Origin: a virus
Length of the DNA: 26,137 nucleotides
Direction: 5' to 3' (one strand)
Virus record (IMG/VR): IMGVR_UViG_3300024520_000436
Coordinates: 1-26,137 of that record
The notes beneath the pieces were generated by a model. The model was not told the DNA's origin. It searched no databases and saw only the letters and a program-made list of their open reading frames with translations. Made by a program: the position numbers and the translations under genes. Below are positions 1-26,137 of this stretch, piece by piece; position 1 is the first letter of the stretch, and each line of letters opens with the position of its first letter.

Positions 1-1
1 C

Positions 2-82
2 GAGAAAGCCTTTGTGGATCGCTGGGGCCTGAATCCAATCAATTTGATGTTGTTGTACGTGGAAGCCTTTAAGGGACGATAA
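2..82 (+). CDS. C-terminal end of an unidentified protein (cut by window edge)
   Basis: Reading frame 2 is open from the first bases to a TAA at 80-82 and gives about 26 residues ending in EAFKGR. The stop overlaps the next start by one base (TAATG), a typical translational coupling arrangement, which supports this frame being coding. Too little is present to say what the protein is. Confidence 0.55.
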   Translation, partial: EKAFVDRWGLNPINLMLLYVEAFKGR

Positions 83-288
83 TGCGGCTCGACAATAGCA
101 ACTTTCTTTTTGACCCCGACAAGGAAATAGAGCAGGCACGGGCGCAAGCCCTACACGAGAGCCTGGCTAAGGCCAGGGCTCAAATGCGGGCGAGAGCGAA
201 CCGTGGGCCGAGGGGTGATTATGACGTGGGAAGGATGGGCGGCGATCGCTGGAATCATCATAGCTCTAGCGATCCTCGTCAGGAGTGA
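82..288 (+). CDS. Small Arg/Ala-rich helical protein, unknown function
   Basis: A 68-residue ORF whose ATG overlaps the preceding stop (TAATG). The middle is a charged, Ala/Arg-rich helix (about residues 15-40, EQARAQALHESLAKARAQ) that could form a coiled coil. The last 25 residues look less protein-like because they overlap the next small ORF in another frame. I do not recognise a family. Its place before the convergent methyltransferase operon gives no functional clue. Confidence 0.55.
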   Translation: MRLDNSNFLFDPDKEIEQARAQALHESLAKARAQMRARANRGPRGDYDVGRMGGDRWNHHSSSDPRQE

Positions 289-304
289 GGACAGCACGCG
301 ATAG
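221..304 (+). CDS. 27-residue single-span membrane micro-protein
   Basis: ATG at 221 is preceded by a strong ribosome binding site (GAGGGG, 5 bases upstream). The ORF encodes 27 residues with a hydrophobic stretch AAIAGIIIALAILV followed by a charged tail RSEDSTR, as in a single-pass membrane peptide. It lies mostly inside the end of the 82-288 ORF in a different frame. Phages often carry such peptides as holin-like, anti-holin or toxin/regulator proteins; no role can be assigned here. The good binding site is the main support. Confidence 0.5.
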   Translation: MTWEGWAAIAGIIIALAILVRSEDSTR

Positions 305-307
305 GAC

Positions 308-1546
308 TTATGATGGGTCAGCGCTTTGGTTCGTTGATTGGGAAGAGTTGTCGGCTGCATAGAATCCAACCAAGCGCTGCAGCAAGCGGGACGACGCCGT
401 TTCCCAGTAGTTGTAGTCGCTCGGTTCGACAGTCCCAAGCCGACTCCAGCCAGGAGGCCAGCCCATCAACCACTCGGTGAAATCCGGGTTCAGCCTCAAA
501 CTCTTGCGAAGTTCGAAGGATTCCCACACGCGGGAGAGCAGGGAGTAGGTTTGGAGCCACTCCGGTCCAGGCGTCGTGCTGCTGAGGGCCTGGAGGGTAA
601 ACCGGGTTGATTCCGGACCCAATAGCCGTCCCGCACCATTGCCATTGATCTTCTTCTCCTTCAGCTTCTCCGCCCGGCTGTCGAAGGTCGCGAAGGTCTC
701 GCCATCGTTCATCATGGCGGCTGGCGTCGGCCAGTGCTTCGTCTGGCTCTCCAGGCCCACCTGGCGCTTGCCTTCCTGGGTCGAGCCGTGGCTCTCCACT
801 GTCGAGGCTGGCACGCTGCGTCCGCCGCTCGGAGTCGCCGGGGTCAGCCATTGTATCGATTGGTCTTTCACCCTCTCTCTGTGGTGGCGTTGTAGCCCGC
901 CCTCTGCCGCCCTGTAGGCGCTCACGCGGGGAGTTCCCCACTGTTTGATCGCGTCCGTCAGCGTCGTGCTGCTGAGGCGTCCGCTCTCGGTCGAGTATCC
1001 CTCCGCTCCCGCCTTGTGGTCCGTCACGGTGGCGGTCGGCCATGATGAAGAGTCGCTTTCTAAGGTGTGGCGCAGTTGTTTCCGCCGCGCTAACGACCTC
1101 TTCCGTAACGCAGTAGCCCATGCCTTCCAACTCTTGTCGGACTTCTCGGTAACCGAGGGAGAGGTGTCCGTCGACGTTCTCGAAGAAGCAGATTCCGGGC
1201 TCGACCACCCGAATGATCTCTGAGATGACGGGCCAGAGGTGGCGGGGGTCGTCGGCCCCCGCTCGTCTACCGGCAGAGGAGAACGGTTGACACGGGTATC
1301 CGCCAGTGACGAGATCCACCTTTCCGCGCCACGGTTGAGGGTCGAACGTGCGGAGATCACTCCAGATAGGCGCCTCGTCCAAGAGGCCTTCTTGAATGCG
1401 TTTAACCAGGATCTCGGCTGCGTAAGCTTCCCTTTCCACGTAACAGACGACGCGAGAGCGGAAACCGTCGACTCGTCCGGCAAGCCGGACTCCGAGTTCC
1501 AGTCCGGCGCCTCCGGAACACAAGCTGATGGTACGTAGAGCCACAT
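308..1546 (-). CDS. Overprinted ORF (+1 frame) inside the methyltransferase gene
   Basis: A second frame on the same strand is open from upstream of the methyltransferase start to 308, past its stop. From an ATG at 1546, 16 bases inside the methyltransferase, it would give about 412 residues starting MWLYVPS. It contains four W-x-T repeats (SSWPTATVTD, QWGTPRVS, QWLTPATPSG, HWPTPAAMMNDG) and near the end NPDFTEWLMGWPPGW. From memory, stand-alone hypothetical phage proteins with MW-x-YVPS starts, repeated WPTP and an EWLMGWP-x-GW motif are common in databases. Codon by codon these match the +1 frame of the methyltransferase: (M/L)AD becomes WPT, and PCQPFS becomes the ISSLADT region. Whether it is translated is unknown. 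No convincing ribosome binding site was seen, and long antisense shadows occur elsewhere here, so an unexpressed open frame remains possible. Confidence 0.3.
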   Translation of the reverse strand: MWLYVPSACVPEAPDWNSESGLPDESTVSALASSVTWKGKLTQPRSWLNAFKKASWTRRLSGVISARSTLNRGAERWISSLADTRVNRSPLPVDERGPTTPATSGPSSQRSFGWSSPESASSRTSTDTSPSVTEKSDKSWKAWATALRKRSLARRKQLRHTLESDSSSWPTATVTDHKAGAEGYSTESGRLSSTTLTDAIKQWGTPRVSAYRAAEGGLQRHHRERVKDQSIQWLTPATPSGGRSVPASTVESHGSTQEGKRQVGLESQTKHWPTPAAMMNDGETFATFDSRAEKLKEKKINGNGAGRLLGPESTRFTLQALSSTTPGPEWLQTYSLLSRVWESFELRKSLRLNPDFTEWLMGWPPGWSRLGTVEPSDYNYWETASSRLLQRLVGFYAADNSSQSTNQSADPS

Positions 1547-1562
1547 GGTCTTCAGTCTCCAT
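318..1562 (-). CDS. DNA cytosine-C5 methyltransferase (Dcm family)
   Basis: A 414-residue protein with the C5-MTase motifs in order. Motif I is SLCSGGAGLELG (about residues 13-24, AdoMet binding). Motif IV is GGYPCQPFS (about 87-95, catalytic Cys91). Motif VI is FENV (127-130). Motif VIII is LRKRLFIMA (about 167-175). Near the C-terminus LLGNGVVPLAAALG matches motifs IX/X. It would methylate cytosine C5 in duplex DNA, in phages usually to evade host restriction. Residues about 175-340, the target-recognition region, are long, charged and contain repeated (M/L)AD units. It is the last gene of a minus-strand operon and overlaps the preceding gene by 11 bases. A second frame is open through the whole gene (see the overlapping entry). 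Target sequence cannot be read from the protein. Confidence 0.93.
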   Translation of the reverse strand: METEDHVALRTISLCSGGAGLELGVRLAGRVDGFRSRVVCYVEREAYAAEILVKRIQEGLLDEAPIWSDLRTFDPQPWRGKVDLVTGGYPCQPFSSAGRRAGADDPRHLWPVISEIIRVVEPGICFFENVDGHLSLGYREVRQELEGMGYCVTEEVVSAAETTAPHLRKRLFIMADRHRDGPQGGSGGILDRERTPQQHDADGRDQTVGNSPRERLQGGRGRATTPPQREGERPIDTMADPGDSERRTQRASLDSGEPRLDPGRQAPGGPGEPDEALADASRHDERWRDLRDLRQPGGEAEGEEDQWQWCGTAIGSGINPVYPPGPQQHDAWTGVAPNLLPALPRVGILRTSQEFEAEPGFHRVVDGLASWLESAWDCRTERLQLLGNGVVPLAAALGWILCSRQLFPINEPKR

Positions 1563-2064
1563 CGTCTTGAGCCTTCAGCGCCTCGTGGATTTGGCGGGCG
1601 AATGCGGGTATGTCGCAGACCCAACTAACCTTGTTCGAGAATTCAGTATCGACGTACTCGAAGAGTTCCTCTTCGAGGTCCTCGATGGTGTCTCCTGGTT
1701 CGAAGTTGTCAAGGTCGAGACTGAACTCGTGAGGCCTGGAACCTCCTCCAGCGTAGCCGTCGTCGATCTGCCATGTGATTCTGATTATACTCATCGTCGT
1801 TCTCCTGGGCGTGTTTCCAACGTAATTGTCTGGCTCGGATAGAGCGCTCTCGCCACGGCGGCGACGGGCTGACGGGGAACGGTCGCTGTCGAAGTCGTCA
1901 GCTTGCCGGGATTCTCGTAGGCGGCGCTCCTCTTCGTCAATGATCCGGTCCTCACGGTACTCAATCAGGGCCGTAGCGGAGAACTTCGGCCAGTAGTCGA
2001 TTGCGTCCAGCCGTGGGCTGCTGTCCAGGCGCTCCTGGAAGTGTGCTCGCTCGAGTTCGGTCAT
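1552..2064 (-). CDS. Acidic operon protein of unknown function with an internal start
   Basis: ATG at 2064 overlaps the upstream stop as ATGA, giving 170 residues. The first 90 (MTELERAHFQERL..., then an Arg/Asp-rich stretch) and the last 80 look like two different parts. Inside, an ATG at 1794 (MSIIRITWQIDD) has an excellent ribosome binding site (AGGAG, 7 bases upstream), so an 80-residue product from 1794 to 1552 is likely made, possibly as the main product. That C-terminal part is acidic (DTIEDLEEELFEY) and ends in DDGD. The methyltransferase ATG lies 11 bases inside its end, so the two are probably translationally coupled. No family is recognised. Confidence 0.6.
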   Translation of the reverse strand: MTELERAHFQERLDSSPRLDAIDYWPKFSATALIEYREDRIIDEEERRLRESRQADDFDSDRSPSARRRRGESALSEPDNYVGNTPRRTTMSIIRITWQIDDGYAGGGSRPHEFSLDLDNFEPGDTIEDLEEELFEYVDTEFSNKVSWVCDIPAFARQIHEALKAQDDGD

Positions 2065-2249
2065 GGCGTTGGGGTTGTGGCGGCGGTTTCTCGCCAGTCC
2101 TTGTCGACCCCTACATGTTCGCAGTACAGGTGTTCGGCGGCCCGGTGTAGGATGCGAGCGCCGACCCATTCCTGAGTTGCTTGGCAGAGCTTTGCCAGGG
2201 TCAAGCAAAGCTCACGAGCCGGTCCGTCGTAGAGCATTTTGTATCTCAT
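2061..2249 (-). CDS. Small protein of unknown function, methyltransferase operon
   Basis: A 62-residue ORF joined on both sides by ATGA overlaps: its ATG at 2249 sits on the stop of the 2246-2557 gene, and its TGA at 2061-2063 sits on the start of the next. This tight coupling is the main evidence that it is coding. The sequence is helical (ARELCLTLAKLCQATQEWVGARILHRAAEHLY) with three cysteines and no motif I know. Confidence 0.65.
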   Translation of the reverse strand: MRYKMLYDGPARELCLTLAKLCQATQEWVGARILHRAAEHLYCEHVGVDKDWRETAATTPTP

Positions 2250-2557
2250 GGGGTTTTCTCTGGGAACCGGTCGGGCGGTAACCGCTTCAAGGTCCAGTCG
2301 TACGGGAAGTGTTCTCGCAGGAAGTCCACGGCGAGGGCGGGGTCCTTTGTGAAGCGTTCAAGGGCGACGTCGTGGTCACAGACTAGCAGGCCAGAGGCGT
2401 CACGATGCAGATCAGCGACGGCCTCGTGGTACCCCTCGTACCGGCGCTCAAAGAAGTCGCCCATGTGGCCGCCTAGTACGTCTCGTTCTAGTACGATGAT
2501 CGCGGCGTACATGATGTGCTTGTCTCTCGCCACAACCGGGATTGAAATCAGCGGCAT
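2246..2557 (-). CDS. First gene of the methyltransferase operon, unknown function
   Basis: The start was set at ATG 2557 because a strong ribosome binding site (AGAGGAG, 8 bases upstream) precedes it; the frame stays open further upstream to 2659, but that extension runs through the promoter region. The 103-residue product begins MPLISIPVVARDKHIMYAAII and continues with a mixed helical, charged sequence (DFFERRYEGYHEAVADLHRDASG). The pattern resembles small phage proteins of unknown function. It leads a four-gene minus-strand operon (this gene, 62-residue gene, 170-residue gene, C5 methyltransferase) fed by a promoter at about 2625-2655. Confidence 0.65.
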   Translation of the reverse strand: MPLISIPVVARDKHIMYAAIIVLERDVLGGHMGDFFERRYEGYHEAVADLHRDASGLLVCDHDVALERFTKDPALAVDFLREHFPYDWTLKRLPPDRFPEKTP

Positions 2558-2577
2558 TTGTTCGGCTCCTCTTGGTT

Positions 2578-2598
2578 CCAGGCTATACTGAAGCCTGG
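2578..2598 (-). promoter_or_regulatory. Inverted repeat in the leader of the methyltransferase operon
   Basis: CCAGGCT (2578-2584) and AGCCTGG (2592-2598) form a perfect 7-bp inverted repeat around ATACTGA. A second short hairpin, CCCG-CAT-CGGG, lies at 2602-2612. Both fall between the predicted minus-strand promoter and the ribosome binding site of the 2557 gene, so they would be leader hairpins; the 7-bp repeat could instead be an operator. There is no uridine run, so a terminator is unlikely. Confidence 0.45.
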
Positions 2599-2624
2599 CT
2601 ACCCGCATCGGGCGGGACGTGCTT

Positions 2625-2655
2625 ATTGTAGCACAGATTGACCAATGGAAGTCAA
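2625..2655 (-). promoter_or_regulatory. Sigma70-like promoter (extended -10) for the methyltransferase operon
   Basis: On the minus strand a TTGACT (2655-2650) is followed, after a rather long 19-base spacer, by TGTGC + TACAAT (-10 at 2630-2625). The TG one base before the -10 makes it an extended -10 promoter, which lessens the need for an ideal -35. The same TGTGnTAyAAT element recurs at other gene-group starts in this window. It overlaps the start of the divergent small-terminase gene at 2645. Confidence 0.55.
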
Positions 2656-3298
2656 GCAAATCTGGGAGAAGGGAGCCCTAGACGAAGAGAAGGGGAAGAG
2701 AGAGGGCGCCAGGCCGTACGAGGCCCTGGCTGAGTATCTGAACCTCGGACCCCAGAGAAGTCAAGCAAAAGTTGCCAAGCGGTTGGGTAAAAGTGAAACC
2801 TTGGTCCACAAGTGGGCCTACCAGTGGGACTGGGCACGCCGGACGGACGCCTATGACCACCACATGGCGAAGATCGCCCAGGACGGGCTGGAGGATGATC
2901 TCCGGGGGAACCGATCCGAATGGCTTCGACGCTGGCAGGCTTGCGATGATGATGACACTAAGATTGCCGACGCGATGCTTGAGATTTGCCGGAACTACCT
3001 AGATCTCGCCAAGGACGTCGGCCCGGGCGCCAAAAGGATGCCGGTGACCGGCGAAGAGGTGCTTGTTTTAGGCCTCCCGGCCACCACCCTAGCCCAGGTC
3101 ACGGCGATGGCGAAGACGGCGTCAGAGATGCGCCGGCGGGCGGTGCAGAGCGGGATGTCCCTACATGGAATCAACGCCGATAATATCTGGGGTGATGGCG
3201 AAGCCCCACGACCTGACGGAGGCGTTGAGGGAAAAAGCCCAATCCTCGTTGAATTCAAGAAGCCAGAACCGGCAGAGGCCAGAGAGGCTGCAACCTAG
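2645..3298 (+). CDS. Terminase small subunit (probable)
   Basis: A 217-residue protein directly upstream of, and overlapping, the terminase large subunit by about 104 bases, the usual place for TerS. Residues about 30-65 hold a helix-turn-helix of the terminase small subunit type (QAKVAKRLGKSETLVHKWAYQWDWARR), which would bind phage DNA at the packaging site. The WDW-x-R-R pattern right after the recognition helix is typical of phage TerS-like DNA-binding proteins. The C-terminal half is helical, for oligomerisation and TerL contact. No ribosome binding site precedes ATG 2645, and the start lies inside the divergent promoter region, so the exact start is uncertain. Confidence 0.75.
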   Translation: MEVKQIWEKGALDEEKGKREGARPYEALAEYLNLGPQRSQAKVAKRLGKSETLVHKWAYQWDWARRTDAYDHHMAKIAQDGLEDDLRGNRSEWLRRWQACDDDDTKIADAMLEICRNYLDLAKDVGPGAKRMPVTGEEVLVLGLPATTLAQVTAMAKTASEMRRRAVQSGMSLHGINADNIWGDGEAPRPDGGVEGKSPILVEFKKPEPAEAREAAT

Positions 3299-4625
3299 CT
3301 ACGAACCGCTCCAGAGTCAGTACAGCTTCCACCACACCCCAGCCAAGTTCAAGGGATTCAGCGGCCCAATCGGGTCCGGAAAGACTAAGGCGTTCGCGTA
3401 CGAGGCCCTGAGGCTGGCCTATCTGAATCCTGGCTGCGTCGGGATGATCTGCGCTCCGACCTACCGCATGTTGATGGATGTCACGATGACGGAGTTCATC
3501 GAGACCTGCGAGCGGGAGCAGTTCCCGTACAGGGAGAAGCGGTCGGAGATGCGGGTTGATCTCACGGAAGCTGATTGCGGCATCATCTTCCGGTCGACCG
3601 AGCACCCCGATCGCTTGCGTGGGCCGAACTTGGCATTCTTCGGGGTCGACGAGCTCACCTACTGTAAAGAGCAAGCCTGGAAGATTCTACAGGGTCGCAT
3701 CAGAGACCCCAAGGCGAGAGAGCGCTGTGGGTTTGGGGCATGGACGCCGAAAGGCTACGATTACGTCTATGACATGTTCATCGGCCCGGAGAAGCTGCCG
3801 GGTTTCGAGGCGGTCGTAGCGTCGCCGGCGGAGAACACGTACATCCTGGATGTCGATCCGGAGTTCTACAGCCGCCTCAAGGACAGCTACGACGAGCGGT
3901 TTTACCGCCAAGAGGCGCTGGGCGAATACCTTGACCTGTTCACGGGCCGGGTCTACTACGCCTTCTCGGATCTCAACATCCGGGAGGCGCAGCCGGACTT
4001 CAGTAAACCGCTCATCCTGGCGTGCGATTTCAATATCACCCCGATGTCGTGGCTGATCTGCCAAGAGCGGCAGCCGGAGACGGGCGGTGACCCCTACGTG
4101 CAAGTGCTACACGAGATCGTGCTCGAGGGGGCGACAATCGAGAACGCCTGCGATCACTTCCAGGCATGGGTGGAGCGGACGGCCCCAGGCGTCTCGAGTC
4201 TCAACGTCAGGGTCTACGGAGACTCGTCCGGGTCGTCGAAGTACCACAGTGGAGCAGGGGCTGAGAGCGACTGGGATGCGGTGAAGCTCTGGTTTCGTTC
4301 CAAGCACGGCGTCCAGGTGTCGTACTTCATCAATAGCTCCAACCCGCCGGTCAAAGATCGCGTTAGGGTAGTGAATTCGGTCTTCGCTACGGCGAGGCAT
4401 GATGGGCTACACTTGAGGGCGTTCGTCGATCCATCCTGCAAGGAGACGATCCAGGACTTCCGGCGGGTGGCGTGGAAGATGGACAAGGCTGGCGTAGTGG
4501 CGCCGACGCTCGACAAATCGGACCCGAGAAGGACTCACACCTCTGATGCTTTCGGCTACTACGTATGGCAAGAATTCTCCGAAATCGGCGGAAAAACCGA
4601 ATTCAGGCCGGGGCGAATCTTCTGA
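3195..4625 (+). CDS. terL: Terminase large subunit (packaging ATPase and nuclease)
   Basis: A 476-residue packaging motor. Walker A is GPIGSGKT (residues 57-64) and Walker B is LAFFGVDE (146-153, catalytic Glu153). The C-terminal RNase H-like nuclease domain has acidic residues in LACDFNITP (Asp278), VYGDSSG (Asp343) and HTSDAFGYY (Asp451). It drives DNA into the prohead and cuts concatemers. ATG 3195 (MAKPHD) was chosen over 3165 because GGGG lies just before it; both lie inside the small-subunit gene. Length is normal for the family. Confidence 0.93.
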   Translation: MAKPHDLTEALREKAQSSLNSRSQNRQRPERLQPSYEPLQSQYSFHHTPAKFKGFSGPIGSGKTKAFAYEALRLAYLNPGCVGMICAPTYRMLMDVTMTEFIETCEREQFPYREKRSEMRVDLTEADCGIIFRSTEHPDRLRGPNLAFFGVDELTYCKEQAWKILQGRIRDPKARERCGFGAWTPKGYDYVYDMFIGPEKLPGFEAVVASPAENTYILDVDPEFYSRLKDSYDERFYRQEALGEYLDLFTGRVYYAFSDLNIREAQPDFSKPLILACDFNITPMSWLICQERQPETGGDPYVQVLHEIVLEGATIENACDHFQAWVERTAPGVSSLNVRVYGDSSGSSKYHSGAGAESDWDAVKLWFRSKHGVQVSYFINSSNPPVKDRVRVVNSVFATARHDGLHLRAFVDPSCKETIQDFRRVAWKMDKAGVVAPTLDKSDPRRTHTSDAFGYYVWQEFSEIGGKTEFRPGRIF

Positions 4626-5079
4626 GGTCACGAAGCTGGCAGCGTCAGTGCTGCGGCAGGCCTACGACGACCTGAAGAACGGCTGGCCGAAAGAGCGCCT
4701 GTCGGCGCTGAGGTTCTTCACTCAGGAAGAGGAGTTGCTGAAGTTCTGGCTTGAAGCGGCGGGATGGCGAGGCCCGGACGCCATAGAGGCCGCCCTGCGG
4801 GCTGCGTATGACATCCTCACGGGCAAGGTGGTGATCCAGCACAACAAGGTGAAGCGAGATCGCATGAAAAACGTGGAGGGTTTCGAGCCCGAAACGAAGA
4901 AAGCAAGGGAGCTACTCAATGAACTCAGAGAAAAACTACGTATTTTGCCCGGACGGACGGGTGATCCGGAAGACGCCATTCAATCAGATGCTGCCCGACG
5001 AGACCCTCTGCAAGGTGGGCCGGGGCGTGCGGACGGAGTACCAGGAAGCGGGCACGAAGGCCGCCCTATTCCAGGGTGA
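4546..5079 (+). CDS. Helical phage protein after terL, unknown function
   Basis: A 177-residue ORF overlapping the end of terL by 80 bases and the next gene by 161 bases. The conserved-looking core, from about 4648 (possible GTG start) to about 4900, reads VLRQAYDDLKNGWPKERLSALRFF...LLKFWLEAAGW. This A-x-x-DL-x-x-G...R-x-x-A-x-x-FF...W-x-E-x-AG pattern is common in short phage proteins near packaging genes, but I know of no assigned role. The first 27 and last 50 residues are read from DNA that also codes for the neighbours and are less reliable; the true gene may be shorter. Confidence 0.6.
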   Translation: MLSATTYGKNSPKSAEKPNSGRGESSEVTKLAASVLRQAYDDLKNGWPKERLSALRFFTQEEELLKFWLEAAGWRGPDAIEAALRAAYDILTGKVVIQHNKVKRDRMKNVEGFEPETKKARELLNELREKLRILPGRTGDPEDAIQSDAARRDPLQGGPGRADGVPGSGHEGRPIPG

Positions 5080-5509
5080 CCTGCGGGACCTACTCAACCG
5101 TGATCGAGTAGGTGAGCCGGGTTGGGCACGGGCGTATTGGCTGCGCTTCACGGAGGGCGTGGAGTCGGTCACGGTGCTTGAGAGCGCTCAATCAGCGGCA
5201 GCATCGGAGTATTTCACGATCACCCACGAGGGGCAGACCGTGGTCCCGATCTGCTACAACCTGAAGTTGAAATCCGGCCAGGTCTTGGCGGTGTTCGTCG
5301 ATGCAGATATTCCGTGGCCGGACTCGCGACATCTACATTTCTGGGCGTCGCCCCACGGCATGCTCCAGCGGACAGAGTGGCCGATGAGTGACATTGACGT
5401 CGTGAACAAGCAAGCCGACCTTATCAATAGGGGCTACCGCTTGGAGAATCCGCATCCGAAGCTGCCGGCTTGGGTGCGAGGACGGAACGCGATCAACCGC
5501 AGAGGTTGA
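4919..5509 (+). CDS. Unknown phage protein between terminase and portal
   Basis: A 196-residue soluble-looking protein starting MNSEKNYVFCPDGRVIRKTPF. The composition is normal for a folded mixed alpha/beta protein (FTITHEGQTVVPICYNLKLKSGQ, AVFVDADIPWPDSRHLHFWA). No signal peptide, membrane span or catalytic motif is evident and I do not recognise the family. It overlaps the preceding ORF and is followed by a structured 210-base gap. The position suggests a head-assembly or packaging accessory role, but that is inference from context only. Confidence 0.7.
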   Translation: MNSEKNYVFCPDGRVIRKTPFNQMLPDETLCKVGRGVRTEYQEAGTKAALFQGDLRDLLNRDRVGEPGWARAYWLRFTEGVESVTVLESAQSAAASEYFTITHEGQTVVPICYNLKLKSGQVLAVFVDADIPWPDSRHLHFWASPHGMLQRTEWPMSDIDVVNKQADLINRGYRLENPHPKLPAWVRGRNAINRRG

Positions 5510-5721
5510 CGTAACGATCGTTGGGACGAGGCTTGCCGCCAACGGGCGACACATTGCCATAGTGGTGTGACTGGCGGGGAGAGTACCGCCACAAACGGGG
5601 AGCAGTCTTCGAGCACGGAGGCGCTCCCTGACTGTAGGCGATTGGATAGAATCAGTTCTAACGGGCGAGCGATTCAGCTTTGCTCGAGACTCAGACGGGT
5701 TACAGCCGAGAGTACAACAGC
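5510..5721 (+). other. Non-coding gap with mutually exclusive hairpins before the portal gene
   Basis: This gap has no convincing ORF but strong pairing. CCGCCA (5536-5541) can pair with TGGCGG (5572-5577), closing a stem that also contains CACA/TGTG and CCA/TGG. The same TGGCGG can instead pair with CCGCCA at 5586-5591 across an 8-base loop. A third hairpin (CAGTC...GACTG with GAGC...GCTC inside) covers about 5604-5635. Shared-arm hairpins like this are how attenuators and riboswitch expression platforms work, but there is no uridine run, so termination is not shown. Confidence 0.45.
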
Positions 5722-7281
5722 ATGCCAGACGAACTAGTAACAGAGGCTCCGGCGAAGTTTCCCGGGAAGGTGAAACTCACCGCGATCCGGACGAAGCATC
5801 CCGAATACGTCAAGTGGGAGAATCACTGGAGGCTGTACGATGCTTTGATGTCAGGCGGAGCTAAGCTCAAGGGGTCAGCTACTGCGGTCCTGACACGGCG
5901 GGTGGCGGAGGATAAAACGGCTTGGGAGAAGCGTCTTGAGCGGTTCGCTCCGGACTCCCCTCTGGCGTCGGCGCTTAGCTGGTACTCGTCGGAGTTGTTT
6001 TCTGATGAGCCTGGGTTTGACTTCGCCAAGAAAGAGCAAGGCGGACCAAATAAGGAATGGTTCGAGCGGTTCCGCAAGAACGCCGACCGTGCCGGGACCG
6101 ACCTCGTCGAGGTCGCCCGGGAGGCTGTGCGGCACTTCACGACGTACTGCTGCTCTTGGGTTCACATCGATCGCCCGAAGCTGGCGGAGGGTGCGACCCT
6201 TGCGGATGACCGACAAGAAGAGAACGACCCGTACGTGGTCATGCGGTCGCCGCTGGAGGTCATCAACTGGTCAGAGGATAAGGACGGGTTACTGGAGAAG
6301 GTCGTTATCGAGACGCATCGGCTGGGAGATTTTGATATCGCAACCGGGAAGCGGTCGAAGATCACGGACTTTTTCGTGTACGATCGGGAGGAGTTTGCTC
6401 ACTACCAGCACGTTGAGACGCCGGAGGGAGCCAAAGAGGACTTCGCGGCTCTCCAAGACGAAGGCAGGCACCCGCTAGCGGAAGAGGGCATAGTTCCGGT
6501 GTTGCGCCTGACGGTGTCGCCCCAGTTGTGGCTTGCGGACCGGGCGGGCTATATCCAGAGCGACATGCTCAACGCGGACAGTGAGCTCTCTTGGGCGATG
6601 AATAACGCCCTGCTGGCTCAGCCGTGGATCAAGACGAAAAAGGCTGACCGCTTCGATGCCGCCGTACCGAGAGACGGCGTCGGGCTCATGCTCCTAGAGC
6701 CTGAGGACGAAGTGGGCTACCTCCAGCAAGAGGTGGCGATTCTGGCGGACGGCGAGCGGCGAGTGGCAGCCAAAAAGGACGCCGTACTGAGGGCGGCTCA
6801 CTTATTGCCGCTGGCCCGCGACGCCGGCACGACGTCGATGAATCAGTCAGGCGTGTCGAAAGAGATGGATTTCCGCCTGACGATGAGCATCCTGGAGGGG
6901 ATGGGCGACCAGGTCAAAAAGTTCCTGATCGAGACGGTCAACGCAGCTGCGAAAGCTGGTGGGCGAGAGATCGAGCTCGTCGACATTCGCGGCCTGCACT
7001 TCACTCCGGACGAAGCCGCCCGGATGGCTAGCACGAATCTCCAAGATGCGAGGCTGCTCGGTCTTGAGACGGTGACGCCGACAGCGATCCAGTACCTTCG
7101 GAAGGTCTGGCTGCAGAGCGCTCTTGCCGACGCCCAGCGTGAGGTGAAGGAAGGCGCCATCAAGGAACTCGAGGACGCTCCAAGCAGCAAGGAAGAGGCG
7201 GAGCGCAAAGAGAAGCTCCGTGCTGAGCAGCTTGCTGCGGCGGCTGGCGGCGAGGACGACGACGGAGACGAAGAGGCTTAG
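5722..7281 (+). CDS. Portal protein (probable, DUF4055-like)
   Basis: A 519-residue protein from ATG 5722 (MPDELVTEAP); a TTG at 5680 in frame is less likely. Residues about 30-150 are helical, followed by a typical portal pattern RSPLEVINWSEDKDGLLEKVVIETHR and later YIQSDMLNADSELSWAMNNALL. The C-terminal third is helical (stem/crown) and ends in an acidic low-complexity tail EDDDGDEEA. Portals of this type form the dodecameric ring at the capsid vertex through which DNA is packaged and the tail attaches. Length, position after terminase and before scaffold/capsid, and these patterns support the call. Its TAG stop ends on the first base of tRNA-Ala. Confidence 0.82.
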   Translation: MPDELVTEAPAKFPGKVKLTAIRTKHPEYVKWENHWRLYDALMSGGAKLKGSATAVLTRRVAEDKTAWEKRLERFAPDSPLASALSWYSSELFSDEPGFDFAKKEQGGPNKEWFERFRKNADRAGTDLVEVAREAVRHFTTYCCSWVHIDRPKLAEGATLADDRQEENDPYVVMRSPLEVINWSEDKDGLLEKVVIETHRLGDFDIATGKRSKITDFFVYDREEFAHYQHVETPEGAKEDFAALQDEGRHPLAEEGIVPVLRLTVSPQLWLADRAGYIQSDMLNADSELSWAMNNALLAQPWIKTKKADRFDAAVPRDGVGLMLLEPEDEVGYLQQEVAILADGERRVAAKKDAVLRAAHLLPLARDAGTTSMNQSGVSKEMDFRLTMSILEGMGDQVKKFLIETVNAAAKAGGREIELVDIRGLHFTPDEAARMASTNLQDARLLGLETVTPTAIQYLRKVWLQSALADAQREVKEGAIKELEDAPSSKEEAERKEKLRAEQLAAAAGGEDDDGDEEA

Positions 7282-7357
7282 GGCCGTTAGCTCAGGCTGG
7301 CAGAGCGCCGCGTTTGCAACGCGGATGTCGTAGGTTCAAATCCTACACGGTCCACCA
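7281..7357 (+). tRNA. tRNA-Ala(UGC)
   Basis: Acceptor GGGCCGT (7281-7287) pairs with ACGGTCC (7347-7353) with one G-U pair. The anticodon stem CCGCG/CGCGG has loop TTTGCAA with anticodon TGC. The T-arm is TAGG-TTCAAAT-CCTA. Discriminator A and a genome-encoded CCA follow. Its first base is the last base of the portal stop codon, so the tRNA must be cut from the portal transcript. Confidence 0.95.
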
Positions 7358-7398
7358 GTTTTGGCGGAGTCAACCATGACATCATCATCTACAATCGG

Positions 7399-7490
7399 GG
7401 AGGGGTGGCCGAACGGTAAGGCGTCGCCCTGCTAAGGCGTAGCAGAGTCTAGTCAGGCTCTTGCGGGTTCGAATCCTGCTCCCTCCTCCA
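7399..7490 (+). tRNA. tRNA-Ser(GCU)
   Basis: Class II tRNA with a long variable arm. Acceptor GGAGGGG (7399-7405) pairs with TCCCTCC (7480-7486), the D-stem is GCC/GGC, the anticodon loop CTGCTAA has anticodon GCT, the T-arm is GCGGG-TTCGAAT-CCTGC and CCA is encoded. The discriminator base is T, whereas bacterial tRNA-Ser normally carries G73. Confidence 0.93.
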
Positions 7491-7500
7491 AACAGTTCCA

Positions 7501-7593
7501 GGAGGGTTGGCCGAGTCTGGTAAGGCTGCTGTTTCGAAAACAGTTGATGCGGTGAAGAGCCGTTCGTGGGTTCGATCCCTGCACCCTCCTCCA
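7501..7593 (+). tRNA. tRNA-Ser(CGA)
   Basis: Class II tRNA. Acceptor GGAGGGT (7501-7507) pairs with ACCCTCC (7583-7589). Anticodon stem GCTGT/ACAGT has loop TTCGAAA with anticodon CGA. A long variable arm (about 7545-7566) and a T-arm with TTCGATC are present. CCA is encoded. The discriminator is again T rather than the usual G for serine. Confidence 0.93.
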
Positions 7594-7594
7594 A

Positions 7595-7670
7595 GCCGGT
7601 GTAGCTCAATTGGTAGAGCTCTTGTTTTGTAATCAGGAGGTTGGGGGTTCGAGTCCTCTCGCCGGCTCCA
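7595..7670 (+). tRNA. tRNA-Thr(UGU)
   Basis: Acceptor GCCGGTG (7595-7601) pairs with CGCCGGC (7660-7666) with one G-U pair. The D-arm is AGCTC...GAGCT, the anticodon loop TTTGTAA carries TGT, the T-arm is GGGGG-TTCGAGT-CCTCT and CCA is encoded. The discriminator is T. It starts two bases after the CCA of the previous tRNA. Confidence 0.94.
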
Positions 7671-7675
7671 GTTTT

Positions 7676-7750
7676 GCGTCCTTGGTGTCAACGGCAGCAC
7701 TCTTGGCTTCCAACCAAGGGGTGGGAGTTCGAATCTCCCAGGACGCTCCA
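7676..7750 (+). tRNA. tRNA-Gly(UCC)
   Basis: Acceptor GCGTCCT (7676-7682) pairs perfectly with AGGACGC (7740-7746). Anticodon stem CTTGG/CCAAG has loop CTTCCAA with anticodon TCC. T-arm GGGAG-TTCGAAT-CTCCC; discriminator T, as is normal for bacterial tRNA-Gly; CCA encoded. Confidence 0.95.
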
Positions 7751-7755
7751 GTTTT

Positions 7756-7830
7756 CCGGGCGTGGCGCAGTGGTAGCGCACCTGGTTTGGGACCAGGGGG
7801 TCGGGAGTTCGAATCTCTCCACCCGGACCA
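7756..7830 (+). tRNA. tRNA-Pro(UGG)
   Basis: Acceptor CCGGGCG (7756-7762) pairs with CACCCGG (7820-7826) with one C-A mismatch at the sixth pair. Anticodon stem CCTGG/CCAGG has loop TTTGGGA with anticodon TGG. T-loop TTCGAAT, discriminator A and encoded CCA are present. It is the last tRNA of the cluster and is followed directly by a structured non-coding stretch. Confidence 0.93.
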
Positions 7831-7840
7831 AGATGGGGAG

Positions 7841-8040
7841 GCCCGGAAGCGGGCTGGGAAGTGTGAGGCTAGCGCCGGGCCGGTGAGGGAGAGCAGCGCA
7901 AAGCTCGCATAACACCTCACACCCGGAGCCGAGGTCATCCTTGAGGTGGATAAGGCTCCCGGAATGGCAGTCTGGAGTCGCCGAACTGGGCGAACCGGCG
8001 TGAGACGTTGGCGACGTGACCGTGGGGCTGCGCTCACTGC
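7841..8040 (+). ncRNA. Candidate structured RNA downstream of the tRNA cluster
   Basis: The 286 bases between tRNA-Pro and the next gene have no convincing ORF but many nested stems. GCCCG-gaag-CGGGC lies at 7841-7854. GTGTGAGG (7861-7868) pairs with CCTCACAC (7915-7922) and encloses GAGC/GCTC (7891-7906). GGAGCC (7925-7930) pairs with GGCTCC (7954-7959) and encloses ATCC/GGAT. GCAGT (7967-7971) pairs with ACTGC (8036-8040) and encloses GTCGCC/GGCGAC (7977-7982, 8010-8015). No T-loop, tRNA-like end or RNase P core was seen, so it is not an obvious degraded tRNA, tmRNA or RNase P RNA. I cannot assign it to a known RNA class. Confidence 0.5.
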
Positions 8041-8056
8041 TGAAGGCCCCCGCCCC

Positions 8057-8065
8057 TGCTACTAT
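8057..8065 (+). promoter_or_regulatory. Possible extended -10 promoter for the 8117 gene
   Basis: TGC + TACTAT at 8057-8065 matches an extended -10 element; no good -35 is present. It lies about 50 bases before ATG 8117, just after the end of the structured RNA, and would allow the virion-like gene to be expressed apart from the tRNA transcript. Confidence 0.35.
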
Positions 8066-8116
8066 TGTTCAAAAAGGGCAGCGAAAGGGCTGCACGGGAA
8101 GACACAGGAGAATAAC

Positions 8117-8545
8117 ATGGCTTCACCTCTCACAAGTGCGGCGATTCGTGCGCTGCTCGAGCCGAACGGGACATTCGGCGCAACGGACGCAGTCGAGGCT
8201 GCTTCGAATGCAACACCGATCGTAATCACGGCGACGACCCACGGCCTATCAAGCGGTGACATCGTCCAAATCGACAGCGTTGGAGGCAACACGGACGCTG
8301 ACGGTATCTGGGCGATCGAGGTTGTTGACGCCGACGACTTCATCCTGCTCGGGTCGGTTGGGAACGGGGCGTACACCAGCGGCGGAACGATTTCGCTGGT
8401 CACCCCCGGCACGGGCGCCAGCGGCTTCGCCAAGAACCTGACGGTACAGAACCTTCTCGACATCCTGGATTCGCTCAACCGCATCGACGTTGATCCGGCG
8501 GAGACGCTGGACGCGGCGTTCCCATCCGGCGGGACGAATCCGTAA
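8117..8545 (+). CDS. Small virion-like protein with an FCCH-type beta domain
   Basis: ATG 8117 has a good ribosome binding site (CAGGAG, 6 bases upstream), giving 142 residues; an ORF extension upstream to 7946 runs through the structured RNA and was not used. Residues about 35-95 (TPIVITATTHGLSSGD, then GNTDADGIWAIEVVDADDFILLG) match the H-G-L-x-x-G-D...G-N...G-x-W...F-x-L pattern of the short beta domain that databases label E1 FCCH-like and that is widespread in phage tail fibres and virion proteins. The C-terminus is short and helical. Probably a structural or decoration protein. It is followed by a terminator-like hairpin. Confidence 0.75.
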   Translation: MASPLTSAAIRALLEPNGTFGATDAVEAASNATPIVITATTHGLSSGDIVQIDSVGGNTDADGIWAIEVVDADDFILLGSVGNGAYTSGGTISLVTPGTGASGFAKNLTVQNLLDILDSLNRIDVDPAETLDAAFPSGGTNP

Positions 8546-8564
8546 GGCAAACCACACCAAGGAA

Positions 8565-8612
8565 GGGGGTTCGGGCGCTGTAGCTATACGGGTCCGGACC
8601 CCCGTTTGTGTT
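8565..8612 (+). terminator. Terminator-like hairpin after the 8117 gene
   Basis: GGGGGTTCGG (8565-8574) pairs with CCGGACCCCC (8594-8603) with one G-U pair, a 10-bp stem, followed by GTTTGTGTT. The stem is strong but the uridine run is broken. It ends the tRNA/8117 unit and overlaps the next promoter. Confidence 0.55.
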
Positions 8613-8617
8613 ACAAT
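8609..8617 (+). promoter_or_regulatory. Extended -10 promoter before the 8626 gene
   Basis: TGT + TACAAT (8609-8617) directly follows the terminator stem and matches the element found at other gene groups in this window. There is no good -35. A start about 7 bases downstream would fall at 8624-8625, one or two bases before ATG 8626, which lacks a ribosome binding site, so the transcript may be leaderless. Confidence 0.45.
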
Positions 8618-8625
8618 TGAGCATC

Positions 8626-8769
8626 ATGATTGGATTGGCTGACCGTGTGAGGCTGTCGGCAGGGTGTGTGGTTTCAAGTCTGATCTGGCTGCTCTATGCA
8701 ATCGTGGCCCTGGTGTGGCCTGAGCAAGCGGTTGAGCTAATCGAGGAAGAGAAGCGAGGCGGGTGGTGA
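8626..8769 (+). CDS. 47-residue single-span membrane protein
   Basis: An ORF of 47 residues starting MIGLADRVRLSAG, with a hydrophobic helix VVSSLIWLLYAIVALVW (about residues 15-31) and a charged tail (EEEKRGGW). No ribosome binding site is visible, but an extended -10 promoter places transcription start next to the ATG. Its stop is one base from the next start (TGACATG). Such short membrane proteins with a charged cytoplasmic tail are common in phages as lysis regulators or host-takeover proteins; the role is unknown. Confidence 0.5.
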   Translation: MIGLADRVRLSAGCVVSSLIWLLYAIVALVWPEQAVELIEEEKRGGW

Positions 8770-8770
8770 C

Positions 8771-9178
8771 ATGCGGTGGGTCAGAGAGCAAATCTACTGG
8801 GCGAAGGTTCATGCGGACTTCGTGTATCCGCTAGGGCGGGCTGCGTTCTGGGTCGGCTGGGTCGCCATGCTGATAGTGTTCTTTCTGGTCATGCAAGGCT
8901 GCCTGACCCACAAGATCATTGTCGAGCCATGTCCGGCGCCAGCCAAAAAGGCTAGCGCTGAGACCGTACTGCCCGTCTATGACGAGACGATCCAGGACGG
9001 CGAGATCTGGGACGGCGGCCACCAGTGCCCAGAGGGGCAGGTATCAGCCGGCGACAACTGCAACTGTTGCACGGTGATGGAGAGCGAACTCGGCGGCAGT
9101 TGGCTGGCGTGCACTACGGCCTACTGTATCCAAGGTGATGGCGATTTGACCTGGTCTGAGGGTTGGACGGTACCGTGA
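8771..9178 (+). CDS. Membrane-anchored Cys-rich protein
   Basis: A 135-residue protein with one membrane span at about residues 25-43 (AAFWVGWVAMLIVFFLVMQG), then a cysteine directly after it (MQGC, weakly like a lipobox) and an exported or exposed domain with many cysteines (EPC, HQC, DNCNCC, LAC, AYC) that could form disulfides. It is followed by a GTGA overlap with a 27-residue membrane peptide. No family is recognised; a cell-envelope protein made during infection is the likely type. Confidence 0.65.
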   Translation: MRWVREQIYWAKVHADFVYPLGRAAFWVGWVAMLIVFFLVMQGCLTHKIIVEPCPAPAKKASAETVLPVYDETIQDGEIWDGGHQCPEGQVSAGDNCNCCTVMESELGGSWLACTTAYCIQGDGDLTWSEGWTVP

Positions 9179-9258
9179 GCGATGCAGTAGGGGATCTGGT
9201 CGCGTTCTGTCTGCTCTGCGGAGCCGCTGGCTGGCTGGCGTGGGTGCTGAAGCGGTGA
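9175..9258 (+). CDS. 27-residue membrane micro-protein
   Basis: GTG at 9175 overlaps the previous stop (GTGA) and the ORF ends at 9256-9258 in another GTGA overlap with the next gene. It codes for 27 residues: a short start, a hydrophobic stretch DLVAFCLLCGAAGWLAWVL and a positive end KR. Coupling on both sides is the main evidence that it is real. Confidence 0.5.
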   Translation: MSDAVGDLVAFCLLCGAAGWLAWVLKR

Positions 9259-9452
9259 CAGGGAAACTAATAGACGGGCTACGGCGGTGGTTCAACAAGC
9301 TGTTCCCGGAGCCTGACCCGTATACGCTCTGCCGCAACTGCCGACACTGCCGCAACGATCACCGCCCGGGCTGCAAGGTCAAGATCTGGAGAGCGAGAGG
9401 AAAGACAAGCGTAGGGACGCCGTGCACTTGCGCAGCGTTCAGGGAGCACTAG
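9255..9452 (+). CDS. Small zinc-ribbon-like Cys/His protein
   Basis: GTG 9255 (GTGA overlap) gives 65 residues. After an amphipathic N-terminus (GLRRWFNKLF) comes a dense cysteine/histidine cluster CRNCRHCRNDHRPGC and later CTC, enough ligands for one zinc site. The sequence is basic and could bind nucleic acid or act as an adaptor. No family is named. It sits in a coupled run of small genes leading to SSB. Confidence 0.6.
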   Translation: MTGKLIDGLRRWFNKLFPEPDPYTLCRNCRHCRNDHRPGCKVKIWRARGKTSVGTPCTCAAFREH

Positions 9453-9454
9453 CG

Positions 9455-9997
9455 ATGAGTCGATTTCAGTTCTTCGCGGCATTCATGGCCGCACTTGTTG
9501 CCTTCACTCGCCGCCTGAGCGGCTGGGAGAAAGTGGACTACGGTCCGATTGACCAGGATCTCTGGACGAAGGTCATCGCGGTTGAAGACCGTCATTGGTA
9601 CGAGATCCGGACGGTGCTGTATCGGGACTTCGGAGCGCCCGTAGAGGGTCGCACGTTCGAATTCACGATAGAGAAAGGCTACGACAAGACTTCCGGGCTG
9701 TACCTTGGCGATCCGCATGTGGCGGAGTTCCTCCACGAGTACAGCGATGGCGGAATAGTGCAACTTCAACCGGGCCATGATGGCGGCACTGTCGCGTGTA
9801 GCGGATTCTGCCCTAATACTGGGCGGTGGGCGGGCTGGTCGCATCGTGCGATAGCCTCGTTTGGTGGCGGCGACATGGTCTTCGAAGAGGACTTCGGTGA
9901 CGACATGACGATGCCAAGACAGCATGGCCGGAGGCCGATCAAGACTTTCGAGGATGCCCGCGAGTCTGCAATGGCGTATGCTAGGAGCGTCTCGTAA
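9455..9997 (+). CDS. Unknown phage protein upstream of SSB
   Basis: ATG 9455 has a good ribosome binding site (AGGGAG, 8 bases upstream), giving 180 residues. The N-terminus MSRFQFFAAFMAALVAFTRRL is moderately hydrophobic. The rest is soluble and contains a GRWAGWSHRAI pattern and an acidic stretch EEDFGDD, and ends with a helical segment (FEDARESAMAYARSV). No domain is recognised. Its stop is immediately followed by the SSB start, so the two are probably co-translated. Confidence 0.65.
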   Translation: MSRFQFFAAFMAALVAFTRRLSGWEKVDYGPIDQDLWTKVIAVEDRHWYEIRTVLYRDFGAPVEGRTFEFTIEKGYDKTSGLYLGDPHVAEFLHEYSDGGIVQLQPGHDGGTVACSGFCPNTGRWAGWSHRAIASFGGGDMVFEEDFGDDMTMPRQHGRRPIKTFEDARESAMAYARSVS

Positions 9998-10405
9998 ATG
10001 GCGTCATGCAACAAGGTGTTCTTGCTGGGCTACCTCGGCAAGGACGCAGAACAGCGACAAACTCCAGGCGGGGTCTCCGTGGCGAACTTCTCCATGGCGA
10101 CAACCCGCAAGTGGAAGGACGACCAAGGCCAAAAGCAAGAGGAGACCGACTGGCACGACATCGTGTACTGGCGATCCGAGAACGTCGTCGAGTACTTGAA
10201 GAAAGGCCGCTGCGTGCTGGTCGTGGGTCGCTTGCGGACGCGGTCTTGGGAAGACCAGAACGGCAACAAGCGGTATCGTACCGAGGTGGTGGCGACCGAC
10301 CTACAGCTACTCCCGAAGGGCGAAGGCAAAGGCGGTAGGCCGCAGCCGCAAGATAGCGACGATCCCGGGACTAGAGGACTGGCGGACGACGACGTTCCGT
10401 TTTAG
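9998..10405 (+). CDS. ssb: Single-stranded DNA-binding protein
   Basis: A 135-residue bacterial-type SSB. The N-terminal OB fold shows the usual landmarks: NKVFLLGYLGKDAEQR, FSMATTRKW, ETDWHDIVYW, VGRLRTRSW and YRTEVVATDLQLL. A flexible Gly/Pro/Gln linker follows. The extreme C-terminus DDDVPF is the acidic tip that docks host or phage replication proteins. It coats single-stranded DNA during replication and recombination. The ATG directly follows the previous stop (TAAATG). The TAG overlaps the convergent minus-strand gene stop by four bases. Confidence 0.95.
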   Translation: MASCNKVFLLGYLGKDAEQRQTPGGVSVANFSMATTRKWKDDQGQKQEETDWHDIVYWRSENVVEYLKKGRCVLVVGRLRTRSWEDQNGNKRYRTEVVATDLQLLPKGEGKGGRPQPQDSDDPGTRGLADDDVPF

Positions 10406-10698
10406 TTTCTGCCGGACTTTTTTCTCCAACGTCGTTTTTTGGCCGCCTCGCGACAGTTCTTGTGCATGGTTATGCGGTTAGGGCGCTTTCGACCGAGCGT
10501 GTTGACTGGCAGATTACACACCGTACAGTTCGGGAACAAGCCATTTTTCAGCATGAAGCGTGAGAGCCATTCTCCCCACCGGGCAGCATCGTTGTCGAGG
10601 CGTTTAGCGGCACCATCCATGTCTAGCTTGTTGGCGTGATGTGACGCAGAGCGCAAGGACGTGACTGCGGTTTTGATGTGACTGGCTAGTTCTTGCAC
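10402..10698 (-). CDS. Small basic protein with possible zinc site, unknown function
   Basis: A 98-residue ORF on the minus strand starting at GTG 10698, convergent with SSB (stop codons overlap by four bases). The N-terminal half is helical; then come CTVCNLPVN and MHKNC (C-x2-C...H-x3-C, a possible zinc site) and a very basic tail KKRRWRKKSGRN. This could be a DNA- or RNA-binding protein. A consensus-like promoter at 10772-10799 and a leader hairpin precede it, supporting separate expression from the surrounding virion genes. The GTG start has only a weak ribosome binding site. Confidence 0.6.
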   Translation of the reverse strand: MQELASHIKTAVTSLRSASHHANKLDMDGAAKRLDNDAARWGEWLSRFMLKNGLFPNCTVCNLPVNTLGRKRPNRITMHKNCREAAKKRRWRKKSGRN

Positions 10699-10720
10699 GG
10701 GTTACCATCTCTCTGGGCTC

Positions 10721-10729
10721 TGATACAAT
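10721..10729 (+). promoter_or_regulatory. Extended -10 promoter for the scaffold/capsid genes
   Basis: TGA + TACAAT (10721-10729) is an extended -10 element with only a weak -35. It lies about 90 bases before the scaffold-like gene and would drive the head gene group rightwards. It lies inside the leader of the minus-strand 10698 gene, whose promoter points the other way, so the two transcripts would overlap. Confidence 0.45.
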
Positions 10730-10734
10730 CGTTC

Positions 10735-10764
10735 ATGGCGACCCCGTAGAGATTGCGGGGCCAT
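10735..10764. promoter_or_regulatory. Leader hairpin between two converging promoters
   Basis: ATGG (10735-10738) pairs with CCAT (10761-10764), and CCCCG pairs with CGGGG inside it around a 9-base loop, with a 3-base bulge. The hairpin would form in the leader of either transcript. In the plus direction it is followed by the pyrimidine-rich CTTCTT, too weak for a confident terminator. Confidence 0.45.
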
Positions 10765-10771
10765 CTTCTTA

Positions 10772-10799
10772 ATTATAGCACAGATCAGCAGGCAGTCAA
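10772..10799 (-). promoter_or_regulatory. Strong sigma70-like promoter for the 10698 gene
   Basis: On the minus strand TTGACT (10799-10794), a 16-base spacer and TATAAT (10777-10772) preceded by TGC form an almost consensus sigma70 promoter with an extended -10. It is the best promoter in the window by eye. It drives only the small basic protein gene at 10698. Confidence 0.75.
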
Positions 10800-10817
10800 G
10801 AAAAAACGGAGGATCAG

Positions 10818-11609
10818 GTGAGAATTGGACAGTACATGCTTCGGAGCAGCCGCTTGTACGACAAGGACGACGACGGGGGCGGGGGGGGTGGCGGCAACGA
10901 GACGCCGCCGTTGACACTAGCTGACGTCGGCAAGCTCGTGGACGAGAAGCTGAGTGCGGCTGTAAGCCCGATCACGGCGAAACTCAAGGGCCTAGATGGC
11001 CTGACCGAGTCGGTCGGATCGATCGTCAAGGCGTTGAAAAAGGACCCGGACGACGATACCGATGACAACACCGACGACGGTGACCAGAAAAAGCTCTTCC
11101 CTGACGGCAGGAAAAAGGAAGGGGGCGACGACGAAGGGACGCGAGCCTTGCGGGAGTCGATGCGCAAAGAGAAAAAGCGCAACGACAGGCTCGAGCAGGA
11201 GCTCAAGGAACTTAACTCCGCCCGCAAGAGCGACGCAGCCAAGGCCGAGAAGTCGGACCGCGAGAACCAAGTTCGGCAAGCCATCGCCGAGGCGGTTGGC
11301 GAGAACAAGGTGACACTGGTCGAGAAAGGCGATACGCTAGCCTACAAGGCGTTGTTTCAAGACGTTCGCAGGGCAGATCCGGACAACCCGGACAGCGAAC
11401 TAGTTGTTGGCGACGAGGACAGAGCCCTCAAGGGGTACGTGTCGGACTGGCTGACAGGAGATGGCGCCGTGCTCGTCAAGGCGCCGAGTAGCGGGGGGTC
11501 GGATTCGGGCAGAAACTCTGGCGGTGGGGGCAAGGTGAAATTCCACCCCAATATGACCAAAGAGGAAGCAGCGAAAGGCCTCGCTCAATTGGCGCAGGAA
11601 ACCAGTTAG
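10818..11609 (+). CDS. Scaffold-like protein (capsid assembly)
   Basis: GTG 10818 has a strong ribosome binding site (GGAGG, 5 bases upstream), giving 263 residues. The product is highly charged and largely helical, with a Gly-rich segment (about residues 20-26), acidic DDDTDDNTDDGD, a long coiled coil (about 100-140, REKKRNDRLEQELKELN in essence) and a C-terminal basic helical tail (HPNMTKEEAAKGLAQL). Composition, size and place directly before the major capsid gene are typical of phage scaffolding proteins, which guide coat assembly and then leave the prohead. Scaffold sequence is poorly conserved, so the call rests on context and composition. Confidence 0.75.
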   Translation: MRIGQYMLRSSRLYDKDDDGGGGGGGNETPPLTLADVGKLVDEKLSAAVSPITAKLKGLDGLTESVGSIVKALKKDPDDDTDDNTDDGDQKKLFPDGRKKEGGDDEGTRALRESMRKEKKRNDRLEQELKELNSARKSDAAKAEKSDRENQVRQAIAEAVGENKVTLVEKGDTLAYKALFQDVRRADPDNPDSELVVGDEDRALKGYVSDWLTGDGAVLVKAPSSGGSDSGRNSGGGGKVKFHPNMTKEEAAKGLAQLAQETS

Positions 11610-11641
11610 CGCCGCGTTTCGGAGAGGTTTAGGAGAGACAA

Positions 11642-12538
11642 ATGGCAGACTACACAACTGCACAACTGCAGCAATTCCTGACCGTGTTGAGCTCGCGGGC
11701 GATCCCTTCGCTTCGTAGCGCTATCTTCATGGGTCAGATCATCGGGCGGAACTTCGAGCCGCAGATCTCGAGCGAGGGCGATACCGTCCAGGTTCCGATC
11801 CCTCCGACACTGACGGTCGAAGAGGTCGGCGAGGGAGCGACCTACACCGATCAGGCGCCTACGCCGGACTTCGCTCAGGTCGTGCTGAGCAAGCACAAGG
11901 TCGTGCCATTCGCGGTGACCGACATGGCTCGGATCATCAACGGCGGGATCGACGCTGTCGACCTGCTGCTCGAGCCGGCAATGATCGCGATTGCGGAGGC
12001 GATCGAGACCGACATTTACAACCTGTACCCGAACTTCGCGAGCATCGGTACCGCTGGCGTCAACCCGACCGAGGGCTTGATCGACCAGGCCGAGCGCACG
12101 CTGTTCGACAACAAGGTTCCGTCCTCGTCTCCGCTGTGGCTGGCATGCGCCTCGACGCCGTACTCGGTACTGCGTCAAATCGCCCGCTTCTCCGAAGTGG
12201 ACGCCATCAACAGCGGCACCGCGATCGTGACGGGCCGGCTCGGCCAACTGAAGGGCTTCAACGTCCTTCGGTCGCAGCTTGTCCCGGTGACGGGCTCCGG
12301 CCCTGCGTCGACTCATAACCTGGCGTTTGCGCCGGGTGCGATGACCCTGGCGATGCGCCGGCTGCCGGCTCCCGACCCGGGCACTGGCGCCGTTGCCGTG
12401 TACGCCGAGGAAGACGGCTACGGCATGCGGATCATGACCAGCTACAATCACGCCACCATGAAACAGCAGTGGACGGTGGACGTGCTGTACGGCGTCGCAA
12501 CGGTTCGGGCCGCTTTCGGGCTGCGTGTCCTGACGTAG
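11642..12538 (+). CDS. Major capsid protein (HK97-fold, P22 coat-like)
   Basis: A 298-residue protein with a good ribosome binding site (AGGAG) before ATG 11642. The N-terminal helix (LQQFLTVLSSRAIPSLRSA) leads into GDTVQVPIPPTLTVEEV and HKVVPFAVTDMA, a pattern of HK97-fold coat proteins of the P22 gp5-like group. A long spine-like helix follows (EPAMIAIAEAIETDIYNLY). Later strands contain YSVLRQIARFSEVD and GRLGQLKGFNVLRSQ, typical of these proteins. The scaffold gene upstream and small virion genes downstream support the call. The opposite strand is also open over its length, which I treat as a shadow. Confidence 0.85.
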   Translation: MADYTTAQLQQFLTVLSSRAIPSLRSAIFMGQIIGRNFEPQISSEGDTVQVPIPPTLTVEEVGEGATYTDQAPTPDFAQVVLSKHKVVPFAVTDMARIINGGIDAVDLLLEPAMIAIAEAIETDIYNLYPNFASIGTAGVNPTEGLIDQAERTLFDNKVPSSSPLWLACASTPYSVLRQIARFSEVDAINSGTAIVTGRLGQLKGFNVLRSQLVPVTGSGPASTHNLAFAPGAMTLAMRRLPAPDPGTGAVAVYAEEDGYGMRIMTSYNHATMKQQWTVDVLYGVATVRAAFGLRVLT

Positions 12539-12561
12539 GCGCAAGCATCACACGACAGACT

Positions 12562-12592
12562 GGGGGTCGATAGCGGCCCCTTGTTTCAAGGG
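12562..12592 (+). promoter_or_regulatory. Alternative hairpins over the ribosome binding site of the 12606 gene
   Basis: GGGG (12562-12565) can pair with CCCC (12577-12580). Alternatively CCCTTG (12578-12583) pairs with CAAGGG (12587-12592) around a TTT loop. The two share C residues and exclude each other. The second hides AGGG of the likely ribosome binding site (AGGGAG, 12589-12594) of the next gene. A reader should treat this as a possible translational switch; no ligand is suggested. Confidence 0.4.
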
Positions 12593-12605
12593 AGCAAAAA
12601 ACACA

Positions 12606-13055
12606 GTGTCGAAGAAACAGCTTTTTGACAGTTCGAAGGAGCAAAGCGTTAGTCAGCAGCTACAGCCGGGCGGGATCTCTCGAAGCGTGAGACAGAAGAG
12701 AGCCCACAACCTGAGAGTTCTCAGGGAGGAGTTCGGTGCCAAGGATGTCTGGATCATCAGGCTAGGAGACTACGATTTGGTGAAACAGGTCAGGCCGGTC
12801 ATCGGACTGGCTTGCGAGACTACCCAAAACGTAGCCGCTGACATGCTGGCTCACGGGGACCACAGGATGGCAACCCCGGCTGAGGTAAAGAAGGCGAAAG
12901 CCGACCAAGCCGAGCAGGCGGAAGCGATGCACGAGGCGGAGATGCGACGAATTTCCAACCTCGGGTCCATCGGTCGCATGCTCTCGGATGTAGCGGGAGA
13001 GGGCAGGGCCGAACCCCCTGCTGAGCCGAAGAAAGAAGCAGACGCCGCCGGCTAA
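12606..13055 (+). CDS. Small protein after the capsid gene, unknown function
   Basis: GTG 12606 (MSKKQLFDSS) gives 149 residues. The N-terminal part is basic (GGISRSVRQKRAHNLRVLREEFG). A middle segment has mixed strands (VWIIRLGDYDLVKQVRPVIGL). The end is a helical charged region (KKAKADQAEQAEAMHEAEMRR) and an Ala/Glu/Pro tail. Position between the coat protein and other small virion genes suggests a head protein or head-tail joining accessory, but nothing in the sequence proves this. AGGGAG lies 11 bases upstream and can be sequestered in a hairpin. Confidence 0.65.
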   Translation: MSKKQLFDSSKEQSVSQQLQPGGISRSVRQKRAHNLRVLREEFGAKDVWIIRLGDYDLVKQVRPVIGLACETTQNVAADMLAHGDHRMATPAEVKKAKADQAEQAEAMHEAEMRRISNLGSIGRMLSDVAGEGRAEPPAEPKKEADAAG

Positions 13056-13080
13056 GGGCAGCGAAACACAGGAGAAGACA

Positions 13081-13440
13081 ATGGCACAAGTTGAAATCCA
13101 AGCCGAGACGTCCATGGACGCGACTGACGTCACAGCTTCGCCGCTCGACATTTCGGGCAACGCCTACGATGACGACATAGTCGTAGAGGTCAGAGTCCGA
13201 GCGATCGCAACGACAACGGACTACTGCCTGTTGATCGAAGTGGTCGAGGCCGCAGACTTCACGACCCCGATTCCGGTGGCCGTGGCCTGGGGTAAGGCTC
13301 CCGTGGTTGGCGGCGCCGATCACGTTCACAAGTTCCACAAGCGGTCGCTGTTCCCGCTTGGCTGGGGAAACACCAACGGAAAGGTCCGTATCCACCTCGT
13401 CCAGGGCACGGACGCACTCGTCCGAGCGGTCGTGGTCTAG
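13081..13440 (+). CDS. Small virion-like beta protein
   Basis: A 119-residue protein with a good ribosome binding site (CAGGAG, 6 bases upstream of ATG 13081). Its sequence alternates hydrophobic and polar residues as in beta strands (DDDIVVEVRVRAIATTTDYCLLIEVV, cut here) and ends VRIHLVQGTDALVRAVVV. Small all-beta proteins after the coat gene are often head decoration or stabilising proteins. Confidence in the gene is good, in the role low. A strong hairpin follows. Confidence 0.7.
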   Translation: MAQVEIQAETSMDATDVTASPLDISGNAYDDDIVVEVRVRAIATTTDYCLLIEVVEAADFTTPIPVAVAWGKAPVVGGADHVHKFHKRSLFPLGWGNTNGKVRIHLVQGTDALVRAVVV

Positions 13441-13462
13441 GGACCGTTCAAGCCTAGGAGAC

Positions 13463-13488
13463 AAGGGGGAGGTTAGCGCCTCCCCCTT
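13463..13488 (+). terminator. Strong hairpin after the 13081 gene (terminator-like or RBS-positioning)
   Basis: AAGGGGGAGG (13463-13472) and CCTCCCCCTT (13479-13488) form a perfect 10-bp stem with loop TTAGCG. It is followed by AATCACATC and the ATG of the next gene at 13498, not by a uridine run, so rho-independent termination is doubtful. The stem occupies the only nearby GGAGG. An AGGAG at 13456-13460 would be brought near the ATG if the hairpin folds. Confidence 0.5.
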
Positions 13489-13497
13489 AATCACATC

Positions 13498-14442
13498 ATG
13501 CTCTGGATCGACAAAACATTCGTCTTGGAAGAGGACATCGCGGCGTTCTCGGCGCACGTCTTGAGGGAAGCTGACGATAACAAGGTGCTCGATCCTGACG
13601 AGGTGATCCGCCGCGTGCTCGGCAATCTCACCCACGAGATCGAAGGCAAGTCAACGGGGTTTGGGTATGGGTCTGGCGACATCCCGCCGAACCACATGGC
13701 GGCGTTGCTCAATACGGGCGTGTCGAGAGGTAAGCCGCCGATTTACATCGAGCAACTGGTTGTAGACGATCCGAGGCGCCAAGAGCGAGGCTCGGCGCTG
13801 CACGATTGGGCTGTGTCCCGAGTCATCGAGGGCATGTACGCAACAGCCGAGTTTCGCTTCAATGACACGAGAATCACGGACGCCAAGCTGGACTGGGAAA
13901 GCAGAGCGTCAGAGCGCTGGCGGGTTCTCAAGCAACTAGGCCTCCCGGGGGTGATTAGCCCGCTGGCGAGGCCGGGAGCGCTACGGGTAGCGAACTCCGG
14001 CTCTTTCGCAGCGTCCGACGCGACTCCGTCCAATGGATCGGGTAGTTTGGCGGCTGCATCGTACTACGTTGCGGTCACCTACACCGATGCCAACTATGTG
14101 ACGACGCACGATCATCGCGGCAACGGAGAGTCAGCCCCGACAGACGCATTCGCGGTGACGGTGGCCGCCGGCGGCGGCGGTGACGGTAGAATCACGGTCT
14201 CGATTGCGAACTTGAATCCGACCCCTCCGACGACAGGCACGTTTGGAGAGAGGGTCATCACCTGGAAGACGCCGACTGGATGGAACGTGTATGCAGGGCT
14301 GGCTCTGACGAGCATGTACCTGCAGAACTCGACACCGATTCCGATTGCGACGCAAACCTACAACCTCGACACGTTGCTGACATCCGGCCTGAAGCCGAAC
14401 CAAGGACAAAGGCCTGAGATCTTCTTTGACGTCAAGGTTTAA
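13498..14442 (+). CDS. Virion protein with an Ig/FN3-like C-terminal domain
   Basis: A 314-residue protein. The N-terminal 160 residues are helical, with charged segments (VLDPDEVIRRVLGNLTHEIEG). After a linker (about 165-185) the C-terminal half is beta-rich, with YYVAVTYTDANYVTTHDHRGNGESAPT and TGWNVYAGLALTSMYLQ in fragments, a pattern I associate with Ig/FN3-like repeats of phage tail and baseplate proteins. Its place between small head genes and the minor head protein suggests a structural part of the virion. ATG 13498 has no adjacent free ribosome binding site; AGGAG lies on the far side of a strong hairpin. Confidence 0.65.
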   Translation: MLWIDKTFVLEEDIAAFSAHVLREADDNKVLDPDEVIRRVLGNLTHEIEGKSTGFGYGSGDIPPNHMAALLNTGVSRGKPPIYIEQLVVDDPRRQERGSALHDWAVSRVIEGMYATAEFRFNDTRITDAKLDWESRASERWRVLKQLGLPGVISPLARPGALRVANSGSFAASDATPSNGSGSLAAASYYVAVTYTDANYVTTHDHRGNGESAPTDAFAVTVAAGGGGDGRITVSIANLNPTPPTTGTFGERVITWKTPTGWNVYAGLALTSMYLQNSTPIPIATQTYNLDTLLTSGLKPNQGQRPEIFFDVKV

Positions 14443-14601
14443 GTCTTCGGGGGGCTTCTCACTGAGCCTCCCGATGCGTGTAGGGTCGTCGGTTCGGTGT
14501 CCGACCGAGCAACCTGATCCGGTCAGTCAGGCGAAAGCCAAAGGGGATGACCATCCCGGCAAGCGGGCGGCCTGCTGCTCCCCCGAACCGGCGGCCCTGC
14601 C
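14443..14601 (+). other. Non-coding gap with four consecutive hairpins
   Basis: No convincing ORF spans these 159 bases. In order one sees GGGGGGC (14449-14455) with GCCTCCC (14466-14472); GTCGG (14488-14492) with CCGAC (14501-14505); GGC-GAAA-GCC, a GNRA tetraloop hairpin (14530-14539); and GGGAT-GACC-ATCCC (14544-14557). The next gene starts at 14602 with no clear ribosome binding site. The gap could be a leader RNA controlling the minor head gene or a processed element. Confidence 0.4.
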
Positions 14602-15474
14602 ATGCCACAAACAGACAGATTCTTCGAGTTACTGGAGGCCCATGACGGATGGGTAGACTTGCGGGCGGCGAAACTCCGCGTCAATCTCGAGAAGATGGCC
14701 CTCAAGGCCTCGGCCAAGACGGCGATCGAGATCAGGAACCTTGCGAGCGCCCAAGGGCTAATAGTAGACGGGCAGATTACGCAATCGCCGGCAACGCAGC
14801 GGATTCTGCGGCGGGCCGACAGCATCTTCATCGAAATCCTCGACGGTCTCGGCTACCGAGAGGAGATAGAGGGCTTCGCTGGCGTCATGGCGGCGCCGGG
14901 CTCTGATCTCGCCATCAAGGACACCCAACTCAAGTTCTTCGACGATACGTTTGCAGAGATCAACAAGAGGCTGAAGACGCCGCTCGAGCCGCCGAGGTGG
15001 AGGAAAGAGGACGCCAGGCTGTTCTCGTCCAAGAAGCTGACGTCGATCAAGGCTCTAGAGAACGAAGTCGGGATAATCGCTACCGAGTCAGCCAGCCAGA
15101 CGATGGTGTCGTTCGGCGCAGTGGGCCAGCGAGAGCTCACGGGCATCCTGGCGGAGCAGTTCGGCTCTTCCTGGGGCCGAGTAGAGGCGCTGTCGACCAC
15201 GACGCTCACAGCGCACTACAGGACGCTCCACAGGCAGGCCTACAGGCTGATCGAGGAGCAACAGGACGTCGGGCCGCTGAAGTTAGTCTACGCCGGCCCT
15301 CGAGACAAACTCAACCGCCCGTTCTGCCGGCGGACTCTCGCCAACAACAAGCCCAGGACTGAGAAGCAGATCAACCGACTCAACGCGAAGCCATCGAAGC
15401 TGAGGCCGATCATGACGGCGGGCGGCGGATTCAATTGTCGCCACATTTGGGTTATAGCAGGAGACGACGAATAG
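14602..15474 (+). CDS. Phage minor head protein, Mu F-like
   Basis: A 290-residue protein, helical through most of its length. The C-terminal domain carries the landmarks of SPP1 gp7/Mu F head morphogenesis proteins: LVYAGPRDKLNRPFCRR, then GGGFNCRHIWV near the end. In this family the conserved Cys and H residues lie in a small metal- or disulfide-stabilised domain; the protein sits inside the head near the portal and helps assembly or DNA ejection. Such genes usually sit beside the portal; here it is about 7 kb away, beyond the capsid gene. ATG 14602 was chosen because the frame has a stop shortly upstream. Confidence 0.75.
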   Translation: MPQTDRFFELLEAHDGWVDLRAAKLRVNLEKMALKASAKTAIEIRNLASAQGLIVDGQITQSPATQRILRRADSIFIEILDGLGYREEIEGFAGVMAAPGSDLAIKDTQLKFFDDTFAEINKRLKTPLEPPRWRKEDARLFSSKKLTSIKALENEVGIIATESASQTMVSFGAVGQRELTGILAEQFGSSWGRVEALSTTTLTAHYRTLHRQAYRLIEEQQDVGPLKLVYAGPRDKLNRPFCRRTLANNKPRTEKQINRLNAKPSKLRPIMTAGGGFNCRHIWVIAGDDE

Positions 15475-15476
15475 AC

Positions 15477-17420
15477 ATGAGACTCATTCTACTGCACTTA
15501 TTTGCAATTTCACTGTTTGCCAAGTCGCTCATGGTAGCGCCGGGCGAGACGGTTCGGTTCTATGCCGAGGCGACCGGTCCGGCAGCGTGGTCCGCCGACG
15601 TGGGCCAGATCTCGCAATCGGGCGAGTGGACGGCGCCAGCAGCCGAGGGCTCCGCGACGATTGGAGCGGCGGTCGGGACGGCATTGGATCAGCTTGTGGT
15701 GGTCGTGGCCCAGGTGGCGCCGCCTCCGCCTCCACCGCCGTCAACCGATGCGGTCGAGATCCAGACGCTTCTGAGCCCGGGCGACGTGATCCGGTTCGAC
15801 GACGGATCGGAGTTCGTAGCTCCAGAGTCGGCGACCGTGGCCGTGATTGAGATTGCGGACTTCGGCAAGGTTCGCGTTGAGCCGACATCCGAGCCGCCAC
15901 CGCCTCCTCCGCCCGACGATCCGCCTCCGCCTCCGCCGATTCCAGGAGAGGACGGCAATATCTTCCCGGTTGGCACGGCTGCGGAGCTCAGGGTGATGTT
16001 GGCGCCAGACTCCCCGGCCAAGCCAGGGGACACGATTCTGGTGCAGCCAGGCGTCTACAACGGCTCGTTTCGCATCCAGGTCTCCGGTACGCCGGAAGCC
16101 CCAATCCGTATTCGTTCGGCGGAGGGGCCTCGAGTCACCAGGATCGACGTCGGCGGTTTCGAGGACGGCAACTTCAACTCCGCCGGCTTCGAGGTGACGG
16201 GCGATTATCTGACGATCGAAGGGTTCGAAATCATGAGCTCGTCGCCAGGGCCTCGCAAGATCGGGGCTTCGGGCTCTTGGGTGGGCTCGATCTTGAACCG
16301 TGGCGACGGCATCTATTTCGGGCGATTCGCGGGAGCTCCGAAGGGTAAGGGCGTCCGGATCGCCGGCAACGTCATCCACGACACCCGCAACGGCGTCTCG
16401 TGGTCAAATAACACGGCGCCGATCGACGTTGACGGCAACATCTTCTACTATGTCGGCTGGCAAGGCGGCGACCGCGGCCACGGCCACGGCACCTATGGCA
16501 AGGCCTCGCCGTCGCCTGGAGTTCCGGCGGTACAGCGCCGCAACTTCAGCAGCCGTAACTTCGGCATTGGCTTGAGGTTCTACGGGACGGGAAGTAGCGA
16601 CCCGTATGCTGGCGTGCTCGACAACAACGTGAGTTGGAACGCCAGCGAGGCATGGAACGACCAGAAGCTCTGGTTTACGTTCTTGCATGATCTCCAGGTG
16701 GCCGGGAAGACTCAAGCGTGGATGACGAACAACGTCGCCTTGAATGCCGTTCCGAAGGCGGACGGGACGTACCACTGGGACGGACACACGTTCGTTGGCG
16801 CCGCCCATGCGGCTTCGACTCCGCAGAAGGACAGCCTAGTGGTCGAGGGCAACTGGATCGCGGGAGCGGACCCAAACGGGGCGGCCCTTCAGGCTCTCAG
16901 GTACAAGACGATCACGATCAAAGACAACCGCATCGTGTCGCCGGCGGGGACATTGCTTGAGTTTGACACGTCGAGCAGCTACTCGTTCTCAGGTAACGAG
17001 TGGTGGGGCTCCCGGGTGAACACTCGCCGGGACGCCAAGACGTGGGGCTGGGAAGAGCGGTTTGGGCATAGGACGGAGACGCTGCCGACCGGGATCTGGG
17101 CGAAGTTCATCGAGCACCCGCTCGACCCGGCCAACAAGGTGCGCTACGTGGCGCTCAACTGGGATCAGACGCCGACCGTCACAGTAGACCTGACGGGATG
17201 GTTCGCAGAGGGCGATACAGTGGACGTCTATGCAATTGAAGACGTGCTTGGCGCCCCAGTGGCGACATTCGTTCTGGACTCGACGTTGACGGTGGAGGCT
17301 CCGGCTCGACTAGACCCGGCAAGGCTGCCAAAGATGATCGGGAGCCCGCTGACGCCAGCGGTGGAGGCAATGCTGCCGATTGGGCCTCTGCTAGTTCCGC
17401 TTCAATTCGAGCGACAGTAG
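15477..17420 (+). CDS. Secreted-looking beta-helix protein with Pro-rich linkers
   Basis: ATG 15477 gives 647 residues. Residues 1-20 (MRLILLHLFAISLFAKSLMV) resemble a signal peptide. About 21-78 is an Ig-like domain (VAPGETVRFYAEATG...AAWSADVGQIS). Pro tracts lie at 82-88 and 140-154. From about 162 on comes a right-handed parallel beta-helix of the pectate-lyase type: PGDTILVQPGVYNGSF, APIRIRSAEG, YLTIEGFEI, GVRIAGNVIHD, and repeated N-x-(I/V) turns. Such folds are found in tailspikes and polysaccharide lyases. It may degrade host surface sugar or be a receptor-binding spike. A signal peptide is unusual for a virion protein, so an exported enzyme is an alternative. The last 242 bases are overlapped by a convergent minus-strand gene. 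Confidence 0.75.
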   Translation: MRLILLHLFAISLFAKSLMVAPGETVRFYAEATGPAAWSADVGQISQSGEWTAPAAEGSATIGAAVGTALDQLVVVVAQVAPPPPPPPSTDAVEIQTLLSPGDVIRFDDGSEFVAPESATVAVIEIADFGKVRVEPTSEPPPPPPPDDPPPPPPIPGEDGNIFPVGTAAELRVMLAPDSPAKPGDTILVQPGVYNGSFRIQVSGTPEAPIRIRSAEGPRVTRIDVGGFEDGNFNSAGFEVTGDYLTIEGFEIMSSSPGPRKIGASGSWVGSILNRGDGIYFGRFAGAPKGKGVRIAGNVIHDTRNGVSWSNNTAPIDVDGNIFYYVGWQGGDRGHGHGTYGKASPSPGVPAVQRRNFSSRNFGIGLRFYGTGSSDPYAGVLDNNVSWNASEAWNDQKLWFTFLHDLQVAGKTQAWMTNNVALNAVPKADGTYHWDGHTFVGAAHAASTPQKDSLVVEGNWIAGADPNGAALQALRYKTITIKDNRIVSPAGTLLEFDTSSSYSFSGNEWWGSRVNTRRDAKTWGWEERFGHRTETLPTGIWAKFIEHPLDPANKVRYVALNWDQTPTVTVDLTGWFAEGDTVDVYAIEDVLGAPVATFVLDSTLTVEAPARLDPARLPKMIGSPLTPAVEAMLPIGPLLVPLQFERQ

Positions 17421-17505
17421 AGCGCAGGTCACAGAACGCCGTCAGCAGCGTTCGGTGACCTGCGTGGAGAGCCTCAAGTTCGGTCAGGGCTTCGTCGAGG
17501 GTCAT
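17179..17505 (-). CDS. Small coiled-coil protein, last gene of the minus-strand operon
   Basis: ATG 17505 overlaps the stop of the preceding gene as ATGA. The first 45 residues (MTLDEALTELEALHAGH, then RSTVARIEAELAEAQ) are a convincing coiled coil. The remaining 60 are Pro/Ser/Arg-rich and read from DNA antisense to the beta-helix gene, so the C-terminus may be a simple run-out. The 242-base tail-to-tail overlap is unusual. Function unknown; a partner of the upstream coiled-coil/HhH protein is plausible. Confidence 0.5.
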   Translation of the reverse strand: MTLDEALTELEALHAGHRTLLTAFCDLRSTVARIEAELAEAQSAALPPPLASAGSRSSLAALPGLVEPEPPPSTSSPERMSPLGRQARLQLHRRPLYRPLRTIPSGLL

Positions 17506-18434
17506 AGGGGGAGTTTAGACCTGAGGGCGGAAATGGCGTCGGCGATCTCATGTGCAGCCCTGACTCCAAACTTGTCGGATAGTTCATCCTCGCCAAGGCT
17601 TGAGAGGGTCGACAGGGAGGTGATGCCTTCTAGATAAATGGCGTGTACGGTTCTGTCACAGAGAAAAAGGCTATCGAGGTCTGGCGGTGGAGCGTTGACT
17701 AGCTCACCGTTGGCAGCGAACTCGGTGCCGTAGTGTAGGCTAGCAAGGGTAACGCACTCTGAGCAGTCGACGATGGCGCTGCCTGCTCCCTTTAACCTAC
17801 TAGCCCAGCGCTGTCGTTTACCAAAAGCGCATAGTACCCCGGCAGAAGACATGCGGCTGGTCGAGATGTGGCGTTTGGATCGGGACTCGTCGCCGTCTGC
17901 GTCATGCCACGTGACTACATGAAGTATAGGGCTTGGTTTGACTTCGTATAGGAACTCAGAGCCGTGGATGGCGAAGAAAGCGCTGCGGGATTCGTCGACA
18001 ACCTTGTTCTCTGTAGCGATTTGCTCCATGCGATAGATGTCGTTCCGGACCCACCTGTTAAGAGTGGACAGAGAGACGCCATGCCTCGCGGTGACTTTCC
18101 TGAAGCTGAGGCCTAACACGAACAATTCAAACATAGCTTTTGATTCATGCCCAGAGCCGACAACCCAAGGAGGCTCACCCGTGAGTTCTACGAGGTTACT
18201 GTACCGGGTTCGGGTCGAGCAATCGATGAAGAAGTTGTCATGCAGCGCATTTGTTCTAACAAGCAAGAGGTTGGCTTGAATGCGGCTGACGGCCTGACCT
18301 TGGGCTTTACGGAGCCGGGAAAGGCCGTCAACCATGGATGACTTGAGCTCAGAGAGTCGGTCTTGGATCTGGTTGACCTGAGAGGCGATCCGGCCTATGG
18401 CTGTGAGAGCTTCGGAGTAGTGCTTCTCGGTCAT
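17502..18434 (-). CDS. Coiled-coil/HTH protein with C-terminal helix-hairpin-helix
   Basis: A 310-residue protein. About residues 10-50 form a coiled coil (IASQVNQIQDRLSELKSSM). About 105-135 is a helix-turn-helix (LSFRKVTARHGVSLSTLNRWV). The middle is a mixed domain with the motif VVTWHDADGDESRSKR and cysteines. The last 45 residues (GITSLSTLSSLGEDELSDKFG) resemble a helix-hairpin-helix DNA-binding element. ATGA overlaps link it to both neighbours. It looks like a DNA-binding protein, perhaps oligomeric; no family name can be given. Confidence 0.7.
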   Translation of the reverse strand: MTEKHYSEALTAIGRIASQVNQIQDRLSELKSSMVDGLSRLRKAQGQAVSRIQANLLLVRTNALHDNFFIDCSTRTRYSNLVELTGEPPWVVGSGHESKAMFELFVLGLSFRKVTARHGVSLSTLNRWVRNDIYRMEQIATENKVVDESRSAFFAIHGSEFLYEVKPSPILHVVTWHDADGDESRSKRHISTSRMSSAGVLCAFGKRQRWASRLKGAGSAIVDCSECVTLASLHYGTEFAANGELVNAPPPDLDSLFLCDRTVHAIYLEGITSLSTLSSLGEDELSDKFGVRAAHEIADAISALRSKLPL

Positions 18435-18751
18435 TTAGGAATTTGCCTCATAAGGGGGAGTTCGGGCTGAATTGCTAGGTAGACCTTGGCTCGCCGACCG
18501 GACCGGGTGAGGCGCTCTCCGACTGGCTTGATTAAGCCCAGGCGCCGCAACTCAGTTGTACGCCCATGGGTGTTGCCGTGGGTTCCTAGGGCGGCGCATA
18601 TTTCGTCGCTTGTGGCTCCGCCTAGACCGCGACTGACGATGTAGTCGTAGACCCGGCGCCTCATCTCTGGCAGTTGATCGACGACCGACTGGTAAGCCTC
18701 AAGGCTTAGTTCTTGGGGTGTGGGGTCAAAAGGTAGCGTCGCCTGACTCAT
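18431..18751 (-). CDS. Winged-helix DNA-binding protein
   Basis: ATG 18751 has a good ribosome binding site (GGAG, 8 bases upstream) and the 106-residue product carries a winged helix at about residues 30-95: RRRVYDYIVSRGLGGATSDEICAALG, then RTTELRRLGLIKPVGERLTRSGRRAKVYLAI in pieces. The pattern of a helix-turn-helix followed by ELRRLGLI and a GR-x-A-x-VY wing is common in small phage proteins. It probably regulates transcription or replication. It overlaps the preceding membrane gene by 26 bases and the next gene by ATGA. Confidence 0.75.
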   Translation of the reverse strand: MSQATLPFDPTPQELSLEAYQSVVDQLPEMRRRVYDYIVSRGLGGATSDEICAALGTHGNTHGRTTELRRLGLIKPVGERLTRSGRRAKVYLAIQPELPLMRQIPK

Positions 18752-19181
18752 TGCGGGGGCTCCGGAGGCCCAAGATGTACGGCTGCCATTCAGGGGCGGT
18801 CCAAACGTGGTGAACCTCGGCGACTTCCTCGGTGGTTAGCTCGCGATCCCAGACGCCGAGGCGTGTAATGTCTCCGGAAGAGCAGTCTACTCCCTCTGAG
18901 GCAAAGCACTCAGACCAAAGGACAGGATCTCCAGGAACACCGGGGCTGAAACATTGCGATGAGAATTGGTCTCCAAGGTGGAATGGGTGAGAGCGCCCGT
19001 GCACGATATTGTATCTGGGCTCCAAGGGAGGCAGGACCCCAAAATACTGCTCGCCTTGTCCGACCCCGAATCCAAGAGTGGAGCCGAGGGCGAGGCAGAA
19101 CATAGCCACGAGGATCAGTAGGGCGTTCTCGGATTTGAGTTGTTCGCTTCGGGTATTGAATTTGGCGTAGTCGTGTCTCAT
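18726..19181 (-). CDS. Membrane protein with short LamG-like motif
   Basis: ATG 19181 (MRHDYAKFNTR) overlaps the previous stop as ATGA and gives 151 residues; an ORF extension further upstream is ignored. One membrane span lies at about residues 19-40 (LLILVAMFCLALGSTLGFGVG), with the C-terminal part probably outside. That part has cysteines and the segment GDITRLGVWDRELTTEEVAEVHH, which closely resembles the last strand and helix of LamG/concanavalin-like sugar- or protein-binding domains, but the domain is too short to be complete. Function unknown. Confidence 0.65.
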   Translation of the reverse strand: MRHDYAKFNTRSEQLKSENALLILVAMFCLALGSTLGFGVGQGEQYFGVLPPLEPRYNIVHGRSHPFHLGDQFSSQCFSPGVPGDPVLWSECFASEGVDCSSGDITRLGVWDRELTTEEVAEVHHVWTAPEWQPYILGLRSPRNESGDATF

Positions 19182-19933
19182 GGGGCGTCCTTGAGGTCGG
19201 AAGCTGCGTCGATGGTCATCATGGTCAACCCAATCCAATGCGGCTCGCTCTGGCGGTAGATGGGAGCCTGAGGCGCCCATTCGAGCTCCTCGCTACTTGG
19301 GAGTTTGAGGGTCTTGTCGGTCTCGCTGATTCGACAGCCTTCGATGGCTTTGACGACGGCTGGTTCGACTTCGTCCCAGGAGAAAGCGTCGCCTTTGAAT
19401 ACGGTCACGCTATAGCGCCTGAAGTGCGAGTAGTTCGCAGCCGACCGGATGCCTGGGACGGTTAGGATTCGCTCGTAGCAACGGCTGTCGAGGAGTATAC
19501 CGGGGCCGCTGGGCCGGAGTTCGAAACGGGTGTGGTAGTTCCGTGATGCACGGTCGGAAGCGTCGAGCGTGGTGATCCAGTGTGGCGACTTGTCGCAAAC
19601 CTCTTTCCTGAAGACGTCCTCGCCGACTTTGTGCATGGCGTAGACGCAATCGGGAGTTGGGTCATCGATAAAAGTGAAAGTGTCAGATTCGACGATGGAG
19701 ACGGTGCCAGGGTCTTTGTCGGCTGTGCCAATGTCGACACAAACGGGCTCTTTGTCGGCCTGATAGAAAACCTTTTGACCCTCAGTGCAGCTTGGCTTGG
19801 CCGGGAAAGCGTATTCAAGCCCTTCCTGGTAGCCTTCGCTGCGGGCGTTCTCAAGGTTGATGCGGATGGCGGTGAAAGCGATGGCTGCAAAGATTACAGC
19901 AGCGACGACACCGGCGAGTTTCTTGGCGTGCAT
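19178..19933 (-). CDS. Membrane-anchored protein with Cys-rich external domain
   Basis: ATG 19933 has an excellent ribosome binding site (AAGGAGGAG, 8 bases upstream). Of the 251 residues, about 5-24 form a signal anchor (KLAGVVAAVIFAAIAFTAI). The rest is soluble with six cysteines (PSC, PVC, PDC, EVC, SRC, EGC), which suggests disulfide bonds outside the cytoplasm. No enzyme motif is seen. It is followed by a second membrane protein in an ATGA overlap, so the two may act together in the envelope. Confidence 0.7.
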   Translation of the reverse strand: MHAKKLAGVVAAVIFAAIAFTAIRINLENARSEGYQEGLEYAFPAKPSCTEGQKVFYQADKEPVCVDIGTADKDPGTVSIVESDTFTFIDDPTPDCVYAMHKVGEDVFRKEVCDKSPHWITTLDASDRASRNYHTRFELRPSGPGILLDSRCYERILTVPGIRSAANYSHFRRYSVTVFKGDAFSWDEVEPAVVKAIEGCRISETDKTLKLPSSEELEWAPQAPIYRQSEPHWIGLTMMTIDAASDLKDAP

Positions 19934-20184
19934 GGGGGCTTCTCCTCCTTGGGTGGCTGGGATAGTTCGAGTAGTCTAGCAAAGTGGTGAGCGTCAGCGG
20001 GGCTGATTCGGAAGATGATCGGGGCCGAGCCGTTCTCGTGGAATCCGCACACCTCGATCCAGCCGACGTAGTGCTTGCCGTCTTCGATGCGCCGGACGGC
20101 CAGCCCGGCGAGATCGAACTTGCCGTGACGGCCTAGGCTGGAGTCCGGCCACGAGGCGGGGCGCTTCTTGATGGGGAATCTCAT
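19894..20184 (-). CDS. Small protein of unknown function, second gene of the minus operon
   Basis: ATG 20184 overlaps the stop of the LuxR-type gene as ATGA. The 96-residue product is basic at the start (MRFPIKKRPASWPD), has a strand-rich core (LAGLAVRRIEDGKHYVGWIEV) and helix (PADAHHFARLLELS), and ends in a Pro-rich tail that overlaps the next gene by 40 bases. No family is recognised. Confidence 0.6.
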   Translation of the reverse strand: MRFPIKKRPASWPDSSLGRHGKFDLAGLAVRRIEDGKHYVGWIEVCGFHENGSAPIIFRISPADAHHFARLLELSQPPKEEKPPCTPRNSPVSSLL

Positions 20185-20564
20185 AGTCGCATCATCTTCT
20201 TGTACGCAATGCCGAGTTCAAGCCGAGTGTTGCGAAGGTCAAGCTTGGCCGCCGCTCTAGCCTGGGCGGTTCGAACGGTTGAGATGCCGACGCCGAGACT
20301 GCCAGCGATTTCGTCGAGGTGAAGACCTCCGGCGACAAGGCGCCAGACTTCTAATTGGCGTGGGCTCAAGGCTTGCGACTTCAACCAGAGCAGTCGAGAG
20401 GCGGCGGAGTCTCGTGCAGTTCGATTTTCGGCGGCGTAACCTGAGATGTATACGTTTCCGTGTTGGTCTTGTACCCCGTAGTTCCAGCCACCAGTCAATA
20501 CTGGCGTCAACACAAGGACGAGGCCGCCGCTAAGGGGTTCGACGATTGCAGTGGGTCCAATCAT
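20181..20564 (-). CDS. LuxR-type (GerE) helix-turn-helix regulator
   Basis: A 127-residue protein whose C-terminal half (about 66-110) is a LuxR/GerE DNA-binding domain: LSPRQLEVWRLVAGGLHLDEIAGSLGVGISTVRTAQARAAAKL, read in pieces. The landmarks are E72-x-x-V/W, EIA and STVR-x-x-x-x-R. The N-terminal 60 residues are short and beta-like, not a response-regulator receiver. A short leader with a good AGGAG site joins it to a promoter at 20583-20611. As first gene of the operon it may control its own transcription. Sigma factor region 4 has a similar fold, but no region 2 is present. Confidence 0.8.
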   Translation of the reverse strand: MIGPTAIVEPLSGGLVLVLTPVLTGGWNYGVQDQHGNVYISGYAAENRTARDSAASRLLWLKSQALSPRQLEVWRLVAGGLHLDEIAGSLGVGISTVRTAQARAAAKLDLRNTRLELGIAYKKMMRL

Positions 20565-20582
20565 TGCACTCCTGACGCTTGT

Positions 20583-20611
20583 ATTGTGACATAGAAACGC
20601 TTAGGGGTCAA
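20583..20611 (-). promoter_or_regulatory. Sigma70-like promoter for the LuxR-led operon
   Basis: Minus strand: TTGACC (20611-20606), a 17-base spacer and CACAAT (20588-20583) preceded by TGT. Transcription would begin about 12 bases before ATG 20564, leaving a short leader that contains only the AGGAG ribosome binding site. The 54-base gap to the plus-strand gene at 20619 is too short to show a separate plus promoter clearly. Confidence 0.6.
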
Positions 20612-20618
20612 GAAAAAC

Positions 20619-21206
20619 ATGCAAGGAAATCCAAAGATCATGGTCGGCGACATCGTGATGACACGGGCCGACACGTTTCTGGGCTGGGCGATCCGCAGTG
20701 CTACTCGAGGCCGGGGCGAGAAGCGTAGCTGGGTCAACCACGTCGGCGTGATCGTGAGCGGCGACAGCCTCACCAACGCCGTGATCGTTGAGGCTCTCCA
20801 CAGGGTCGAGAAGCGTCACCTCTGGGGCGCCTACGCCGGCAAGGAGACCGATGTGGCGATCTTCCGCATGAAGGACTTGCGGGACGACGAGAGGGCCAAG
20901 CTGTCGGAGTGCGCCGAGCGGTACGTTGGCAAGCGCTACGGGTACGCCAAGATCGGTTTGCAGTGGATTGACTCCGTCATCGGGAGAGCTCGCGGAAAGC
21001 ACACTTACTGGTTCCGCCGGCTGGGATTTATCGACTCGATGCCGATCTGCAGCGTGTTAGTGGCGACGTGCTTCCGGTCAATCGGTCGGTCGTTTGGTGT
21101 TCCGGCAGAGGCCGCCACACCGGATGATATCTGGGACTGGTGCAACGACCACAGACGGAGATTCGAGCAGGTTCTAGAGCTAGGGCCGCTCAAGGCTGAA
21201 TACTAA
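20619..21206 (+). CDS. Papain-like (permuted NlpC/P60, YiiX-type) cysteine peptidase or amidase
   Basis: A 195-residue protein with the circularly permuted NlpC/P60 layout: an early VGDIVMTRAD strand pair, a His motif WVNHVGVIV (about residue 48), a Glu-containing segment IVEALHRVEKRH, a YGYAKIGLQWID segment and a late Cys motif PICSVLVATCF (about 140-150). Members of this group cleave peptide, amide or thioester bonds; phage versions may act on cell wall or lipid-linked substrates. It is a possible lysis or entry enzyme, but no wall-binding domain is seen. The start may be ATG 20619 or 20640; an AAGGA lies before 20640. Divergent from the LuxR gene. Confidence 0.75.
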   Translation: MQGNPKIMVGDIVMTRADTFLGWAIRSATRGRGEKRSWVNHVGVIVSGDSLTNAVIVEALHRVEKRHLWGAYAGKETDVAIFRMKDLRDDERAKLSECAERYVGKRYGYAKIGLQWIDSVIGRARGKHTYWFRRLGFIDSMPICSVLVATCFRSIGRSFGVPAEAATPDDIWDWCNDHRRRFEQVLELGPLKAEY

Positions 21207-21218
21207 GGGGATGGTACC

Positions 21219-21986
21219 ATGGGTACTATGCTCATCTGGGCTTCCGGGGTTGGGGCGATTCTGGTTGGGATACTGATTCTGACGGGTGGAGCACGCAAGA
21301 TCATGACGATTCTACAGACTCTCGCAATCGCGAACTTCGGGCTCAGTGCGATTGGGGCGAAGATTGGGCGAGGGAACGACAAGGACAGAATTGTGGGGTC
21401 GCATGCCAGGCTAGCCCACCGCTCGCTCCGCCGGGTGCGGACGGCGGAAGAGCAGATGGCGAACATGGCCGAGAAGGGACCGTCAAGGGAACTGGCCTAC
21501 ATGATCCTCAACGAGTGGGCTGTGGACGCCCAGGAGGCCCTGGTAAGGACCGAGTCGATCCTTGACAAGCCAGCGGTGTTCAACGCGGCGAGTCTCATAG
21601 CTGAGATCGCGATTCCGATCCAGCTTGGCGGCGTCATCGAGACGGTGCGCAACAACGCTGGGATCTTCGACAAGGCGGCGAGCCTACTGAAGGGCGACAA
21701 GCTAGAGAAGGTGGCGGCGGACCACATCGCCTACGCCCGCCGGATGCTGCTCAGGGTCAAGGCAGCAGAGGAGCGCTTAGGCGAAGGCGCCGAGGTCGAG
21801 TACGCCCTGATCGAGCGATTCCTGATCGAGATGGCATCGGACGCGATCGACGCCATCAACGAGGCGGGAGGGTATGACGAGAACGACCCGATTGACGCTG
21901 CAGAGATCATCAACAGGGTCGGAGCAGAGGTGGCGGCTATCGCTGAAGCGCAGGGGAGGCTCCAAGGGACGCAAGGGCTGAGGTAG
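21219..21986 (+). CDS. Membrane protein with long helical domain, unknown function
   Basis: ATG 21219 has AAGGGG 8 bases upstream. Of 255 residues the first 25 form a membrane span (LIWASGVGAILVGILILTGG), with a second weaker hydrophobic stretch at about 30-48. The rest is almost wholly helical and charged, with two similar-looking parts (VGSHARLAHRSLRRVRTAEEQM and ADHIAYARRMLLRVKAAEERL) that suggest an internal duplication. Function unknown; its place between the cysteine peptidase and tail genes does not settle it. Confidence 0.65.
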   Translation: MGTMLIWASGVGAILVGILILTGGARKIMTILQTLAIANFGLSAIGAKIGRGNDKDRIVGSHARLAHRSLRRVRTAEEQMANMAEKGPSRELAYMILNEWAVDAQEALVRTESILDKPAVFNAASLIAEIAIPIQLGGVIETVRNNAGIFDKAASLLKGDKLEKVAADHIAYARRMLLRVKAAEERLGEGAEVEYALIERFLIEMASDAIDAINEAGGYDENDPIDAAEIINRVGAEVAAIAEAQGRLQGTQGLR

Positions 21987-21992
21987 CGTAGA

Positions 21993-22298
21993 ATGCACAC
22001 AGCAATAGAACAAAAAGGCCCTAAATTGATGCACAGTAAGCAGAATTTTCCACTGGTGGCGGTTACTACGTTCGTTTTAGGGGCGGCGCTGAGCGGATTT
22101 GGGACGTTTTGGGGAGTGTATTTACATCTGGAAGACAGATTTGTGTCGCGGGAAGAGTTCAAGGCAGAGATTAGGGGACTAAGGGAATCGCAGGGTAAGT
22201 CGTCGGTGACGGTACAGCGGGAGCTTGACCAGATCAGGCGCAGCCTGGAGCTCCAGCGGGAAAGCCTGGAGAAGATCTACCAGGAGATTCGGAGGTAG
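21993..22298 (+). CDS. Membrane protein with C-terminal coiled coil (spanin- or holin-like)
   Basis: ATG 21993 has GAGGT 8 bases upstream; a second ATG at 22029 is possible. The 101 residues have a membrane span at about 20-45 (PLVAVTTFVLGAALSGFG...), then a charged coiled coil (EEFKAEIRGLRE, ELDQIRRSLELQRESLEKIYQEI). An N-terminal anchor with a coiled-coil tail is the shape of inner-membrane spanins and of some tail chaperones. No partner gene is embedded, so this stays tentative. Confidence 0.6.
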   Translation: MHTAIEQKGPKLMHSKQNFPLVAVTTFVLGAALSGFGTFWGVYLHLEDRFVSREEFKAEIRGLRESQGKSSVTVQRELDQIRRSLELQRESLEKIYQEIRR

Positions 22299-22300
22299 CG

Positions 22301-22921
22301 TTGGCTCGTGCGGTCACAATCAAGCTCGACCTGAAGCAGCCGGACATCGGAACAAGGGTGTCGCGGGTGAGGGTTACCAGGGCGCAGGCAACGCTGTTGA
22401 TGGAGGAGCAGAGATCGAGGATCGTCAGGCGCACGCTGTCAGGCGTTGACGCCGACGAGAACCCATTCAAGCCGTACTCCACCAAGGGGCCAATCTACGT
22501 CAAGATCGGGTCCGGAACGACCCCCAGTAAGCGAGCGAGATCAGCGCAGGCGTTGTCCCGCAAAGTGGGCCGCAAGACTGGCCGGCGTGGCTCTGGTGTG
22601 ACGCCGATTGGCGGAATCACTCCCGGCGGCTACCTCAAGGCGAAAAGCTACTCCTGGTTGAAACTCGATTTCTTGGGCCGGTCGAACGTCGACCTGACAG
22701 GGCTTCGGGCGCCCCATATGCTGCAGTCGATGACGTCGAGGGTGATCCGGGCGACGAACAGGGGCGTAGCGGTACAGCTAGGCTTTCAGGACCCAAGGAA
22801 AGGGGCGATAGCATCCGGCAACAACCAGACGAGGCCGTTTTTCGGCTTCGGAACGAAGGACATCAAGCTGATTGCCAGGAAGGTACGAGCTATCGTCAGC
22901 AAACAAATCAAGGGAGGCTAA
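22301..22921 (+). CDS. Phage tail assembly/virion morphogenesis protein
   Basis: TTG 22301 with GGAGGT just upstream gives 206 residues. The pattern IVRRTLSGVDADENPFKPYS and later NVDLTGLRAPHMLQSMTSRV and VQLGFQDPRK is that of phage virion morphogenesis proteins (Mu gpG/P2 tail completion-like and HK97 gp10-like), which finish head-tail joining or tail termination. The sequence is strongly basic. A tail-type gene after the capsid block fits the usual order even though a minus operon intervenes. TTG is a rare start, but no ATG fits better. Confidence 0.7.
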   Translation: MARAVTIKLDLKQPDIGTRVSRVRVTRAQATLLMEEQRSRIVRRTLSGVDADENPFKPYSTKGPIYVKIGSGTTPSKRARSAQALSRKVGRKTGRRGSGVTPIGGITPGGYLKAKSYSWLKLDFLGRSNVDLTGLRAPHMLQSMTSRVIRATNRGVAVQLGFQDPRKGAIASGNNQTRPFFGFGTKDIKLIARKVRAIVSKQIKGG

Positions 22922-23770
22922 TTGAGAGTTCGAAATTGCGTCGTGATATCGGACACGCACTCCGGCTGCCAGGTGGCCCTGTGTTCTCCGAAGTTCACAT
23001 TGGACTCCGGCGGGACGTATCGGGCCTCGGCGCTGCAACGCAAGATCTGGGACATGTGGGTGGAGTTTTGGAAGTGGGTCCCGCAGGCCACCAACGGAGA
23101 CCCGTTCTGCGTGGTGCACAACGGCGATGCACTCGAGGGTCGCCACCACAAGGCGACCACCCAAATCAGCCAAAACCTAGCGGATCAAGAGAATCTGGCG
23201 TACGAGATCCTGGCTCCGGTCGTGGAGGCGTGCGGGGGTCGCTATTACCACGTCAGGGGGACCGGATCGCACGTCGGCGAGGCTGCCGAGAACGAGGAAA
23301 AGCTAGCGAGGAGACTGGGGGCTATCAGCGACGGCCAGAACTACGCCAGGAACGATCTATGGCTGGATCTGGACGGCAGGCTGATCCACTTCTTGCATCA
23401 CATCGGGGCGACAGGCAGCCAGGCGTACGAATCGACCGCCGTCATGAAAGAACTCGTCGAGGAGTTCGTCGAGGCGGCGAGATGGGGCCGTAAGTGTCCT
23501 GACGCGATTGTGCGGTCTCATCGCCATCGCGAAATTGAGATAGCGATCCCGAAGCAGGACATAGGGCAGAAGACGGAGACGGGCAAGGCTCGTGCGATCG
23601 TGACGCCGTGCTGGCAAGGCAAGACGCCGTTTGTTTGGCGCATCCCCGGCGGGCGGCTGTCAACACCGCAATTCGGTGGCGGAGTGTTTCACAACTCAGA
23701 CACCCACCACGAGCTCTTCTATCGCTCGAGGACGTGGACCGTTGATCGGTCCAAGACGGTGAAGGCATGA
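22922..23770 (+). CDS. Calcineurin-like metallophosphoesterase
   Basis: TTG 22922 follows GGAGG by four bases, giving 282 residues. The metal ligands appear in order: VVISDTHSG (Asp11, His13), VVHNGDALEG (Asp69), GTGSHVGEA (His117; the usual Asn of GNH is Ser here), FLHHIG (His159/160) and RSHRHREI (His near 200). The family hydrolyses phosphoesters of nucleotides, nucleic acids or proteins with two metal ions. It overlaps the next winged-helix gene as ATGA. Phage relatives are common; the substrate is unknown. A Ser in place of the Asn of GNH may change activity. Confidence 0.85.
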   Translation: MRVRNCVVISDTHSGCQVALCSPKFTLDSGGTYRASALQRKIWDMWVEFWKWVPQATNGDPFCVVHNGDALEGRHHKATTQISQNLADQENLAYEILAPVVEACGGRYYHVRGTGSHVGEAAENEEKLARRLGAISDGQNYARNDLWLDLDGRLIHFLHHIGATGSQAYESTAVMKELVEEFVEAARWGRKCPDAIVRSHRHREIEIAIPKQDIGQKTETGKARAIVTPCWQGKTPFVWRIPGGRLSTPQFGGGVFHNSDTHHELFYRSRTWTVDRSKTVKA

Positions 23771-24012
23771 CGAGGGTCACCGAGACCGAGCTCCTCAAGG
23801 CGCTCAGTGAAGCCCAGAGCAAAAGCCCGGAGGGCGATGGGCTGACGGTTCGCGAGATCGCAGAAGCCAACGGCGTGAGCATCATCAAAGCCAGGGGATT
23901 GATTCGATCGCTTGGGGATAGGGTCGAAGTGTCGTACAAACAGGAGCGGCGCATAGACGGGCGTCCGTGTACGACGCCTTGCTACAAGGTCAAGAAGACG
24001 AAAACCAAGTGA
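23767..24012 (+). CDS. Small winged-helix/HTH protein
   Basis: ATG 23767 overlaps the phosphoesterase stop (ATGA). The 81 residues hold one helix-turn-helix: TELLKALSEAQ, LTVREIAEANGVSIIKARGLIRSLG, then a wing-like basic end (RVEVSYKQERR...CYKVKKTKTK). It probably binds DNA. Its coupling to a metallophosphoesterase suggests shared expression and perhaps a shared substrate, nucleic acid. It ends in a GTGA overlap with the next gene. Confidence 0.75.
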   Translation: MTRVTETELLKALSEAQSKSPEGDGLTVREIAEANGVSIIKARGLIRSLGDRVEVSYKQERRIDGRPCTTPCYKVKKTKTK

Positions 24013-24239
24013 CCCGTAGGAGCCTATTCGCCCAGATCATGCCGGCGGCCTGGACGCCGAAGTGGCTCCGAGTGGTCGGGTCGAAGTGGACCAAGTTCGC
24101 GACTGAGGCAAATAGTTGGATCAAGGACGTGGGCCGCACGTCGCCGGCGAGCCCGGACGCAAAAAAGCGCATCAAGTCGGGCTGGCCGAATGTCAAGAAG
24201 CGATTCGAAAGCCTTGACTCGGAGATCGAAAAGCTATGA
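24009..24239 (+). CDS. Small basic/helical protein, unknown function
   Basis: GTG 24009 (GTGA overlap) gives 76 residues, chosen over an ATG at 23967 that lies inside the previous gene. The product is rich in Trp and Lys (TPKWLRVVGSKWTKFATEANSWI) and helical at the end (VKKRFESLDSEIEKL). It has no recognised motif. It is linked to the DUF4406 gene by an ATGA overlap. Confidence 0.6.
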   Translation: MTRRSLFAQIMPAAWTPKWLRVVGSKWTKFATEANSWIKDVGRTSPASPDAKKRIKSGWPNVKKRFESLDSEIEKL

Positions 24240-24607
24240 AAGTCATCTATGTGGCCGGGCCGTACCGGTCGCACAAGCCGGGCGGAGCCCAAGTCAACAT
24301 TCAGAACGCATGGCGTGTAGCGCTGGAGGTGTGGGGTATGGGTGCGGCTGCGATTTGTCCACACGCCAACACGGCCCACATGGACGCCCCGGGGTTCGAG
24401 GACGCCGCGACCTACCTAGACGGCGACATCGAGATCATGCGCCGCTGCGATGCGGTGGTGTTGATGGAGGGCTGGCAGCAGTCAGAGGGCGCAAAGAGAG
24501 AAGCTCGAGAAGCCATCAAAGCGGGCACACCAGTGTTTCACTCGCTAGACGAAGTCCGGGATTTCGTCTACAAGAGCCAAGATAGCCAGGCCGATGGAGA
24601 GAAGTGA
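24236..24607 (+). CDS. DUF4406 / nucleoside deoxyribosyltransferase-like protein
   Basis: A 123-residue protein with the landmarks of this fold: VIYVAGPYR at the start, NIQNAWRVALEVWGMGAAAICPH, DGDIEIMRRCDAVVLMEGWQQSEGAKREAREAIKAGTPVF (read in pieces). The GPYR loop, the D-x-x-I-x-x-RCDAVVL strand, the W-x-x-S-x-G-A segment and the following Glu of the E-x-x-A helix are shared with nucleoside 2-deoxyribosyltransferases, which swap bases on deoxynucleosides. DUF4406 members are not characterised enough to state a reaction. ATGA and GTGA overlaps place it in a nucleotide-related cassette with the dNMP kinase. Confidence 0.82.
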   Translation: MKVIYVAGPYRSHKPGGAQVNIQNAWRVALEVWGMGAAAICPHANTAHMDAPGFEDAATYLDGDIEIMRRCDAVVLMEGWQQSEGAKREAREAIKAGTPVFHSLDEVRDFVYKSQDSQADGEK

Positions 24608-24846
24608 CCTACGCGAAGCCTGGAGAGCACGTCGAGGTGTCATGGGTCGACGCCGCCGCATTCACCGGCACAGGTGACGAGAAACCTTTCGGGCAGCGGC
24701 AGAAGTCGGCAGGGTACGTGGTGTTCGAGGATCGCCGAGGTGTCAGGATCTCTCAGAGCCAGCTTGACGGCGCTCTTGACGTCGAGGACTCCATGACCGA
24801 CATTCCGAGGGGCTGGTACAAGCTGAGGAGAATAGCGAGGACATGA
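24604..24846 (+). CDS. Small protein between DUF4406 and dNMP kinase, unknown function
   Basis: GTG 24604 overlaps the previous stop (GTGA) and its own stop overlaps the kinase start (ATGA). The 80 residues look like a small beta protein (EHVEVSWVDAAAF, AGYVVFEDRRGVRISQSQ, RGWYKLRRI). I recognise no family. Tight coupling on both sides supports a real gene whose product may work with the kinase. Confidence 0.65.
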   Translation: MTYAKPGEHVEVSWVDAAAFTGTGDEKPFGQRQKSAGYVVFEDRRGVRISQSQLDGALDVEDSMTDIPRGWYKLRRIART

Positions 24847-25430
24847 CAGTACCGCAAGCGATCGGTTTGGCCGGGAAAAAAGAGTGCGGCAAGGACGAGG
24901 CCGGCAGGATTCTAGAGGAGCGATTCGGCTACCGGGTCGTATCGCCTAGCGAGATCATCCGAGCCGAGATCAACCGCTACATGGAGCTTGGGCAGTACCC
25001 GGAGGCTCCGACACAGATCAAGGAGATCATGCTGTACGGCAAGATCGCCGATCTCTACCGACGCCCGCTGTCAGACAATCAGCGGGTGCTGCAGCAGTGG
25101 TGGGGCAAGTGGCGCCGGTCTCAGGACGAGGACTACTGGGTACGAAGGCTCAAGAACAAGGTCGACGGCAGGCCGTGGGTCAACACTTCGGTACGATACA
25201 AAAACGAGGCCGAGCAGGTGCTTGAGCACGGCGGCATCGTGATCTTGTTGACCGGCAGGGGCGGCGGTGTTGGCGGGATCGAAGGGCACGAGAGCGAGCG
25301 GATAGAGTTTCCCGCCGACTACATCATCGACAACTCAGGGACGCTGGAGAACCTGCGGCAGACGCTCTGCTACGTGGTGACGGCGTGGGGTCAACGCAAT
25401 GAAAAACTGGACAAGGTATCTACCGCCTAG
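24843..25430 (+). CDS. Deoxynucleoside monophosphate kinase (phage type)
   Basis: A 195-residue P-loop kinase. The N-terminal motif GLAGKKECGKDEAGRIL (about 8-24) is the GxxxxGKD form typical of phage dNMP kinases. HGGIVILLTGRGGGVGG and ADYIIDNSGTLENL match the later strand and the C-terminal D-N-x-G-x-L motif of these enzymes. It phosphorylates dNMPs to dNDPs for DNA synthesis. Some phages use such kinases for modified nucleotides; nothing here shows this. It overlaps the holin-like gene by 32 bases. Confidence 0.85.
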   Translation: MTVPQAIGLAGKKECGKDEAGRILEERFGYRVVSPSEIIRAEINRYMELGQYPEAPTQIKEIMLYGKIADLYRRPLSDNQRVLQQWWGKWRRSQDEDYWVRRLKNKVDGRPWVNTSVRYKNEAEQVLEHGGIVILLTGRGGGVGGIEGHESERIEFPADYIIDNSGTLENLRQTLCYVVTAWGQRNEKLDKVSTA

Positions 25431-25587
25431 CGATCACTCGGTCTGGAAGTTCGCCTATGTCGTGGTGGTCTGCGGCACTGTGCTGCTGTCGGCTGGCAAC
25501 CTGGGGGACCTTAGCGAGGTCAAGGAACTGATCTACATGGGCGTCGGCGTCGGCGGGGTCTATAAGCTGAGCCAACAGGGAAGCTAG
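25399..25587 (+). CDS. Small two-span membrane protein (holin-like)
   Basis: A 62-residue protein starting inside the kinase gene. It has hydrophobic segments at about 17-33 (FAYVVVVCGTVLLSAGN) and 44-56 (LIYMGVGVGGVYKL), short charged ends and no other domain. Size and shape fit a class II holin or a small lysis-related membrane protein, but many phage membrane proteins look alike. No endolysin gene is next to it in this window. Confidence 0.6.
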   Translation: MKNWTRYLPPSDHSVWKFAYVVVVCGTVLLSAGNLGDLSEVKELIYMGVGVGGVYKLSQQGS

Positions 25588-26019
25588 TCATCCGTTGTAA
25601 TTCTCGAGTCCTCGTTGCTTGATCCAGCGGTTGACGTTCTCTTTGCTGCCACGGGCGGGCATAGGGCAGCAGGAGTACAGCCACCGGACGATATCTTCCA
25701 TGTTGCGGCTGTTGTGAGAGTCGGCCAGGCTGAAGGCCTCAACTAGCTCGTCCTTGAAACAGGCAGTGAGGAAGCCGCCGGGCCGGATGCCGTGCTCGAT
25801 GTAGAGCTTGGCACCTTCTTAGCACTGCGGCTGGTTTGAGCGCGATGCCTGTGGGGTCGAGCGTGAAACGCCCGGCGACTGCTGGCGTTGAGTGGTGAGC
25901 CTCGTTGCGAGCGAACACGGCAGGTCTACTTCGCCTAGCGCTGAACTTTTCTTTTGGATGTCGAGCAGACCGTTGTAGACTTGTTCAAGGACGCTAGTTC
26001 GGACGATGAAATTGCCCAT
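25588..26019 (-). pseudogene. Broken small phage gene (two opposing frameshifts and a stop)
   Basis: ATG 26019 has a good ribosome binding site (GAGGAG, 7 bases upstream) and a promoter. The frame starts well (MGNFIVRTSVLEQVYNG), then turns into a Ser/Arg/Pro/Gln run and stops at 25819-25821. In another frame the middle reads VFARNEAHHSTPAVAG and GRFTLDPTGIALKP. After the stop the first frame resumes with EGAKLYIEHGIRPGGFLTACFKDEL and SKENVNRWI. The last part clearly belongs to a common phage family (YIEHGIPPGGFL...AVL...WGS...V-x-x-W). A -1 shift near 25920 and a +1 shift near 25818 would join all parts. Either an assembly or sequencing error or a decayed gene. Confidence 0.6.
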
Positions 26020-26041
26020 CTTTTGGCTCCTCGGATCTCTT

Positions 26042-26060
26042 TGATACATATATTGTATCA
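26042..26060. promoter_or_regulatory. Palindrome between divergent genes (likely operator in overlapping promoters)
   Basis: TGATACA (26042-26048), TATAT, TGTATCA (26054-26060) form a 7-bp inverted repeat. Each arm also holds an extended -10 start (TGATACA) for opposite directions. On the plus strand TTGGCT (26023-26028), 16 bases and TACATA fit a promoter for the 26074 gene. A protein bound at the palindrome could control both directions. Confidence 0.5.
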
Positions 26061-26079
26061 CAGAACTAGCCACATGCAA
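26052..26079 (-). promoter_or_regulatory. Sigma70-like promoter for the minus-strand gene at 26019
   Basis: Minus strand: TTGCAT (26079-26074), a 16-base spacer and TACAAT (26057-26052) with TGA before the -10. It shares the extended element found elsewhere in the window. Transcription would begin about 26045 and give a leader of about 25 bases with the GAGGAG site. Confidence 0.6.
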
Positions 26080-26137
26080 CCCAAGAAAGAAGAAAAACCG
26101 ACAAGCGAGCCGAAAAAAGTGCTGATTTGCAAGTTGG
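26074..26137 (+). CDS. Start of a gene running off the window edge (tentative)
   Basis: ATG 26074 opens a frame to the end of the window: a Lys/Glu/Pro-rich start (MQPKKEEKPTSEPKKV) and then LICKL. No ribosome binding site is evident but a divergent promoter and palindrome lie just upstream. Only 21 residues are visible, so no identity can be given. Confidence 0.4.
   Translation, partial: MQPKKEEKPTSEPKKVLICKL

Follow-up and report, generated by a model that had tools for sequence, protein, structure and literature searches.

Two reading frames at the methyltransferase locus

The window, the whole stretch of DNA that was analysed, is 26,137 nucleotides long (positions 1-26,137 of IMGVR_UViG_3300024520_000436), and the gene under study is on its minus strand. 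We refer to the frame encoding the enzyme as α and to the +1 frame on the same strand as β (Table 1). The match of α to PF00145 is confined to residues 10-180, and motifs I, IV (PCQ), VI (ENV) and VIII are located in α. An earlier note on this DNA had proposed that a second long frame overprints the whole methyltransferase gene, and the +1 frame is indeed open from 1624 to 308 (438 codons counted from a TTG), with α sitting one base behind. The note also had the +1 frame passing both ends of α. This is correct for the open frame, but the likely protein starts at the ATG at 1546, inside α, and continues for 412 codons to the stop at 310-308. The segment from 1547 to 1624 is a mere upstream extension of the frame over the tail of the preceding gene. 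The W-x-T repeats and the EWLMGWPPGW motif described for the +1 product are both present, and their double reading is as had been noticed: ATC ATG GCC GAC CGC is IMADR in the α frame and (S)WPTA in the +1 frame, and the RVVDGLA region of the enzyme reads EWLMGW in +1.

The β of the window matches phrog_1008 and four other PHROGs, and it matches no Pfam or NCBIfam family; a PADLOC search with β also gave no match. All 85 aligned βs match phrog_1008, in agreement with the suggestion that a recurring protein family lies over Dcm-type genes, and a Pfam search of these 85 gave no match of any kind. Other genes of the window include those for a terminase (3165-4625), a portal (5680-7281) and a major head protein (11642-12538). 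An unusual cargo gene on the plus strand (20619-21206) resembles enoyl-CoA hydratase/carnitine racemase-like phage proteins (phrog_1128, 8e-10).

Table 1. Features of the α/β locus in the window.
Feature	Position	Strand	Evidence
α: C5-cytosine methyltransferase catalytic subunit, 414 aa, motifs I-VIII and X, low-complexity middle	318..1562	-	PF00145 1.4e-26 over aa 10-180; phrog_363 9e-50
β: overprinted +1 frame, 412 aa, MWLYVPS..., stop 310-308	308..1546	-	open frame; phrog_1008 1.6e-17; 0 stops vs 5.3 expected, P=2e-4
Paired start region: α ATG 1562-1560, β ATG 1546-1544, alternative α GTG 1544-1542 within ATGTGG	1542..1562	-	sequence; start spacing in relatives
β N-terminal signature MWLYVPS	1526..1546	-	sequence; M/V-(S/T)-W-[LI] start kept in relatives
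α motif IV GYPCQPFSSAG (catalytic Cys)	1269..1301	-	sequence
α motif VI CFFENVD	1170..1190	-	sequence
α motif VIII region APHLRKRLFIM	1041..1073	-	sequence
β module 1 WPTATVTDHKAGAEGYSTESGRLSSTTLTDAIKQ	941..1042	-	module comparison; same type in L084
β module 2 WGTPRVSAYRAAEGGLQRHHRERVKDQSIQ	851..940	-	module comparison
β module 3 WLTPATPSGGRSVPASTVESHGSTQEGKRQVGLESQTKH	734..850	-	module comparison; same type in L012, L034, L040
β module 4 WPTPAAMMNDGETF... and linker to motif IX	494..733	-	module comparison
β motif IX LNPDFTEWLMGWPPGW	446..493	-	invariant core in alignment A1; shares the frame of motif X in single-chain enzymes
α motif X LLGNGVVPLAAALG	369..410	-	sequence

Selection on the +1 frame

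The β protein was used to fetch at least 23 other viral loci, and in all of the 23 the +1 frame of the methyltransferase is β. Because fetching with β biases the sample, further relatives were collected from viral contigs and bacterial genomes using just the enzyme as query. As a null model, each enzyme's own codons were shuffled synonymously, which keeps both the protein and the codon usage. Over motifs I-VIII, 80 non-redundant genes have 2 stops in the +1 frame, compared to 158.5±7.6 expected, and in the middle region there are 3 compared to 94.2±6.4 (62 genes). The +2 frame, used as a control, is near expectation in both (426 vs 458 over motifs I-VIII and 392 vs 391 in the middle). Conversely, frame 0 has no stops in the middle region, compared to 241 if the codons of β are shuffled, in a gene set that required frame 0 to be open to motif X. 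The deficit of +1 stops persists in genes of 47-48% GC (L005, L006, L009), and the distant Dcm genes L156, L182, L184 and L187 show no such deficit. For the window alone, a zero-stop outcome occurred in 0.02% of 20,000 synonymous shuffles.

Codon periodicity also points to selection on β. In 18 independent pairs, changes at enzyme codon positions 1, 2 and 3 number 210, 118 and 577 over motifs I-VIII, which is the normal periodicity. In the middle region the periodicity of these pairs is inverted (482/197/217, P=5e-24), and the C-terminal part is intermediate (100/39/125). Position 1 of the enzyme is the wobble position of the +1 frame, and the inversion thus indicates that the +1 frame is under the stronger protein-level selection in the middle region. 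In addition, β-frame similarity to the window is above the synonymous-shuffle null in each of three regions (mean z 3.1, 3.6 and 3.5; 87 loci). Selection was measured on the family because the window lineage has no close non-identical relative.

Given the stop deficits, the codon periodicity and the β-frame similarity to the window, the most likely reading is that each frame is coding from end to end. Based on these sequence comparisons, we conclude that β is a real gene, whose frame selection has kept free of stops throughout the family. The earlier note had left the choice between a real overprinted gene and an annotation artefact, and had proposed comparing homologues with codon-shuffled controls. 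The +1 frame turned out to be far more open than such controls, and the two results that the note had named as contrary, frequent +1 stops in homologous methyltransferases and no constraint on the +1 frame beyond that of the enzyme, were not found.

The start region

The starts of the two frames are close together in nearly all of the relatives compared. The nearest α start is at -4 nt (52 relatives), +2 (51) or +5 (11) from the β start in 114 of the 116 relatives with an identifiable β start, and the β start codon is ATG in 97 of the 116. The +2 class is weaker evidence because a GTG comes automatically with ATG-TGG; in many genes of this class, that GTG is the only nearby α start. In the window, the two ATGs are 16 nt apart, with that of α lying upstream, and 5 nt separate the β ATG from the stop of the gene before it. 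This upstream gene (1552-2208, minus strand) encodes 218 aa, has no PHROG match and overlaps the α start. Termination-reinitiation coupling with this gene is possible, and the α and β starts may share ribosome recruitment.

Motif IX and modules in the +1 frame

α lacks motif IX. In the window, motif IX is in the +1 frame and motif X is in α, and β carries LNPxFxEWLMGWPxGW at the place of motif IX. An architecture census found at least 117 loci with motif IX and the modules in the +1 frame and motif X in frame 0. Where β has motif IX, α is without it, and motif X is found in either frame; for example, the βs of L046 and L093 hold both IX and X.

Several relatives have these parts in other arrangements. 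In ShiLan gp70 (L030), L161, L162 and L158, the sequence L[SA]PxFxEW[LM]MG..., followed by motif X, is in frame with motifs I-VIII. In the single-chain actinophage enzymes ShiLan gp70, L200, L202, L203 and L211-L213, LLPTP modules, motif IX (EWMMGWPAGW) and motif X are all in one frame with motifs I-VIII. The in-frame modules of single-chain enzymes match the β modules of overprinted genes (best E 1e-11), and a β profile finds ShiLan gp70 (4e-15, 10-sequence set) and Heather gp36. In the Streptomyces phages phiBT1 and Heather, α stops after motif VIII, and the modules, IX and X are in the +1 frame; Heather gp36 is a separate β. These forms, like those of L046 and L093, are intermediates. The earlier note had wondered whether the family is always the alternative frame of Dcm-type genes. 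This is so for all β matches found in 299 Pseudomonadota genomes, which lie in the +1 frame of a methyltransferase, but not in actinophages, in which the modules are in the frame of a single-chain enzyme or in a separate subunit without an overprint over its length.

Since the modules and motif IX are in frame with motifs I-VIII and X in single-chain enzymes, the W-P-T-P modules are probably target-recognition units. A structure model of single-chain L203 has the C5-methyltransferase fold (M.HhaI, Z 21.0, rmsd 4.0 Å, 245 aligned residues). The modules are modelled with low confidence in L203 (residues 191-224 and 233-250), so their role as DNA readers is one that we infer. When motif IX of the single-chain enzymes was aligned to M.HhaI with HMMER, the match was not significant by itself; the equivalence of motif IX is based on its position, on the single-chain relatives and on the fold match of the model. 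A search of PDB sequences with the β profile gave weak capsid-protein matches only, which we judged spurious. Modelled alone, the β of the window has no confident fold (mean pLDDT 54.5, pTM 0.27), which would be compatible with an obligate partner. The N-terminal third of β has no counterpart in single-chain enzymes. Overall, the overprinted β seems to be no unrelated extra but to supply what α lacks of the enzyme (motif IX and the recognition modules), a point that the earlier note had missed.

The arrays in β consist of 1-7 modules per gene (315 modules in 97 genes; median 36 aa), starting with W-P-T-P or similar. Module types are common to lineages with far-apart α proteins. Of 198 pairs with closely related α proteins, 143 have different arrays. 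Such shuffling would be the behaviour of exchangeable target-recognition units, and each module may read one DNA target. Over the middle region, it is the β sequence that is conserved and not that of α.

Distribution and annotation

At least 14 of 299 sampled Pseudomonadota genomes (approximately 5%) have a β, each over an α; one of the 14 is the centre of the sample. Locus counts from the collection searches are lower bounds. The earlier note had recommended looking for WPTP-family proteins that do not overlap a methyltransferase: among the β matches listed in the 299 Pseudomonadota genomes there were no standalone WPTP proteins, and the exceptions are the single-chain and split enzymes of actinophages.

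The two frames have been annotated in different ways. In Acidovorax phage Alfacinha1 (OP131590.1; L029:1499-2632), the CDS gp46, 'cytosine-specific methyltransferase', is the β frame and the catalytic frame is unannotated. In Synechococcus phage Ssp-JY39 (PP438429.1; L031:1505-2620), the hypothetical protein XAI96804.1 is the β frame and α is unannotated. The other GenBank records that we inspected list α only. In E. coli PCP07014 (L197:2510-3271), RefSeq calls α a pseudogene with an internal stop, and the β frame is broken at about the same place. In L098:2481-3953 and L071:1508-2944, α closes early, there is extra sequence before motif X, and the β frame then enters motif X. The extra sequence is possibly an inserted element, comparable to the hidden HNH insertions described in phage methylases (PMC11855218).

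A probable split and overprinted enzyme, and other explanations

We believe, with a probability of roughly 0.88 on the sequence evidence, that this locus holds the gene of a C5-cytosine methyltransferase split into two subunits, each overprinted on the other. By sequence, frame 0 (α) encodes the domain for SAM binding and catalysis (motifs I-VIII), which a fast-changing low-complexity stretch links to motif X at the C terminus. The +1 frame (β) encodes the array of W-P-T-P modules over that low-complexity stretch, and then motif IX. A single mRNA with one ribosome-binding region would carry both start codons, which are separated by a few bases (16 nt in the window). α and β would then assemble into one enzyme, with α responsible for catalysis and β contributing the target-recognition (small) domain and motif IX. 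Multiple exchangeable modules could confer several, easily changed target specificities, and premethylation of its own DNA might protect the phage against host restriction enzymes.

Other explanations account for parts of these observations. If β were an annotation artefact, GC-rich codons and the shadow cast by a conserved enzyme would be all that keeps the +1 frame open. The GC content near 60% and the antisense open frames elsewhere in the window fit such an artefact, and the earlier note was right to warn that open frames alone are weak evidence. However, there are 2 stops against the 158 predicted by shuffles that preserve the protein and its codon usage, no comparable deficit exists in the +2 frame, the signal persists at 47-48% GC, and the codon periodicity inverts in the middle. 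A codon-bias shadow is thus ruled out at the family level by the synonymous shuffles, the +2 control and the codon periodicity, and an artefact is, of all the explanations, the one to which we give the least credence, close to none. Programmed frameshifting would have translation start in frame 0 and shift by +1 after motif VIII, producing one chain (I-VIII, modules and IX) and no β from its own start. This leaves unexplained the openness of the +1 frame across motifs I-VIII, the presence of a start codon before W-[LI] with an α start within 5 nt, and the openness of frame 0 onward to motif X, and Heather gp36 is a separate β. Even though motifs I-VIII in frame 0 followed by modules and IX in +1 is the order of a single chain, and natural single-chain enzymes exist, we consider frameshifting very unlikely.

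It is just as unlikely, in our judgment, that the overprinted gene is real but β does something unrelated (e.g., anti-restriction or regulation) and resembles motif IX by chance. Single-chain C5-methyltransferases contain the modules and motif IX in their own frame, with significant similarity, and α is without IX where β has it, with motif X in either frame. These observations speak against an unrelated function, although none of the 85 βs matches Pfam and the N-terminal third of β is without a counterpart in single-chain enzymes.

Beyond the split enzyme of the window, we suspect, with good but lesser confidence, that such methyltransferases form a widespread class in phages and bacteria, with catalytic and recognition subunits that are full-length overprints started at almost the same point of the mRNA. 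In this class, specificity would evolve by module shuffling under the constraint of two frames, and frameshift mutations would interconvert split and single-chain forms. To our knowledge, it is rare for a same-strand overprint of approximately 1.2 kb to encode two conserved proteins that apparently belong to one enzyme. The present overprint is found repeatedly in phages and bacterial genomes and is without a Pfam family, and its annotation is inconsistent, with some records having β without the catalytic frame and others α without β. Our results suggest that many phage 'Dcm' enzymes would be inactive if tested as single proteins. The single-chain, split and overprinted forms are a natural series for studying the origin of overlapping genes, and the DNA targets of the module catalogue could be read out by methylome sequencing.

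Comparison with known systems

Parts of this arrangement have counterparts in other methyltransferases. The multispecific C5-methyltransferases of the Bacillus phages SPbeta, rho11 and phi3T are single chains with several exchangeable recognition modules of approximately 40 residues in the variable region. The window similarly has apparently exchangeable modules in the variable region but, unlike in these phages, the enzyme appears to be split over two frames. M.AquI (CYCGRG) is a C5-methyltransferase split into two chains within the variable region, and its small subunit has motifs IX and X (PMC3404938). phiBT1 and Heather have a layout like that of M.AquI, with IX and X in the small chain, and have the same kind of modules as the window. 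In contrast to M.AquI, the window has motif X in α, and its two chains overprint each other over their length.

The ShiLan domain is an out-of-frame HNH endonuclease hidden in phage methylases, an inserted homing element (PMC11855218). It shares with the window an out-of-frame coding sequence hidden in a phage DNA methylase gene. We considered the +1 frame as an HNH insertion of this kind and dropped the idea, as β spans the whole gene from the start region and has no Pfam match. Unlike the ShiLan domain, the overprint in the window is not an insertion, covers the whole gene and appears to encode part of the enzyme itself.

The window system is probably of the M.EcoHK31I kind. In M.EcoHK31I (YGGCCR), the gene of the large subunit contains a second frame that encodes the small subunit, which is much shorter than the β of the window. 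A partner in another frame of the α gene is found in the window and in more than 100 relatives. M.EcoHK31I was reportedly found by Lee, Kam & Shaw in 1995 to be a C5-methyltransferase of two polypeptides. Motifs I-VIII and X of M.EcoHK31I are on the large subunit and motif IX is on the small subunit, and the predicted target-recognition domain has been placed in the large subunit (PMC3404938). The window shares with it an α with motifs I-VIII and X and a partner with motif IX. In contrast to that placement, the modules of the recognition region are here in the β frame. Also unlike M.EcoHK31I, the β of the window spans nearly the whole α gene (412 vs 414 codons) and starts close to it, and arrays in the family have 1-7 modules. 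We found no paper in the open-access literature that we searched that describes this overprint. Compared to M.EcoHK31I, what is new here is a putative recognition array in β, an overprint of the whole gene, and a system that is both widespread and misannotated.
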